A DNA stretch of 64,000 bases, from NCBI RefSeq assembly GCF_006539825.1, contig NZ_BJNT01000004.1, positions 186,001-250,000 of the forward strand. The letters run 5' to 3'. Source of the stretch: Corynebacterium variabile. Lineage in GTDB: Bacteria; Actinomycetota; Actinomycetes; Mycobacteriales; Mycobacteriaceae. The notes beneath the pieces were generated by a model. The model searched no databases and had not been told where the DNA came from. It saw only the letters and a list, made by a program, of their open reading frames with translations. Below, in pieces: positions 1 to 64,000 of the stretch; the first letter of the stretch is position 1, and each line of letters opens with the position of its first letter. The position numbers and the translations under genes are program-made.

Positions 1-110
1 CCGACCAGGTGCAGGAGGGCGTGCGTGACCTGCTCAGCCTCATCCAGGTCGAGGCGACCTTCCCCGACGGGACGAAGCTGGTCAGCGTCCACGACCCGAT
101 CGGGCAGTAG
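1..110 (+). CDS. ureA: Urease gamma subunit, C-terminal fragment
   Basis: Only the last 35 codons are in the window (reading frame starts at base 3, TAG at 108-110). The tail, with the [12 protein letters not shown] stretch followed by HDPIG, is the conserved C-terminus of the small gamma subunit of urease (UreA), which assembles with UreB and UreC into the nickel enzyme that hydrolyses urea to ammonia and carbamate. It is followed after 10 bases by the next gene, with a GAGGAG ribosome-binding site. The operon promoter lies outside the window. Confidence 0.93.
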
Positions 111-120
111 GAGGAGCGGC

Positions 121-879
121 ATGAGCATCACCGTCCTCTACGCCGGCGCCGAGGCGTCCACCCCGGATGCGCTCGCCAACGCCACCGGCGTCCCCGTCGT
201 CACCGGCCCCCGCGCGCTCGCCCCCTACCTGGAGCAGGCACGTCAGCAGGAGGAACCGCTGGTCGTCATCCCCGCCGGGACCGACCGTGACCTCACCTCG
301 GTCACCCAGGCCGCGCAGGCCCTGCAGTGGGCACAGCGTTCCGGTACCGAGGTCATTCTCGGCCCGTCGCTGGTGGACGCCACCCGCGCCATCGCCGAGA
401 TGCGTCGTCATCTGCGCGCCGCGAAAGGGAAGGACGCCGTCCTGATTCTCGCGAAGACGGTGGATCCTTTCGCGGACGCCGAGCTGCTGCGCAGGGTGCG
501 CCTGGCCCGGCAGTTCTCCGAGGACCTCGAGGTCGAGGTCGCTTTCGAGGGATCCTGGCCGACCCTGGAGAAGGCCCGCGAGCGGCTGCGTCTGCTGGGT
601 GCCCACGACGTCGTCGAGTTCCGCGCGGACCTAGCGCTGGGGGAGGACAGGGAGGATGCAGGCACGGCTGAACCACTGTTCCGGGCGTCCGCCCTGGCCA
701 CGGCGGTGGAGCGGGCGGCGCACACGGCAGTCCACCTGGCCCGTGACCACCATGACGACGGCATCGCCGTCGGCCTGCTCGCCGACCACGCCGCCGGGTT
801 CGCCCACTCCCACGGCGACGAAGACCATTCGCCTTCGCACCCCCGTTCCCACGGCCATTCGCACAGCCACCACCACTAG
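121..879 (+). CDS. CbiX/sirohydrochlorin-chelatase-like protein with histidine-rich tail, inside urease operon
   Basis: 252 residues, ATG at 121 behind GAGGAG. Residues about 105-172 match the C-terminal half of long CbiX-type chelatases: a DPFADAELL stretch, then a [19 protein letters not shown] stretch, then LGAHDVVEF. The usual G-H/R-G-S metal-site strand reads AKTV (111-114), so the catalytic histidine is missing, and the N-terminal half also lacks one. The last 24 residues contain 10 histidines, a tail like that of UreE-type nickel chaperones. It sits between ureA and ureB, 14 bases before ureB, and the operon has no ureE. Inference: a nickel carrier or store for urease maturation rather than a working chelatase. 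Known context: the CbiX-family enzyme CfbA inserts nickel into sirohydrochlorin. Fold assignment moderately sure; function unproven. Confidence 0.75.
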
Positions 880-893
880 GCAGGAGAACCACC

Positions 894-1298
894 ATGTCCG
901 GATCCGCCGCCGGCTACGGCACCGCACCGGGTGCCGCGCCGACCATCGAGCTCAACCCGGGGCGTCGTACCACCACGCTGCGGGTCGCCAACACCGGTGA
1001 CCGCGCCGTCCAGGTCGGTTCGCACTACCACTTCTTCGAGGTCAACCCCGCGCTCTCCTTCGACCGGGAGGCCGCCTGGGGCATGCACCTGTCCATCCCC
1101 TCCGGGCTGGCCGTGCGCTTCGAACCCGGAGACACCCGTGAGGTGGAGCTCGTGGACTTCGGTGGACGCCGCGTCCTGTTCGGTTTCGCGGGGCTGACCG
1201 AAGGAGCCCTCGATGACCCGGCCGTGAAGGCCGCCGCGCTGGAGAACCTTCCTGTCTTCCTGGCCAGCAATGACACACTCCCGGAGGAACTGAACTGA
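894..1298 (+). CDS. ureB: Urease beta subunit
   Basis: 134 residues, ATG at 894 with AGGAG seven bases upstream. Conserved UreB core: [20 protein letters not shown] near residues 29-48, then [13 protein letters not shown] and a [11 protein letters not shown] strand. The family is often about 100-120 residues; this one has an extended C-terminus after [12 protein letters not shown]. The beta subunit packs around UreC in the cytoplasmic urease trimer. Its TGA overlaps the ureC ATG by one base (TGATG), which indicates translational coupling. Confidence 0.96.
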
Positions 1299-3025
1299 TG
1301 AGCTCGATCGACCGACACCGCTACCAGGAGATCTACGGCCCCACCACCGGGGACACCGTCCGGCTGGCGGACACCGACCTCACCGTACGCATCACCCGTG
1401 ACTTCCTGGCGGACGCCTACGGCGACGAGTCCGTCTACGGCGGCGGCAAGGCTGTGCGCGACGGCATGGCCCAGGACCCCACCGCCACCGCGGCGACCGG
1501 CGCGCTCGACACCGTCATCACCGGCGTCATCGTGCTCGACGCCGTCGCGGGCGTGGTCAAGGGTGATGTCGGCATTCGCGACGGCCGCATCGTGAAGATC
1601 GGCAAGGCCGGCAACCCGAACACCCAGGACGGCGTGGACCCGGAGCTGGTCATGGGGCCAGGTACCGAGGTCATCGCCGGTGAACACCGCGTCCTCACCG
1701 CGGGTGGGGTGGACTCCCACATCCACTACATCACCCCGCAGCAGGCAGAACACGGCCTCGCCGGCGGCATCACCACCTTCTTCGGCGGCGGGACCGGACC
1801 GGCCGAGGGGACGCTCGGCACGACCTGCACCCCGGGCCCGAACGGCGTGCAGTTCATGCTGCGCGCCGCCGAGGGCATGCCGGTGAACACCGGCTTCCTC
1901 GGCAAGGGCTCCGGAGCCCTGCCCGAGGCGCTGGCCGAGCAGATCGTCGGCGGTGCCGCGGGCCTGAAGATCCACGAGGACTGGGGTGCGACCCCGGCGA
2001 ACATCCGCAACGCCATGGACGTCTGCGACGAGTACGACGTGCAGCTCGCCATCCACACCGACACCCTCAACGAGGGCGGCTTCTTCGAGTCCACGGCCCG
2101 GGCCTTCGGCGGACGCACCGTCCACACCTTCCACTCCGAGGGCGCCGGCGGTGGTCACGCCCCGGACATCCTCCGGGTCTCCGGCATGCCGAATGTGCTG
2201 CCCGCCTCCACCAACCCGACGCTGCCGTACACCGTGAACTCGGTGGAGGAACTGCTGGACATGGTGATGGTCTGCCACCACCTGTCCCACGACATCCCCG
2301 AGGACGTCGCCTTCGCCGACTCACGCGTGCGCGCCGAGACCATCGCGGCGGAGACGGTCTTCCACGATCTGGGCCTGATCAGCATCTTCAGTTCCGACTC
2401 ACAGGCGATGGGACGCGTCGGCGAGTCCTGGCAGCGCGCCTTCCAGACCGCCCACCACTGCAAGGTGGAGCTCGGTGAGCTGGAGGAGGACAAGGGCCAC
2501 GGTGACGACAACGAGCGCGTCCTACGCTACGTCGCGAAGATCACGGTCAATCCGGCGATCGCCCAGGGAATCGGTGAGCACGTCGGCAGTATCGAGCCCG
2601 GAAAGCTCGCCGACCTGGTGCTCTGGCCGGTGGAGACCTTCGGCGCGAAGCCCCGGCTGGTGCTGCGCCAGGGACGCATCGCCTACGCCCAGATGGGTGA
2701 CCCGAACGCCTCGCTGGCCACCCCGCAGCCGGTCTACTACCGCGACATGTTCGCCAACTACGGCACCGCACTGCAGGCCACCCGTGTGACCTTCATGAGC
2801 CAGGCCGCGATCGAGGCCGGCGTCCCGGAGCAGCTGGGCCTGACCTCGACCGTTCTGCCGGTGAAGAACACCCGCACCATCGGCAAGAAGGACATGGTGC
2901 GCAACAACCGTACCGCCGACATCCGCGTCGACCCGGACACCTACGAGGTCTCCGTCGACGGCGTCCACGCGACCATCGCCCCGGCGGAGTCCCTGCCGCT
3001 GGCGCAGAAGTTCTTCCTGTTCTGA
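1298..3025 (+). CDS. ureC: Urease alpha (catalytic) subunit
   Basis: 575 residues, full family length. Nickel-site residues are all visible: His141 and His143 (HIH), the lysine to be carbamylated, Lys224, in LKIHEDWG, the HTDTLNE and [15 protein letters not shown] histidines, the flap Cys-His motif [14 protein letters not shown], and the nickel aspartate in [12 protein letters not shown]. It hydrolyses urea in the cytoplasm. It starts in the ureB stop and ends 5 bases before ureF. That 5-base gap leaves no room for ureE, which follows ureC in many urease operons. Confidence 0.98.
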
Positions 3026-3030
3026 GTGCT

Positions 3031-3765
3031 GTGACGTCGCCGATGCTCCCGTTCCTGCAGGCCATGACCTACGCTGATTCGGCGTATCCGTCGGGCCGCT
3101 ACACCCTGTCCCACGGGCTCGAGGGCCTGGTGCAGGCGCACCGTGTGACCGGGGCGGACGCGGTGCAGCGCGTCCTCCTCGACCATCTGCGGCACACCGC
3201 GGCACCCGGCGACGGGGTGGCGACTGCGGCGGCAGCGACCGCTGATGCAGTGGATCCGGACACACTGGTCACCATCGACCACGAGCTCTCGGCGACGAAG
3301 GTCACCCATGAGCTGCGGCGGGCGTCCACCCGTGTCGGACGCCAGATGCTGCAGGTCACGACAGATGTCGAGGCCCGGTTGGGACAGGAACAACTGGAGC
3401 CGTTGCCGTCGTATGCGGCGGCGGTGGCAGCGAAGCAGACCCCCGGCAACCAGGCTGTCGTCGCCGGGCTGATCCACGCCTCCCACGGCCTCACCCCGGC
3501 CGAGGCGGTCGCCACGGAACTCACCGGGTTGGCTGTCGGTTGGGCCGGTGCCGCGCTGCGCCTGCGCCAGTGCGACCACATCGACGCCCAGGTCATCATC
3601 ACCGCCGCCCACCCGGTCATCGCCGAACTCGCCGAGGAGTGCGTCGCCGTAGCGTCCGACCTGCTGCAGTCCGGGCAGTGGCGGCTGCTCGGCCGCGCCA
3701 GCCCCGGCAGTGACCTCGGCTCCGCCTCCCACGAGACCGCCCCCGCCCGCCTGTTCATGTCGTAG
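3031..3765 (+). CDS. ureF: Urease accessory protein UreF
   Basis: 244 residues from GTG at 3031 (an in-frame ATG at 3043 is an alternative; neither has a strong SD). The N-terminus has the UreF pattern: LQAMTYADSAYPSGRYTLSHGLEG, written here as ADSAYPSG then SHGLEG, followed by a mostly helical protein. UreF bridges UreD and UreG and gates GTP hydrolysis during delivery of nickel and CO2 to UreC. It is separated from ureG by 10 bases. Confidence 0.93.
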   Translation: MTSPMLPFLQAMTYADSAYPSGRYTLSHGLEGLVQAHRVTGADAVQRVLLDHLRHTAAPGDGVATAAAATADAVDPDTLVTIDHELSATKVTHELRRASTRVGRQMLQVTTDVEARLGQEQLEPLPSYAAAVAAKQTPGNQAVVAGLIHASHGLTPAEAVATELTGLAVGWAGAALRLRQCDHIDAQVIITAAHPVIAELAEECVAVASDLLQSGQWRLLGRASPGSDLGSASHETAPARLFMS

Positions 3766-3775
3766 AAAGGACACC

Positions 3776-4438
3776 ATGACAACCTCCCCCGAGACCTCCC
3801 CTCTGGCCTCCTCCGATCCCGTGACCGGTTCCGGATCCCCGCTGCGCATCGGCATCGGCGGCCCCGTCGGCTCCGGCAAGACCGCCCTTATCGAGGCGCT
3901 CGTGCCGCTGTTCGTCGACGCAGGACGCCAGGTCGGCGTCATCACCAACGACATCTACACCCAGGAGGACGCCCTCCACGTCCGCCGTGAACTCGACGGC
4001 ATCATCGACCCGGAGCGCATCGTCGGCGTGGAGACCGGGTCCTGCCCGCACACCGCCGTGCGCGATGACCCGACGATGAACCTCATGGCCGCCGCCGACC
4101 TCATCGACGAGCACCCCGAGATCGACACCGTCTTCTTCGAGTCCGGCGGCGACAACCTCACCCTCACGTTCTCCCCGGCGCTGGTCGACGTCTTCGTCTT
4201 CGTCCTGGACACCGCCGAGGGGCAGAAGATGCCGAAGAAGCGCGGGCCGGGCATCACCGAGTCCGACATCCTCGTCATCAACAAGACCGACATCGCCCAG
4301 TACGTGCGCTGTGACCTTGACATCATGAACACGGATGCCATCGCGGTGCGCGACGGCAAGCCGGTGATCCTCACCGACTGCCTGGCGAACAAGGGCATTG
4401 CGGAGCTCGCGGCGGCCCTGGAGGAGTACCGGGCGTGA
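3776..4438 (+). CDS. ureG: Urease accessory GTPase UreG
   Basis: 220 residues. The ATG at 3776 follows AAAGGACACC, the best local ribosome-binding site; an upstream in-frame start at 3710 would overlap ureF and is not needed. The P-loop GPVGSGKT is at residues 29-36, followed by VGVITNDIYTQEDA and the metal-binding ETGSCPHTA (Cys-Pro-His). INKTDIA is the guanine-specificity motif. UreG supplies GTP energy and nickel to the UreD-UreF-apo-urease complex. Its stop overlaps the ureD start by four bases (GTGA). Confidence 0.97.
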   Translation: MTTSPETSPLASSDPVTGSGSPLRIGIGGPVGSGKTALIEALVPLFVDAGRQVGVITNDIYTQEDALHVRRELDGIIDPERIVGVETGSCPHTAVRDDPTMNLMAAADLIDEHPEIDTVFFESGGDNLTLTFSPALVDVFVFVLDTAEGQKMPKKRGPGITESDILVINKTDIAQYVRCDLDIMNTDAIAVRDGKPVILTDCLANKGIAELAAALEEYRA

Positions 4439-5439
4439 CGTCAGCCGTGCCGGTCGGGCGGCCTCCTGCCCCGCGACTCGACCCGGTGGCGCTGACGCCG
4501 CCGGTGCCGTGGGAGTTCGCGTCCTTCCTTGAGGATGCTGAGGACGCCGCCTCCGACGGCGTGCAGCCGGTAGGACGCCCCGGCAAGGTCGGCGTCCTCG
4601 ATCTGTCCCTGGGTGTGGACGCCGCGTCATCAGTGCAGAAGACCGGCGTGACCTCCCGGTACGTCAAGGCGCCAATGCAGTTCACCCGGCCGCTGTACAT
4701 TGATCCGGCCGATCCCGGGGAGGCCTTCGTCTATGTCCGGTCGACCGGTGGCGGGCTGGCACAGAACGACCGGATCCGGCAGCGGGTGACTCTCGGCGAC
4801 GGGGCGCGGGCGACGGTCACCACCCCGGCGGGCACGCCGGTGCACCGGATGAATGCCGGGCTCGCCACGCAGTGGATCAGTCTGACGGTGGGGGAGGACG
4901 CGGTGTGCGAGTACCTGCCCGGACAGAACACCCTCTTCGCTGGCTCGCGGTTACTGCAGGTCACGGATGTTGATCTGGCCGACTCGGCGACGCTGCTCGC
5001 TGCGGACGTCATCCTCACCGGACGTCTGGCCCGTGGTGAACGCGACCTCTTCGACGCCCTGGGCCAGTGCTGGCGGGTCGAGCGGGGTGGACGGCCGTTG
5101 CTCTCGGACATGATGTGCGTGGTCGGTGCCGGCCAGGGGCGCTCCGAGATGCTGCTGTCGCGCTGGCCGGTGTGGGGCACCGTGCTCATCGTGCCGCCGG
5201 CCGGTTCACCAGTGAAGGAACTGCTGGCGTCTGTCCGTGATCTGCTGGTGGAGCGGTGTGCAGGTGTCGCCGCCGAAGACCTGACCGCCGCAGCGTCCAC
5301 CATGGTCAACGATGCGGGGATCACCGTGCGGGTGGCGGGGGAGGACCCGGTCACCGTGCGCGCGATCGTGGATGCCGTGCACGATCACGCCCGTCGAGCC
5401 CTGCTGGGCCGGCCCGCCGTGGACCTGCGCCGCATGTGA
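4435..5439 (+). CDS. ureD: Urease accessory protein UreD (UreH)
   Basis: 334 residues with a GTG start in the ureG stop. UreD hallmarks are STGGGLAQNDRI, the stretch around TTPAGTPVHRMN, and the YLPGQNTLFAGSR region, all in the central beta-rich core. The N-terminus is about 60 residues longer than in many UreD proteins (Pro/Asp/Ala-rich, no signal peptide). It is the scaffold that docks UreFG onto UreABC. It is the last gene of the operon and is followed 20 bases later by a 27-bp inverted repeat. Confidence 0.94.
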   Translation: MTSAVPVGRPPAPRLDPVALTPPVPWEFASFLEDAEDAASDGVQPVGRPGKVGVLDLSLGVDAASSVQKTGVTSRYVKAPMQFTRPLYIDPADPGEAFVYVRSTGGGLAQNDRIRQRVTLGDGARATVTTPAGTPVHRMNAGLATQWISLTVGEDAVCEYLPGQNTLFAGSRLLQVTDVDLADSATLLAADVILTGRLARGERDLFDALGQCWRVERGGRPLLSDMMCVVGAGQGRSEMLLSRWPVWGTVLIVPPAGSPVKELLASVRDLLVERCAGVAAEDLTAAASTMVNDAGITVRVAGEDPVTVRAIVDAVHDHARRALLGRPAVDLRRM

Positions 5440-5459
5440 GCTGCCCCGGGATTCGGGGC

Positions 5460-5528
5460 TGTCGGCATCTTGGGACCGCAGGATGGAAAACCGCCGCGAA
5501 ACCATCCTGCGATCCCAAGATGCCGACA
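5460..5528. repeat. Dispersed palindrome, family 1, copy A (27-bp arms)
   Basis: Arms 5460-5486 and 5502-5528 are inverted copies matching at 26 of 27 positions, around a 15-base loop. The outer 14 bases TGTCGGCATCTTGG recur as the ends of a second palindrome at 50571-50640. It lies just past ureD and could end the urease transcript, but no clean T-run follows directly, and the shared outer sequence suggests a mobile or repeat-element origin. Confidence 0.85.
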
Positions 5529-5569
5529 TGCCCTCTTTCTGAGAAGACCTCCCCGTCACTCTTTCTGGC

Positions 5570-5601
5570 TATGATGTAAAGAATACTGTACATTGTGACG
5601 T
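5570..5601 (+). promoter_or_regulatory. Likely promoter of the XRE regulator gene
   Basis: An AT-rich island in a GC-rich background. TATGAT at 5570-5575 is a good -10 element. TGTACA at 5587-5592, with a TGTA half-site upstream at 5575-5578, gives weak dyad symmetry that could be the regulator's own operator. No clear -35 box. Confidence 0.4.
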
Positions 5602-5838
5602 GTGAACGATACATCGAAGGATGCGGCCGAGACGACCAACATGGTCCGTCGCTGGCGACGCTGGGAGGAACTCTCGCAGGCGGAGCTGGCGGAACGGGTC
5701 GGTGTGTCCCGGCAGACGATCGCGAACATCGAGAAAGGCAACTACTCGCCCTCGGTCCATCTCGCACTGGCTATCTGCCGCGAGCTGGGCCGCACCGTGG
5801 AACAGATCTTCGGTGACGAGCAGGAACAGGAACAGTGA
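5602..5838 (+). CDS. Small XRE-family transcriptional regulator
   Basis: 78 residues from GTG at 5602; an in-frame ATG at 5641 would give 65 residues and still keep the whole domain. It is a compact helix-turn-helix: WEELSQAELAERVGVSRQTI then ANIEKGNYSPSVHLAL and a C-terminal LGRTVEQIF, typical of the small Cro/YozG-like group. It ends one base before the next gene, a four-helix membrane protein, so the two form an operon. Such pairs usually autoregulate; targets unknown. Confidence 0.88.
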   Translation: MNDTSKDAAETTNMVRRWRRWEELSQAELAERVGVSRQTIANIEKGNYSPSVHLALAICRELGRTVEQIFGDEQEQEQ

Positions 5839-5839
5839 C

Positions 5840-6316
5840 ATGAGCTACGCAGATACGTTCGTCGAGCGGGTCGGGAAAACGGTCGACGACGAATACCAGG
5901 AGCGCATCGTCCATCAGGCGTACACGGTCACCTGGCGGTACAGCTACTTCGCGACATTGATCGCGGCGGTGGTCCTCGCTTGGGCACTTCCCGGCAAGCT
6001 CTCGCTGTGGAGCGCTATGGTGCTGCTGCCGTTGGCTGTTTCCGGTGTGGCCGGTGACCGGTGGATGAAGCGGTACAGTCCGCGCCCCCGGGCATTGAAC
6101 ATGACGCGAGTGGAAGGCGTCGTCGTGGGAGTCCTGATGCTGGCCTGGATTGTCGGTGTCTTCCTGAGTGTGCAGGGTGGTGACAGCAGTATGGCCTGGG
6201 GTGTGGTGACTGGTGGGATTGTCGGTGCGATCATCGGTTTTCCGGTCGCGGCCTGGTGGTTGAAGCGTGCGCGGGGTGCGGATGAACAGCGCCTGGACGC
6301 CGAGCTGGAGGACTGA
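5840..6316 (+). CDS. Four-TM membrane protein paired with XRE regulator
   Basis: 158 residues, ATG at 5840, one base after the regulator stop. The N-terminal 30 residues are charged and cytoplasmic (a DDEYQERIVHQ stretch). Four hydrophobic segments follow, at about 33-48, 52-68, 95-114 and 125-143, and an acidic C-terminus ends it. No catalytic motif is recognisable. The arrangement (small HTH plus multi-TM protein) is widespread in Gram-positives, but its role is not settled; I assign no function. Confidence 0.8.
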   Translation: MSYADTFVERVGKTVDDEYQERIVHQAYTVTWRYSYFATLIAAVVLAWALPGKLSLWSAMVLLPLAVSGVAGDRWMKRYSPRPRALNMTRVEGVVVGVLMLAWIVGVFLSVQGGDSSMAWGVVTGGIVGAIIGFPVAAWWLKRARGADEQRLDAELED

Positions 6317-6379
6317 GGGGCAAGACGCCGACACGTTCGGGGTGCCGCTGACTGAGCGCATCTCACTACCCTCGGGGCC

Positions 6380-7159
6380 ATGACTTCTGTCGCGATCCCC
6401 ACCGACCTGCAGGACGCCGCGCGCTCCGCCCGCCGCGTCGAAGTCTTCACCGGCGCCGGCATGAGCGCGGACTCCGGCCTCGACACTTTCCGGGACGCCA
6501 CCACCGGTCTGTGGAGCAACGTCGACGCCCAGGCCATGGCCACCCTCGACTCCTGGCGTCGCGACCCCGACCCCATGTGGGCCTGGTACCTGTGGCGCGC
6601 CGCCCGCGCCAGGGACGCAGCCCCCAACCCCGGTCACCTCGCCATCGCCCGCTGGCAGGACGCCCTGACCGGTGGCAGCGACAGCGACGGACACCTCCAC
6701 GTCACCACCCAGAACATCGACGACCTGCATGAACGCGGCGGCGCGACGGATGTCTCCCACCTCCACGGCAGCCTGCTGGCCTTCCGCTGCTCCGAGTGTG
6801 GCCGTTCCGCACCGGAGCCCGACCTGCTGACCGAGGCGGTGGAACGGCTGACTCCGCAGGCCTGTGCAGAGTGCGGCGGGCCGGTGCGTCCCGGCGTGGT
6901 GTGGTTCGGCGAGGCACTGCCGGAGAAGGACTTCGCTGACGCCGAGGCCTCGATGCTCAGCTGCGACCTCGTCGTCATCGTCGGCACCAGCGGCGTCGTC
7001 TTCCCGGCCGCTGGCCTGCCGGAACTGGCGGTCCGCCGGGGCGTCCCCGTGGTCGAGATCAGTCCGGCGGCGACCGACCTCACGCAGCTGTCCACCTGGT
7101 CACTGCGGACCACCGCGGCGTCCGGCCTACCGGAACTGGTGGACGCTGCGCTGGCCTGA
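6380..7159 (+). CDS. cobB: Sir2-family NAD-dependent protein deacylase
   Basis: 259 residues. The sirtuin signature is complete: GAGMSADSGLDTFRD (25-39) binds NAD, TQNIDDLH (110-117) follows, and the catalytic histidine is His129 in HLHG. Zinc is held by C137-x-x-C140 and C162-x-x-C165. VIVGTSGVVFPAAGLP is the second NAD-binding region. It removes acyl groups from lysines of cytoplasmic proteins. It stands alone, just upstream of a perfect inverted-repeat element at 7161. Confidence 0.93.
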   Translation: MTSVAIPTDLQDAARSARRVEVFTGAGMSADSGLDTFRDATTGLWSNVDAQAMATLDSWRRDPDPMWAWYLWRAARARDAAPNPGHLAIARWQDALTGGSDSDGHLHVTTQNIDDLHERGGATDVSHLHGSLLAFRCSECGRSAPEPDLLTEAVERLTPQACAECGGPVRPGVVWFGEALPEKDFADAEASMLSCDLVVIVGTSGVVFPAAGLPELAVRRGVPVVEISPAATDLTQLSTWSLRTTAASGLPELVDAALA

Positions 7160-7160
7160 A

Positions 7161-7226
7161 TCAAAATATCCGAGCAGGAATCCGCCGAAGCGGAGATGAA
7201 CCTTCGTTCATACTCGGATATTTTGA
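7161..7226. other. Perfect three-way-junction fold (candidate structured RNA or bidirectional terminator)
   Basis: TCAAAATATCCGAG (7161-7174) is perfectly inverted at 7213-7226. Inside it are two more perfect hairpins: TCCGC/GCGGA (7181-7185, 7190-7194; loop CGAA) and ATGAAC/GTTCAT (7196-7201, 7206-7211; loop CTTC). The junction linkers are 6, 1 and 1 bases. The AT-rich outer stem stands out in this genome. The right arm ends in TTTT, so termination of the sirtuin transcript is one reading; a leader RNA for the NCS1 gene 160 bases downstream is another. Confidence 0.75.
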
Positions 7227-7386
7227 CGCTCCGGGCTCTGACGGACTCTGACGGTCCCTGACCAGCGGCGTCCCACGCCATCTCACGCGCCCGTAACCTG
7301 GGACGTCAGGTGAACGTCGCTTACACCCACGACGGAAACATCTACGGTCATGTGCATGTAATACGGCGTCCATAGCGTTGCCCGAC

Positions 7387-9114
7387 ATGACACCTCCAGT
7401 GGACACGCTCCAGCAGACCGCCACCCCGGCACCGGCCGTCCAGGCCGGTACATCGGGGTCCGGTACCTCACCTGCCTCCGCCGTCGACAACGTCGCCCCC
7501 GTCGGCACCGAAGACTTCTCCCTGCGCTTCGCCCCACGGCACTACCGGAAGTGGACGCCCGCCGCTGTCGCCGCGAGCGCCCTCGGCGGTATCGCCTACC
7601 TCGCCGACTTCTCCATCGGCGCGACCATCGGTGTCGAGCACGGCACCGTCAACGCTATCGGTGGCGTCCTCATCGCCGCACTCCTCATCTTCGTCTCCAG
7701 CTTCCCGTTGGCGTACTACGCCGCCCGCTACAACGTCGATCTCGACCTCATCACCCGCGGCTCCGGCTTCGGCTACAAGGGCTCGATCATCACGAACCTC
7801 ATCTTCGTGTCTTTCACCTTCATCCTCTTCGCCACCGAAGGCGCGATCATGGCCCAGGGCCTGAAGGTCGGCCTGAACATACCGCTGTGGATCGGCTACG
7901 CGGTGAGCTCGCTGATGATCATCCCGCTGGTCATCTTCGGTATGAAGCTGCTGTCGAAGCTGCACTCCTGGACCAACCCGTTGTGGCTGGTCATGATGTT
8001 CGTTCCCCTGGTCGTGCTCATCATCCAGGAGCCGGACTCGGTCGGTACCTTCCTCGACTACACCGGCGAGGACGACAAGTCCGTCTCCTTCGCCGCGATG
8101 ATGCTCGCCGCCGGCGTCTGCCTCTCGCTGACCGCCCAGATCGCCGAGAACATCGACTACCTGCGCTTCATGCCCCCGAAGACCGCCGCCAACCGGAAGT
8201 CCTGGTGGGCCGCGGTGATCTGCGGTGGCCCGGGCTGGGTCGTCCTCGGCGCGGTCAAGCAGATCATCGGCATCTTTCTCGCCGTCTACATGATCTCGGT
8301 CCTCGGCCAGGGCACGGACATCGCCGTCGAGCCGGTCAACCAGTTCATGAGTGAGTACAAGGAGATGATGCCCTCCTGGCTCGCCGTCACGCTCGCGGTG
8401 ATCCTCGTGGTCATCTCCCAGATCAAGATCAACACCACCAACGCCTACTGCGGTTCCCTGGCCTGGACGAACATCTACTCCCGTTCGTTCAAGAAGTACC
8501 CGGGTCGGGTCTGGTTCGTGGTCTTCAACGTCGGCATCTCGCTGGCGCTGATGGAGTTCAACATGTTCAGCGTCCTGAGCTTCGTGCTGAGCTTCTACTC
8601 CAACCTCGCTATCGCCTGGATCTTCACTGTCGCCGCGGACATCGTCATCAACAAGTACATCCTGGGCCTGTCGCCGAAGGTCCCGGAGTTCCGCCGTGGC
8701 ATGCTCTACGACTGGAACCCGGTCGGCATCACCTCGGTCATCCTGTCCGGCGGCATCTCCGTGGCCATGTTCTTCGGCGCCTTCGGTGACGGCATCTCCG
8801 CCTTCTCGCCGCTGTTCGCCGCGGTCATCGCGGTCGTCGTCACCCCGCTGGCCGCGGTGGTGACCAAGGGACGCTACTACCTGCGCCGCGCGCACGACGG
8901 CATCGACCTGCCGATGTTCGACGCCGACGGCAACCCGGTCGATGACCGGCTGACCTGCGCGATCACCGGCGAATCCTGCGAGCGACCGGACATGGTCGCC
9001 TCGGCGATCCCCGATGACAACGGGGGGACGCAGTACGTGTCATCACTGGCGCTCACGCTGGACGCCACAGGTCAGCACGTGCTCCCGGCCGACCCGCCGG
9101 ACGACAAGCGGTAG
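7387..9114 (+). CDS. NCS1-family nucleobase/allantoin permease
   Basis: 575 residues from ATG 7387 (TTG 7378 also in frame). After an Ala/Pro/Thr-rich cytoplasmic N-terminus of about 45 residues there are roughly 12 transmembrane segments in the purine-cytosine permease pattern, with SFPLAYYAARYNVDLDLITR and GSGFGYKGS near the substrate region and INTTNAYCGSLAWTNIYSR in the second half. These proteins import purines, pyrimidines, allantoin or thiamine precursors with Na+ or H+. Substrate cannot be read from sequence; nearby urease and xanthine dehydrogenase make purines or ureides plausible. A TAATAC -10 lies at about 7359, giving a very short leader. Confidence 0.85.
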   Translation: MTPPVDTLQQTATPAPAVQAGTSGSGTSPASAVDNVAPVGTEDFSLRFAPRHYRKWTPAAVAASALGGIAYLADFSIGATIGVEHGTVNAIGGVLIAALLIFVSSFPLAYYAARYNVDLDLITRGSGFGYKGSIITNLIFVSFTFILFATEGAIMAQGLKVGLNIPLWIGYAVSSLMIIPLVIFGMKLLSKLHSWTNPLWLVMMFVPLVVLIIQEPDSVGTFLDYTGEDDKSVSFAAMMLAAGVCLSLTAQIAENIDYLRFMPPKTAANRKSWWAAVICGGPGWVVLGAVKQIIGIFLAVYMISVLGQGTDIAVEPVNQFMSEYKEMMPSWLAVTLAVILVVISQIKINTTNAYCGSLAWTNIYSRSFKKYPGRVWFVVFNVGISLALMEFNMFSVLSFVLSFYSNLAIAWIFTVAADIVINKYILGLSPKVPEFRRGMLYDWNPVGITSVILSGGISVAMFFGAFGDGISAFSPLFAAVIAVVVTPLAAVVTKGRYYLRRAHDGIDLPMFDADGNPVDDRLTCAITGESCERPDMVASAIPDDNGGTQYVSSLALTLDATGQHVLPADPPDDKR

Positions 9115-9117
9115 GTC

Positions 9118-9696
9118 TCAGCCGAACCGGACCTCGTCCAGGCTCAGTGCGTCTTCCGGTGCGGACTGGCCCTTCGCCAGATCGACATACCCGGCGGCGT
9201 GGGTGATGAGGTGCTCCCGCTCCTCGGCGGACAGCTCCCGGCGCACCTTGGCCGGCAGCCCGGCGGCCAGAGAACCCGCCGGGATCTCCTGGCCCTCCAG
9301 GACGACGGCACCGCCGCCGATGATGCAGCCGGCGCCGATGACGGAGCGACTCAGCAGCGAGGACTGCATGCCGACCAGGGTGCCGTCGCCGACGGTACAG
9401 GCGTGGACGAGGGCCTGGTGACCGACGGTGACGTCCTCACCGATGACGGTCGGACTGTCCTCCTCGGTGTGGATGACGGAGTTGTCCTGGATATTCGACC
9501 GCGCGCCGATCCGGATCGACCCGACATCGGCGCGGATCACCACTCCGTAGAAGACGGAGGCGTCCTCGGCGATCTCCACATCGCCGACGATCACCGCGTT
9601 CGGTGCGACATAGGCGGAGGAATGGATGCGTGGGGCCTTCCCGTTGAACGGGAGGATCAGGGGACCGTTGGTGCGGGGCGACGGGAATCTACTCAT
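9118..9696 (-). CDS. Gamma-carbonic anhydrase-like hexapeptide-repeat protein
   Basis: 192 residues with a left-handed beta-helix of [LIV]-G-x4 repeats: VIVGDVEIAEDASVFYGVV, IRIGARSNIQDNSVIH, and TVIGEDVTVGHQALVHACTV. The three zinc-ligand histidines of the gamma-CA family are visible (NSVIH, VGHQALVH). Such proteins may hydrate CO2 or act as metal-bound acyltransferases. It ends three bases from the convergent NCS1 gene. Confidence 0.87.
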   Translation of the reverse strand: MSRFPSPRTNGPLILPFNGKAPRIHSSAYVAPNAVIVGDVEIAEDASVFYGVVIRADVGSIRIGARSNIQDNSVIHTEEDSPTVIGEDVTVGHQALVHACTVGDGTLVGMQSSLLSRSVIGAGCIIGGGAVVLEGQEIPAGSLAAGLPAKVRRELSAEEREHLITHAAGYVDLAKGQSAPEDALSLDEVRFG

Positions 9697-9754
9697 ATTC
9701 CCAGGCTAACGACATTCCGGGCCCGACGTGCGGGATGACGGGCATGATGGGGGT

Positions 9755-10252
9755 ATGCCCTATCTACTCGTCGTCCACCACAGCCCCACCGACAAGCTCC
9801 GCGGCATCACCGACACCATTCTCCACGCCGCCGAGGGAGCTGCCGCCGAGGTCAACAGCACCCTGCCCGGGGAGCTCCACCTGGAGATCCGGGAGCGCAA
9901 CGCCCTGGAACCGGACACCGCCGAACTGCTCGGCGCGTCCGCCCTGCTCTTCGGGACCACCGCCAATTTCGGGTACATCTCGGGCGCACTGAAGCACTAC
10001 TTCGACTCGACCTTCATGGAGGTCACGAACGAGGACACCTACACCGCGCACAGCGTCCTCGCCGGGTACTGGATCCGTGGCGGCTATGACACCACCGGCG
10101 CAGAAAAGGCGATGACCGCCATCACCACCGGCTACGGGTGGAATACGGCGGTCGACCCGGTGTGCTTCACGGGGGACCCGGAACCGCACACCACGGAGCT
10201 GCGGGAGCTGGCGGAGAACACCGTCGGCGCCTGGTACGCCGCGGTGGCCTGA
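9755..10252 (+). CDS. Flavodoxin-like NAD(P)H-dependent FMN protein
   Basis: 165 residues, ATG 9755. It begins LLVVHHSPTDKLRGITDTIL, the FMN-phosphate-binding strand-loop-helix of flavodoxin-like reductases, with ALLFGTTANFGYISGALKHYFDS split around the second FMN loop. Likely a quinone or nitroaromatic reductase; partner unknown. Divergent from the carbonic-anhydrase gene with a 58-base gap. Confidence 0.75.
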   Translation: MPYLLVVHHSPTDKLRGITDTILHAAEGAAAEVNSTLPGELHLEIRERNALEPDTAELLGASALLFGTTANFGYISGALKHYFDSTFMEVTNEDTYTAHSVLAGYWIRGGYDTTGAEKAMTAITTGYGWNTAVDPVCFTGDPEPHTTELRELAENTVGAWYAAVA

Positions 10253-10263
10253 TATCGGCCGGA

Positions 10264-10590
10264 CTACTTCTTCTTGGCGTCCGACAGGAAGTGCGCCGCA
10301 CCGGCGGCGACGGCGGTGACGGTGATGACCGACGGCCAGGCACCCATCTTCTTGGCCAGCGGGTGGGACACACCGAACGCGCCGAGGAACATGCCGGTCA
10401 GGCCGACGGCCAGCGGGGCGCCACCCTTGGCGGTCCAGGTGCGGTTCGCCCAACCCAGCGCGGCGATCATGGGGACGGTGCCCAGCGGGCGGATGCCGGT
10501 CTCCCGGGCGGTCACCCAGCCGCCGACGAGGCCCAGAGCCACGAGGGGAGCGGTGCTGACGTCTTTCGCGTTCTTCACGGTCATGTCCAT
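10264..10590 (-). CDS. Small hydrophobic membrane protein, unknown function
   Basis: 108 residues from ATG 10590 (a second ATG lies six bases on). Three hydrophobic segments at about 14-27, 52-75 and 82-97; ends in DAKKK. No family recognised. It converges with the flavodoxin-like gene, 11 bases apart, and diverges from the nitronate monooxygenase gene, whose promoter must lie in the 104-base gap. Confidence 0.6.
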   Translation of the reverse strand: MDMTVKNAKDVSTAPLVALGLVGGWVTARETGIRPLGTVPMIAALGWANRTWTAKGGAPLAVGLTGMFLGAFGVSHPLAKKMGAWPSVITVTAVAAGAAHFLSDAKKK

Positions 10591-10694
10591 GGGAACATAC
10601 AGTACGCGGTGAACCGGCCTCTGTAGACTGCGGGACACACGACCGAAAACTGACGACAGTTTCCGAACGAGAACTCCGGAAGGGGAGACCACCT

Positions 10695-11744
10695 GTGGTC
10701 TACCGCGACGGCTACCAGCAGCCCGACCAGCACACGAACGCGAGCACGACCGCCGCACTCGGCGGACGCCTGACCAGAATCTGGGGAATCGACCTCCCCC
10801 TGGTCGGCGCACCCATGGCAGGCAGGGCGGGAGGACGCCTCGCCGCCGCGGTCAGTGCCGCCGGCGGGCTCGGCATGATCGGCGTCGGCGCACGCGCCAC
10901 CCCGGAGTGGATCACCGCTGAAGCGGAGACCGCCGGGGCGGCCGGGAACTTCGGCATCGGCCTGATGGTCTGGGCCATCGAGGCGGAGGCGGCGGCGAAC
11001 ACGACGACCCCCGGTGTCTCCGCCCAGTTCGAGACGGCCCTGGCGACCAACCCGACCGTGCTCTCCCTCGCCTTCGGTGACCCCGCCCCCTGGGTCCCGG
11101 CCGCCCACGCCGCCGGGATCAGCGTCGTCGCCCCGGTCAACGACATGCTGCAGGTCCGTCAGGCGCTGGCCGCCGAGGTCGATGTCCTCTGCGTCCAGGG
11201 CACCGACGGGGGCGGGCACACCGGACGCCTCGGCACCATGCCACTGATGCAGGAAGTTCTCGACTACGTCGCCGTCCAGGCCCCCGGCGTCCCCGTGGTC
11301 GTCGCCGGCGGTATCGCCACCGGACGCGGCGTCGCCGCCGTCCTCGCCGCCGGGGCGGACGGGGCATGGATCGGCACCGCGCTGCTGGCGTCCCCCGAAT
11401 CCCAGGGATCCGAGGAACTCAAGGCCGCCGCCGTGAAGGCGGGCAGCGGTACGACCGTGCTCACCGGGATCTACGACCGTGCCGAGCAGCAGAACTGGGA
11501 CATCGCCCGGTGGCCCACCCGCACCGTGCGCAACGCCTTCGTCGACCGGTACAACAGTGACCCCTGCGTCACCGACGAGGAACTGGTCGCCGCACGCGCG
11601 TCCGGCGGGGAGTACGCCGAGGAGCTGAAACTGCATGCCGGACAGTCCGTCGGCCTGGTCCGTCAGCAGGCCCCGGCAGGTGACGTGGTGCGTGTCATCG
11701 CCGAGGAGACCGCACGGCTGCTCGGGCGATTCCGGTCCGCGTAA
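10695..11744 (+). CDS. Nitronate monooxygenase-family FMN enzyme
   Basis: 349 residues from GTG 10695 (GGAAGGGGAG upstream). A TIM-barrel of the 2-nitropropane dioxygenase type: PLVGAPMAGRAGGRLAAAVS at the start, the catalytic-histidine loop QGTDGGGHTG, and the FMN-phosphate stretch VVVAGGIATGRGVAAVLAAG then GADGAWIGTALLAS. It oxidises alkyl nitronates (for example propionate 3-nitronate) in the cytoplasm. Monocistronic in appearance. Confidence 0.88.
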   Translation: MVYRDGYQQPDQHTNASTTAALGGRLTRIWGIDLPLVGAPMAGRAGGRLAAAVSAAGGLGMIGVGARATPEWITAEAETAGAAGNFGIGLMVWAIEAEAAANTTTPGVSAQFETALATNPTVLSLAFGDPAPWVPAAHAAGISVVAPVNDMLQVRQALAAEVDVLCVQGTDGGGHTGRLGTMPLMQEVLDYVAVQAPGVPVVVAGGIATGRGVAAVLAAGADGAWIGTALLASPESQGSEELKAAAVKAGSGTTVLTGIYDRAEQQNWDIARWPTRTVRNAFVDRYNSDPCVTDEELVAARASGGEYAEELKLHAGQSVGLVRQQAPAGDVVRVIAEETARLLGRFRSA

Positions 11745-11807
11745 CTCCGGGTGAACACAGAGTGACCGTGGCTCACCCCCGGGTGGAGGCGTAACGTCGG
11801 GGACATC

Positions 11808-12497
11808 ATGTCTTCACCACGCGAGTCCTGCATGGGTGTCGACCTCACGGTCACCCCATGGCTCTATCCGGGACGCTGGCCCACCCGGTCCGGCACCCTG
11901 ACCTCGGAAGGCTGGTTCCCCGGGGACCTCGCTCTCGCCGAAGTCGGCCTCGATGGCGGACGGCGCCCTGTCGTCGCCGTCGGATCGAACGCCTCCCCCG
12001 GGGTGATGCAGATCAAGCTGCGCCAACACGGCGTCTCCGAGACGGTCCCGTTCGTCCGGGCCTGCGTCCCCGATGTCGGGACGGCGTTCACCGCCCATGT
12101 CAGCCCGCGCGGCTACATCGCCGCCGCCCCGGTCCGCCGGGCCGGCGCCGAGGCCTCGATGTGGGTGAGCTTCCTCGACGACGACCAGCTCGCCGTCATC
12201 GACGAGACCGAAGTGCCGAACTACACCCGCGAGCACGTCCCGGACCCGTTGACCCTGTTCACCGGCGAAGTCCTCCACGGTTACGACGTCTACCGCAGCG
12301 CCTGGGGTCTCATCCCGGAACTCCCGTTCGCCCGCCGTCAGCACGCGGTGCTGACCCACCTGCGCTCCCGGTGCGTGGTGCCCTCCCTGCCCGAGGGGGA
12401 CGCCGAGACCGTCGTCCGCGCGATGTGGACCGACCGTGACCTGGCCGACCGGGTCTCCGGTGAACTGCACGCGCTGGCCGTGGTCGACGGGTACTGA
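11808..12497 (+). CDS. Hypothetical protein, weak gamma-glutamylcyclotransferase resemblance
   Basis: 229 residues from ATG 11808, with no convincing SD. A strand VVAVGSNASPGVMQIKL recalls the YGSN loop of gamma-glutamylcyclotransferase-like folds, and the C-terminus has a LTHLRSRC region. No signal peptide or membrane segment. Function not recognised; the resemblance rests on one short motif. It precedes the DUF488 gene by 27 bases and may be co-transcribed. Confidence 0.7.
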   Translation: MSSPRESCMGVDLTVTPWLYPGRWPTRSGTLTSEGWFPGDLALAEVGLDGGRRPVVAVGSNASPGVMQIKLRQHGVSETVPFVRACVPDVGTAFTAHVSPRGYIAAAPVRRAGAEASMWVSFLDDDQLAVIDETEVPNYTREHVPDPLTLFTGEVLHGYDVYRSAWGLIPELPFARRQHAVLTHLRSRCVVPSLPEGDAETVVRAMWTDRDLADRVSGELHALAVVDGY

Positions 12498-12524
12498 GCC
12501 GAACAGGGCGTAGCCTCAGAAGGT

Positions 12525-12920
12525 ATGGGAACGCAGGAAAAGCAGGGAAAACTCGGTATCGCCCGCGCCTACGACGTGAGGGACGACGGCGCCGGAGACG
12601 CCGCGACCTTCCTCGTCGACCGTCTGTGGCCGCGGGGAGTGAAGAAGACCGACCTGCCGTTGACCGGCTGGCCGAAGGAACTCACCCCCTCGGCAGAGCT
12701 GCGCAAGGAGTTCCATGCCGACGCCCTGACCTGGGAACAGTTCGGGGACGCCTACCGGGCCGAACTCGATGAGCGGTACAGGGACGGGGAACTGGACGAC
12801 GTTGTCGCCCAGCTCAAGGATGCTCTGGCTGAGGGCGACGTCCTCCTGCTCTTCGCTGGCAAAGACACCGACCACACCCACGCGAGAGTGCTGGAGGGCT
12901 GGCTTGAGCAGCAGCTGTAA
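12525..12920 (+). CDS. DUF488 (YeaO-type) protein
   Basis: 131 residues. The family signature is FLVDRLWPRGVKK near residues 29-41, followed by WPKELTPSAELRKEF and a C-terminal LLLFAGKDTDHTHA strand. YeaO/DUF488 proteins are small cytosolic proteins of uncertain function. A GC-rich hairpin begins in the stop codon. Confidence 0.9.
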   Translation: MGTQEKQGKLGIARAYDVRDDGAGDAATFLVDRLWPRGVKKTDLPLTGWPKELTPSAELRKEFHADALTWEQFGDAYRAELDERYRDGELDDVVAQLKDALAEGDVLLLFAGKDTDHTHARVLEGWLEQQL

Positions 12921-12939
12921 GCCGGCTGCAGGCCGGCTT
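12919..12939 (+). terminator. Hairpin at end of the DUF488 gene
   Basis: AAGCCGGC/GCCGGCTT with a five-base loop, starting in the TAA codon. No T-run, so termination efficiency is uncertain. Confidence 0.5.
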
Positions 12940-12951
12940 CAGCCCCGGTCG

Positions 12952-13024
12952 CGCGTACACGATCATCACGTTTTCGGGCCCGGCGTTGTACCGGTTCCCC
13001 GGATCCGTGATGATTGTGTACACG
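12952..13024. repeat. Long imperfect palindrome between DUF488 and xdhC
   Basis: Arms 12952-12970 and 13006-13024 match at 17 of 19 positions (both differences can wobble-pair on one strand). The interior adds CGGG/CCCG and CCGG/CCGG pairings, extending the stem. It sits between convergent genes and could terminate both. No other copy seen in the window. Confidence 0.75.
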
Positions 13025-13084
13025 AGGTACGGCGGCGTCCCACGGAACAACGGCGTAGAACGCGCAGTGCACTGACAGCTGCGG

Positions 13085-13890
13085 CTACCACCGCTGGAGC
13101 AGCTGGGCCGAGACACTCACCGCGATCGTCGCGGGATGGCGTCCGCCCAGGTCAGGAAGACCGATCGGGCAGGTGATCCGGGCGATCTCCTCCGCGCTGA
13201 ACCCGGCGTCCGCCAGCTTTGTCCGGAACCGCGCCCATTTCGCCGAGGACCCGATGAGCCCCACCGACCCGAGGTCGTCGGTCTCACGCAGGCGCGTCAG
13301 CAGCGCCTCGCACAGGTGCAGATCCTCGCCGTGATCGTGGGTCATCACCAGCACATGCGTCCCCGCCGGCAGGTCCGCGACCACGGATTCGGGGAGCATC
13401 GAGTGCACCGTATGCACCATCGCCGGGCAGTCGGCGACCTCGGCGGCGACCGCGGCGACCTGGTCGGGCCGGGAATCACAGAACCAGAGCTCGGCGTCCT
13501 GCCTTGAGAGGATGCGGGCCAGCTCCAGACCGACATGGCCGGAACCGAACACGGCGACGGCCGGCACCACCGGCAGATGCTCAAGCAGCACGGTCACCTG
13601 TCCGCCGCAGCACTGGCGGCCGTGGTCGTAGGGCACGCGGTCATTGAGCGCGAAGTCGAGGAACTCCGGCGCCACCGTCTCACCGGCCGATGCGTCGGCG
13701 AGGATCTCGCGGGCACGGTCGACCGCCCCGGCCTCCAGGTTGCCGCCGCCGACGGACCCGAGGACCTCAGATGCGGTGACCAGCATCTTCGCCCCGGCCT
13801 CCCGGGGTGCGTGACCGCGCCGGGCGACCAGCGTCACCAGGATCGAGGGGACGCGGCGGGCGCGCAGGTCCGCGGCGTCCGCGACCCAGC

Positions 13891-13894
<4 letters not shown>
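13085..13894 (-). CDS. xdhC: XdhC-like molybdenum hydroxylase maturation factor
   Basis: 269 residues. The N-terminal XdhC domain has LVTLVARRGHAPREAGAKM and GSVGGGNLE, and a Cys pair (QCCGGQ) that in the family participates in handling the sulfurated cofactor. A Rossmann-like C-terminal domain follows: AVFGSGHVGLELARIL, and VLVMTHDHGEDLHLCEALL. XdhC binds molybdenum cofactor, promotes its sulfuration and inserts it into xanthine dehydrogenase. Last gene of the operon; its ATG overlaps the xdhB stop by four bases. Confidence 0.92.
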
Positions 13895-16271
<2,377 letters not shown>

Positions 16272-16275
<4 letters not shown>

Positions 16276-17867
16276 CGGACTGCCTCCTGCGACTCCTGCG
16301 TCTCTACGAAGAAGCGTTCCAGCGATGTGCCGAGCATCGCCGTCCGGTAGGCGGAACTGGCGCGGTGATCGGACATCGGGGTGCCCTCGGCGCGCAGCAC
16401 GGCGGCGGCTTCGGCGACGGTCTCCGCGGTCCACGGGTTGCCTTCCAGCAGCTCCTCGGTGGCGTAGGCGCGCAGCGGCGTCGCGGCGACACCGCCCAAC
16501 CCGATCCGGGCCTTGACCACCACACCGTCGGTGACGGTGACGGCGTAGCCCACGGCGACCGAGGAGATGTCGTCGAAACGACGCTTCGCGATCTTGTGGA
16601 ACGCGGTCAGCGGGGCCGGCCCCGAGGTGGGCGTCGGGATCCGGATTGCGGCGATGAGTTCGTCGGCACGGCGCACCGACTGCCGGTACCCGGTGAAGTA
16701 GTCCTCGAGCGGCACTTCGCGCTCGCCGTCGGCGGAGACGAGCACCAGCGACGCCTCCAGGGCGAGCAACGCCGGGGGAGTGTCGCCGATGGGGGAGCCG
16801 GTGCCGAGATTGCCGCCGAGTGTGGCGCTGTTGCGGATCAGGCGGGACGCGAACTGCGGCAGCAGCTGCCCGAGCAGTGGAACAGTACGGCTCAGCGACC
16901 GCTCGATCTCGGTGAGGGTCTGCGCCGCGCCGATCTCGACGTGGTCATCGGCCCAGGTGATGCCGCGCAGCTCCGGGATGCGGTCCACGGCCAGCACGTT
17001 CTCCGGGCGGTCACCACGGATGTTCACGAGGACGCCGTGGTCGGTCGATCCGGCGACAACCGTCGCACCCGGTTCATCCCGGAGGATCCGGACCGCCTCG
17101 TCCAGGGAGGTCGGACGCCGGAAGCGGGCGGTGGTGCCGGTCGGGGTGACCGAGGTCAGGTCGGTGTGGACCGGTGCCGGGGCCGGTCGGTCGCGCCGGG
17201 CGGCGAGGGGGTCGGTGGTCGCGGCATCCTCAGTCTGAGCCGTGCCGTCGAGGACCGCGGTGGCGCGGCGCGCGGCGTCCATGTCCGGTGTGGTGTCCGG
17301 TGCGGCGTCCGGGGTACCGAGCGCGAGGGCGGCGTCCCGGATCGGGCGGTAGCCGGTGCAACGGCACAGGTTGCCGGACAGGGAATGCAGGTCGAATGGC
17401 CGGTCAGACTCCGGGCGGTAGTATTCGGCGGCCATCGAACAGATGAAACCGGGTGTGCAGTAGCCGCACTGGGAACCGCCGGTGCGGGCCATCTCCTCCT
17501 GCACGGGGTGCAGGTCGGTGGTGGTTCCCAGTCCTTCGGCGGTGATGATCTCCTGGCCGTCGAGGGCGGCGGCGGGGATCAGGCAGGCATTGACCGGTAC
17601 CCAGCGCGTGCGCTCGCCGGTGAGGGAGCCGGGGCGACCGTCGGGCCGGGCGACCATGATGGCGCAGGCACCGCACTCGCCTTCGGCGCAGCCCTCCTTG
17701 CAGCCGGTGAGTCCGTGGTCGCGCAGGGCGTCCAGCGCACTGGTGTGGACGGTGCTGCCGGTGGTGCCTGTGCCGGAGACGTCTGTCCGGAGAGTCACTC
17801 CGTTGACGGTCAGCTGTGCGGTGGGTGCTGTGGGTGAAATCTGTGCAGTTGTGTGTGCGGTAGTCAC
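16272..17867 (-). CDS. xdhA: Xanthine dehydrogenase, fused 2Fe-2S/FAD small subunit
   Basis: 531 residues, GTG at 17867 behind AGGAGAT. The ferredoxin-type cluster cysteines are CKEGCAEGECGAC, and the helical 2Fe-2S domain has CGYCTPG and CRCTGY. A Pro/Ala/Thr-rich linker of about 60 residues leads to the FAD domain (VVAGSTDHG, then SATLGGNLGTGSPIGDTPP) and a CO_deh_flav_C tail. It passes electrons from the molybdenum centre to NAD. First gene of xdhABC. Confidence 0.94.
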
Positions 17868-18104
17868 GGGTGGATCTCCTGGTGACTCGTGGTGGCCCGG
17901 ACGCCTGGGTCCGGGCGCCCGGGCGGGATGTCTGTCCCGTCCGGGCCGTATAGCGTCCGACTGGCCACCTCTGACCGGTCAGAGTATTGCACCGCCGCGT
18001 TTCACGCAGGTTTCGGCACATGTTCATATCCGTGCCCGACTGTTCCTTCCGGTTCCTCACGAAACCCACGGCGGACACGGCCGATCTCGACTACTAATGA
18101 GGTC

Positions 18105-18446
18105 ATGGAAACAACAGTGCTCGCACTAGGTTCTGCCCCACCCCTCAGTTTCGTCGCCTGGGTTCTCATCGGTCTCACCGTCGGAGTGCTCGTGGTGATG
18201 CTCGTCGCGGGCTCCCGCAGGGAGACGCCGGAGGACCAGACGCGGAGGGCCTACGTGACCGCGGCGATCGCCGGGCTGGTCGGGGCGGTCATCGGGGGCT
18301 GGATCACCACGCTGTTCGGGGTGGACGCCGTGGGTGGCGGGATGTACCTCAGCATGCTCACCGCCATCATCGGGGCAGCGGTCCTCTCGGGAGGGTCGAC
18401 TCTGGTGGGGAAGAACCGGAAGGGTGCCGGTCAGGTCCGGTCGTAG
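18105..18446 (+). CDS. GlsB/YeaQ/YmgE-family small membrane protein (divergent copy)
   Basis: 113 residues, ATG 18105. Three hydrophobic helices with Gly-rich GLVGAVIGGWITTLFGVDAVGGG, the hallmark of transglycosylase-associated/GlsB proteins. An insertion of charged residues after the first helix (SRRETPEDQTRR) sets it apart from the next gene, its paralogue, 75 bases downstream. The family is stress-linked in several bacteria; no enzymatic role shown. Confidence 0.8.
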   Translation: METTVLALGSAPPLSFVAWVLIGLTVGVLVVMLVAGSRRETPEDQTRRAYVTAAIAGLVGAVIGGWITTLFGVDAVGGGMYLSMLTAIIGAAVLSGGSTLVGKNRKGAGQVRS

Positions 18447-18521
18447 CCTGCCCGACAACTGCAGCCCTTTCATTTCCGGGAGGGGCTTCCGCACAGGTCA
18501 GAACCGATGTAAGAATGGGGC

Positions 18522-18824
18522 ATGGACACTTCAACGATCATCCTCGCCGCCGGCTCCACCCCCGCCCTCAGCTTCGTCGGCTGGGTCATCATCGGCGGCC
18601 TCGCAGGCTGGATCGGTTCCAAGATCATGGGCCGCGACAGCGAGATGGGCCTGGTGCTCAACATCATCGTCGGCGTCATCGGCGGTTTCCTCGGTGGCTG
18701 GCTGCTCACCCTCTTCGGCGTGGACGTCGCCGGTGCTGGCTGGATCTTCAGCTTCCTCACCTGCCTGCTCGGTGCGGTGATCTTCCTCTGGATCGTCGGC
18801 AAGCTCACCGGCAGCAGGAAATAG
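18522..18824 (+). CDS. GlsB/YeaQ/YmgE-family small membrane protein
   Basis: 100 residues, ATG 18522. Classic family member: GWVIIGGLAGWIGSKIMGRD, then NIIVGVIGGFLGGWLLTLFG and a third helix ending in LTGSRK. Tandem paralogue of the preceding gene (shared N-terminal LSFV.W and GGW.TLFGVD). A TAAGAAT -10 lies about 12 bases before the ATG, suggesting an almost leaderless transcript. Confidence 0.88.
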   Translation: MDTSTIILAAGSTPALSFVGWVIIGGLAGWIGSKIMGRDSEMGLVLNIIVGVIGGFLGGWLLTLFGVDVAGAGWIFSFLTCLLGAVIFLWIVGKLTGSRK

Positions 18825-18849
18825 ACCGGACCCAGGTCAGGAGAGGGTC

Positions 18850-19480
18850 ATGGAACCCCGCGAATGGTTCGTCGCCGCATCGACAGCCTTCCGCGGGGTT
18901 CTTCCGTTGATCGGGGACGCTGACCTCAACCGACCCGGCCTGGGGGGACTGGGACATCCGGGCCCTGCTGGGGCACACCTGCCGGGCATTCCTCACCGTG
19001 GAGAACTACCTCGCGGCCGCCACAGCGGCGACGCCGACCGGAGAACTCCCCACCCCGGAGGACTACTTCCGGGCGACACGTGCCCGACTCGCCGATCCGA
19101 CCGCCGTCATGCTGCGCGGCAGGGATGCGGGGCAGGCCCTCGGCCAGCACCCGCAGCAGACCGCCGCAGAGATCGCGGACCGGGTGACGCGGCTGGTCAC
19201 CGTCACCCCGGCCGATGCCCCGGTCTCCACCCCGGTCGGCCGTATGACGCTGCGGGCCTACCTGCCCACCCGCGCCTTCGAACTGACCGTCCACGGCCTG
19301 GTCCGGGCCCTCGGTCTCCCGGACGATCCCGCCGGGGACAGTGCCGGGGCAGCCTTCGTCGACTGTCTCGGCCCGGCGGTCGACCTGTGCACGCGGATCG
19401 CCGCTCCCGCGGACCGGTTCGCGGGGCTCCGTGCCCTCATCGGCCGGGGGCAGCTCCCGCCCGGCTTCTCTGTGCTGTGA
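18850..19480 (+). pseudogene. Frameshifted mycothiol-dependent maleylpyruvate isomerase/DinB-type gene
   Basis: The start at 18850 (CAGGAGAGGG upstream) encodes a normal family N-terminus to about residue 32. A run of six G (18942-18947) then throws the frame by +1. The next frame carries the expected DWDIRALLGHTCRAFL segment and continues without a stop to 19480. Five Gs would restore a protein of about 209 residues of the TIGR03083-like family, whose helical bundle binds metal via histidines such as the one in LLGH. Real lesion, slippage-based switch, or sequencing error cannot be told apart here. Confidence 0.75.
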
Positions 19481-19496
19481 CGGTACCGGCGGTCGG

Positions 19497-21941
19497 TCAC
19501 GGATTCTCCGGCCAGGGGTGCTTCGGATACCGCCCGCGCATCTCCGAGCGGACCTGCAGGTAGGGCCCGGCCCAGAAACTCGCCAGGTCATCGGTGACGG
19601 CGAGGGGACGCTGCGCCGGGGAGAGCAGCTGGAACTGGATCCGTCGCCCGGCGACCTCGGGGGACGCCTGCAGTCCGAAACAGTCCTGCAGCTTCGTCGC
19701 CACCACCACCGGACCGCCGGTGCCGACCTCCGGATACCGCAGGTGCACGGTGCGTCCCGCCGGAAGCTCGAGGGACGTCGGCGCGGCATCGTCGATCGGG
19801 TGGTTCCACGGGATAAGTCCGCGCAGCAGCCCCGCCAGATCAGGACGCTTCCCGGCCACCAGGTCAGGCACGACGAACTCCAGCAGCCGGTCGGCGTGCC
19901 CCGCGTCAGCGACATCCGGGTAACCCTCCTCACCCTGCTCGTGCAGGTACTGGATGCGTCGTCGCAGCTCGTCGGCGTTCTTCGACCATTCGAGGACGCC
20001 CAGTCCGTGGGACGTCAGTCCGGCGCGCACCGCGTCCTCACGATCTGGCGCGCTGACGTCCTTCACCGATACCGGGGAGGACGCCAGCTCCACCGCGCCG
20101 AGACCCCGCACCCGGCGCGCACTGAGCTTCCCGGCCGGGCCACCTGGTGTCCAGGTGCAGGTCACGCCGTCGCGTAGCAGTGGGGCGGCGGCGTCGAAGG
20201 CCAGGTCCCCGGACAGGGGCACCGCAGCACGGATCACCGCGCCGGTGCCGTCGGTGGACCGGGTGGATGCCCCGGCGATGTCCGCCACGGCGATCCATTC
20301 CGAGCTCGCGGCACTGTCCCGCCACACTGCACCTGTCCCGGAGACCGTGAGATACCGGTTGCCGGAGGACGCGACCCGGTGGGCGATCAGCCCGGGGAAG
20401 GCGCAGGCCAGGGTGTAGGCCACCGCGTCGGAGCCGCGGAGATCGGGGTGGCTTTTTCCTGAGGTGGATGAGGTCGCGTCCTGAAGGATCCGCCGGAAGC
20501 GGGACACCACCGGATCCTTCGCCGACGGCAGGTTACGGGGCAGGTCGTCGGGTGAGCCGACACCGCCGTCGAGGACGGCGAGGACTTTGGCGACCGTGGC
20601 GGCGTCCACCCGTTGTGTCGCCTCCAGCCCGCCGCGCGCCAGCCGGGGGTCGGTGGGGATACGTGCGAGGCGGCGTCCTTCCCCGGTGGCCTCGCCGGAG
20701 GCGTCCACCGCACCGATGCCGCGCAGGGCGTCTTCGGCGGCATCGGCGGCAGGGGTGGGGAAGGGGTCGGGCAGCGGCAGGTCGGTGCCACGGGGTGAAC
20801 CCCAGCACGCCACATCGAGCAGCGCGGCGGTGAGGTCACTGGTCAGCACCGCCGGCGGGGATGCGGCCGGAGCCTTGGCGTACTGCTCGGCGGTGAGGCA
20901 GCGGTACACGGTACCCGGGCCTTCGCGCCCGGCGCGACCGGCACGCTGGGTCATCGAGGCCTGGGACGCGGTCTCGGTGACCAGCACGGACATGCCGCGG
21001 GTGGTGTCGCGCCGGGAGACCCGGGACAGGCAGGCGTCCACCACCACGCGCACCCCGGGCACGGTCAAAGAGGACTCGGCGACGTCGGTGGCGACGATGA
21101 CGCGGCGGGTTGCGTCACTGTGTCCGGTGACAATCCCCGCCTGTTCAGCGGTGCTCAGCCGACCGTGCAGGGCCTGGGCAGGTACCCCGTCCCTGGACAG
21201 CACTGCGGCGACCATCTCGGTGCCGCGGATGGTCGGTACGAAGGCGAGCACGTCACCGGAGCCCGTCTCCGCCAGTGCGCGGCGCACGGTGGCGGTGACC
21301 AGGTCCTCCACGGCTGAACGGTTCCGGCGGTCGCGGTTGACCATGGACTCCGACGAGGAGGCGTACCGGATATCCAGTGGATGGATGGGCGAGGGGACAT
21401 CCACCAATGGTGCCGGGCCTTCTTCCCCGCCGAGCAGCGTGGCGAAGCGGGCGGCGTCGAGGGTGGCGGACATGGCCACGAGAATGAGATCGTCATGCAG
21501 CTCCCGCAGCTGGGCGAGCATGCCGAAGACCAGGTCGGATTCGAGATGCCGCTCATGGATCTCATCGATGACCACGGCGGCGACCCCGTCCAGATCCGGG
21601 TCATTGAGCAGGCGCCGCAGCAGTACACCCGGCGTCACCATCTCGATGGCGGTATGTGCGGAGACCTTCCGGTCGCCGCGGACGGTGTAACCGATCTCGT
21701 CGCCGAGCCGGGTTCCCCGCAGCTCGGCGATGCGTGAGGCCGAGGACCGGGCGGCGACGCGCCGGGGCTGGGTGACGATGACCTTCCCGTCCAGCCCGGC
21801 ACCGCGCACATGGTCCAGCACATACTGCGGGGCCAGCGTCGTCTTACCGGTACCGGGTGGGGCCTGGACCACCGCACAGCCGCGGGACGCCAGGGCGTCG
21901 GTGAGGTCGCGGCGTCCGGCGGCGAAGGGGAGGTCAACCAT
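19497..21941 (-). CDS. hrpB: ATP-dependent RNA helicase HrpB
   Basis: 814 residues from ATG 21941. DEAH-box motifs in order: I APPGTGKTT, Ia QPRRVAA, II DEIHERH, III MSATLD, then VLAFVPTIRG, IV/V VIVATDVAESSLT, VI QRAGRAGREGPG. The C-terminal half has the HrpB-specific region (PYLQVRSEMRGRYPKHPWPE at the end). Cytoplasmic RNA helicase of unclear target. An upstream in-frame start at 22052 is rejected because it overlaps the neighbour and is low-complexity. Confidence 0.93.
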   Translation of the reverse strand: MVDLPFAAGRRDLTDALASRGCAVVQAPPGTGKTTLAPQYVLDHVRGAGLDGKVIVTQPRRVAARSSASRIAELRGTRLGDEIGYTVRGDRKVSAHTAIEMVTPGVLLRRLLNDPDLDGVAAVVIDEIHERHLESDLVFGMLAQLRELHDDLILVAMSATLDAARFATLLGGEEGPAPLVDVPSPIHPLDIRYASSSESMVNRDRRNRSAVEDLVTATVRRALAETGSGDVLAFVPTIRGTEMVAAVLSRDGVPAQALHGRLSTAEQAGIVTGHSDATRRVIVATDVAESSLTVPGVRVVVDACLSRVSRRDTTRGMSVLVTETASQASMTQRAGRAGREGPGTVYRCLTAEQYAKAPAASPPAVLTSDLTAALLDVACWGSPRGTDLPLPDPFPTPAADAAEDALRGIGAVDASGEATGEGRRLARIPTDPRLARGGLEATQRVDAATVAKVLAVLDGGVGSPDDLPRNLPSAKDPVVSRFRRILQDATSSTSGKSHPDLRGSDAVAYTLACAFPGLIAHRVASSGNRYLTVSGTGAVWRDSAASSEWIAVADIAGASTRSTDGTGAVIRAAVPLSGDLAFDAAAPLLRDGVTCTWTPGGPAGKLSARRVRGLGAVELASSPVSVKDVSAPDREDAVRAGLTSHGLGVLEWSKNADELRRRIQYLHEQGEEGYPDVADAGHADRLLEFVVPDLVAGKRPDLAGLLRGLIPWNHPIDDAAPTSLELPAGRTVHLRYPEVGTGGPVVVATKLQDCFGLQASPEVAGRRIQFQLLSPAQRPLAVTDDLASFWAGPYLQVRSEMRGRYPKHPWPENP

Positions 21942-21960
21942 GCCCACCAGGGTAGGTGGA

Positions 21961-23220
<1,260 letters not shown>

Positions 23221-23276
23221 TCATTTGTGCATCCGGGGGATGGTCGACGGGTTGTCCGATCGGGGACACTGTCGGC

Positions 23277-23322
23277 GCAGATAACCCGTATACGCAGATA
23301 ATAATAGCTGCTGCTTATCTGC
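23277..23322. promoter_or_regulatory. Triple GCAGATAA box between divergent FMO and tmsA-like genes
   Basis: GCAGATAA occurs at 23277-23284 and 23294-23301, with the inverted TTATCTGC at 23315-23322. The second and third boxes form a dyad with 13-base spacing. The stretch is AT-rich in a GC-rich genome and lies in the only intergenic space between the divergent genes, so an operator for one or both is likely. The regulator is unknown. Confidence 0.55.
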
Positions 23323-23453
23323 CAGGGTCAGTCCAGGTAACACTTCTAATCTGTTTCCCGTGTATCTCTCTGCTGTCTCCGTCCTCCCCGGGCAGACGAC
23401 GGAGGGCGGGGTTCACCGACGGCTCACCCGCCGGAGGGCTACAGTGGTTCTCC

Positions 23454-24974
23454 ATGAGCCTGAAAGACGCCGCAGTCAGCATCGCCGGTAGATTGACCGA
23501 TCGCATCCACATCGGAAATGGTCTTGACCAGCGGGAACTTTCCCCGGTCGGATGGTTCGAGCACGGACAGGCCGTCCAGCGTCTCACCGACAGCTTCGCC
23601 GCCGTGCCCGCCGATAAGCGCGTCCGCCTGGCGAAGAAGACCTCCAACCTCTTCCGCGGCCGCTCCGGCGACATGGCCGGCCTCGACGTCTCCGGCCTGC
23701 ATTCCGTCATCGCCGTCGACCCGGTGGACAACACCGCCGACGTCCAGGGCATGTGCACCTACGAGGATCTGGTGGACACGCTCCTGCCGTTCGGCCTGGT
23801 GCCCACCGTCGTCCCGCAGCTGAAGACCATCACCCTCGGCGGGGCGGTCACCGGCATGGGCGTGGAGTCCACCAGTTTCCGCAACGGCCTGCCGCACGAG
23901 GCCGTCCTGGAGATGGACGTGCTCACCGGCACCGGCGAGATCGTCACCTGCTCGCCGACGCAGAACGCCGACCTCTACCGCGGTTTCCCGAACTCCTACG
24001 GCTCGCTGGGCTACTCGGTCCGGCTGAAGATCACCTGCGAGAAGGTGCCCGCCTACGTCGAACTGCGCCACGTCCGCTTCGACGACGTGGAGTCCGTCTC
24101 CGCCGCGCTCGCCGAGATCAGCGAGTCCAAGGAGTATGACGGCCAGCAGGTCGACTACCTCGACGGCGTGGTCTTCTCCCTCGACGAGGCCTACCTGACC
24201 CTCGGCCGGCAGACCGACGAGCCCGGCCCGGTGAGCGACTACACCCGCGGTGGCATCTACTACCGCTCACTGCAGCACCCGACGGGCGTCTCCTACGACC
24301 GCCTGACGATCCGCGACTACCTCTGGCGCTGGGACATCGACTGGTTCTGGTGCAACCGCGCCTTCGGCACCCAGAACCCCACGATCCGCACCCTGTGGCC
24401 CCGTGACCTGCTGCGCTCGAGTTTCTACTGGAAGATCATCGGCTGGGACCGCAGGTACGACCTCGCCGACCGGATCGAGGCACACAACGGCCGCCCGCCG
24501 CGTGAGCGCGTCGTCCAGGACATCGAGGTCACCCCGGCGAACCTGCCGGAGTACCTCACCTGGTTCTTCACCCACTGCGAGATCGAGCCGGTGTGGCTGT
24601 GCCCCATCCGGCTGGCCGACGGCGTCGAATCTCTGGCAGGACGCACCGAGGTGCTCGACACCGACGGTGCGGCGACGAGCCCCTGGCCGCTGTACCCGCT
24701 GACTCCGGGCGACACCTGGGTCAACGTCGGCTTCTGGTCCTCGGTCCCCGCCGACCTCATGGGTGCGGACGCCGCCCCCGGTGCCTTCAACCGGGAGATC
24801 GAGCGCGTCGTCGCCGGTCTCGGCGGGCACAAGTCGCTGTACTCCGAGGCGTACTACTCCCAGGAGGAGTTCGCCGCCCTGTACGGCGGGGATCTGCCGC
24901 AGAAGCTCAAGGCCGTGTACGACCCGGACGGACGCTTCCCCGGGCTGTACGAGAAGACCGTCACCAGCATCTAG
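23454..24974 (+). CDS. tmsA: FAD-linked oxidoreductase, TmsA/BfaA-like (10-methylene fatty acid reductase)
   Basis: 506 residues, ATG 23454. An FAD_binding_4-type domain with KKTSNLFRGR, then the PTVVPQLKTITLGGAVTGMG stretch that binds FAD, followed by SSYGS-like FPNSYGSLGYSV; the C-terminal half resembles DHCR24-like reductases. Directly followed by a cyclopropane-synthase-like methyltransferase. In Mycobacterium and Corynebacterium such a pair makes 10-methyl (tuberculostearic-type) acids: the methyltransferase adds a methylene to oleoyl chains and this enzyme reduces it. Assignment rests on family plus neighbour. Confidence 0.82.
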   Translation: MSLKDAAVSIAGRLTDRIHIGNGLDQRELSPVGWFEHGQAVQRLTDSFAAVPADKRVRLAKKTSNLFRGRSGDMAGLDVSGLHSVIAVDPVDNTADVQGMCTYEDLVDTLLPFGLVPTVVPQLKTITLGGAVTGMGVESTSFRNGLPHEAVLEMDVLTGTGEIVTCSPTQNADLYRGFPNSYGSLGYSVRLKITCEKVPAYVELRHVRFDDVESVSAALAEISESKEYDGQQVDYLDGVVFSLDEAYLTLGRQTDEPGPVSDYTRGGIYYRSLQHPTGVSYDRLTIRDYLWRWDIDWFWCNRAFGTQNPTIRTLWPRDLLRSSFYWKIIGWDRRYDLADRIEAHNGRPPRERVVQDIEVTPANLPEYLTWFFTHCEIEPVWLCPIRLADGVESLAGRTEVLDTDGAATSPWPLYPLTPGDTWVNVGFWSSVPADLMGADAAPGAFNREIERVVAGLGGHKSLYSEAYYSQEEFAALYGGDLPQKLKAVYDPDGRFPGLYEKTVTSI

Positions 24975-25022
24975 AAAAAACAGAAGACACACCAGAAAAC
25001 ACCGGAAGACAAGGAGCCGTAG

Positions 25023-26399
25023 ATGAGCAGCAGCCGCGCCGCTTTCACCCCACTGACCGTGGGTCAGATCGTCGAGAAGGTCATCGCCCCGCCGATGCCT
25101 TTCCATGTCACCGCCTTCGACGGTTCCACCGCCGGGCCGGAGGACGCCGAGCTGCGCCTGGAGATCACCTCCCCGGACGCCCTGGCCTATGTCGTCACCG
25201 CCCCCGGTGACCTCGGCCTGGCCCGCGCCTACATCACCGGTGGCCTGAAGATCTCCGGCGAGCACCCCGGTCACCCGGTCGCGGTCTTCGACCACCTGCA
25301 GCATCTCTACGACCAGTTCCACAGGCCCTCGGCGTCCGAGATGGTCGAGATCCTGCGCACCCTGAAGCATCTCAAGGTCTTCCGGTTCCAGCCGGCCCCG
25401 GTCCAGGAGACGCTGCCGGGCTGGAAGCGCGCCCTGCTCGAGGGCCTGTCCCGGCACTCCAAGGAGCGGGACAAGGAGGTCGTCAGCCGTCACTACGATG
25501 TCGGCAACGATTTCTACGAGCTCTTCCTCGGCGATTCGATGGCCTACACCTGCGCCTACTACCCCGAGGACGAGGGACTGGACAATATCCCCGGCCCGGC
25601 CGGTGACTGGAACCCGGAGAACTGGGCCAAGGGAGTGGATGCCAACGCCCCACTCACCGCCGCCCAGGACAACAAGCACCGCCTGGTCTTCGACAAGCTG
25701 GGCCTCAGGCCCGGCGAGCGGCTGCTCGACGTCGGCTGCGGTTGGGGAGGCATGGTCCGCTACGCCGCCCGCCACGGGGTGAAGGCCGTCGGCGTGACCC
25801 TGTCCCAGGAGCAGTACGAGTGGGGTAAGGCGAAGATCGAGGAGGAGGGTCTCCAGGATCTCGCGGAGGTGCGCTGCATCGACTACCGGGACGTCAAGGA
25901 GACCCACTTCGACGCGGTCAGCGCCATCGGCATCCTCGAGCACATCGGCGTGTCGAACTACGAGGCATACTTCGAGTTCCTCTTCTCGAAGCTGCGTCCC
26001 GGCGGACGCATGCTCAACCACTGCATCACCCGTCCCAACAACGTGAAGACGAAGACCGGCCAATTCATCGACCGGTACATCTTCCCCGACGGTGAGCTCA
26101 CCGGCTCCGGCAAGATCATCACGATCATGCAGGACACCGGCTTCGACGTGGTCCACGAGGAGGACCTGCGCCCGAACTACCAGCGCACCCTCCACGACTG
26201 GTGCGAGCTGCTCGCCGCGAACTGGGAGGACGCCGTCGAGCTCGTCGGCGAACAGACCGCGCGGCTGTTCGGTCTGTACATGGCCGGTTCCGAGTGGCAC
26301 TTCGAGCACAACAAGATCCAGCTGCACCAGGTGCTCGGCGTGAAGCCGGACGACGGCGGCTACATCGGCGTCCCCACCCGTCAGTGGTGGAAGCCCTGA
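25023..26399 (+). CDS. tmsB: SAM-dependent fatty-acyl methyltransferase, TmsB/BfaB-like (CFA-synthase family)
   Basis: 458 residues, ATG 25023 with AAGGAGCCGTAG upstream. The N-terminal lipid-binding region precedes SRHYDVGNDFYELFLGDSMAY, the hallmark of the CFA/UfaA1 family. SAM is bound by LLDVGCGWGGM, and the active-site region has GILEHIG and HCITRP. It methylates the double bond of oleoyl groups in membrane phospholipids. It lies 48 bases after tmsA, so they form an operon; a separate tmsC-like gene is not seen. Confidence 0.85.
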   Translation: MSSSRAAFTPLTVGQIVEKVIAPPMPFHVTAFDGSTAGPEDAELRLEITSPDALAYVVTAPGDLGLARAYITGGLKISGEHPGHPVAVFDHLQHLYDQFHRPSASEMVEILRTLKHLKVFRFQPAPVQETLPGWKRALLEGLSRHSKERDKEVVSRHYDVGNDFYELFLGDSMAYTCAYYPEDEGLDNIPGPAGDWNPENWAKGVDANAPLTAAQDNKHRLVFDKLGLRPGERLLDVGCGWGGMVRYAARHGVKAVGVTLSQEQYEWGKAKIEEEGLQDLAEVRCIDYRDVKETHFDAVSAIGILEHIGVSNYEAYFEFLFSKLRPGGRMLNHCITRPNNVKTKTGQFIDRYIFPDGELTGSGKIITIMQDTGFDVVHEEDLRPNYQRTLHDWCELLAANWEDAVELVGEQTARLFGLYMAGSEWHFEHNKIQLHQVLGVKPDDGGYIGVPTRQWWKP

Positions 26400-26419
26400 G
26401 GGTCGGTACTATCACCTTC

Positions 26420-27091
26420 ATGCGAAAGACCACCTCAGGCGCCCGGGCGCTGCTGTCCGCCACAGCTGTGGTGGCGACGGCCGGCCTGGCGCTGACTGCC
26501 TGCACCTCCGACGACAGTTCCACCCCGGAGGGCGGAGACACCTCCGCTCCTGCCCCGGAGACGGACGTCGACCCGGCGACCCTGGGCCTGGCGGTGGGCG
26601 ACTGCGTCGCCGATCTCGGCGCGGCCGCCGGGGAGGTGGCTCCTGAGGACTCCGACGCGGACGCTGAGGACGCCGCGGACGCCGGGGACGCCGGGGGCGC
26701 CGAAGAGGCGACCACCGAAGACACTGAGGCCGCTGACGAGACGGCCACCGACGTGCCCGAGGGCATCGACGGGACGGTACCGACGTCCACCGCCGGTGTG
26801 GTCAAGGCGGACTGCGACGACCCCCATGTCGGCGAGGTCTACGCGCAGCAGGACCTGGACAACCAGGTGCTCTTCCCCGGCGCCCGGATGTCGCAGTTCA
26901 CCGCCGCGGTGTGCACCGGTGAAACCTTCGAGGATTACATCGGGTACCCCTTCGACCTCTCGATCTTCGACGTCATCACCTACGCCCCCTCCAAGGAGAG
27001 CTGGGCGGCCGGCGACCGCACGGTGACCTGCGTGGTCACCGACCCGTCGGCAGGCTACATCCCCGGCACCCTCGAGGGCGCCGGGTACTGA
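26420..27091 (+). CDS. Septum-formation-domain lipoprotein
   Basis: 223 residues, ATG 26420. Signal peptide with lipobox LTAC, the Cys near residue 27. Then an Asp/Glu/Ala/Thr-rich stretch of about 45 residues (residues 75-115) interrupts the domain between GDCV and VKADCDDPHVGEVYA. The C-D-x-P-H-x-x-E-V-Y pattern with further cysteines (AAVCTGE, VTCVV) is that of actinobacterial septum-formation proteins. Surface-exposed; precise role unknown. The acidic insert is likely a flexible, fast-evolving loop. Confidence 0.8.
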   Translation: MRKTTSGARALLSATAVVATAGLALTACTSDDSSTPEGGDTSAPAPETDVDPATLGLAVGDCVADLGAAAGEVAPEDSDADAEDAADAGDAGGAEEATTEDTEAADETATDVPEGIDGTVPTSTAGVVKADCDDPHVGEVYAQQDLDNQVLFPGARMSQFTAAVCTGETFEDYIGYPFDLSIFDVITYAPSKESWAAGDRTVTCVVTDPSAGYIPGTLEGAGY

Positions 27092-27118
27092 TCCGGGGTG
27101 ACCGGGTACAGGCTCCGG

Positions 27119-27730
27119 TCAGTCCCCCGTGCCGAGCAGGGTCACCAGCTTCAGTCGGTTGGACTCCTCCAGGTGGTCCACGGTGATCTCCCAGGCCTTC
27201 GCCGGTGGCAGCACCGTCCTGGCCTCCACGTCGGCGAGCATCTGCCCGTAGACCTCCGTGACCGGCCGCGCGGCGTCCGGAGCGGTCTCCGGGATCATCG
27301 CCACAGCCTCCGCCGAGCCCCACACCGCCGGGTCGGCGATGTAGAGGTGTCCCTGCACCGCCGCATAACCCAGCGCGGCCTCACGCAGGTCACTGACCTG
27401 TTCCTCGGTGAGCGTGCCGGCCGAGGCGGCGTCCTCGATCAGCGGGACGCGGTCGACCGGGCGGTGGACGTCGACGATCCCCTTGATCAGGGGCGTCGGC
27501 AGCGTGCGCAGGGAGCGGGACGCCGCCGTGAAGACGTCACCGGTGCGGAGGTAGGGGCGTCCCACCACGATGGTGCGGGCGAGTTCCTGACAGGCGGTCA
27601 TGAACGTCAGCAGCGTGGTCAGCTGGTCGGCGGGGGCGGTGTTGAAACCGTCGAGATCGTGGACTGCCGGGGTGGCGGCGGGGCGGGTCGCGAACAGGGG
27701 GGAGAAGGGTGAGGAGTTCAGCGTGTTCAT
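27119..27730 (-). CDS. Divergent OHCU-decarboxylase-like protein
   Basis: 203 residues from ATG 27730. An all-helical protein with the layout of 2-oxo-4-hydroxy-4-carboxy-5-ureidoimidazoline decarboxylases: an N-terminal FNTAPADQL, a central GRPYLRTGDVFTAA, then LTEEQVSDLREAALGYA, and a late E...ML...I..L pattern. The family's catalytic HPRIG is replaced by VHRPVD, so activity in the urate-to-allantoin pathway is doubtful. Context (urease, xanthine dehydrogenase) would suit that pathway. Could be an unrelated helical protein; moderate to low certainty on function. Confidence 0.5.
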   Translation of the reverse strand: MNTLNSSPFSPLFATRPAATPAVHDLDGFNTAPADQLTTLLTFMTACQELARTIVVGRPYLRTGDVFTAASRSLRTLPTPLIKGIVDVHRPVDRVPLIEDAASAGTLTEEQVSDLREAALGYAAVQGHLYIADPAVWGSAEAVAMIPETAPDAARPVTEVYGQMLADVEARTVLPPAKAWEITVDHLEESNRLKLVTLLGTGD

Positions 27731-27767
27731 GTCCGCAGTCTTCGCCCCGCGGATTACGCGGGTGTTT

Positions 27768-28862
27768 CTACTGTGCGAAGTCGTCGATACCCACGACATC
27801 GAGGGCGGTGAGCAGGGAATCTGTCTCCGCCTCGTCGGTGATCGTGATGCGTACCCCGTCACCGTCGAAGCAGCGCACGACGATGTGGCGTTCGGCCATC
27901 GCGTCGGCGAACTCGCGGGCACGGTCGCCCAGCGGCAGCCACACGAAGTTCGCCTCCGCCTGGCCCTGCAGCGACTCCGGCAGCCGGTCGAGGACGCGAC
28001 CCCGCTGGACCACGGTCTCGTCGGTACGGGCCAGCAGTTCACGGCGGGCGTCGATGCTGGCGATCGCGGCGGCCTGGGCGACGGCGTTGTTGCTGAACGG
28101 GATGCAGACCTTGTTCAGGGCGTCGATGAACTCCGGGCGTCCGATGACGTAGCCGACGCGCAGCCCCGCCAGCCCGTAGGCCTTGGAGAACGTCCGGGCC
28201 ACGGCCAGGTTCGGGTACGCGGCCAGCAGTGACAGGCCGTCCGGGGACTTCTCGTTGCGGACGTACTCGAAGTACGCCTCGTCGAGCAGCACCTGGACGT
28301 CCTGCGGCACCGAGTCGAGGAAGGTCTCGAGTTCGTTGCGGGTCACGGTCGTGGCGGTCGGGTTGTTCGGGTTGCAGACGATGATGAGCCGGGTGCGTTC
28401 GGTGATCGCCGCGGCGATGGCGGGCAGATCGTTGCGCAGCTCGGGGGTCAGCGGGACCTCCACGGCGGTCGCTCCGGCGACCTGGGCGAAGATCGGGTAG
28501 GCCTCGAAGCTGCGCCAGGGGTAGATGACCTCTTCGGGTGCGCTGCCGTCGATCCCGTCGCCCCCGCGGCAGCACGCGAGGACGGCCTGCTGGATCAGGG
28601 CGGAGGAGCCGGCGCCGACGGCCACGTTCTCGGCGGTGATGGGGAGGGAGGAGTCGATACCGTGCCACTGGGCGATGGCGGTGCGCAGGCCGGTGGCCGC
28701 CATGTCCGGGTAGCGGTTGGCCTTCGCGAGGGCGTGGGCCGCGGCCTCGACGACACCGGGCAGCGGGCCCTGGGTGATCTCATTGCTCGAGAGCTTCAGG
28801 CCCTGGGGGTCATCGGAACCCTGAGCATAGGACGGGAGGGCGGAAAGTGCAGGCCTGATCAT
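27768..28862 (-). CDS. pat: Aromatic amino acid / histidinol-phosphate-type aminotransferase
   Basis: 364 residues, ATG 28862. Class I/II PLP aminotransferase: LKLSSNEITQGPLPGV at the start, AENVAVGAGSSALIQQ, IVCNPNNPTATTV, DEAYFEYV, and the PLP-lysine in ARTFSKAYGLAGLRVGY. The final Arg that clamps the substrate carboxylate is in GVRITI. The sequence fits the actinobacterial Pat group (phenylalanine/tyrosine transamination) rather than the biosynthetic HisC, because it is not in a his operon. A terminal tyrA lies at 40.6 kb. Confidence 0.86.
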   Translation of the reverse strand: MIRPALSALPSYAQGSDDPQGLKLSSNEITQGPLPGVVEAAAHALAKANRYPDMAATGLRTAIAQWHGIDSSLPITAENVAVGAGSSALIQQAVLACCRGGDGIDGSAPEEVIYPWRSFEAYPIFAQVAGATAVEVPLTPELRNDLPAIAAAITERTRLIIVCNPNNPTATTVTRNELETFLDSVPQDVQVLLDEAYFEYVRNEKSPDGLSLLAAYPNLAVARTFSKAYGLAGLRVGYVIGRPEFIDALNKVCIPFSNNAVAQAAAIASIDARRELLARTDETVVQRGRVLDRLPESLQGQAEANFVWLPLGDRAREFADAMAERHIVVRCFDGDGVRITITDEAETDSLLTALDVVGIDDFAQ

Positions 28863-28926
28863 GGGGAACAGCCTAGTCTCGGTGCAGGTTTGTCGTGCCG
28901 CGGGGGCTGATGTACTGTGACGGGAG

Positions 28927-28944
28927 CCGTTGCGCGAGCAACGG
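28927..28944 (+). other. GCGA-tetraloop hairpin in tRNA-Ser leader
   Basis: CCGTTGC/GCAACGG, perfect seven-base stem with a GCGA (GNRA) loop, ending three bases before the mature tRNA. Probably a 5' leader structure removed by RNase P. Confidence 0.5.
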
Positions 28945-28947
28945 TGT

Positions 28948-29039
28948 GGAGACGTGCCAGAGCGGCCGAATGGGACTCACTGCTAATGAGTTGTCTTCCT
29001 AACAGAGGACCGGAGGTTCAAATCCTCTCGTCTCCGCCA
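28948..29039 (+). tRNA. tRNA-Ser(GCT)
   Basis: Class II tRNA: acceptor GGAGACG/CGTCTCC, anticodon stem ACTCA/TGAGT with loop CTGCTAA (anticodon GCT), long variable arm, T-loop GGTTCAAATCC, discriminator G and encoded CCA (29037-29039). Reads AGC/AGU. Confidence 0.96.
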
Positions 29040-29214
29040 CTTCAGCTTCCCACGGCTTTCGTGAGGATGCGTCAGAAGCCGTCCGGATCTTGTGGTGAGT
29101 TCCGGGCAACATGGACTCGGTCCCGTTATACGGGGTGTGTGGTGTACCCTGGGACCGTGTGACGTACTCCGTCTGGTGGTGTGTCGGGGAAACTGAAGTC
29201 GCTGGAAACAGCGG

Positions 29215-29287
29215 GCGCCCGTAGCTCAACGGATAGAGCATCTGACTACGGATCAGAAGGTTGGGGGTTCGAATCCCTCCGGGCGCA
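29215..29287 (+). tRNA. tRNA-Arg(ACG), copy 1, CCA not encoded
   Basis: Acceptor GCGCCCG/CGGGCGC, anticodon loop CTACGGA (ACG, read as ICG), T-loop GGTTCGAATCC, discriminator A. The gene is followed by CGC rather than CCA, so the 3' end must be added enzymatically. Sequence of the 73-base body is identical to copy 2 at 30255. Confidence 0.96.
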
Positions 29288-29297
29288 CGCTTTTCTT

Positions 29298-29346
29298 GAA
29301 TCCCGTTCCGGGGTCGCGCAAACGACCACCGGGACGGGATTCTTTT
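29298..29346 (+). terminator. Intrinsic terminator after tRNA-Arg copy 1
   Basis: GAATCCCGTTCCGG/CCGGGACGGGATTC pairs at 13 of 14 positions, followed by TTTT at 29343-29346. Confidence 0.8.
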
Positions 29347-29361
29347 GTTAGGTTCGCTGCT

Positions 29362-30147
29362 GTGACTAACACTGCTACCTTCACCACCCTGATCACCGGC
29401 GCGAGCTCCGGCCTCGGCGCCGAACTCGCCCGACAGTCCGCCGCCCTCGGCCACGACCTGGCACTCTGTGCCAGACGTACCGACCGACTGGATGAGCTGG
29501 CGACCGAGATCACCGCGTCCAACCCCTCCGTCACCGTGCGCACCTACGCCCTGGACGTCACCGACGGGGACACCGTGCGCGAGGTGTTCCGTACCGCGGA
29601 CGCCGACGCCGGCGGACTCGACCGGATCGTCGCCAACGCCGGGCTGGGTAAGGGCCGCAAGATCGGTTCCGGGCAGCCGGACGCCAACCGGGAGACCGCG
29701 CAGACCAATGTCCTCGGCGCGCTGGCACAGGCCGAGGCGGCGATGGAGATCTTCCGTGAGCGCAACGCCGGTCACCTGGTACTCGTCTCCTCGGTGTCGG
29801 CGATCCGCGGCAACCGGAAGGCGATGGCGACCTACGGGGCGACGAAGGCTTTCGTGGCGAACCTGGGGGAGGGGTTGCAGAGTGAACTCCTGCAGTCGAA
29901 GACGCCGATCGACGTCACCGTGATTTTGCCCGGCTACATCGAGTCCGAGATGACCGCGCGTAAGGAGGGTGACGACGGGAAGGCGAAGCGTCCCCCGCTG
30001 ATGACCTCCACGGAGAAGGGCGTGCAGTCCATGCTCACGGCGATCGAGGAGCGGAAGCGGAAGGCGTACGTCCCGGGGTGGCCCTGGCGGGTCATCGGGG
30101 CACTGTTGCGGGTCGCTCCGTTGACACTGGTCGGGAAGATCAACTGA
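29362..30147 (+). CDS. Short-chain dehydrogenase/reductase
   Basis: 261 residues from GTG 29362. Classical SDR: cofactor motif TGASSGLGAELARQ, ARRTDRL (Arg after strand 2 suggests NADP), LDVTDGD, ANAGLG, catalytic Ser in VLVSSVSAI, and Tyr-x-x-x-Lys in YGATKAF. The C-terminus is hydrophobic and basic (WPWRVIGALLRVAPLTLVGKI), suggesting membrane association. Substrate unknown. It lies between two identical tRNA-Arg genes. Confidence 0.88.
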   Translation: MTNTATFTTLITGASSGLGAELARQSAALGHDLALCARRTDRLDELATEITASNPSVTVRTYALDVTDGDTVREVFRTADADAGGLDRIVANAGLGKGRKIGSGQPDANRETAQTNVLGALAQAEAAMEIFRERNAGHLVLVSSVSAIRGNRKAMATYGATKAFVANLGEGLQSELLQSKTPIDVTVILPGYIESEMTARKEGDDGKAKRPPLMTSTEKGVQSMLTAIEERKRKAYVPGWPWRVIGALLRVAPLTLVGKIN

Positions 30148-30254
30148 CGGTCGGTATGATCCTGGGTTTATGTGTTGTGGCCTGGTCTTTTGTGGAATCT
30201 TCCGCAGCTGTGTAGGCTATCTCTTCGTTGCCGGGAGATCGGCAGCGAAGGTAA

Positions 30255-30330
30255 GCGCCCGTAGCTCAACGGATAGAGCATCTGACTACGGATCAGAAGG
30301 TTGGGGGTTCGAATCCCTCCGGGCGCACCA
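30255..30330 (+). tRNA. tRNA-Arg(ACG), copy 2, CCA encoded
   Basis: Body 30255-30327 is identical to copy 1; here CCA is encoded at 30328-30330. The flanks differ from copy 1 right up to the tRNA ends, so the duplicated unit is the tRNA itself. Confidence 0.96.
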
Positions 30331-30334
30331 CAGT

Positions 30335-30374
30335 GGCCCCGCCGCCGGACAGAGTCCGGTCGCGGGGCCTCTTT
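30335..30374 (+). terminator. Intrinsic terminator after tRNA-Arg copy 2
   Basis: GGCCCCGC/GCGGGGCC (30335-30342, 30362-30369) with an inner CCGGAC/GTCCGG stem and a TCTTT tail. Confidence 0.85.
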
Positions 30375-30381
30375 CGTATGT

Positions 30382-30734
30382 CCATGTGACATGGGTGATC
30401 GGACCGACGGACCCCTGACCCTTCCATGTCCGGACACAGTGTCGGAAGGTCGTCCGGCTCGAAATTTTCCGATTCCTCGGCACCACTTCCGGACAGGGCG
30501 GGGGCAAGGGGAGGGTGGCATCTCTTCCTTCGTGGCGGCATCTGTCTATGTCGTCATGAACGGCCGAGGCGACAGGAAGGGATGCCGCTGAGCTGAGTCA
30601 GATGCCACCCGGGTAGGCACAGATTCCGGGAACGACCCGACAGGGTGGTCAGGAGCATCGGAACCACCCGGCCGGGTCGGATCCGGGTCGCTGACGAGCT
30701 CCTATCCGGGTTACTCCTCACCGCCATCCGCACC
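30382..30734. other. About 350-base non-coding stretch with nested palindromes
   Basis: No credible gene. It holds the dyad CCATGT-G-ACATGG (30382-30394), a perfect 11-base inverted repeat (30513-30523 / 30600-30610) enclosing GCGGCATC/GATGCCGC (30535-30542 / 30581-30588), and a two-part perfect stem CGACCCG..GGGTGGT / ACCACCC..CGGGTCG (30633-30679). The last hairpin, 55 bases beyond the convergent hydrolase stop, probably ends that transcript. The rest is unexplained. Confidence 0.65.
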
Positions 30735-31619
30735 TCACACGTGCGTGCGGATGAACTCCCCGATCCGGTCCGGCCACGCCGCCACGTCCTCCGGCGTGTG
30801 CGCGATGGTCGTCTGCGCGGTCGGCAGCAGCTCCGCCAGCTCATGGAGCACTTCCAACGGATGCCCCTTGTCCTCCACCCAGCCGAGGATGAACACCGGG
30901 ATCCCGGTCTTCCCCAGCTCGGCGATCTTCTCCCGGGGCGGCAGGTCATTACCGGCCGCACCCCGGTACACCGACGGCAGCAGTGACTGGTCGATGTCCG
31001 GCCAGGTGAAGGGCACATCGGCACCACGGGTCGGCGGCACCGGTTCAGCCCGGGTCGTCTCGGCGAAGGCGGCCAGTCCGTGCTCCTCGACGAAGTGCGC
31101 ATTCGCCTCGTAGATCCCCGCCCGGTTGCCGCGCAGCTCCCAGGCCGTCGGCGGGATACCGAGCACCAGGCACGAGAACCGCTCACGGGCGGTCGCCGGA
31201 TCCGAGGCCGCGGCAGTGAGGATCGTCGCCGCGCCCATCGACTGCCCCACAGCCGCGACCGGCGGGGTGACCGTGGCACCGTCCTCGGTCTCGTCGAAGA
31301 AGTGCACCATCCGCCCCAGGTCACGGGCCAGGGAGGTCCAGTGGTAGAGCGCGGGGATCCGGGCGCCGAGTGAGTGGCCGTGGCCCCTGGCGTCGTAGCG
31401 CAGTACCCGCAGGTCGTCCTGACCGGCGGTGAGGTCGAGGTGGAGGACCACGTCGCGGGCGCGGCTGGAGGTCAGCCCGTGCAGCTGCACCACCGGGATG
31501 CCGGAGGCGGGCCCCCAGGCGTCGTAGGCGAGGCCGTCGATGTATCCCGCTGTCGCATCGGTGGGGGCCGCCTCGACTGTGCCTGTCGAGCCTGTCGGAC
31601 CGCCCGTGGTGCCGCTCAT
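30735..31619 (-). CDS. Alpha/beta-hydrolase
   Basis: 294 residues, ATG 31619 behind GGAAAGGGA. Oxyanion strand VVQLHGLTSSRARD, nucleophile elbow GQSMGA (Ser), acid in FILGWVEDKGHPLE and a C-terminal histidine in this same strand region (KGHP). ARGHGHS is also typical. Esterase or lipase-like, cytoplasmic; substrate unknown. Divergent from the PapA-like gene. Confidence 0.85.
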   Translation of the reverse strand: MSGTTGGPTGSTGTVEAAPTDATAGYIDGLAYDAWGPASGIPVVQLHGLTSSRARDVVLHLDLTAGQDDLRVLRYDARGHGHSLGARIPALYHWTSLARDLGRMVHFFDETEDGATVTPPVAAVGQSMGAATILTAAASDPATARERFSCLVLGIPPTAWELRGNRAGIYEANAHFVEEHGLAAFAETTRAEPVPPTRGADVPFTWPDIDQSLLPSVYRGAAGNDLPPREKIAELGKTGIPVFILGWVEDKGHPLEVLHELAELLPTAQTTIAHTPEDVAAWPDRIGEFIRTHV

Positions 31620-31674
31620 GGTTTGTCCCTTTCCGGAAATACCGCTGTAATCCCCCGTGCCTAGATTCCGGGGT

Positions 31675-33069
31675 ATGAGACTCACAACTGTAGCCCGTAT
31701 GGACATTTCTGCAGGACAGGTTCACGTGTTCGAGACCACAGTGGCCCCCGCACCCGGCGCGCACCCGGACGGGCACGCGGCATCCTTCGACCAGGCGAGG
31801 CACGCCGGCGCCGGTTCACGGCCCGGCTCGTGGCTGGCGGTGGCCTTCGCCGTCCCACCGGTCGGGCTCGGGAGGATCGGGGACGCCTGGCGCAAGGTCA
31901 TCGACCGGCACGGGACACTACGCACGGTCCTCCGGGAGGACGCCGCCACCCGGACAACCCCACCCGGGTCACCACGGTTGATCAGGACACATGACATCGT
32001 CGTCACCGGGGGCCAGTGGCGCCGGGTCGGTGACGGCAGCGCCGACCCGCGTGGCGTCCTGCGGGAGCTCTTCGACGTCGCCTGTGACCCCTTCGGTACC
32101 CCGTCGTACCGGCTGACCGTCACCACGCACGAGGACGGCACCCGCACCGCGGTCATCGGTCTCGACCACAGCCACGGGGACGCCTGGTCCCTGCTGGTCC
32201 TGGCCCGTGACATGCTCGCCGTTCTCGGGGTCGGGGAGCATGAGGGGGTGGACCTCGTCGACGGTGGCGTCCCGGAGATGCCGGCGTCGGTGCCGTCCTT
32301 CGCCGACCACACCCGTGACCTGGAACGGCGTCCGACCGCCCCGACGGAGGTCCGCAACCGCTGGGCCCGGATCATGGCGGACGGGGACGGGGTGATGCTC
32401 CGCTTCCCGCTGTCGCTCGGTGACGTCTCCAGCCCCCGTGACGAGGTGGTGGAGGTCGTCGACGTGCTGGACACCGACGGTGTCGCAGCCCTCGAGCGGG
32501 CAGCACAGGACGCCGGCGTCCGGCTGCTGCCCCTGGCCGTCAGTGTGCTGGTGGGGGTGAACCACCGGATGGACGCCGGGGCACTGCGCGCGGTGTTCCC
32601 GGTGCACTCCCGGCGTGGTCCGGACGGTGACCGGCGGAGGTGGGCGGATTCGGTCGGCTGGTTCATCACCAACTCGGTCCTCGAGTGCGATTCGGCCGAT
32701 CCGCTGGAGTGTGACGCCGCGGTCTCCGACGCCATCGGTCTGGGCGCGTACCCCCTGGAACCGCTGCTGCGTCCCTGGGGCGGTATGCCGCAGACCCCGG
32801 GCATGTTCGCCCTGTCATGGCTGGACAACCGCCGGCTCCCGGTGCAGCTTCCGGCGGAGGCACAGCCCCAGCACGTGTCCGCGTGGATCCGCACCGACGG
32901 GGTGATGGCCTGGTTCGTGCTCAACAACGACGGGATGCGGCTGCGGGTGCGCTACCCGCAGACCCCGGAGGCCTGCCAGACCGTCGGCACCTGGTCGCAG
33001 CTGGTGACCGAGGGGCTGCGGGAGATCGCCGGGGTGCAGGACGCGGAGCCCGTCGACATGGTCAGCTGA
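31675..33069 (+). CDS. PapA-like acyltransferase (condensation-domain protein)
   Basis: 464 residues from ATG 31675. A CAT/condensation-type fold: the active-site H-x-x-x-D lies in GLDHSHGDAWS near residue 170, and VGWFITNSVLEC and PQTPGMFALSWLDNRR match the late core strands of mycobacterial PapA proteins. PapA enzymes move acyl chains from CoA or ACP onto glycolipid hydroxyls. Its 3' end overlaps the convergent Abhydrolase_9 gene by eight bases. In mycobacteria PapA enzymes work with membrane hydrolases of the Chp type; a similar partnership here is inference. Confidence 0.75.
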   Translation: MRLTTVARMDISAGQVHVFETTVAPAPGAHPDGHAASFDQARHAGAGSRPGSWLAVAFAVPPVGLGRIGDAWRKVIDRHGTLRTVLREDAATRTTPPGSPRLIRTHDIVVTGGQWRRVGDGSADPRGVLRELFDVACDPFGTPSYRLTVTTHEDGTRTAVIGLDHSHGDAWSLLVLARDMLAVLGVGEHEGVDLVDGGVPEMPASVPSFADHTRDLERRPTAPTEVRNRWARIMADGDGVMLRFPLSLGDVSSPRDEVVEVVDVLDTDGVAALERAAQDAGVRLLPLAVSVLVGVNHRMDAGALRAVFPVHSRRGPDGDRRRWADSVGWFITNSVLECDSADPLECDAAVSDAIGLGAYPLEPLLRPWGGMPQTPGMFALSWLDNRRLPVQLPAEAQPQHVSAWIRTDGVMAWFVLNNDGMRLRVRYPQTPEACQTVGTWSQLVTEGLREIAGVQDAEPVDMVS

Positions 33070-33976
33070 CACATCCGGCCGGTGGGAGGACGCCACCGTA
33101 ACTGTGCTCCGAACCGACCGGGGACTGGTCAGAGCCGGGGAGGTCGGCCAGGACCTTCACCGCCTCGACCGGGTCGGCGAGCAGTGACAGGGACAGCTTC
33201 CCCACCGGGTCGTCGTCGTTGAGCTCGGAGACGGTGCACCGGTCGGCCGGTGCGGGGTCGTCGTCGCCACCGGGCAGGCCCTGCCACAGGGCGACGGAGA
33301 CGGCGTCCGCCAGGGCTGGGTCGGCGTCCAGGATGTCGGATCCGACGGCGGCGCCCAGGCTCTGACCGTGGACGATGATCTCCGGGCGGTCGTCGTCGGG
33401 GTAGGTGGCGACCCGGTCCGCGACCTCCCGGATCAGCGCTTCGGCGGAGTCCTCGGCGAGGTCACGCTGCAGCAGCAGGACCGCGGCGGAGGGGGCGGAG
33501 GAGTAACGCACGGACACCGAGGCGATGTCGCCGTCGGCCCAGTCCTCCATCGCCTCGACCTGGTCCGGGTCGATCCACCCGTAGCCGGTCGGCAGGTCGA
33601 TGCTGACGTAACTCCGGTCGAGACCACCGGCGTCTTCCAGGGCGTCGACGGTGTCGCGGGCGGCGGTGGTGGCGTCGGTTCCGGGGTAGTCGCCGAAGAC
33701 ACGGACCGCGCCGACCGGGGACGCCTCGGAGAGCACGTCGCGCGGGGACAGGGCGAACGGGCCGGAGTCCAGCGACCACCAGACCGCCGAGCCGGCGAGC
33801 CCGTGGGGTAATCCGGCGAACAGGACGAGGAGCAGCAACGACAGTCCGGCGACGGTGCGGTGGGCCCGGGACAGGCGCGGCGGGTGGGAGATGGGCGTCG
33901 CGGTGCCGGATGCGGTGCCGGTCGCGGGGGTTGTCGCAGTGTTTGTCGTAGTGCGGGGGACTGTCGGTGTGGCCAT
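33062..33976 (-). CDS. Membrane-anchored alpha/beta-hydrolase (Abhydrolase_9/DUF2319-like)
   Basis: 304 residues from ATG 33976. A Thr/Pro-rich N-terminus, one transmembrane helix (about 45-65), then an extracytoplasmic domain with the family motif YGWIDPDQVEAMEDWADGD, the RYSSAPSAAVLL strand, and a nucleophile elbow VHGQSLGAAVG (Ser). Shorter than the usual 500-residue members, which have several membrane spans. A surface lipid hydrolase or transesterase is plausible given the neighbouring PapA-like gene. Confidence 0.72.
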   Translation of the reverse strand: MATPTVPRTTTNTATTPATGTASGTATPISHPPRLSRAHRTVAGLSLLLLVLFAGLPHGLAGSAVWWSLDSGPFALSPRDVLSEASPVGAVRVFGDYPGTDATTAARDTVDALEDAGGLDRSYVSIDLPTGYGWIDPDQVEAMEDWADGDIASVSVRYSSAPSAAVLLLQRDLAEDSAEALIREVADRVATYPDDDRPEIIVHGQSLGAAVGSDILDADPALADAVSVALWQGLPGGDDDPAPADRCTVSELNDDDPVGKLSLSLLADPVEAVKVLADLPGSDQSPVGSEHSYGGVLPPAGCVS

Positions 33977-34067
33977 GACCCGCAACGTACGGAGCGCAGG
34001 TCACCGCCCGGATCCCCGTGACGGGGGATTCCCGGCTCACTCTTCAGAGGGAGGCGCCGGAGGGGTC

Positions 34068-34754
34068 TCAGGCCACACCGTTCTCGTAGGCGAAGACCAC
34101 GGCCTGCACCCGGTCACGCAGGGACAGCTTCTGCAGCACCTTGCGCACGTGCGTCTTCACCGTCTCCTCGGAGATGAACAGGGTCCCGGCGATCTCCTGG
34201 TTCGAGCGGCCGGTGGCGATCTGTTCCAGGATCTCGTGCTCGCGGGGCGTCAGTGACCTCAGCGCCTTCAGCGCCGCCTGCTCACCGGCGCTCTCACCAC
34301 CCCGGATTCGTCCGGCGGGACGCTTCGCCACGGCGTCCTCGATGAGGCGCTTCGTCACCGACGGGGCGAGCAGCGCCTCCCCGGTCACCGCCAGACGGAC
34401 CGCGCGGACTAGTTCCCCGGCCGGGGCGTCCTTCAGCAGGAACCCGGAGCAGCCCATCTGCAGGGCCTCGAAGACATAGTCGTCCAGGTCGAAGGTGGTG
34501 AGCATGACGATCTTCGGCGCCGGATCCAGCCCGGCGGACAGGATGCGGCGGGCGGCCTCCAGGCCGTCCATCACCGGCATCCGGACATCCATGAACACCA
34601 CGTCCGGGTGCAGCCGGGTGACCTGTTCGACCGCCTGGGCGCCGTCGGCGGCGTCCCCCACGACGGTGATGTCCGGCTGTGCGCCGAGCAGGGCGGCGAA
34701 GCCCTGCCGGACCATGGCCTGGTCGTCGACGACGGTGACGGTGATATCTCCCAT
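34068..34754 (-). CDS. NarL/LuxR-type response regulator
   Basis: 228 residues. Receiver domain with acidic pair Asp10/Asp11, phosphorylated Asp56 (VVFMDVRMPVMDG), Thr and Lys of the switch (LTTFD, LLKDAP). C-terminal LuxR helix-turn-helix: LTPREHEILEQIATGRSNQE and ETVKTHVRKVL. The cognate histidine kinase is encoded 11 bases upstream, so this is the second gene of a two-component operon. Confidence 0.94.
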   Translation of the reverse strand: MGDITVTVVDDQAMVRQGFAALLGAQPDITVVGDAADGAQAVEQVTRLHPDVVFMDVRMPVMDGLEAARRILSAGLDPAPKIVMLTTFDLDDYVFEALQMGCSGFLLKDAPAGELVRAVRLAVTGEALLAPSVTKRLIEDAVAKRPAGRIRGGESAGEQAALKALRSLTPREHEILEQIATGRSNQEIAGTLFISEETVKTHVRKVLQKLSLRDRVQAVVFAYENGVA

Positions 34755-34765
34755 GGCCCGTGAAC

Positions 34766-35977
34766 TTACCGGGCGACCGGCACAACGGCACGGACGCTGA
34801 ACCCGCCGTCGGCGGCGGGCAGGGCGGTGAAGGACCCGCCGACGGCCTGCACCCGGGCGGCCATCCCCGGGATCCCCGCCCCGCCACTGTGCTCCGGGGG
34901 AACGATTTCCCCGGGCGCGGCCGGACCGTTGTCGACGCTCAGCTCGGCGTCGCGGCGGCCGTCCTTCTCCGTGACCGTGAGGTTGACCAGGACCCTCCCG
35001 CCCGGCGCGTGGCGCGAGGCGTTCGACAGGGACTCCTGGAGGACGCGCTGCAGCACCACCCCGACCGTGTCGTCGAGGGAGTTGACGGAGCTGTCCAGGG
35101 TCCAGGTGAGGTCCATTCCCGCGCGCCGGGCGGTGGTGAGCACCGGTTCGATCTGGTCGGCGCCGACCGGGGTGGTGGCTCCGGACTCGGCGTCCGAGCG
35201 CAGCACACCGAGCAGTTCACGGACCTGGTTGAGGGCCTCGCGGGCGGTGCCGGCGATGGAGTCGAACTCGGCGTGGACGGCGGGGGTGACGCCCTGGAGC
35301 CGGTAGGGGGCGGACTGGGACTGCACCACGATCATCGACATCTGGTGGGCGACCACGTCATGCAGGTCACGGACCAGCCGGTTGCGCTCCTCGGCCATCA
35401 CCCGCAGCTGGGACTGCTCGGTCGCACGCGTGGTCTCGGTCTTCACCTGGCGGCGCGAGGCCAGCAGCCAGCGCAGCAGCAGGAAGAACGCCGACCAGAC
35501 GAGGGCACCGACGATCCAGCCGACGACGACCTCGGGCGGGTTGAGCGCCATGAGCAGGGCGGTCGATGTGACGGCGAAGCTGACCTCACGGACCGGGCCG
35601 CGAAGCACGACCACCGCGAGGGTGAAGGCGAGTGCGAGGTGGAAGGCCACCGGCCAGCCGAGGGCGTAGTCGGGGTTGCCGTGGAACGGCAGGCTGACCA
35701 GACAGGACGCCGCGACGACCAGCCAGGACACCACCGGCCAGCGCACGGCGGTGATCACGGGCAGAGTTCCGGCGGCGGCGAGCAGCGGGACGATCGCGGC
35801 GTGCAGGGAATGGGTGAGGTGGAAGGTGGGCCAGGCGACGGCGAAGAGGATGCCTGCGAACAGGACCACCAGCGCCGGGGCGCCGTACTGCCGCACCTGC
35901 GGGTTCGTCCGGAGGGCCCACAGCCGTCGGATGGGGCGCTGTCGGGTGGGGCGGGGACGTCGCAGGGTGGGGCTCAT
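34766..35977 (-). CDS. HisKA_3-type sensor histidine kinase
   Basis: 403 residues from ATG 35977 (a GTG at 35989 is also possible). About five membrane helices in residues 30-185 with almost no extracellular domain, then the dimerisation box RNRLVRDLHDVVAHQMSM with the phospho-acceptor His, and an HATPase_c domain with LQESLSNASRHAPG (N-box) and GGAGIPGMAARVQAVGG (G-box). Its stimulus probably comes from within or at the membrane. The phospholipase A2-like gene diverges from it. Confidence 0.92.
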   Translation of the reverse strand: MSPTLRRPRPTRQRPIRRLWALRTNPQVRQYGAPALVVLFAGILFAVAWPTFHLTHSLHAAIVPLLAAAGTLPVITAVRWPVVSWLVVAASCLVSLPFHGNPDYALGWPVAFHLALAFTLAVVVLRGPVREVSFAVTSTALLMALNPPEVVVGWIVGALVWSAFFLLLRWLLASRRQVKTETTRATEQSQLRVMAEERNRLVRDLHDVVAHQMSMIVVQSQSAPYRLQGVTPAVHAEFDSIAGTAREALNQVRELLGVLRSDAESGATTPVGADQIEPVLTTARRAGMDLTWTLDSSVNSLDDTVGVVLQRVLQESLSNASRHAPGGRVLVNLTVTEKDGRRDAELSVDNGPAAPGEIVPPEHSGGAGIPGMAARVQAVGGSFTALPAADGGFSVRAVVPVAR

Positions 35978-36100
35978 GCTCTCCGACACTAGAGCGCGCC
36001 GCAGGGCAGGACATCCCTCTCCAGGGTGATTCGGAGGACGGGGAAGATCACTGCCGTGAGGGATCCGGGCGGTGGTCGGCGCTCCATAGCGTTCACGGTC

Positions 36101-36736
36101 ATGACACGCCTCTCTGCACGTACCCTGTTGACCCGTCCCCGCTACCTCCTCACCTCCCGCGTCGCTGTCGCGCTGGTGTTCGCCCTCGGCGGGTCGACCG
36201 CGGCGGCCTCGCCGGTGGACGCGGCACCGGGTGAGAACACCGCCGACGTTGTGGACGCGGCTCCGGCACTGCCCGGGGCCGCCGTCGCCGCCGCGCGGGA
36301 CCTCGCCGCTGTGGGCGTCGACGGTGATGAGGACGCGGAGTCTGACGCGGAGGCATGGATCACGTCCCTGCCCGGGGAGATCACCGGGGCTCTGGGGTAT
36401 CAGCCGGTGGTCGTCGACGGCGTCCCCTCGGATCCGGCGGGAGACTGCTCCTCCCCGGTCCCGCTGCCGGCGTCCTTCACCCCGGCGTGCCTCACCCATG
36501 ATCTGGGCTATGACCTGCTGCGTGTCGCCGACGCCACCGGTGAGGCCATTCCGACCGGGGTGCGCCCCGCGTTGGACCGGCAGCTGGCGTCCCGGATGGC
36601 CGGGTCCTGCACGGAGGCCGGGCTGCGTGGGGTGGGATGCCGGGCGATGGCCGGTGTCGCCGATGCCGCGGTGACCGCCAACAGCTGGCGGCAGAACGAC
36701 GGTGCGCCGGTGAAGGAAACCTGGCCGTGGTCCTGA
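36101..36736 (+). CDS. Secreted prokaryotic phospholipase A2-like protein
   Basis: 211 residues from ATG 36101. Signal peptide (hydrophobic 21-37, AAASPVDA cleavage region), an Asp/Ala-rich propeptide-like stretch, then the bacterial/fungal PLA2 core: DCSSPVPLPASFTPACLTHD with active-site His133-Asp134, followed by LGYDLLR. Further cysteines (GSCTEAGLRGVGCRAM) could form disulfides. Predicted to cleave the sn-2 ester of phospholipids outside the cell. Divergent from the two-component operon, which might regulate it. Confidence 0.8.
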   Translation: MTRLSARTLLTRPRYLLTSRVAVALVFALGGSTAAASPVDAAPGENTADVVDAAPALPGAAVAAARDLAAVGVDGDEDAESDAEAWITSLPGEITGALGYQPVVVDGVPSDPAGDCSSPVPLPASFTPACLTHDLGYDLLRVADATGEAIPTGVRPALDRQLASRMAGSCTEAGLRGVGCRAMAGVADAAVTANSWRQNDGAPVKETWPWS

Positions 36737-36782
36737 CTCCCTGACTCCGGGGCCGTCCGGTCCGTGATCTACAGTCACATCC

Positions 36783-37766
36783 ATGACCGATACCCGACCC
36801 GCTCCGACGCGTCGACGCCTCGGCCGGTGGATCGTCGGCACGGTGCTGCTCGTGATCCTCGCCGTGGTTGTCGCCGTTCTCATCGTCACCGGCGGGGACG
36901 GTGACGCGGCAGCGGGGGACGGGGACTCCCGGGCGGGCAGTGCAGACGGACCCGACCCTGACCGGATCCCTGCCGAGATCGACCGGATCGTCGGGAAGGT
37001 CTCCCGGGACTACGACGCATCCCTGGGCGTCAGCCTGAAGTCCGACGGTGAGGTGCTGCACGCCGGTGACCTGCAGGAGCTCCACGCCTGGTCGACGACG
37101 AAGGTCCCGGTGGCGATTGCGGCACAGCAGCACGCCGAGAAGAACGGCACTACCCGGTACATCGCCGACGACATCGCCGCCGCGATGACCATGTCCGACA
37201 ATGACGCCGCGATGCGCCTTTTCGCCAGCCTCGGCAGCTGGCAGCGGGGGTCGGCCGCGCTGACAGCGGTGCTCAAGGAGAGCGGTGACCCCACGGATGC
37301 TCTCGCCGCGGAGAGCGAGCCGGACTACACCGGCTTCGGTGACATCCACTGGAGCCTCGACAACCAGGTGACCTTCGCCGACCGGATGGCCTGCCTCGAC
37401 GGGTCGGAGCCCGTCCTCGACGAGATGGGACAGGTCATCCCCGTCCACCGGATGGGGCTCGGCGTGCTGCCCGGTGCCCGTTTCAAGGGCGGGTGGGGTC
37501 CGGAGAATGACGGAACCTATGTGCTGCGTGAATTCGGGTTGGTGGGGGAGAAGGACCGTCAGGTCCCCGTGGCGATCGCCGTGGTCCCCGATGACGGCCT
37601 GGACTCCGCCGCCCGGGAGGCTGCCCAGGCCCTGGCTGAGGCACTGGAGCCGGTGCTCGACGCGGCGGCGGACAACGGTGGCACCGCTGAATGTCAGGTT
37701 CCGGCGGGTGTGCCGGACGCCTCAGACGAGGAGCCGATGTCTGTCGAGGAGTTCATGGCGCAGTGA
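36783..37766 (+). CDS. Membrane-anchored beta-lactamase-fold serine hydrolase, paralogue 1
   Basis: 327 residues. N-terminal transmembrane anchor at 16-37, an Asp/Gly-rich linker, then a class A beta-lactamase-type domain outside the cell: S104-T-T-K107, S138-D-N140, and K235-G-G in place of KTG. The stretch GFGDIHWSLDNQ is shared with paralogue 3. Could be a penicillin-binding or D,D-peptidase-like enzyme, or a beta-lactamase relative; no Glu166-type residue is placed with confidence. Forms a gene series with the next three. Confidence 0.78.
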   Translation: MTDTRPAPTRRRLGRWIVGTVLLVILAVVVAVLIVTGGDGDAAAGDGDSRAGSADGPDPDRIPAEIDRIVGKVSRDYDASLGVSLKSDGEVLHAGDLQELHAWSTTKVPVAIAAQQHAEKNGTTRYIADDIAAAMTMSDNDAAMRLFASLGSWQRGSAALTAVLKESGDPTDALAAESEPDYTGFGDIHWSLDNQVTFADRMACLDGSEPVLDEMGQVIPVHRMGLGVLPGARFKGGWGPENDGTYVLREFGLVGEKDRQVPVAIAVVPDDGLDSAAREAAQALAEALEPVLDAAADNGGTAECQVPAGVPDASDEEPMSVEEFMAQ

Positions 37767-37811
37767 CTTACACTGAAGCCTGACTCAGGAAAATGTGCGG
37801 AAGGAAACACA

Positions 37812-38591
37812 ATGACCCAGAGCTGGGGCTACACTCCCCCGGAAGGTTCCGGGAGCGGCAGGCCGGGCGGTTCGGGTGCCGGCGAGGATGACGCCACCCG
37901 CGTCTTCCCTCCGGTGACCCCGGGCCAGGCCGGAGCTGCGGGCGCTGCGGGCACAGCCGGTGCCGGCGGTTTCCAGCACAATCCCTTCCAGTCCGGGCAG
38001 TGGGGCCAGCAGGGCCAGTACCAGCCTCAGGGGTACCCGCAGGGGCAGCCGGGTCAGCAGCGTCAGCAGGGTGACGGCGGTGGCAACGGCACGAAGATCG
38101 CCCTGATCATCGTGGTGATCCTGCTGGTCATCGCCCTCGGCGTCCTGCTCGCCACCCAGTGGAACAACCTCTTCGGCTCCGATGACTCCGACAACGGCGC
38201 GTCCTCCCCGGCCACCACCACCGTCGTCGTGCCGCCAGATGCCGGGGGCAGCGGAGACACGGAAGACTCCACCCCGTCCACCACCGCCTCCCAGGCGCGG
38301 CCCACCACCGCCGACCTGCCCGGTGGCGTCACCCCGGTGAACGCCGCGGCGTCCAACGGTGAGCCCACCGGAAACTTCAACTCCATATGGTTGTCCGGCC
38401 CGACCACGCCGGGCTTCGCCGAGAACGTGCGCAATGCCTACGTCGAGGCCTACCGCGTCGACCGGAACACCGACCAGACCGTCATCGCCTCGAGCCCGAC
38501 CACCGGCCAGGCCTACACGATGAGCTGCTCGGACCAGGGGAGCTACATCCACTGCACCGGAGGCAACGACGCCCATGTCTACATCGCCTGA
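37812..38591 (+). CDS. Gln/Gly/Pro-rich single-pass membrane protein
   Basis: 259 residues, ATG 37812 behind GGAAGGAAACACA. Cytoplasmic N-terminal 90 residues are low-complexity (repeated GQ, QGQ and PQG units), one transmembrane helix lies at 95-115, then a Thr/Ser/Pro-rich stalk and a C-terminal domain of about 85 residues (FNSIWLSGPTTPGFAENV, two cysteines in SCSDQGSYIHC). Not recognised. Its 3' end overlaps the next gene by 17 bases, so co-expression with the beta-lactamase-fold genes is likely. Confidence 0.75.
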   Translation: MTQSWGYTPPEGSGSGRPGGSGAGEDDATRVFPPVTPGQAGAAGAAGTAGAGGFQHNPFQSGQWGQQGQYQPQGYPQGQPGQQRQQGDGGGNGTKIALIIVVILLVIALGVLLATQWNNLFGSDDSDNGASSPATTTVVVPPDAGGSGDTEDSTPSTTASQARPTTADLPGGVTPVNAAASNGEPTGNFNSIWLSGPTTPGFAENVRNAYVEAYRVDRNTDQTVIASSPTTGQAYTMSCSDQGSYIHCTGGNDAHVYIA

Positions 38592-39510
38592 CCGGCGTCT
38601 CGCGCGGCTCGTCCCCACGGTCGCCACCGCACTTCTCACGGCCGTCACGCTCAGCGGCTGCGTCATCGGCACCGTCGACGATGACGACGCCGACGGTGAC
38701 GCAGGACAGGCCGTCGTCACCGTCACCGACGACGGAGCGCCGGATCCCACCGGTCCTGCCACATCCACCTCCGCTGCACCGGCCGCCGGTCCCGCCGAGG
38801 GTGCGGAGGTGAACGTCGACGTCCTCTATGCGCTGGCCTACCTCGACAACGGCAGCGTCGTCACCGCCGGTGACCTGGAAACCACCGTCGCCTGGTCGAC
38901 AAGCAAGGTCCCGGTCGCTGTCGCCGCCCTGCGCGCCGTCGACGACGGCACCTCCCTGTCGGACGCGGCGACCGTCCAGGGCAACGTCACCTCCGCGATC
39001 ACCGCCTCCGACAACGGTGCGGCCCAGGCCCTGTGGGACTCCCTCGGGGATCCCGCGACCGCCGGGGCGAAGGTCGAGGACGTACTGCGCGAGGGCGGGG
39101 ACGCATCGACCACCGTGCAGACCCAGGTCGTCCGTGACGGATTCACGTCCTTCGGCCAGACCCTGTGGTCCACCGCCGACCAGGTGCGGTTCGCCGGCGG
39201 ACTCTCCTGCCTCGCCGGGGCACAGCCCGTGCTCACCGCCATGGGGCAGATCTCCGCCGGGCAGGACTACGGTCTCGGCCGGATTCCGGAGGCGCGCTAC
39301 AAGGGTGGCTGGGGTCCCGACACCTCCGGCAGCTACCAGGTCCGCCAGTTCGGACTGGTGCCCGGCGCCGACGGCACCCTGGTCCCGGTCGCTGTCGCCG
39401 TGACTTCCCCCGACGGCAGTTACGAGTCCGGATCCGCCGCCCTCAGTGAGATCGTCGACCAGCTCAGCGGCACCCTCAGTGGCGTCCACGGTGTGAAAAC
39501 CACCTGCTGA
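38575..39510 (+). CDS. Lipoprotein beta-lactamase-fold serine hydrolase, paralogue 2
   Basis: 311 residues. Signal peptide with lipobox TLSGC (Cys29), then Asp/Thr/Pro-rich linker and the serine-hydrolase core: S108-T-S-K111, S145-D-N147, and YKGGWG. The domain is shorter than in paralogues 1 and 3, and lacks their GFGDIHW segment (it has SFGQTLW instead). Starts within the preceding gene (17-base overlap). Anchored by lipid rather than by a helix. Confidence 0.78.
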   Translation: MSTSPDRRLARLVPTVATALLTAVTLSGCVIGTVDDDDADGDAGQAVVTVTDDGAPDPTGPATSTSAAPAAGPAEGAEVNVDVLYALAYLDNGSVVTAGDLETTVAWSTSKVPVAVAALRAVDDGTSLSDAATVQGNVTSAITASDNGAAQALWDSLGDPATAGAKVEDVLREGGDASTTVQTQVVRDGFTSFGQTLWSTADQVRFAGGLSCLAGAQPVLTAMGQISAGQDYGLGRIPEARYKGGWGPDTSGSYQVRQFGLVPGADGTLVPVAVAVTSPDGSYESGSAALSEIVDQLSGTLSGVHGVKTTC

Positions 39511-39565
39511 CCAGTGTTTTCCGTCTCCTGTGAGCGTCCACAGGTTGATGCTCTATGGTCGTGGG

Positions 39566-40564
39566 GTGGCAAGTTGGAACGAAGACGGAACAGACGGAAC
39601 TGACGGGCAGGGCCGGGGCGGCACCGGGGGTCTGTGGACCCTCGGTGCCATTCTGCTGCTGATCCTCAGTGTCACTGTCTTCGTCACGGCCCTGAACTCG
39701 GGTTCCTCCTCCGAGAGCTCGGCGGACCGTGAACAGTCCGCGCTGGAGAGCGCTGCCGCCGAGGCGTCCCGTCCGACCGCACAGGAACAGGCCGAGGACG
39801 CGACCCGTCGTATCGAGGCCGTCGTCAACGACATCAGCGGGCGTTTCGATGCCCGGGTGGGCATCAGTCTGCGGGCCGGAGGCGGTGTGGTCCACGCCGG
39901 CGAGTCCGGCGATCTGCACGCCTGGTCCACGGCCAAGGTCCCCATCGCCTATGCCGCCGTCCAGAACATGCTGGACGCAGGGGAGGACCCTGCCGTTCTC
40001 GCCGATGACCTCACCTTCGCGCTGACGAAGTCGGACAATGACGCCGCCCTGCGGCTCTGGGAATCCCTCGGTACCGACGAGCAGTCCTCGGCCGCAGTCG
40101 ACGGTGTCTTCCGGCAGGCCGGTGACCCCACCGACGCCGAAGGGGACCGCAACCGCGAGGACTACGAGGGTTTCGGTGACATCCACTGGACCCTCGACAA
40201 CCAGGTCATCTTCGCCAACCGCATGGCCTGCCTGCCCGGTGCCGAGCAGGTCCTCGACCAGATGGGCCATGTCGTCGACGAGCACCGCGACGGTCTCGGC
40301 CAGCTGCCCGGCGCCCGGTTCAAGGGCGGGTGGGGTGACGAGAACGACGGCACCTACCTGTTCCGCGAGTTCGGACTCGTCGGTGAGGCCGACCACCAGG
40401 TCCCCGTCGCCTTCACGATCGTGCCCGGTGACGCCACCGACGGCACCGCCCGGGAGGCCTCCGCCGCCCTGGCAGAGGCCCTCGCCCCGGTGATCACCGA
40501 CCTCGGCGCCGAGGGGGGCGTGGCGGAGTGCCAGGTCCCCGCCTCCGTTCCGCCGTCGGTGTAG
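39566..40564 (+). CDS. Membrane-anchored beta-lactamase-fold serine hydrolase, paralogue 3
   Basis: About 332 residues from GTG 39566; ATG 39548 and GTG 39530 are alternative starts. One transmembrane helix after a Gly/Asp-rich cytoplasmic tail, a helical Glu/Ala-rich linker (possible coiled coil), then WSTAKVP (S-x-x-K), KSDNDAALRLW (S-D-N) and RFKGGWGDENDGTYL (K-G-G). Closest to paralogue 1 along its whole length, with the shared C-terminal AECQVPA ending. Confidence 0.76.
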   Translation: MASWNEDGTDGTDGQGRGGTGGLWTLGAILLLILSVTVFVTALNSGSSSESSADREQSALESAAAEASRPTAQEQAEDATRRIEAVVNDISGRFDARVGISLRAGGGVVHAGESGDLHAWSTAKVPIAYAAVQNMLDAGEDPAVLADDLTFALTKSDNDAALRLWESLGTDEQSSAAVDGVFRQAGDPTDAEGDRNREDYEGFGDIHWTLDNQVIFANRMACLPGAEQVLDQMGHVVDEHRDGLGQLPGARFKGGWGDENDGTYLFREFGLVGEADHQVPVAFTIVPGDATDGTAREASAALAEALAPVITDLGAEGGVAECQVPASVPPSV

Positions 40565-40583
40565 CGTCAGGCCTCCGGCAGTT

Positions 40584-41654
40584 CTAGACCTCCAGCAGTC
40601 CGATCTGTGCACCGATGCTCTCGGCGTAGTGCAGCTGGTCCAGCCAACCGGTCGTGCCGGGCCGCAGCTGGATGTACGGACGGTTCGTCGGCCCACCCTT
40701 GACCCGCCCGGCCCTCGCCTCGTACCGCAGCCGGGCACCATGACCGGCGTCGACGAGCCCGGAGATGTCCCGGTGCGGGTCCGCCAGATTCTCCCGCGCT
40801 TCAGCCAGCAGGTCCATCGTCTCGTCGAGCGCGGTGACCAGGGCCTCCCGGTTGTTCTCGCACATCGCCCGGACCAGGCCCGGTTCGGTACCTGCGACGC
40901 GGGTGGCGTCCCGGAAACTCGATGCGGCCAGGGACAGTGCCAGCGCCCCACCCTGGTCCGCGGTCACCGCGAGGGCTTCGGCGAGGACGTGGGTGAGGTG
41001 GGAGATGCGGGCGACGGCCCCGTCATGCTTCCGGGCACGCGCCGGTACGACCACCGCACCGACCTGCACGGCCATGTCCACGACCCGGCACCAGATCTGC
41101 AGCCAGTCGGCATCCTCGGGAGCGCCGTCCTCCGGTGCGCCGTCGGTCGTCACGACCCACACCGCCCCCTGGAACAGGCCCTCCAGCGTCGCGTCCCAGC
41201 CGGAATCCGCGGTGCCGGCCATCGGGTGGCCGCCGACGAAACGACCGGACAGGCCGTGGGCTTCGACCAGCTGCAGCACCTCACCCTTCACCGAGGTCAC
41301 GTCGGTGAGCCCGCAGGACGGGGCATGGGTGGCCACCGCCTCGAGCATCGCGGGCAGGGCGGGGACCGGCACGCCGAGCACGATGAGGGCGTCCTCCCGC
41401 TCGGCGCGGGACAGCGTGGCGACGAGGTCGCCGGAGACGTCGAACCCGTCGGAGGACGCCGCCTCCACCGTCGCGGTCGACCGGTTCCATCCGAAGGCCG
41501 GGGTTCCCGCGGCCGTCAGATCACGCAGCAGGCTGCCGCCGATCAGACCCAGTCCGAGCACGCACACCGGACCGGACCTGCCGGGGGAACGGGGGTGGAC
41601 AGCGGGCTGTCCGTCGGCATGTGCGGTGGTCAGGTCGGCATTCGGAGAAGTCAC
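40584..41654 (-). CDS. tyrA: Prephenate dehydrogenase
   Basis: 356 residues. NAD(P)-binding GLGLIGGSLLRDL, Asp-free second strand with WNRS (suggests NADP tolerance), TDVTSVKGEV, the substrate-binding GGHPMAGTADSGWDA and ARKHDGAVARISHLTHVLA. No ACT domain is evident at the C-terminus, so feedback by tyrosine is not predicted from sequence. Converts prephenate to 4-hydroxyphenylpyruvate, the last step before transamination (see the pat gene at 27.8 kb). Divergent from the tadA pair. Confidence 0.93.
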   Translation of the reverse strand: MTSPNADLTTAHADGQPAVHPRSPGRSGPVCVLGLGLIGGSLLRDLTAAGTPAFGWNRSTATVEAASSDGFDVSGDLVATLSRAEREDALIVLGVPVPALPAMLEAVATHAPSCGLTDVTSVKGEVLQLVEAHGLSGRFVGGHPMAGTADSGWDATLEGLFQGAVWVVTTDGAPEDGAPEDADWLQIWCRVVDMAVQVGAVVVPARARKHDGAVARISHLTHVLAEALAVTADQGGALALSLAASSFRDATRVAGTEPGLVRAMCENNREALVTALDETMDLLAEARENLADPHRDISGLVDAGHGARLRYEARAGRVKGGPTNRPYIQLRPGTTGWLDQLHYAESIGAQIGLLEV

Positions 41655-41692
41655 CTACCAAGTGTGGCACAAAGCCGACTACCGTAGCGCCC

Positions 41693-42229
41693 ATGAGTGG
41701 TTTCGTCGTCGCAGCACACCTCACCGACGGGGTCTGGAATCTGCGCGTGGTGCAACGGTCCGTCCCCGACGGCCTGGCCCCGCTGGTCCGTCGGCTGCGG
41801 GATATGCGGGCGGAGGGCGTCCTGCTGGGACTGGTCTCCGTCGACGACGACTGGGCGGCCCTGGTGCGCCCCGCACCGGGCGGTGCCCGTCTGCTGCTCG
41901 GTGACTCGACCGTCGCCCTGGAGGACGAGGACGATCCCGAGGTCGACGGGGTGCGGCTCGCCGCGGACATTCTCGACGAACTCGGCCTCGATGCGCCCAC
42001 CGACGAGGAGATCGAGGACGCCGACGACCCCGACGCCCCCTGGCCCGAAGGCGATTTCGGCATCCTCACCGACCTCGGTGTCGGCGAACAGTCCCTCTCC
42101 GTCCTCTTCGACGACGCCGAGATCTACGCCTCCGACCAACTGCTCTCCATCGCCGGGGACCTGGGCTTCGGCGACGAGCTCGCGGACCTCTTCGACGAGG
42201 AGCTCGCTGACCTTGTCGGCGACGAATAG
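41693..42229 (+). CDS. TadA-associated protein
   Basis: 178 residues, ATG 41693. An acidic protein (clusters such as DDPEVDG, EEIEDADDPDAP, and FDEELADLVGDE) with N-terminal strands GFVVAAHLTDGVWNLRVV. This family is nearly always encoded next to tadA in actinobacteria and is named from that linkage only; biochemical role unknown. It overlaps or abuts the tadA start. Confidence 0.85.
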   Translation: MSGFVVAAHLTDGVWNLRVVQRSVPDGLAPLVRRLRDMRAEGVLLGLVSVDDDWAALVRPAPGGARLLLGDSTVALEDEDDPEVDGVRLAADILDELGLDAPTDEEIEDADDPDAPWPEGDFGILTDLGVGEQSLSVLFDDAEIYASDQLLSIAGDLGFGDELADLFDEELADLVGDE

Positions 42230-42269
42230 CCCCCTGATCGGCGACGGACTGCCGGAACCCGCGGCCGCG

Positions 42270-42716
42270 GTGCGTGACCGCGCACGGATGGCCCGGGCAC
42301 TGGAGGTCGCGGCATCCACCCCGGACGGTGATGTGCCGGTCGGCGCGGTCGTCTACGCCCCCGACGGCACCGAACTCGCCGCGGCGACAAACCGCCGGGA
42401 GGCGGACGCCGACCCCACCGCCCATGCCGAGGTCCTGGCACTGCGCGCCGCGGCGGCGGCCCACGGGGACGCCTGGCGCCTGACGGACTGCGCCCTCGTG
42501 GTGACCCTCGAACCCTGCGCCATGTGCGCCGGGGCGATGGTCGGTGCCCGGGTGCGCACCGTGGTCTTCGGGGCATGGGAACCGCGCACCGGGGCCTGTG
42601 GATCGGTCTTCGACGTGGCCCGTGAATCCCCGCTGCATGCGGTGGAGGTCCGGGGCGGGGTACTGCTCGACGAGTGCGAGGATCTGGTCCGGGAGTTCTT
42701 CAGTTCCCGGCGGTGA
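42270..42716 (+). CDS. tadA: tRNA-specific adenosine deaminase
   Basis: 148 residues if started at GTG 42270. TTG 42213 behind GAGGAG and ATG 42288 are alternatives; the domain is complete in each. Zinc deaminase motifs: PTAHAEVLAL (His and catalytic Glu) and LEPCAMCAGAM (two Cys). It converts A34 to inosine in tRNA-Arg(ACG), and two copies of that tRNA lie at 29-30 kb. Confidence 0.92.
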   Translation: MRDRARMARALEVAASTPDGDVPVGAVVYAPDGTELAAATNRREADADPTAHAEVLALRAAAAAHGDAWRLTDCALVVTLEPCAMCAGAMVGARVRTVVFGAWEPRTGACGSVFDVARESPLHAVEVRGGVLLDECEDLVREFFSSRR

Positions 42717-42794
42717 CGTTCCCGGGATGTGTATTGTCGGCCACACCGACCGGGCTTCCGTCCCGGACCACCGAACCCCCGGAAGGGAAACACC

Positions 42795-42971
42795 ATGGGC
42801 ATCGACGACCTGAAGAAGTACGCGGACAAGGCCAAGGACGCCGTCTCCGACAACCGCGACAAGATCGAGGGCGCCGCCGACAGCGCCATCGACAAGGTCG
42901 CCAAGGGTGACAAGGGCGAGAAGGTCAAGGGCGCCGTCCGCAGCGGCCTCGACAAGCTGACCGGAGAGTAA
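42795..42971 (+). CDS. Small antitoxin-like (MT0933 family) protein
   Basis: 58 residues, ATG 42795 behind GGAAGGGAAACACC. Lys/Asp-rich amphipathic helices (DDLKKYADKAKDAV, then KIEGAADSAIDKVA) match the Rv0909-type antitoxin family, whose mycobacterial partner is a neighbouring polyketide-cyclase-like toxin. No toxin gene is adjacent, so it is an orphan or has another role. Confidence 0.75.
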   Translation: MGIDDLKKYADKAKDAVSDNRDKIEGAADSAIDKVAKGDKGEKVKGAVRSGLDKLTGE

Positions 42972-43008
42972 TTTCCGTTACCGTCACCGGTGCGTTACCC
43001 TGTTCCAC

Positions 43009-43098
43009 GGTGGCGTGTCCGAGCGGCCGAAGGTGCTCGCCTCGAAAGCGAGTGTTGTGTAATAACAACCGGGGGTTCAAATCCCTCCGCCACCGCCA
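43009..43098 (+). tRNA. tRNA-Ser(CGA)
   Basis: Class II tRNA: acceptor GGTGGCG/CGCCACC, anticodon stem CTCGC/GCGAG with loop CTCGAAA (anticodon CGA), long variable arm, T-loop GGTTCAAATCC, discriminator G and encoded CCA (43096-43098). Confidence 0.96.
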
Positions 43099-43102
43099 GA
43101 GA

Positions 43103-43138
43103 AGAACCCCGGTACCGGATCTCCGGTGCCGGGGTTCT
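43103..43138 (+). terminator. Intrinsic terminator after tRNA-Ser(CGA)
   Basis: AGAACCCCGGTACCGG/CCGGTGCCGGGGTTCT with a four-base loop; one mismatch; weak T-tail (GGTTCT). Confidence 0.75.
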
Positions 43139-43159
43139 GCCATGTCCATGGTTCCCTCA

Positions 43160-43228
43160 TGCAGGTTCACGTCCCGGGAGGCCGAATCGGAGGGCTCCGG
43201 ACGGACTCCCGGGACGTGAAAACCTGCA
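43160..43228. repeat. Long palindrome upstream of the acyltransferase gene
   Basis: Left arm 43160-43180 and right arm 43206-43228 pair along TGCAGGTT..CACGTCCCGGGAG, with two extra bases bulged in the right arm, around a 25-base spacer. It lies between the tRNA terminator and the promoter region of the acyltransferase gene, which otherwise holds nothing recognisable to 43376. Not homologous to families 1 or 2. Confidence 0.7.
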
Positions 43229-43376
43229 CGGGGTGGGAGAGAGGTGCTCAGAAACGGGTGTCCCACGAGGTGTACGACTCTCACCTCGCCGAGGATGCGG
43301 AGTTGTCCGGTCCCGTTGCTACGGTTGTCTCCGGCGAAACAAGGGTGGACCAGAGCAGAAAGAAGGTCAGGGCACA

Positions 43377-45389
43377 GTGCCGAAACCGGTGGACAAGGGG
43401 ACGACGTATGTCCCGGGGTTGGACGGACTGCGCACACTCGCGGTCACTGTGGTGATTCTCTTCCACCTGGGGGTCGGCGGCGTCCCCGGTGGACTGCTCG
43501 GCGTGGGTGTCTTCTTCACACTCTCCGGCTACCTCATCACCTCGAACCTCATGCGGTCCTGGGACCGGCGCGGCAACCTCGGCCTGAAGACCTTCTGGCT
43601 ACGCCGGTTCCGGCGTCTGGCCCCGGCGATGATCGTCACGGTCATCGCCGTCCTCCTGCTCACCGTCGCCCTCGACCGCGGCGCGCTGACCGACCGGGCC
43701 GGTGAAGGACTCTCGACGTTCTTCTACGTCAACAACTGGCACACGATCTTCTCCGAGGCCTCCTACTTCGACAACTTCGGTGGCCCCGGTCCCCTGGACC
43801 ACATGTGGTCCCTGTCGGTGGAGGAGCAGTTCTACCTGGTCTGGCCGCTGCTCCTGCTCGGACTGCTGCTCCTGCTGCGCAGGCGCCGGACGCTGGTGGC
43901 CTGGGCGACGGTGGTCCTCGCCGTGGCGTCCTTCGGACTGATGTGGTGGCTCGCGAGCGCCGGTGCGGACAACACCCGCGCCTACGAGGGCACCGACACC
44001 CGTGCCGGTGGACTGCTGCTCGGCGCCGCGCTGGCCGTCTGGCTGTCCTCCCGCCGTGCCGCCGGGAAGTCGACACAGCCCAACGGGCCCGCCGCCGCGG
44101 TCCTCGGACTCGTCGGCGTCGCCGGCATCCTCGCGATGGTCATCCTCGTCGACCAGGACGACATGTTCCTCTACCAGGGCGGCATCGCCCTGCTCAGTGT
44201 CGCCGCGGTGTGCGCTATCCTCGCGGTGCTGCGCCCCACCGGCGTGTGGTCGGCGGTCTTCGGTTGCCTGCCGATGCGCTGGCTCGGCGAGCGGTCCTAC
44301 GGCATCTACCTCTGGCACATGCCCGTCATCGCCTTCCTCCCGGCCGGCTGGGTCGAGGACAGGCTGCTGCTCTCCCTCGTACTCACCGCCGGCATCTCCG
44401 TGGTGCTCTCCGCGGTGAGCTGGAAGTACTTCGAGGACCCGGTCCGCCGCCACGGCGTGGTCGGTCCGGTGAAGGACTGGTGGGCCGAGTGGAAGCTCGA
44501 CAGGGCCGTCCCGGTGAAGCGTCGTGGTCGGATCCAGCGCTACGCCGGGGCCGGCTCCGGTGTGGTGCTCTCCGCCGTCATCGTCATCGGTGCGCCCGCC
44601 GTCCTCGCCGACCCGGACGGTGGTGCATCCGGCGGGTCCGCTGACGGCACCGGCGGTCAGGCCATGGAGGTGGAGAACGACGGCCCCGTCACCGCCGACG
44701 AGTCCGAGGCGGCCGAGGCCGCGGCCAACGGCGTCAGCCAGATGGCGTGCACCAAGGTCATCCACGTCGGTGACTCGACCTCGCTGGGCATCTTCAACCC
44801 GGACATGCTGCCCGACCCCGCCGACGTCGGCGAGAACCAGTACATCGAGCACGGCGGCCCCGAGGTCGAGACCAGTGTCTTCGGTGGACGCAACACCACC
44901 GAGGGCTTCGAGGACTACCCCTCGGCGGTCGATTCCGTCGCCGAGCTGCTCACCTACGACCAGCCCGAGGGCACCTGCTGGGTCATCGGCACCGGTGTGA
45001 ACGACGCCGCGAATGTCGCCGCCGGCGCGAACTACGACGAAGAGACCCGCGTCCGCATGATGATGGACCAGCTCGACGGTCAGCGCGTCATGTGGTCCAC
45101 CGCGAAGACCCGCATCGACGACGGCTACTACGCCGACGCCAACATGCAGAAGTTCAACGAGATCCTCGAGAACACCATGAAGGACTACCCCAACGCGGTC
45201 GTGTGGGACTGGGCTTCCGAGGTCGCCGACCACATGGACTGGTTCCTCGACGGTGACGACGTGCACTACAACGCCGAGGGCAATGCCGCCCGCGGCCGGA
45301 TGTTCGCCGCCGCCCTCGCCAACGCCTTCCCGGCCGGTGGACCCGATGAGGTGGCAGGCGGAACGGTCGTGACCTCCGGGACGGAGTAG
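43377..45389 (+). CDS. OafA/YrhL-type membrane acyltransferase with SGNH domain
   Basis: 670 residues from GTG 43377 (AAGGTCAGGG upstream). N-terminal acyltransferase-3 domain of about 10 membrane helices: GLDGLRTLAVTVVILFHLG, FTLSGYLIT, the LRRFRRLAPAMI motif and the DHMWSLSVEEQFYLVWP signature; then an extracellular SGNH-like domain with VIHVGDSTSLG (nucleophile Ser), GTGVNDAANVA and DVHYNAEGNAARG (Asp-x-x-His). It acetylates or acylates an envelope glycan or glycolipid. With a CmpL gene 43 bases downstream, a TmaT-like role in acetylating trehalose corynomycolate before export is the most attractive inference. Confidence 0.85.
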   Translation: MPKPVDKGTTYVPGLDGLRTLAVTVVILFHLGVGGVPGGLLGVGVFFTLSGYLITSNLMRSWDRRGNLGLKTFWLRRFRRLAPAMIVTVIAVLLLTVALDRGALTDRAGEGLSTFFYVNNWHTIFSEASYFDNFGGPGPLDHMWSLSVEEQFYLVWPLLLLGLLLLLRRRRTLVAWATVVLAVASFGLMWWLASAGADNTRAYEGTDTRAGGLLLGAALAVWLSSRRAAGKSTQPNGPAAAVLGLVGVAGILAMVILVDQDDMFLYQGGIALLSVAAVCAILAVLRPTGVWSAVFGCLPMRWLGERSYGIYLWHMPVIAFLPAGWVEDRLLLSLVLTAGISVVLSAVSWKYFEDPVRRHGVVGPVKDWWAEWKLDRAVPVKRRGRIQRYAGAGSGVVLSAVIVIGAPAVLADPDGGASGGSADGTGGQAMEVENDGPVTADESEAAEAAANGVSQMACTKVIHVGDSTSLGIFNPDMLPDPADVGENQYIEHGGPEVETSVFGGRNTTEGFEDYPSAVDSVAELLTYDQPEGTCWVIGTGVNDAANVAAGANYDEETRVRMMMDQLDGQRVMWSTAKTRIDDGYYADANMQKFNEILENTMKDYPNAVVWDWASEVADHMDWFLDGDDVHYNAEGNAARGRMFAAALANAFPAGGPDEVAGGTVVTSGTE

Positions 45390-45432
45390 TCTTTCCCGAC
45401 CTTTCCAGCCGTGTCGCCTAGGATGGTCGGCC

Positions 45433-47988
45433 ATGGCAACTTTCCTCTTCCGCCTCGGTCGCTGGTCCTTCCTCCACCGCAAGTTCATCCTTGTGGTGTG
45501 GCTCGGCGTCCTCGTGGTGGTCGGTGGCCTCTCCACGGCGTTCCAGAAGGGGTACAACGACCTCTTCGCCATCGACGGTGTGCCCTCCCAGCACGCCACC
45601 GAGATGCTGATGGACAAGTTCCCCGGCACCAAGAACCCCATGGAGGACGCCGGGGTCACCCTGGTCTACCAGGCACCGGAGGGGAAGACGCTCACCGACC
45701 CGGACGTCGCCGCCGCCGTGGACGAGTCGATCGCCGCGGTGAAGGACAATGTCGCTGCGATGACCGACGAGGCCCGCGAAGCCCTCACCGGCCCGGTCGC
45801 CGCGAACGACGCCCAGACCGACCTGCTCATCGGGCAGGAGACGGAGATGGGCCTGCCGAAGGAGGTCGCCGAGGCGGATGCCGCGAACGTCGCCCTCGTC
45901 AGTCCTGACGGGACGACCGGCACCACCAGTTTCTCCTTTGACGTCGAGCTGCCGGCCGACGTCACCCCCGCCGACAAGGACGCGGTGACCGACGCCCTGC
46001 AGATCGCCCGCGACGCCGGGCTGCAGGCCGAGGCCGGTGGCGCGGGCTTCGGCGACCCCATCGAGATCGAGCCGATCAGTGAGGTCATCGGCGTCATCGT
46101 CGCCTTCATCGTCCTGATCTTCACCTTCGGGTCGATGCTTGCCGCCGGGCTGCCGCTGATCACCGCCGTCATCGGCGTGGGCCTGGGTGCACTGGGTATC
46201 ACCGGGGCGACCGCCCTCGTCCCGCTGAACAACATCACCCCGGTGCTCGGCATCATGATCGGCCTGGCCGTCGGCATCGACTACGCCCTGTTCATCATGA
46301 GCCGGTTCCGGGACGAACTGCGCCACGGCAGATCGAGACCCGACGCAGTCGGACTGGCGGTCGGCACCGCCGGATCCGCGGTGGTCTTCGCCGGACTGAC
46401 GGTCATCGTCGCACTCGTCGGTCTGGCCCTGGCGAACATCGAGTTCCTCACCTACATGGGCTTCGCGGCCGCGGCCATCGTGCTCATCGCCGTGCTCGTC
46501 GCGCTGACACTGCTGCCCGCACTGCTGGGCTTCGCCGGGGACCGTGTCTTCCGGAAGGACGCCGCCTCCGGTCGGCTCAGGCAGAGTGACATCCCGGACA
46601 GCACCGGGGCGAGGGGACGCCACGGTAAGCCTCGGAAGCCGGGACTTCTCGCCCGACTGTCCGGCCGGTTCGGTGGGGCCTCGCGTGACGCGCGCACGGC
46701 CCGTAATCCCTACGCTCCGACTCTGGGTACCCGCTGGGTGACGCTGATCCACCGTGCCCCGGGAGTGTTCGTGGTCATCGTCATCGCGGTGCTGGTGCTG
46801 CTGACCCTGCCGGCGAAGAACCTGCAGCTCTCGCTGCCCTCGGACATGACCTCGCCGGAGTCGACGACACAGCGCAAGTCTGCCGAGCTCATCGAGGAAG
46901 GTTTCGGGGCGGGACGGAACTCGCCGCTGCTGGTCATCGTGGACGCGGAGAACGTCGACCCGGAGGCTGAGTCGTTGAAGCCGCTGGTGGCCGGGGGTAT
47001 CGAGCCGGCCCAGGCGTCCTTCGTGATGATCAAGGACCAGCTCGGCAACAATGTCGGCGTGAAGCACGCGCAGCTCATCGGGGCGTCCGAGGACGGCTCG
47101 ACCGCGCAGATCCTGGTGACACCCACGACCGGGCCGATCGACGAGAAGACGGTGCAGCTCATCGGCCAGTTGCGCGGTGAGAAGTCCCGGATCGAGGCGG
47201 AGACCGGCGTGGACATGGGTATCACCGGGTTCACGCCGATCCAGCAGGACGTGACCGACCGGCTGGAAGGTGCGATGCCGGTCTACCTGGGACTCGTCGT
47301 GGGTCTCGCGCTGGTGCTGCTGCTCATGGTGTTCCGCTCGCTGATGGTGCCGCTGGTCGCCGCGACCGGATTCCTGCTGTCCATCGGTGCCGCATTCGGC
47401 GTGACTGTGCTGTTCTGGCAGGAGGGATTGTGGGGCCTCATCGACTCGCCGGGCCCGCTGATCAGCTTCATGCCGATCTTCCTCATCGGCGTGACCTTCG
47501 GGCTGGCGATGGACTACGAAGTGTTCATCCTCTCCCGGATGAGGGAGAGGTGGACGAAGCACTCGCACCGGGCGGTGGCCGACGGATCGGCCGGGAAGTT
47601 CAACGCCGTCGAGGACTCCGTGGTCCGGGGCTTCGGCATGGGCGCGCGGGTGGTGACGGCGGCGGCGCTGATCATGATCGCCGTGTTCGCCTCCTTCATC
47701 GCCCAGCCGCTGCCGTTCATCAAGGTCTTCGGCTTCGCCCTCGGTGCCGGTGTGCTCTTCGACGCCTTCTTCATCCGCATGACGCTGGTGCCTGCGCTGA
47801 TGTTCATCACCGGGCGCGCCACCTGGTACATGCCGCGGTGGCTGGACAAGGTGCTGCCGACCTTCGACGTGGAGGGCGAGAAGCTGGAGGAGGCCTACGC
47901 CTCCGGTGCGATCGAGACGATGGACGATGAGCCGGCGAAGGAGCGGAAGTTCCGGAAGGCACGGAGGTCACGGCAGGCGACACAGTAG
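45433..47988 (+). CDS. MmpL-family (CmpL1-like) RND lipid transporter
   Basis: 851 residues. Two repeats of an RND half: each has an extracytoplasmic porter domain followed by a bundle of helices, with the MMPL signature VGIDYALFIMSRFRDELRHG in the first half and FGLAMDYEVFILSRMRERW in the second (Asp-Tyr pairs of the proton relay). A basic cytoplasmic loop (about 375-425) and a charged tail (KERKFRKARRSRQ) follow. It exports trehalose mono(coryno)mycolate or related lipids across the inner membrane. Neighbourhood with tyrA and tadA matches the CmpL1 locus as I recall it from C. glutamicum. Confidence 0.88.
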   Translation: MATFLFRLGRWSFLHRKFILVVWLGVLVVVGGLSTAFQKGYNDLFAIDGVPSQHATEMLMDKFPGTKNPMEDAGVTLVYQAPEGKTLTDPDVAAAVDESIAAVKDNVAAMTDEAREALTGPVAANDAQTDLLIGQETEMGLPKEVAEADAANVALVSPDGTTGTTSFSFDVELPADVTPADKDAVTDALQIARDAGLQAEAGGAGFGDPIEIEPISEVIGVIVAFIVLIFTFGSMLAAGLPLITAVIGVGLGALGITGATALVPLNNITPVLGIMIGLAVGIDYALFIMSRFRDELRHGRSRPDAVGLAVGTAGSAVVFAGLTVIVALVGLALANIEFLTYMGFAAAAIVLIAVLVALTLLPALLGFAGDRVFRKDAASGRLRQSDIPDSTGARGRHGKPRKPGLLARLSGRFGGASRDARTARNPYAPTLGTRWVTLIHRAPGVFVVIVIAVLVLLTLPAKNLQLSLPSDMTSPESTTQRKSAELIEEGFGAGRNSPLLVIVDAENVDPEAESLKPLVAGGIEPAQASFVMIKDQLGNNVGVKHAQLIGASEDGSTAQILVTPTTGPIDEKTVQLIGQLRGEKSRIEAETGVDMGITGFTPIQQDVTDRLEGAMPVYLGLVVGLALVLLLMVFRSLMVPLVAATGFLLSIGAAFGVTVLFWQEGLWGLIDSPGPLISFMPIFLIGVTFGLAMDYEVFILSRMRERWTKHSHRAVADGSAGKFNAVEDSVVRGFGMGARVVTAAALIMIAVFASFIAQPLPFIKVFGFALGAGVLFDAFFIRMTLVPALMFITGRATWYMPRWLDKVLPTFDVEGEKLEEAYASGAIETMDDEPAKERKFRKARRSRQATQ

Positions 47989-48028
47989 TTCCGGTTGCCC
48001 CGGTTGACGTGCGCACCCGCGAGACGAT

Positions 48029-48060
48029 TTGACTGTGTTTCAGGCGTCGGCCATTATAAA
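48029..48060 (+). promoter_or_regulatory. Candidate promoter upstream of a short hairpin transcript
   Basis: TTGACT (48029-48034), 17 bases, then CATTATAAA (-10 CATTAT, or TATAAA at 48055-48060). It would start a transcript about 10-15 bases before the terminator at 48075. Confidence 0.35.
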
Positions 48061-48074
48061 GGTGGAAAGAGGGT

Positions 48075-48122
48075 ACCCCGCACCGAAGAACAGTTCCGAG
48101 GAACTGAACGGTGCGGGGTTTT
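48075..48122 (+). terminator. Strong intrinsic terminator downstream of the MmpL gene
   Basis: ACCCCGCACCG/CGGTGCGGGGTTTT outer stem with an inner perfect CAGTTC/GAACTG hairpin (loop CGAG) and TTTT tail. 86 bases past the transporter stop. Possibly also the 3' end of a small RNA from the candidate promoter at 48029. Confidence 0.85.
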
Positions 48123-48830
48123 GCGTTGCCGGAAATTCCCGGTCCATCGCACACCGTTTCGGCCGTGAAGGCTGGAAGGTCGCCCTGGTCGGACGCAACC
48201 CCGACCGCCTCGCCGCCGGTGTCACCGAGCTCGGGGACGCCGGCACCGAGGCCAGGCTTTCATCGGGGACGCCTCCGACCCGGCGTCCATCAGGGACACG
48301 GTCCGTGAGGTGCAGGCCCGGCACGGACCGGTGTCCGCGGTCGTGTTCTCCGCCTACCGCTCCGTCATCGTCGGGGACGTGCTCTCCGATGACCCGGACA
48401 CCGTCGGCCGGGTCTTCGACAACGGCGTGTCCGGCCTGTTCAGCACTGTGCAGGCCACACTGGACGACCTGACATCACAGCGCGGGGCGGTGCGTGTCCT
48501 CAACGGTGCGCTCGGCCTCCAGGATGACCGGAAGGACGCCTACGCGGTGTCCTTCGGCGCCGACGGCGTGGCCCTGGAGTGCGCCGCCAAGACGAAGCTC
48601 GTCGGGCTGCTCGCCGCGCGGTTGCGTGGTCAGGGCGTGTACGCCGGCGAGATCGTCATCGACGGATCGGTCAAGGGTGCCCCGGGAGCGGGGCCGGACG
48701 CCATCGACCCGGACGACGTCGCCGAGCAGGTCTGGGCGATGTACTCGTCGCGGACGGAGGTGCACACCCGGATCGGCGGGGCGCAGGGACAACGGCGACC
48801 TGCTCGACGTCCTGTTCTGTGCCCTGCGTT
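48123..48830 (+). pseudogene. Degraded SDR-family oxidoreductase gene
   Basis: Coding remains run right out of the terminator: SRSIAHRFGREGWKVALVGR (part of the SDR cofactor domain, without the preceding strand and Gly motif), then a frameshift near 48258. The next frame carries FIGDASDPASIRDTVREV, then SAVVFSAYRS and a C-terminal ARLRGQGVYAGEIVIDG region, and finally drifts into sequence antisense to tgt. The missing start, frameshift and lost C-terminus argue for a dead gene. The best parallel is the SDR group with a GSIGxSIAxRF N-terminus. Confidence 0.72.
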
Positions 48831-50127
48831 ACCGCCCGCGCAGCTCCGGGGCCTTGTTCGCGTAGTAGCGGCCGAGGAACTCGTCCCGGTATTCCGTGAA
48901 ACGGCCCTCCTCGATGGAGGTCCGGATGTTCCGCGTCAGCGTCATCATGAAGTTGATGTTGTGCAGGGTGCACAGCGTCCCCGCGAGGAATTCTTTCGCC
49001 TTGAGCAGGTGGTGGATGTACGCGCGGGTGTAGTGCTCGTTGACGTAGCCGCCGGTCTCCGCGTCGATCGGGATGAAATCGCGCTTGTGTCGCGACGCCA
49101 TGAGGTTCAGTCGCCCGTCCAGGGTGTAGACACCGCCACGGCGGGCAAGCCGGGTCGGGGCGACACAGTCGAAGGTGTCTGCACCGGCGGCGATGCAGGT
49201 GAACAGGTCATCCGGCTCGGAGATCCCCAGCATGTGGCGGGGCTTGTCGTCGGGCAGCTCATCGCAGACCCAGCCGGTGATGGTGCCGAGGTTCTCCTTC
49301 TCCAGGGCGCCACCGATGCCGAAGCCGCCGAAGCCGCGGCGTCCGTCCTTCTCCGCCTCGGCGGACAGCTCCACCAGTCCGCGGGCAGCCTGACGACGCA
49401 GGTCCTCGTATTGCGCGCCCTGCACCACGCCCCACAGTGACTGCAGCGGGCGGTGCGTCCGCTCGGTCGTGAGCCGGTCGTGCTCGACGAGACACCGACG
49501 CGCCCAGCGGTGCGTCCGCTCGACGGACTCCTCCTGGTAGCGGCGGGTGTCGACCAGCGTGGTCAGCTCATCGAAGGCGAACATGATGTCCGCGCCGAGG
49601 CCGTGCTGGATCTGCATCGACTTCTCCGGGGTGAAACGGTGCATCGAGCCGTCGATGACGGACTTGAAGTCCACGCCGTCCTCGTCGACCTGCGCCATCC
49701 GCTCCTTCTTCGCCGCGCGGATGTCAGCATCCGTGAGATTGGCGACGTCCATCGCCAGCACCTTCTTGAAACCCACACCCAGGCTCATGACCTGGAATCC
49801 GCCGGAGTCGGTGTAGGTCGGGCCGTGCCAGTTCTCGAATTCGGCGAGGCCGCCGGCGGTGTCGACGATGTCCTCGCCGGGCTGCAGGTAGAGGTGGTAC
49901 GCGTTCGACAGGATCGCCTCGGCGCCGGTGGAGCGGACCTGCTCCGGGGTCAGTGTCTTGACCGTGGCCTTCGTGGCGACGGGAATGAAGGCAGGGGTGT
50001 GGATGCCGCCGTGCGGGGTGTGGATCACGCCGGTGCGTCCATGTGCGTTGTGCCCGTCGATCTCGCCGACCCGGGTGCCGAGGGTGAAGGTGGTGTCGGA
50101 CGCCGTGCCGGACGCAGTGTCAGTCAT
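48829..50127 (-). CDS. tgt: tRNA-guanine transglycosylase, zinc cysteines missing
   Basis: 432 residues from ATG 50127. Catalytic motifs are present: YTDSGGFQVMSL (general Asp), the nucleophile Asp in GADTFDCVAPTR, FGGFGIGGALEKE, and SLWGVVQGAQYEDLR. The usual CxCxxC zinc ligands before NYSRAY are replaced: the segment reads ETGGYVNEHYTRAYIHHLL, with no cysteine; only the LHN histidine remains. The substrate pocket is also altered (FDELTT in place of FDEC). It exchanges G34 in GUN-anticodon tRNAs for preQ1 or queuine. Confidence 0.88.
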   Translation of the reverse strand: MTDTASGTASDTTFTLGTRVGEIDGHNAHGRTGVIHTPHGGIHTPAFIPVATKATVKTLTPEQVRSTGAEAILSNAYHLYLQPGEDIVDTAGGLAEFENWHGPTYTDSGGFQVMSLGVGFKKVLAMDVANLTDADIRAAKKERMAQVDEDGVDFKSVIDGSMHRFTPEKSMQIQHGLGADIMFAFDELTTLVDTRRYQEESVERTHRWARRCLVEHDRLTTERTHRPLQSLWGVVQGAQYEDLRRQAARGLVELSAEAEKDGRRGFGGFGIGGALEKENLGTITGWVCDELPDDKPRHMLGISEPDDLFTCIAAGADTFDCVAPTRLARRGGVYTLDGRLNLMASRHKRDFIPIDAETGGYVNEHYTRAYIHHLLKAKEFLAGTLCTLHNINFMMTLTRNIRTSIEEGRFTEYRDEFLGRYYANKAPELRGR

Positions 50128-50172
50128 GGTTGAACAGTCTATCCGGTGGTGCTGCGTGACCTGTCTGCACCA

Positions 50173-50227
50173 GGTGTGCGTCGGCAGGGTGGTTCCGGGG
50201 CGCTGGGCCACCCTGTCGGCGCACACC
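50173..50227. repeat. Dispersed palindrome, family 2, copy A
   Basis: Arms 50173-50192 and 50208-50227, matching at 18 of 20 positions. Shares the run around CCAGGTGTGCG, then AGGGTGGTTCCGG, with copy B at 52624-52678. It lies between divergent tgt and the 50259 gene, so it is not a simple terminator. Confidence 0.8.
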
Positions 50228-50258
50228 CGGGCCTGCGGGCGTCGTTACCCTGGCACGT

Positions 50259-50555
50259 ATGTCGAACGAGTCCGGAACACCTCCCGAGGTCAGTGCCCTG
50301 GCGAACAACGTCGCCGTCCCCGAAGAGCTCCAGTGGACGGACTCCCGTCGTGACGTCGAATACCGCCTGCAGACTCTGAACATCCGGCTCCTACAGGACG
50401 GCTCCCTTGCCGCGAAAGCGTACGGACGCCCGGTGGCGGGTGGTCAGGGAGGGTACACGTCGTTCCGGGTGCCGGAGTCCCCGGAACTGGCGGCGCTCAT
50501 TTCCCGGGCGGCGGACGAATCTGGTCGTCTGTGGTCCGGGCACGCAGGTCTGTAG
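50259..50555 (+). CDS. Small hypothetical protein
   Basis: 98 residues, ATG 50259. No signal peptide, membrane helix or known motif; VEYRLQTLNIRLLQDGSLAA looks like two beta strands. No SD. It sits between copies of palindrome families 2 and 1. Codon use (GC-rich third positions) supports it being real; function not assigned. Confidence 0.6.
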   Translation: MSNESGTPPEVSALANNVAVPEELQWTDSRRDVEYRLQTLNIRLLQDGSLAAKAYGRPVAGGQGGYTSFRVPESPELAALISRAADESGRLWSGHAGL

Positions 50556-50570
50556 TCGGCTTGGTTGACC

Positions 50571-50640
50571 TGTCGGCATCTTGGTACCAGGGGTCGGTTT
50601 CGGAGGGTCAGAACTCACCTGGGATCCCAAGATGCCGACG
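50571..50640. repeat. Dispersed palindrome, family 1, copy B
   Basis: Left arm 50571-50591 and right arm 50618-50640 share the family-1 end TGTCGGCATCTTGG (right arm begins CGTCGG when inverted) and an inner CCAGG. The arms are less alike than in copy A (a two-base length difference) and the loop is 26 bases. Lies between the small hypothetical gene and the MDR oxidoreductase. Confidence 0.75.
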
Positions 50641-50724
50641 CCCCATTGCACCCGACCCGCGTCACCGTCCGTGGTTACCCTCGGGGAGGACAGTCATCCC
50701 CTCGTCAAGGAGCACCAGAGTCGT

Positions 50725-51750
50725 ATGAGCACCCGCACCGCACGTCAGATCGTCCTCGCGTCCCGCCCGGAGGCCACGCCCGGCCCCGAGCACTTCCGCA
50801 CCGAGACCGTCGACCTCCCGGAGCTCACCGACGGCGACATCGAGGTCAAGGTCCACTACCTCTCCCTCGATCCGTACATGCGCGGCCGGATGAGCGACGC
50901 GAAGTCCTACGCCGATCCGGTCCCCGTTGGTGGTGTCATGGAGGGCGAGACGGTCAGTGAGGTCGTCGCCTCGAAGAACCCGGACTTCGCCGAAGGTGAC
51001 CTTGTGCTCTGGCGTACCGGCTGGGTGGACGCCGCCGTCATCCCCGCCGCCAAGGTCCACACCGTCCGGAAGCTGCGGACCTTCGGCGCATCGGAGACCA
51101 CAGCACTCGGCGTCCTCGGTATGCCCGGATTCACGGCATGGGCGGGCATGAAGTTCATCGGTAAGCCGCAGGCAGGGGAGACCGTGGCGGTCGCTGCGGC
51201 GTCCGGCCCGGTCGGTTCGATGGTCGGCCAGCTCGCGCAGCTCGCCGGGGCCCGTGCCGTCGGCATCGCCGGTGGTGAGAAGAAGTGCGCCTGGGTCAGT
51301 GACGGGATCGGCTTCGACGCCGCCGTCGACCACCGTGACCCGGACTTCTACAACAACCTCAAAGCCGCCTGCCCGGACGGCGTGGACGTCTACTACGAGA
51401 ACGTCAGCGGTCCGGTGTGGGACGCGGTGCGCCCGCGGCTCAACCTGTACTCGCGGGTACCGGTGTGCGGCCTCGTCGCCAACTACAACACCGGTGGCCT
51501 GGGCGATCATGACCGCCTGCCTGCGACGATGAACACGATCCTCACCCAGAGTGTGCTGGTCCGCGGGTTCATCCAGACCGAGTTCGCCGAGCACTACGAC
51601 GAGTTCCTCGACGAGATCGGCCCGAAGGTCGCCGACGGCACCATCGTCCACAAGGAGGACATCGTCGAGGGACTGGAGAACGCCCCGGAGGCCTTCATCG
51701 GTCTGCTCGAGGGGAAGAACTTCGGCAAGCTGCTGGTCAAGGTAAATTAA
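50725..51750 (+). CDS. MDR-family NADP-dependent oxidoreductase (CurA-like)
   Basis: 341 residues, ATG 50725 (AAGGAGCACC upstream). Zinc-free medium-chain dehydrogenase: VHYLSLDPYMRGRMSD, GMPGFTAWAG, and the Rossmann motif AAASGPVGSMVGQLAQLAG. VDVYYENVSGPVWDAV and VPVCGLVANYN match prostaglandin/2-alkenal reductases. Reduces alpha,beta-unsaturated carbonyls with NADPH. It precedes the MOSC gene by five bases. Confidence 0.9.
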   Translation: MSTRTARQIVLASRPEATPGPEHFRTETVDLPELTDGDIEVKVHYLSLDPYMRGRMSDAKSYADPVPVGGVMEGETVSEVVASKNPDFAEGDLVLWRTGWVDAAVIPAAKVHTVRKLRTFGASETTALGVLGMPGFTAWAGMKFIGKPQAGETVAVAAASGPVGSMVGQLAQLAGARAVGIAGGEKKCAWVSDGIGFDAAVDHRDPDFYNNLKAACPDGVDVYYENVSGPVWDAVRPRLNLYSRVPVCGLVANYNTGGLGDHDRLPATMNTILTQSVLVRGFIQTEFAEHYDEFLDEIGPKVADGTIVHKEDIVEGLENAPEAFIGLLEGKNFGKLLVKVN

Positions 51751-51755
51751 CCGGC

Positions 51756-52619
51756 ATGTCCCAGGATTCCCAGGTCAGTAAGGTCACAGCCCTCTACCGC
51801 TACCCCGTCAAGGGGTTCACCCCGCAGCCGTGCGAGTCGCTGACGGTCCAGCCGGACGGCCGGATTGCCGGGGACCGCGTCCTCGCTGTCCGTTTCGCGG
51901 ATTCCGCCACGCCGGAGGACAAGGACGGCCTGGACTACTGGCCGAAGGCGAAGGGCCTGTGCCTGCAGGACTTCCCGACGCTCGCCCGGCTGCGCGTCGA
52001 CTTCGACGGGAGGACGCTGACCTTCCGTGACCGCACGGACAATGACGCGGTCCTGGTCTCTGCCGGCCTTGACCAGGCAGGACGCCGCGAGATCTGTGAC
52101 GCCTTGGCCGACTGGATCCTCGCCGGCCCGGACGCGAAAAGGCTGGGACGGCCGGGCAGGCTGCCCCTGGAGCTCGTCGGTGACGGAGAAAGCGCCCGGT
52201 TCCAGGACCGGCCGCGCGGCTTCGTCTCCCTGCACTCGGAGGAGTCGGTGAGGGAGGTGGAGCAGGCGAACGGTGCAGTGCCCCTCGACGACCGCCGGTT
52301 CCGGTCCAACGTCGTCATCGACGGGGTGCCTGCCCGGACCGAACTGGACTGGGCGGTGGACAATACCGACCTCACCGTGGGGGCGGTCCGGTTCACCGCG
52401 CAGAAGACCATCGTGCGTTGCATGGCGGTCACCGCGAACCCGGACACCGGCGTCCGCGACGCGAACCTGCTCAAGGTCCTGACCGCAGAGGTGGGCCTGG
52501 CGGAGCCGGCACTCGGCGTCCTTCTGTTGCCTACCGATGCCACGGGCCCCGGCGAGGTGGGCAGCGACTCGGGCACCGGGGGCGTCCTCCGGATCGGCGA
52601 CCGGGTCAGCGTGGGCTGA
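51756..52619 (+). CDS. MOSC-domain protein
   Basis: 287 residues. N-terminal MOSC_N beta-barrel (ALYRYPVKGFTPQPCESL, GDRVLAVRF) followed by the MOSC domain with FRSNVVIDG and VRCMAVTANPDTGVRDANLL, which holds the conserved Cys used to bind molybdenum cofactor or sulfur. Related to YcbX and mARC, which reduce N-hydroxylated compounds; a ferredoxin domain is absent. Likely co-transcribed with the preceding reductase. Confidence 0.87.
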   Translation: MSQDSQVSKVTALYRYPVKGFTPQPCESLTVQPDGRIAGDRVLAVRFADSATPEDKDGLDYWPKAKGLCLQDFPTLARLRVDFDGRTLTFRDRTDNDAVLVSAGLDQAGRREICDALADWILAGPDAKRLGRPGRLPLELVGDGESARFQDRPRGFVSLHSEESVREVEQANGAVPLDDRRFRSNVVIDGVPARTELDWAVDNTDLTVGAVRFTAQKTIVRCMAVTANPDTGVRDANLLKVLTAEVGLAEPALGVLLLPTDATGPGEVGSDSGTGGVLRIGDRVSVG

Positions 52620-52623
52620 ACCA

Positions 52624-52678
52624 GGTGTGCGACGAGAGGGTGGTTCCGGTGTTCGAAACCACCCTCTCGACGCGCACC
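52624..52678. repeat. Dispersed palindrome, family 2, copy B (also possible bidirectional terminator)
   Basis: Arms 52624-52645 and 52657-52678 match at 20 of 22 positions around an 11-base loop. Starts four bases after the MOSC stop and ends 27 bases before the convergent ABC1-kinase stop. Left arm and loop start differ from copy A at few positions over about 30 bases. Confidence 0.82.
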
Positions 52679-52705
52679 CGGGGGCAGGTCAGGAGCCCGA
52701 GCCGG

Positions 52706-54439
52706 TCACACCCGGCGTCCACCGAAGACCGCGTAGAGCAGCGGCGGCACCGACAGCCCCATCATCACGATGCCGACCACATTCGCCGCGGTACTCCACG
52801 AGTCGCCGGCCCCCGCCGAGCCCCGCAGCACAGCCCCGCCGATCACCAGACCGACGAAGATGACCGCGGCGACCACCCGCACCGCCGCCCGCTCCAGCCG
52901 CTTGAGCTGGTGCTCTACCTGCGGCGTCTTCACTGACAGATCGCCGCTCTCGACCACGCCGATCACATGGTCGAGGCGCCTCGGCAGCGCGACCACGGTC
53001 TTCGCCGTCGCGGCCGCAGAGGAGACGGCACGTTGCGCGATCTCGGTCGCCGACGCCCCGGCCTGCTCCCGGATCAGCCGGGTCGCGAACGGGGTCACCG
53101 ACTCCCAGATGTTGAACTCGGGGTCGAGTGTGGAGCACAGCCCCGACAGCATCGACACCGCACGCATGATGAGAAGGAAGTTCTCCGGCAGCTGGAAGGG
53201 CATCGACCGGATCACGTCGCGGAACCGGTGCGCGAACTCCTCGAACTCCTTCGGGTCCACATGCTGCAGATCGGTCACGGCCATCCCGCCGAAGCGGTCG
53301 AAGAGCTCGGTCATCGCCTCGGTGAGGGTGTCGGTGTCCGCACCGTCGAGCAGCACACCCAGTGACTGCATCGCGTTGACCATCCCGGCTCCGTCGCGCA
53401 GGCCCACGGCGATGACCAGTGACCGCAGCCCGTTGCGCAGCCCATCGTCGATGTGCCCGGTCATCCCGAAGTCGATGAAGGTCAGCGTGAACTCCCCACG
53501 CCGCAGCCCAGGGGTGACGAAGAGGTTCCCCGGGTGGGGGTCGGCGTGGAAATGCCCGGTCGTGAACAGCTGCGTGAACATCTCCTCGGCCAGCCGGACG
53601 GCCACGTCAGAAGGGTCGATACCGAGCCCGCGCAAAGTGGCGACATCACTGATCTTGATCGCGGTGACGTCCTGCAGCGTCAGGATGCGCCGGGTACTGC
53701 GCTCCCAGACGACCTGCGGCGCGCGGGTGTGCGGCCCGTCGCCGGGGGCGTCCCCGAAGTCCTTCCGGAAGGACGCCGCCTCCGAGGCTTCGTGCAGGTA
53801 GTCGATCTCTTCGTGGCTGGTGTCCGCGAACTCCTCGATCAGTGCGGGCACATCGGCGCGTCCGGCGATGAACGGGATTTTCGCCAGCCAGCCGGCGATC
53901 TTCCGCAGTGCGGCGAGGTCCACCTCCACGACATCGGCGATGCCGGGGCGCTGCACCTTGACGACCACATCGGAGAACCCCGCTTCAGCGGCGAGGGTGG
54001 GGGTGAGCCGCGCCCGGTAGGCCTGTCCCAGCGACGCTGCGGCGATCGGTTCAGAGGTGAAGGACGCGAAGGCGCGCGACAGTGGCATCCCCAGGTCGGC
54101 CTCGGCCTGCGCCCGGACCGTGTCGAACTCCACGGCGGGGACATTGTCCTGCAGCGTGGCGAGTTCCTCGGTGACCTGCGGCGGGAGCATGTCGATGCGG
54201 GTGGACATGAACTGGCCGACCTTGATCATCAGCCCGCCGAGGTCGGTCGCCAGCCGTCGGAACCGCAGGGCGGTGCGGGTCAGGCGCTTCGTCTGGCCTC
54301 GCCGGCTCCAGGCACGCAGGCCGAGCCGGGGCAGCACCAGGTCGAACCACCAGACCTGCAGCATCACGGACAGCCCGAAGGCCATGATGCGCCGGTAGCG
54401 GGCGCGGAGCCGGTGGCCGCCGGGGCGGGATGTGCTCAC
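52706..54439 (-). CDS. ABC1/UbiB-family atypical kinase (AarF)
   Basis: 577 residues, GTG 54439. Family motifs: LMIKVGQFMSTR (KxGQ), the Ala-rich loop IAAASLGQAYRARL, VVVKVQRPGI (ATP Lys), EIDYLHEA, HADPHPGNLF (catalytic) and FIDFGMTG (metal). Two C-terminal membrane helices. UbiB-type proteins support isoprenoid-quinone (here menaquinone) or lipid metabolism; the substrate is unknown. Its start overlaps the PadR gene stop by four bases (GTGA). Confidence 0.92.
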   Translation of the reverse strand: MSTSRPGGHRLRARYRRIMAFGLSVMLQVWWFDLVLPRLGLRAWSRRGQTKRLTRTALRFRRLATDLGGLMIKVGQFMSTRIDMLPPQVTEELATLQDNVPAVEFDTVRAQAEADLGMPLSRAFASFTSEPIAAASLGQAYRARLTPTLAAEAGFSDVVVKVQRPGIADVVEVDLAALRKIAGWLAKIPFIAGRADVPALIEEFADTSHEEIDYLHEASEAASFRKDFGDAPGDGPHTRAPQVVWERSTRRILTLQDVTAIKISDVATLRGLGIDPSDVAVRLAEEMFTQLFTTGHFHADPHPGNLFVTPGLRRGEFTLTFIDFGMTGHIDDGLRNGLRSLVIAVGLRDGAGMVNAMQSLGVLLDGADTDTLTEAMTELFDRFGGMAVTDLQHVDPKEFEEFAHRFRDVIRSMPFQLPENFLLIMRAVSMLSGLCSTLDPEFNIWESVTPFATRLIREQAGASATEIAQRAVSSAAATAKTVVALPRRLDHVIGVVESGDLSVKTPQVEHQLKRLERAAVRVVAAVIFVGLVIGGAVLRGSAGAGDSWSTAANVVGIVMMGLSVPPLLYAVFGGRRV

Positions 54440-55080
54440 TCCCCGGTGTTCTCGGGCGTCTCTTCGGCAGTTTCCTCGGCGAGGATGCCGTAGATCTTCC
54501 GGCGGGTCTCGTCGAGCAGGGCGGTGACCTTCTCCATCTGTGCCTCGTCGCCGGACAGCAGGACCTGGTGGGCGGCTTGGACGAGCTTCGCCCCGGCCTT
54601 CGGCAGCTCGCCGCGGGCTCCCGCGAAGCCCCCGGCGAACGGGGTGTGCCCGGCGAAACGGCTGAACGGTGCGAAGAACCCGGCCCAGTCGTCGGCGTCC
54701 TCGTCGTCGTCACCGGAGGCGGAGGCTTCGTCCTCGCCGGCCTCGGTGAGGGTGAAGGTGCGGCGTCCCTCCTCCTCGGCGACAGTGGCCAGGCCCTCGT
54801 CGACGAGCAGCTGGAGGGTGGGGTAGACCTCGGCGGCGGCCGGCTCCCAGTCATCGGTGGACCGCTCGGTGATCGCCCGGATCACCCCGGCCCCGGTGGC
54901 AGGTGTGGTGGCGAGGACGCTGAGCACGGCGGCGCGGATGTCCCGGGTGCTCCGGTCCGCGGCGTCCTTCGAGATCTCGAGGCGGGGACGCCTGGCGGCG
55001 AAGTCCTCGCGCAGTCCGCGGATCATGTCGAACAGTCCGTTGAAGTCCTGCGGCTCTTCGGACGGCTTTCTGTCGGTCAT
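54436..55080 (-). CDS. PadR-family transcriptional regulator
   Basis: 214 residues, ATG 55080. An N-terminal extension of about 45 residues precedes the PadR winged helix: RDIRAAVLSVLATTPATGAG, VIRAITERS, YPTLQLLVDEGLATVAEE and RRTFTLTEAGE. A Phe/Gly-rich region (FFAPFSRFAGHTPFAGG) and an acidic helical tail follow. Overlaps the ABC1-kinase gene, so the two are coupled and the regulator may respond to the same envelope or quinone state. Autoregulation is usual for the family. Confidence 0.87.
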   Translation of the reverse strand: MTDRKPSEEPQDFNGLFDMIRGLREDFAARRPRLEISKDAADRSTRDIRAAVLSVLATTPATGAGVIRAITERSTDDWEPAAAEVYPTLQLLVDEGLATVAEEEGRRTFTLTEAGEDEASASGDDDEDADDWAGFFAPFSRFAGHTPFAGGFAGARGELPKAGAKLVQAAHQVLLSGDEAQMEKVTALLDETRRKIYGILAEETAEETPENTGE

Positions 55081-55170
55081 GTCTGTACCTTCCCGTGTGA
55101 CGGTCGTGGTGAAAGTGGTGGGGGACACCGCCCAGGCTACGCCGGAGACCCTGCGGTTACCCTGTGAGTT

Positions 55171-56076
55171 ATGACCCACGGCAACGGCCGCTACGCGCCC
55201 AGTCCCAGCGGAGACCTGCACCTCGGAAACCTGCGGACGGCGGTTCTCGCCGAGGCGTGGGCACGCGCCACCGGACGGGGATTCCGGCTGCGCATCGACG
55301 ACATAGACGCCGCACGGTCCTCGGAGATCTCCGCCGACCGGCAGCTTGAGGACCTGGAGGCGGTGTGCCTGACCTGGGACGGGTCGGTCGCCAGGCAGTC
55401 GGACACCCTGGAGCGTTACGAGGTAGCCCTCGACCGACTCGTCGAGGACGGCCTGGTCTACGAGTGTTACTGCTCGCGCAAGGACATTGCCGAGGCGGCC
55501 CGCGCACCCCACGCCGTGCCCGGACGCTACCCCGGCACCTGCCGGGATCTCACCGATGCTCAGCGTGAACAGAAGCTCGAGGAACTGGCGGCGGTGGGAC
55601 GTGTCCCGGCCCTGCGGCTGCGCGCGCAGGTCACCGAATGGTCGGTGCGTGAGGTGTTCTCCGACGAGGCCACTGACGGCCGGTACACCGGGGACGTCGA
55701 CGACATGGTGCTGCGCCGCGGTGGTGCGCAGGACACCGGCTTCGCCTACAACCTCGCCGTCGTCGTCGACGACACCCTGGCCGGGATCGACCAGGTCGTC
55801 CGTGGTGACGACCTGCTCAGTTCCGCACCGCGGCAGGCCTATCTCGCCCATCTGCTGGAGCTGCCCGAGGTGGAGTACGTGCACGTCCCGCTGGTGCTCG
55901 GACCGACGGGGCAACGGTTGGCGAAGCGGGACGGTGCGGTGACGCTGCGTCAGCTGCCGGGGGAGACCTACGCGGAGAAGGCGGCCGCGGCACGGGCCTG
56001 GATCGACGCGTCCATCGGGGATGCCGCGCTCGCCGATCCGTCGCTGCTCTCCCACGAGCCGGTGACCTGGGAGTAG
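55171..56076 (+). CDS. gluQ: Glutamyl-Q tRNA(Asp) synthetase
   Basis: 301 residues. A truncated GluRS without anticodon-binding domain: HIGH-like [28 protein letters not shown], the zinc site CYC..Y..C (YECYCSRK, then YPGTCRDL) and a KMSKS-like RLAKRDG. It attaches glutamate to queuosine at position 34 of tRNA-Asp, so it implies that Q-modified tRNA exists in this cell. Together with tgt at 48.8 kb it covers only the late steps of the pathway. Its stop abuts the convergent hydratase stop with no spacing. Confidence 0.92.
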
Positions 56077-56931
56077 TTACCTCACGTTGCGGCGGGCGAA
56101 GACCGGGGCGACCTTCTTCGCCGCGGCCTTCTGGGCGACCTTCGTGTTGGACGCCACGAGCAGGCGGAACTGACGGATCCGCTCGAGAGCGAAGGTGGCG
56201 CGTGCCCCGCGCGCCCACGTCTCGTCGACGAGCTTCTTGCCGTAGGCGGTGGCATCGGGGGAGCGGGTGGCGATCTGTGCGGCGAGCTCCACCGCGGCGT
56301 CCACCGGATCGGTGCCTTCCGCGGTGACCTCGCTGGCCAGGCCGAACTCCACGGCCCTCGTCCCGTCGACTGTCTCGCCGGTCATGGTCAGCCGCTTGAG
56401 AACGTCCGCCCGCAGCTGCTGGGACAGGGACTGCAGACCGGACATGTCCGGGATCAGGCCCCACTTCGACTCGAGGATGCTCCACTGCGCGTCGGCGGTG
56501 GTGAACCGCCAGTCCGCGGCCATCGCCAGCTGCAGTCCACCGCCGAAGCAGTGGCCGTGGACCGCGGCGATGACCGGCACCGGCAGGCGGCGGAACGCCC
56601 AGCAGGCCTCCTGGAACTGGTTGGTGCCCCGCCACGGCCGCGGCACGAAACTCGCGGCGAGTGCCTGCGGCTTCTTCATCGCGGAAGCGAAGTCCAGTCC
56701 GGCACAGAAGGAGCGTCCTTCCCCGGCGATGACCACGGCGCGGACGCTGCGGTCGGCGCGGATCGTCCCGGCGATCGCGATGAGTTCATCGAGCACGTCC
56801 AGGGTCAGGGAGTTCAGTTTCTCCGGGCGGTTCAGACGGACATGCGCGATGCGCACCGGCTCGTCGGTGAAGGTCAGCGTGGGCAGCTCAGAAGCGGATG
56901 CAGCGGAGGACGCAGGGGAAGTGGTGGCCAT
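56077..56931 (-). CDS. Enoyl-CoA hydratase/isomerase family protein
   Basis: 284 residues from ATG 56931 (GTG 56940 also possible). Crotonase core: LNRPEKLNSLT, SFCAGLDFAS (oxyanion), HGHCFGGGLQLAMAADWRF (oxyanion Gly-Gly), and the two positions that carry acidic residues, LESKWGLIPDM. Fatty-acid or amino-acid acyl-CoA metabolism. A TetR gene follows upstream in the same direction at 56959, 27 bases away. Confidence 0.86.
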   Translation of the reverse strand: MATTSPASSAASASELPTLTFTDEPVRIAHVRLNRPEKLNSLTLDVLDELIAIAGTIRADRSVRAVVIAGEGRSFCAGLDFASAMKKPQALAASFVPRPWRGTNQFQEACWAFRRLPVPVIAAVHGHCFGGGLQLAMAADWRFTTADAQWSILESKWGLIPDMSGLQSLSQQLRADVLKRLTMTGETVDGTRAVEFGLASEVTAEGTDPVDAAVELAAQIATRSPDATAYGKKLVDETWARGARATFALERIRQFRLLVASNTKVAQKAAAKKVAPVFARRNVR

Positions 56932-56958
56932 GGCGTTCACGCTAACGGATCGACCAGC

Positions 56959-57567
56959 TCACCGGGCCGTTTTCCCGTCGTGGTCCAGGACATCGCTCCA
57001 GTCGCCGTCGATGTGCGGCAGGTTCCCGGCATCGATCTGCTGCTCCATACCCAGCATCACGGAGTGACGCAGCCAGGTCCCGGCGTCCTGCAGATCGGGG
57101 AAGGACGCCGTGGTCAGTGAACTCATGAACGTCCGGGATGCCACGAAGTACGCCGCATTGGCGTCCAGCTCCGGTCGTCGGCGCATGACCTCGGCCACCA
57201 TGGTGGAGTAGATGCGCCGTGTCTCCGGGCCGAAGGGACCGTAGAAGAGGTATTCGGTGAATCCGGGATGGGTGGCGGCGAGCGGTACGACGCGCGCACT
57301 GACGGCATCCATGTAGTCCATCCAGCTGCCGGTGTCCGTGGCCGGGTCCGGTGTGAGGTCCACTCCGGCGGACAGCCGGTCACAGGCTCCGCGGTACAGC
57401 TCGTCGCGACTGTGGACGTAGTTGTAGACCGTCGCTTCGGCGACACCGACCTCCTTCGCCACAGCGGCGAGGGTGAAACTGTCGAGGCCGAGGGTGAGGG
57501 CGGCGTCCTGCAGGGCGTCCAGTGAGGTTCGGGAGGGGCGGCCCACCGACCGGCGTCTGGAGATCAT
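56959..57567 (-). CDS. TetR-family regulator
   Basis: 202 residues, ATG 57567. N-terminal helix-turn-helix: LTLGLDSFTLAAVAKEVGVA then EATVYNYVHSRDELYR. C-terminal ligand domain is typical length. Upstream of and in the same orientation as the enoyl-CoA hydratase gene, which it may control in response to an acyl-CoA or similar ligand. Confidence 0.86.
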   Translation of the reverse strand: MISRRRSVGRPSRTSLDALQDAALTLGLDSFTLAAVAKEVGVAEATVYNYVHSRDELYRGACDRLSAGVDLTPDPATDTGSWMDYMDAVSARVVPLAATHPGFTEYLFYGPFGPETRRIYSTMVAEVMRRRPELDANAAYFVASRTFMSSLTTASFPDLQDAGTWLRHSVMLGMEQQIDAGNLPHIDGDWSDVLDHDGKTAR

Positions 57568-57619
57568 GGGACAGATCCTACCGGCGGTGGAACAGGGGTG
57601 GTCGGCGGCTACCGGGCGG

Positions 57620-58636
57620 CTACTCGGCGGCGTCGTCGAGTGCGGTGAAAGTGTCCTCCAGCTGCTCCAGTTCCCAGACCACCGACAGGATGGTCGGGTT
57701 GCTGATGGCCATCGCGGCGTCCGTGTCGGCGAGGAAGGCGGTGCCGTTCTTCACCGGGGTGAGCTGGTCCCAGCCCTTCACCGTGGTGGGAACGTCCTTA
57801 GCCTCGACGCAGACCGGCCACATGTACAGCAGGTCGGTGTTGAGCAGGTCGGTGTTCTCCTCGGAGATGAAGGCGCGGCTCCCGTTCAGGCTGGTGGCCT
57901 TGATCTCCTCCGGGATCACGATGCCGAGATCGGTGGGGAAGACATTGGCCGGGTCGGCGTCGCCGGTGACCATGGCCAGACCCTGCTCGCTGATCTGGCC
58001 GAAGGCGCCGGTCGCACCGTCAAGGGCAGGGTGGTTCTCCTTAGCATCGGTGAAAGCCTGCTCGGCGTCCTCGATGAGGCTCTTCGCATCGTCGCTCCTG
58101 TCGAGAATGTCGCCGGCGACGGTGGTGGCCTCGCGCCAGTCATCGGACATCGGGGAGGAGCCGACGGTGGCGATGGTCGGGGCGATCTGGTTGAAGCGGT
58201 CGTAGGTGGCCTGGTCCGGCAGATACCCGGCGAAGATGACGTCCGGGTCGGCTTCGGCGACCTTCTCGACATCCGGGGTGCCGGTCATCGGGTAGGTGAG
58301 GGTCTCTCCGGAATCGCCGTTCTCCCATGGGCCGGGTTCGCCGTAGAAGTCGGTGCGGTACTCCACATCCACCGGCCGTCCCAGTGCGGAGAAGACGTCG
58401 GTGAAGCTGGGGGAGAAGGTGATGATCTTCCCCGGATCTTCCGGAACTTCAGTGGTGCCCATGGTGTGGGTCACCTCGACCGTGCCGGACTGGGCTGCGG
58501 TCGCAGAGGAGTCCGACGGGTCTGAACCATCATCGTCGGAGCAGGCGGCGAGGGAACCCGACAGTGCAGTGGTGATGGTCAGGGCGAGGGCGGTGGTCCG
58601 GAAGCGGCGTCCGGCGGCGACAGTGGGGATACGCAT
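57620..58636 (-). CDS. Siderophore/iron ABC-transporter substrate-binding lipoprotein
   Basis: 338 residues, ATG 58636. Signal peptide and lipobox LAAC; Asp/Ser-rich linker; then a class III (FhuD/FepB-type) binding fold: IITFSPSFTDVFSALG, VEKVAEADPDVIFAGYLPDQ, and a DDWREATTVAGDILDR helical backbone. No permease or ATPase genes adjoin, so it either uses a distant transporter or has been separated from one. An AraC gene diverges from it. Confidence 0.87.
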   Translation of the reverse strand: MRIPTVAAGRRFRTTALALTITTALSGSLAACSDDDGSDPSDSSATAAQSGTVEVTHTMGTTEVPEDPGKIITFSPSFTDVFSALGRPVDVEYRTDFYGEPGPWENGDSGETLTYPMTGTPDVEKVAEADPDVIFAGYLPDQATYDRFNQIAPTIATVGSSPMSDDWREATTVAGDILDRSDDAKSLIEDAEQAFTDAKENHPALDGATGAFGQISEQGLAMVTGDADPANVFPTDLGIVIPEEIKATSLNGSRAFISEENTDLLNTDLLYMWPVCVEAKDVPTTVKGWDQLTPVKNGTAFLADTDAAMAISNPTILSVVWELEQLEDTFTALDDAAE

Positions 58637-58746
58637 GAGGACGCATATTAGTGAGCCTCCACCGTCAAGAGCAATGGTTACCCTTTCCTCATTCTCCGGC
58701 GCTGTCCGGCCGGAGCCGGAACGGTGATTCCGATAGGGTGGACGCC

Positions 58747-59526
58747 GTGACTTCCGTGGACACCAGGCACCTGCCCATGTGCCCGGCCGGTGCGCTCCAC
58801 TTCCCCGTCCGGGCCTTCGGCAACGAGGAGGGCCATGTCCGGGAGACGCGGTGGGGTGAGCATTCCCACCCCACCCACGAACTGATCTGGAACGAGTGCG
58901 GGGTGGGGCACGCGGTCATCGGTCACCGGGTCTGGACCGTGACCCGCACCGTCGGGCTGTGGATTCCCGCGGGGACGCCGCACTCCGGCAGTACCCCGGC
59001 CGGCTCGCGGCAGCGTGCCGTGCACTTCGGTGCGGACACCACGCCGTTGGCGTCCCACCCGGTGGCGGTGGATCTCACGGATCTGCTGCGGCTGCTGCTG
59101 GAACGGCTCGTCACCGAGGATCTGGACGGTGAGGCCCACCGGACGACCGAGCAGATGATCTTCGACGTGCTCCGGCCCAGTGACAACGGGCTGGTGCTCC
59201 GGGTGCCGACCGCGCCACTCGTCGCACCGATCGTGGACTCGGTGCAGAAGAACCCCGCGGACACCCGCACCCTCAAGGCCTGGGCGCGCGAGCTCGGGGT
59301 CAGTACCCGCACGGTGACGCGTGCGTTCGAGTCGGAGACCGGGATGGGGTTCACCCGGTGGATCACTGCGGCGAGGGTGCATTACGCGGCGACGTTGCTG
59401 GGCCAGGATCTGGGTATCGCCGAGGTCGCTGCGGCGGTCGGATACGGTTCCGCGAGCTCATTCACCACGGCGTTCCGGCGGGTGACTGGGACGACGCCCG
59501 GCCAGTTCCACGGAGGGGAGTACTAG
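58747..59526 (+). CDS. AraC-family regulator with cupin domain
   Basis: 259 residues from GTG 58747. N-terminal cupin (HSHPTHELIWNECG with the metal-site-like histidines, then WIPAGTPHSG) and a C-terminal AraC double helix-turn-helix (LKAWARELGVSTRTVTRAFE, then GIAEVAAAVGYGSASSFTTAFRR). The divergent siderophore-binding lipoprotein gene is the likely target. Confidence 0.88.
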   Translation: MTSVDTRHLPMCPAGALHFPVRAFGNEEGHVRETRWGEHSHPTHELIWNECGVGHAVIGHRVWTVTRTVGLWIPAGTPHSGSTPAGSRQRAVHFGADTTPLASHPVAVDLTDLLRLLLERLVTEDLDGEAHRTTEQMIFDVLRPSDNGLVLRVPTAPLVAPIVDSVQKNPADTRTLKAWARELGVSTRTVTRAFESETGMGFTRWITAARVHYAATLLGQDLGIAEVAAAVGYGSASSFTTAFRRVTGTTPGQFHGGEY

Positions 59527-59555
59527 GCGGCCACTACCCCGGTACGCTCGCGGCC

Positions 59556-60206
59556 ATGGACCGCAGGGCTCGCACCACGTTCACCGACCTCACGCACCCG
59601 TTGACCGCTGACATGCCGGTCTATCCGGGTGATCCTGAGGGGCAGATTGATGAGGTTCTGACGATCCCCGCCGACGGCTGTTCGGTACGCTCCCTGCACC
59701 TCGGTTCCCATTCGGGGACGCATGTGGACGCCCCGGCGCACGTCATCGCCGGTGGACGCACCATCGATCAGGTGGCGCCGGAGGAACTCATGGGGGACGC
59801 CGTCGTCGTCCAGCTCCCGGACCTCGCGCCGGAACAGCTGATCGACGAGGAGATGCTGGGTGAGGCACTGCGGTCGGGGCCGGAGAACCTGCCGTCGATC
59901 CTTCTGCTGGCCACCGGATGGGACCGGCCCTGGGGTGGTGACGACTACCTGCGTCATCCGGTGTTGACCGAGGACGCGGCATCCTTCCTCGTGGCGGGAG
60001 GGGTGCAGGTCCTCGGGGTGGACATGGCGTCCCCGGATGGAGCTGACAGTCTCGTGGCGCACGAGGTCCTGCTCGGGGCGGACCGGCTGATCATCGAGAA
60101 CTTGCGGGGGCTTACCGATCTGCCGCGGCACGTGGAGTTCACCGCCCTGCCGTTGAACATCACCGGCGGTGACGGTGCGCCGGTGAGGGCGGTGGCTCGG
60201 TACTGA
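59556..60206 (+). CDS. Cyclase-family hydrolase (kynurenine formamidase-like)
   Basis: 216 residues, ATG 59556. Motif HSGTHVDAPAHV (H-x-G-T-H-x-D-x-P-x-H) binds the metal. FTDLTHPLTADMPVYPGDP at the N-terminus is typical of KynB/isatin hydrolase/polyketide cyclases. No tryptophan-pathway genes adjoin, so the amide or lactam substrate is open. 29 bases after the AraC gene. Confidence 0.86.
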   Translation: MDRRARTTFTDLTHPLTADMPVYPGDPEGQIDEVLTIPADGCSVRSLHLGSHSGTHVDAPAHVIAGGRTIDQVAPEELMGDAVVVQLPDLAPEQLIDEEMLGEALRSGPENLPSILLLATGWDRPWGGDDYLRHPVLTEDAASFLVAGGVQVLGVDMASPDGADSLVAHEVLLGADRLIIENLRGLTDLPRHVEFTALPLNITGGDGAPVRAVARY

Positions 60207-60212
60207 GCCTGG

Positions 60213-60911
60213 TCAGTCCGGCAGCTCGGCGGCGGCCAGGGCGTCCCGCAGCTCCTCGTCGGTGGCGGGGCGGCCGGAGCCCATCGACAGGATGTCGGTG
60301 GGGTTGGCGTCCGGCGTGAGGTACGGGCGGCCGTAGGCGGGCTGACCGTTGTCGAAGCGGCGACCCTCGGACAGGGGACCGGCGTCGAGCGTGTTGTAGC
60401 CGAGGGAGTCGAGGAAGGACGTGACCTGGGCCTTGGCGTCCTTGTCGTCGCCGGCGATGATCAGCGAGGTGCGCTCCGGATCCCCGGCCGGGCGGGCGAG
60501 GAGGCCGAGGTGGGCGAAGTTGATGTTGTTGAAGGCCTTGACGACGGCTGAGTCCGGCAGCCGGTCCTGGAGGTACTTCGAGGTCGTGACCTCGCGGTTG
60601 TCGAGCTCGTCGATGTGGCCGTCACGCTGCCAGTAGTAGTTGGAGGTGTCGATGACCGTTTTGCCCGCCAGCGGTTCGGTGGGGATGTCGGCCAGTGCGC
60701 CGAGCGGGACGCTGACGACCACGATGTCGCCGGCCTCTGCGGCCTCGGCCGGGGTGGCGGCGCGGGAGTCGGGTCCGAGTGCCGCGACCAGCGGCAGCAG
60801 GGTGCGGGGTTCCCGCGAGTTGGACAGGACAACCTGGTGGCCACCCTGGACGGCGAGACGTGCGACAGTTGCTCCGATAAGGCCGGAGCCGATGATTCCG
60901 ATTGTGCTCAT
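60213..60911 (-). CDS. F420-dependent NADP reductase-like (NPD) protein
   Basis: 232 residues from ATG 60911. Rossmann motif IGIIGSGLIGATVARLAVQGG, NADP-type SNSREP after strand 2, VVVSVPLGALADIP, and VVKAFNNINFAHL. Family members reduce F420 with NADPH or act on other substrates; corynebacteria are not known F420 producers, so the cofactor partner is uncertain. Confidence 0.8.
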   Translation of the reverse strand: MSTIGIIGSGLIGATVARLAVQGGHQVVLSNSREPRTLLPLVAALGPDSRAATPAEAAEAGDIVVVSVPLGALADIPTEPLAGKTVIDTSNYYWQRDGHIDELDNREVTTSKYLQDRLPDSAVVKAFNNINFAHLGLLARPAGDPERTSLIIAGDDKDAKAQVTSFLDSLGYNTLDAGPLSEGRRFDNGQPAYGRPYLTPDANPTDILSMGSGRPATDEELRDALAAAELPD

Positions 60912-60966
60912 TTCAGACGTAACTCGTGTGGGTGGTCGGGTATTCCCGGGAGCCCTGATGCCGCTG

Positions 60967-61038
60967 ATGTCGGCATCGCGCACCGTCAGGTCGGTGAGAG
61001 AGGTGGCTGAGCGACCTCAGGCTGCGTGATGCGGACAT
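60967..61038. repeat. 27-base imperfect inverted repeat, left edge of the hicAB/HNH island
   Basis: Arms 60967-60993 and 61012-61038 match at 22 of 27 positions. Both arms read as the start of a small protein beginning MSASR-[T/S]-[V/L]-RS, on opposite strands. The left arm also matches the right-edge repeat at 62626-62652 at 25 of 27 positions, in inverted orientation. Confidence 0.78.
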
Positions 61039-61174
61039 GGGGCCGGGGTGGTGATGGGCGCGGCGGAACCATCCGGAGCACGGCGGAGTCAAACAGGTGC
61101 ATGGAGACAGCACCAACTGGCCAGATAAATCGCTATAGAGCGACTAGAGCTATCGCACTGAGGGGACTAGTCTC

Positions 61175-61363
61175 ATGACCACACGGCGCGACATCATGCG
61201 GAGAATCAGAAGACAGGCGAAGGCTCGAGGTGAGGACCTGCACATCGAAGAAGGCCGCAACCACACGAAGGTCTGGATCGGTGAACGCTACACGACTGTC
61301 CCGCGACGTCGGGAGATTCCGGACAGGTTCGCCACCGAGATCCTGCGACAGATCGGAGCATGA
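61175..61363 (+). CDS. hicA: HicA-type mRNA interferase toxin
   Basis: 62 residues, ATG 61175. HicA/YcfA double-stranded RNA-binding-like fold with the catalytic His30 in GRNHTKVWIG, followed by TTVPRRREIPDRFATEILRQ. Cleaves mRNA when unbound. Its stop overlaps the antitoxin start (ATGA). Its base composition is lower in GC and richer in adenine than the flanking genes, which hints at recent acquisition. Confidence 0.87.
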   Translation: MTTRRDIMRRIRRQAKARGEDLHIEEGRNHTKVWIGERYTTVPRRREIPDRFATEILRQIGA

Positions 61364-61746
61364 CCATGGACAACACGTTTACCGCCCGCGCCTCCCGTGA
61401 CGAAGGGTGGTGGACCGTCACCGTAGATGAGGTTCCGGGACTGTTCACCCAGACCCGTCGGCTCGACCAGATTCCGGGCATGGTCCGGGATGCGCTCACC
61501 CTGTTCCCCGACATCACCGAGGACGCCAAGGGTGCGGAAGTGACCGTTGTCCCGCAGGGACCAGCGGCGGATGCCGCCCATGAGGCGGCTGAACTGCGGA
61601 ATCTTGCGCGCGAGGCACAGGAACAGGCCACTGCCTCGATGCAGGCGGCGGCCCGGGAACTCTCTGCCGGCGGGCTCACGTTCCGTGACATCGGGAGCCT
61701 GCTTGGGGTCAGCTATCAGCAGGCCCAGAAGCTCGCCGTCCAGTAG
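61360..61746 (+). CDS. hicB: HicB-type antitoxin
   Basis: 128 residues, ATG 61360 overlapping hicA (61366 is an alternative ATG). N-terminal partial RNase-H-like fold (ARASRDEGWWTVTVDEVPGL, then QIPGMVRDALTLF) neutralises HicA. The C-terminal GLTFRDIGSLLGVSYQQAQK is a helix-turn-helix for operator binding, joined by an Ala/Glu-rich helical stretch. Confidence 0.87.
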   Translation: MTMDNTFTARASRDEGWWTVTVDEVPGLFTQTRRLDQIPGMVRDALTLFPDITEDAKGAEVTVVPQGPAADAAHEAAELRNLAREAQEQATASMQAAARELSAGGLTFRDIGSLLGVSYQQAQKLAVQ

Positions 61747-61824
61747 GGCCTGAGCCGGAAGTCCCTGACGTTGGCATGCGCGCCGGGAACGGGGTGGGCG
61801 CGGCGGATGGCAGAGTCACGCCGA

Positions 61825-62400
61825 CTACATCCGGGTCGGACTACGGAAAGTTGAAGCCACGGTGATCCGGATCTGCGCCGCCGTCTGTTCTGCCTCTCTC
61901 ATCAGTGCGATGATGCGCTGGTGATTCATCCAGTGTTCGGCCCCGAGCTCGGCGCCCACCAGTTCTTCAAAGTTCACCTGTGTGGGTGAGCCCCAGCGTT
62001 CGAAAGCTTCGAGACGACTGGCGCGCTCCTCGATATCCGAGATCCCGCGGGTGAGTGGTGAGAGCCTCGCGGAGCTGAACATCCAGGTGCGCCAGGGTTT
62101 GTTTCCTTTGCTCTGATTGCATTTCCCGCAACTGGGGACCAGATTGTGGATCTCTGAGATGTATCCGGTCGGCCGCTGCTTGATGACAAGCGGTCGTAGG
62201 TGATCCCATTCTGTAGACGTGTCGCCGCAGTAGGAGCACACAGGGAAATCCATGCCGAGAACACCCAAAGTCTCCTTTATCTCATCCTCCGTCGGGACGA
62301 TGACAGGGATGATCCCGTTGACGAACGAGTTGGTGATGCTCGATGACCGGCCCGTGGTACGGACGGGTTTCGGCATGGCGAATCCGGATGGCGAGGTCAT
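61825..62400 (-). CDS. HNH endonuclease
   Basis: 191 residues from ATG 62400 (GTG 62442 alternative). HNH core: CSYCGDTSTEWDHLRP (Cys pair and catalytic His), SEIHNLVPSCGKCNQSKGNKPW (Asn and second Cys pair). C-terminal helical extension (RIIALMREAEQTAAQIRI). Could be a phage, restriction or mobile-element nuclease. It runs antisense to hicAB, 78 bases away, inside the same repeat-bounded island. Confidence 0.85.
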   Translation of the reverse strand: MTSPSGFAMPKPVRTTGRSSSITNSFVNGIIPVIVPTEDEIKETLGVLGMDFPVCSYCGDTSTEWDHLRPLVIKQRPTGYISEIHNLVPSCGKCNQSKGNKPWRTWMFSSARLSPLTRGISDIEERASRLEAFERWGSPTQVNFEELVGAELGAEHWMNHQRIIALMREAEQTAAQIRITVASTFRSPTRM

Positions 62401-62457
62401 GGAGATGAGGCTACGGGCACCAGGACCGTGGGTGGGAGGCACCTCGTCTCAACACCG

Positions 62458-62652
62458 TCAGGTCAGTTCGTCCATTCGGCCCATGATCGCGGAGTTGATA
62501 CGCCGCAGCACGGCGACGGTGGTGGGATCTGCCAGGCTGTCCTGGAGCAGAGCGCGATGTGCGGCAAGGTCGCGGGCGAATGTGGAGTCGGTCAATGTAC
62601 GACCTCGGTCAGTCACCTCCCCCACCGACCTGACGGTGCGAGATGCGGACAT
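62458..62652 (-). CDS. Small protein at right edge of the hicAB/HNH island
   Basis: 64 residues from ATG 62652; a GGACACC ribosome-site-like sequence precedes it, as for ureG. Predicted helical: FARDLAAHRALLQDSL, PTTVAVLRRINSAIMGRM. The first 13 residues (MSASRTVRSVGEV) are encoded by the repeat that also occurs, in both orientations, at 60967-61038. Not recognised; could be an antitoxin-like or element-borne protein. Confidence 0.5.
   Translation of the reverse strand: MSASRTVRSVGEVTDRGRTLTDSTFARDLAAHRALLQDSLADPTTVAVLRRINSAIMGRMDELT
62626..62652 (-). repeat. Inverted repeat, right edge of the hicAB/HNH island
   Basis: Inverted, it matches 60967-60993 at 25 of 27 positions; looser similarity continues for about 20 more bases into the island. 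Spans the start of the 62652 small gene. Confidence 0.75.
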
Positions 62653-62720
62653 GGTGTCCAGAGGCACGGGACCGGCCACCTACCGCACCTCACCGCGACC
62701 CGCCTGGCACACTGGTGAGC

Positions 62721-64000
62721 ATGTCCGATCAGCCTGATCAGCCCACCGCAGGGGCCTACGCCCACGGCTTCGCCCGCGTCGCCGCCGTCACCGTCCCGGT
62801 CGCCGTCGCCGACCCGGCGACCAATGCACAGAGCATTCTCGACGCCGCCCGCGAACTGCATGACGACCATGTCGGCGTCGCCGTGTTCCCCGAGCTCAGC
62901 CTCACCGGCTATGCCATCGATGACCTCGTCCTCCAGGACGTACTGCTCGACGCCGTCACCGACGCCGTCGAAACGCTCGTCGCTGCGAGTATCGACCTCA
63001 TGCCCGTCCTCGTCGTCGGCGCACCCCTGGCCCACGGCAACCGGCTCTACAACTGCGCGGTCGTCATCCACCGCGGTGAGATCCTCGGCGTCGTCCCGAA
63101 GTCCAACCTGCCGACCTACCGCGAGTTCTACGAACGCCGCTGGTACGCCCCCGGCGACGACATTCAGGACGCCACCATCCGCATCGGTGACAACCGGGCG
63201 CTCTTCGGCACCGACCTGCTGTTCGAGGCCGCGGACGTGAAGGGACTGACCTTCCACGCCGAGATCTGCGAGGACATGTGGGTCCCCGTCCCGCCGAGTG
63301 CCCGCGCGGCACTCAACGGGGCGACAGTCCTGCTCAACCTCTCCGGCAGCCCCATCACCCAGCGCCGCGCCGACGACCGGCACCTGCTGGCGTCAAGTGC
63401 ATCGCTGCGTTGCCAGGCCGCCTACGTCTACGCCGCCGCCGGGCACGGCGAATCCACCAACGACGTCGCCTGGGACGGGCTGACCATGGTGCACGAACGT
63501 GGCGTCCTCCTGCGTGAGACCGAGCGTTTCCCGGACGGGACGCGCTACTCCGTCGCCGATGTCGACCTCGACAGCATCCGTCAGGCGCGGCTGCACCAGG
63601 GCACCTTCGACGACAACCGACGCACCCTCGATGACCTGGGTGAACGGGAATACCGCACCGTCGATTTCACCCTCGACCCGCCGCGCGGGGAGATCGGCCT
63701 GCGCCGCGACCTCGCCCGCTTCCCCTTCGTCCCCGGTGATCCCGCGCGCCTCGCCCAGGACTGCTACGAGGCCTTCAACATCCAGGTTGCCGGCCTGGCC
63801 CAGCGACTCTCCGCGATCGGGAACCCGAAGCCGGTCATCGGCGTCTCCGGCGGTCTGGACTCCACCCACGCGCTGCTGGTCATCGCCCGTGCGATGGACC
63901 GCGCCGGGCGTCCGCGCTCGGACATCCTCGCGTACACCATGCCTGGTTTCGCCACGAGTGAGCACACGAAGTCCAATGCCGTGAAGCTCGCCGAAGCGAT
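62721..64000 (+). CDS. nadE: Glutamine-dependent NAD+ synthetase, N-terminal part
   Basis: ATG 62721; 426 complete codons in the window, and the gene runs off the end. Glutaminase (nitrilase) domain: catalytic Glu in FPELSLTGYAIDDL, Lys in VPKSNLPTYREFYE, and Cys in EICEDMWVP. The synthetase domain begins before GVSGGLDSTHALL, the PP-loop that binds ATP, and FATSEHTKSNA follows. It converts nicotinate adenine dinucleotide to NAD using glutamine. Confidence 0.95.
   Translation, partial: MSDQPDQPTAGAYAHGFARVAAVTVPVAVADPATNAQSILDAARELHDDHVGVAVFPELSLTGYAIDDLVLQDVLLDAVTDAVETLVAASIDLMPVLVVGAPLAHGNRLYNCAVVIHRGEILGVVPKSNLPTYREFYERRWYAPGDDIQDATIRIGDNRALFGTDLLFEAADVKGLTFHAEICEDMWVPVPPSARAALNGATVLLNLSGSPITQRRADDRHLLASSASLRCQAAYVYAAAGHGESTNDVAWDGLTMVHERGVLLRETERFPDGTRYSVADVDLDSIRQARLHQGTFDDNRRTLDDLGEREYRTVDFTLDPPRGEIGLRRDLARFPFVPGDPARLAQDCYEAFNIQVAGLAQRLSAIGNPKPVIGVSGGLDSTHALLVIARAMDRAGRPRSDILAYTMPGFATSEHTKSNAVKLAEA

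Follow-up and report, generated by a model that had tools for sequence, protein, structure and literature searches.

The chelatases SirB and CfbA bind metal through two His residues, which in SirB are located in the N-terminal half of the protein, and the second His pair of CfbA corresponds to Arg134 and Leu200 in the C-terminal half of SirB (accessible part of PMC11301274). In urease maturation, the absence of UreE is ordinary in the phylum of the actinobacteria, and UreG often carries the histidines there (accessible part of PMC2770081). According to the same part of that source, a His-rich UreG is present in most genomes that lack ureE, with two exceptions listed, and a nickel donor gap, with neither UreE nor His-rich UreG, is noted for Frankia and Bradyrhizobium.

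The window analysed is a stretch of 64,000 nucleotides of Corynebacterium variabile DNA, and a urease operon with an additional gene, designated as X, is located at its beginning. The features of the operon are as follows.

1..110, forward strand: 3' part of ureA, coding for the urease gamma subunit and truncated at the edge of the window, with the stop at 108-110 and a frame that runs on upstream in L001
121..879, forward strand: gene X, 252 aa, putative pseudo-chelatase with His-rich tail, read as an ORF, with relatives in 32 Corynebacterium and 9 other operons
121..744, forward strand: chelatase-like core of X, residues 1-208, from hhalign to CbiX and the predicted core model
748..876, forward strand: residues 210-252 of X, comprising the conserved HxDDG...DHxxGxAHSH segment and the His-rich tail, with invariant residues over 38 rows
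894..1298, forward strand: ureB (urease beta), Pfam PF00699, E 6e-41
1298..3025, forward strand: ureC (urease alpha), Pfam PF00449 and PF01979
3031..3765, forward strand: ureF, Pfam PF01730
3776..4438, forward strand: ureG, TIGR00101 above cut-off, with a stretch ahead of the P-loop that contains no His
4043..4051, forward strand: CPH codons of UreG, read from the sequence, which we take to encode the nickel-site motif of UreG
4435..5439, forward strand: ureD, Pfam PF01774

The order ureA-X-ureB-ureC-ureF-ureG-ureD with tight spacing was read from ORFs and Pfam matches. X starts 10 bases after the stop of ureA, and ureC and ureF are 5 bases apart with no ureE between them. Across the genome (3.19 Mb in 68 contigs, with a completeness of 99.99%), UreE_N had no match at an E of 0.001, and C. 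glutamicum, used as the positive control of this search, gave a match. The operon order and the missing UreE with its 5-base ureC-ureF gap, both claimed in the original prediction, are confirmed by the ORFs, the Pfam matches, and the whole-genome search, which revealed no ureE elsewhere. The His-rich tail was also described correctly, as 10 of the last 24 residues are His by a count on the translation of X.

Behind ureD, positions 5455-5535 of the window form a near-perfect long stem-loop (fold energy -60.7 kcal/mol, z -10.5). Further downstream of the operon, the gene at 7378-9114 codes presumably for a permease-like membrane protein, with no Pfam match above cut-off. This gene may belong with the urease because its product is 49% identical over 531 residues with that of the gene directly upstream of ureA in genome G905 (L279 901-2577).

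Urease_alpha was above cut-off in 91 of 242 Corynebacterium genomes and UreE_N in 59, and a 13-row X profile matched 33. By set arithmetic, the 91 urease-positive genomes consist of 59 with UreE only and 32 with X only, with none having both and none having neither. Below-cut-off UreE_N matches in G134, G198, and G212, all genomes without ureC, were left out, as was G241, where a urease match fell below cut-off and no urease gene was identified in the stretch. Because only some first-look candidates of each genome (6 to 21) are scored by the profile searches, a very diverged X could be missed. X was matched in one of the 151 genomes without urease above cut-off. This is G187, whose diverged X copy (L196 4152-5003) has no His tail motif. 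The alternation of X and ureE, which the original prediction proposed to look for across ureases, is found in Corynebacterium: X accompanies only the ureases of genomes that have no UreE.

A-B-C-E-F-G-D is the order in 56 of the 59 UreE operons; two have ureC split in two frames, and in one the contig ends after ureE. Of the 32 Corynebacterium X operons, 31 have X directly between ureA and ureB, the latter being either a separate gene or fused to ureC, and the contig of the remaining genome (G024) starts inside X. The open frame of X extends upstream in G157 and G158 and is listed first for that reason, with the actual match located after ureA. A separate ureB is present in 24 of the 32 operons and a ureB fused to ureC in eight; the single-frame fusions are at L140, L142, L143, L154, L156, L161, L169, and L175. 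Frames split in two were seen for X in G028, ureG in G169, and ureC in G058. The contig of G146 ends after ureG, and the operon of G010 is decayed, with a stop inside X and ureC reduced to a fragment, so that both genes are broken.

In the search of the order (397 genomes), 20 genomes matched, three of them Corynebacterium, and the strong X matches were those of Corynebacterium; three second matches had no locus. Sixteen of the 17 loci outside Corynebacterium were read as CbiX, the one not recovered being L103 (E 7e-4). At L102, also outside Corynebacterium, the CbiX part of a CbiX-type gene region is followed by a His-rich stretch, and a region of this kind is a possible starting point for the X tail. 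The search of the class (216 genomes) revealed one further true X, in genome G743 of another family; among the 10 loci besides this one and the window's own, nine are CbiX-like and L257 was not recovered. In g102, the genus of G743, X was found at E < 1e-50 in 8 of 111 genomes, in one of them twice. Another 40 genomes of this genus matched with a best E of 4.5e-9 or weaker, and both loci examined from these, L291 and L292, match the CbiX profile. Genome G1018 of g102 has two X-type urease operons (L295 and L296). In all nine g102 X operons, from eight genomes, X is located between ureA and ureB, and UreE was not found within the stretch read. The observation is confirmed as real, with X relatives in 32 Corynebacterium and nine g102 urease operons, beyond chance.

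Direct searches with X yielded little of use. None of the Pfam families, the CbiX model and UreE_N included, was matched by X even at an E of up to 1, and its one NCBIfam match was far under the cut-off of that family. Against PDB, the X sequence gave two matches at chance level, and a profile of 10 X proteins gave five weak matches, none of them named chelatase (best E 0.0034). When the window genome was searched with PF01903, one other gene only was found, and not X. A single-sequence X search matched a canonical CbiX gene weakly (BLASTP 39% over 98 residues). When 41 X rows without tails were aligned with 23 CbiX rows in hhalign, the probability was 98.7% (E 3e-16, 143 columns), while the controls UreA, B, E, F, G, and D reached at most 2.3% against X, with UreE at 0.2%.

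The two AlphaFold models of X used only seven close sequences and are of low to moderate confidence, with pLDDT of 58.7 for whole X and 69.0 for the core (pTM 0.63). In VIA-align, class II chelatases occupy rows 1-38 for the whole-X model, followed by Z 6.3, with SirB as the best row (Z 10.2, rmsd 5.2, 204 aligned). For the core model they occupy rows 1-43, followed by Z 7.6, and Ni2+-bound SirB is the best (Z 10.3, rmsd 3.8, 201 aligned). FetB (9b86) and DR2241 (2jh3), two rows of these top lists, are presumably chelatase-like, and 2jh3 also matches a CbiX sequence. A plain Foldseek search of the X model gave FetB first, many periplasmic binding proteins next, and CbiK fifth. The structural comparison with CbiX and CfbA suggested in the original prediction did not refute it, as class II chelatases rank first for both predicted models. 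Profile homology and predicted models together support X as a diverged relative of class II (CbiX/SirB) chelatases with a similar predicted fold. Unlike the CbiX/SirB/CfbA proteins (PF01903), X lies under Pfam detection, carries a His-rich tail, is coded in a urease operon, and, in the window protein, has no ligand His in its N-terminal half. With UreE (PF02814), X shares a His-rich C-terminus and a place in urease operons of genomes that have no copy of the other, but it has no sequence relation to UreE and takes a different position in the operon.

The window protein lacks an HG[ST] motif, and its Thr59 is aligned with the His of the CbiX [ST]HSK motif. Over 38 X rows, this second ligand column has Thr in 20, His in 4, and other residues in 14; L012 is one of the four with His, and these four speak against a ligand loss throughout the family. 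In the original prediction, X was read as having the C-terminal half of CbiX with the metal-site His lost. The homology to CbiX holds, but the missing His in the C-terminal half of X says little because the two-half SirB has Arg134 and Leu200 at those places (accessible part of PMC11301274). Such a loss is normal for SirB, and the telling one is that of the N-terminal half. Residues invariant in all 38 rows include Pro51, Arg56, Arg95, Gly214, Gly226, His229, and His231, and the DPFADAEL stretch is nearly invariant; the alignment does not include G028, G010, and G024.

The histidines of the three operon types were counted with UreG starts set at the nearest ATG, which is a rough rule. In Corynebacterium UreE operons, at least three His are present in the last 20 residues of UreE in 59 of 59 and at the N-end of UreG in 0 of 58. 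X has at least seven His within 30 residues in all 32 Corynebacterium operons and at least ten in all nine of g102. UreG of the X operons has at least three His at the N-end in none of 39 (0/30 in Corynebacterium, 0/9 in g102) and at the C-end in none of 40 (0/31 and 0/9). In g102 operons without UreE and X, UreG has at least three His at one end in six out of six, and in such operons of the order this is so for 13 of 15 distinct UreG. The order sample comprised 18 stretches, with UreG read in 16 and that of G435 counted twice; the stretch of G895 is truncated where its contig ends. Fewer His were counted in G322 (two) and G087 (one), the exceptions, both with unsure starts, and G905 has three at the C-end. 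UreE of G401b, one of two UreE operons in the order, has no His in its last 20 residues.

Because operons with neither UreE nor X mostly carry the histidines on UreG and X operons do not, X probably supplies the His-based nickel handling that otherwise comes from UreE or a His-bearing UreG. The X operons look like a third way beside these two. In the His-bearing UreG of mycobacteria, plants, and others, histidines outside UreE serve urease maturation (accessible part of PMC2770081), as would those of X; in the X operons, they lie on a separate protein of predicted chelatase fold, and the ends of UreG are His-poor. The absence of UreE alone is ordinary in actinobacteria, which is the second correction to the first reading, beside that on the His of the C-terminal half.

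In a UreC tree of Corynebacterium with 31 X and 59 UreE rows, the X operons are on one branch (SH-aLRT 100). A second tree, of 70 rows, took 14 of the 32 Corynebacterium X rows and 14 of the 59 UreE-type rows (other samples of UreE rows were 20 or 14 of 59) and left out the long-branch rows G064 and G401b, the latter a UreE-bearing operon, the duplicate G435b, and G885. G010 is in no UreC tree, and G058 is only in that of Corynebacterium alone. In the 70-row tree, X operons (14 from Corynebacterium and nine from g102) form one branch (100/100), which joins with the UreE rows (94/89) and two f66 ureases in one group (100/100). This group stands apart from the usual UreE-less actinobacterial ureases, including six g102 operons without X, and an origin of X as part of that usual lineage is accordingly not favoured. 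Since the X operons form one UreC clade, the complementarity of X and UreE reflects few events and not 91; many independent swaps find no support, as the UreC trees need one change. The trees are unrooted, hence they give no direction of change, and X, UreE, and one further lineage form a three-way split without resolved branching order.

Since X operons of Corynebacterium and g102 share one UreC branch, a transfer of the entire operon from one distant actinobacterium to another is probable. X and UreC diverge in step (Mantel r 0.91, with 0 of 2000 permutations as high, for 37 operons, G028, G010, G024, and G058 left out), and X diverges faster, with a mean distance of 0.62 versus 0.25. The original prediction had seen in X a replacement of UreE by a repurposed chelatase. 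Its repurposed chelatase is supported by a diverged class II relative with the usual ligands lost, with a His tail, and, in Corynebacterium, only in UreE-less genomes. Entry by displacing UreE does not follow from the data, given the three-way split of the UreC tree and the ordinary absence of UreE in the phylum.

From sequence comparisons, it seems fairly probable that X is a urease nickel metallochaperone derived from a CbiX/SirB-type chelatase, which does the job of UreE or of a His-bearing UreG. In such a mechanism, the two-half chelatase core with its usual metal ligands lost would act as a folded scaffold, in which the cleft may have a role. The HxDDG...DHxxGxAHSH segment and the His-rich tail would bind, collect, and buffer Ni(II), and X would hand the nickel over to UreG, the ends of which have no His cluster. 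UreD, UreF, and UreG would then insert it into urease, and X would be required at low nickel. Tails rich in His are expected to bind nickel in the Hpn-type and CooJ-type nickel proteins, as in X; X differs in having a chelatase-like core.

The best surviving alternative, though unlikely, is that X, tied to urease, stores nickel or buffers it for detoxification, with no hand-over of its own to UreG. Hpn of Helicobacter is the model for such a function. The tails of X are in places very long, with up to 41 His in G116, and their length and spacing vary widely among relatives, which speaks for a store. Strict alternation with UreE and retention of the folded core along with the tail speak against it.

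It is quite improbable that X takes part in the assembly or the structure of the urease apoenzyme as a partner protein, with the tail being secondary. Such a role would suit the position of the gene between the subunit genes ureA and ureB and the co-divergence of X and UreC, but not the invariance of His229 and His231 in all 38 rows or the lack of His clusters on UreG of X operons.

There is still less reason to think that another protein, HypB or SlyD, supplies the nickel and X is incidental. HypB aids urease in Helicobacter pylori (accessible part of PMC2770081), and it was above cut-off in 6 of the 24 X genomes tested. As a general nickel donor, HypB finds no support in most genomes: none was above cut-off in the window genome, and among the 22 X genomes of this test in which urease is retained, 17 had none either. 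Furthermore, all 32 UreE-less Corynebacterium ureases have X, one of them in a decayed operon.

That X is still a working tetrapyrrole chelatase is barely credible in spite of its CbiX homology, its chelatase-like predicted fold, and the four rows out of 38 with a His in one of the ligand columns. The window protein has neither of the N-half ligand His, and a separate CbiX/SirB gene, present in the window genome and in 23 of the 24 X genomes tested, makes X dispensable for the CbiX/SirB job; the copy of the window genome keeps both His motifs.

No description of an X-type protein was found in the open-access papers searched, and the original prediction knew of none for such a replacement of UreE. 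With X as a metallochaperone, the sequence data lean towards a broader proposal as well, that X is the founding member of a third class of nickel donors for urease. It would be a pseudo-chelatase which presents nickel to UreG with a fold that holds nickel or cobalt for a tetrapyrrole in related proteins, travels between distant actinobacteria in a self-sufficient ureAXBCFGD cassette, and stands in for UreE. Otherwise, the urease system of X genomes could be mistaken for an incomplete one. If true, this would answer the question of who gives nickel to UreG in ureases with neither UreE nor a His-rich UreG, and X would be a case of a metal-inserting enzyme turned metallochaperone.
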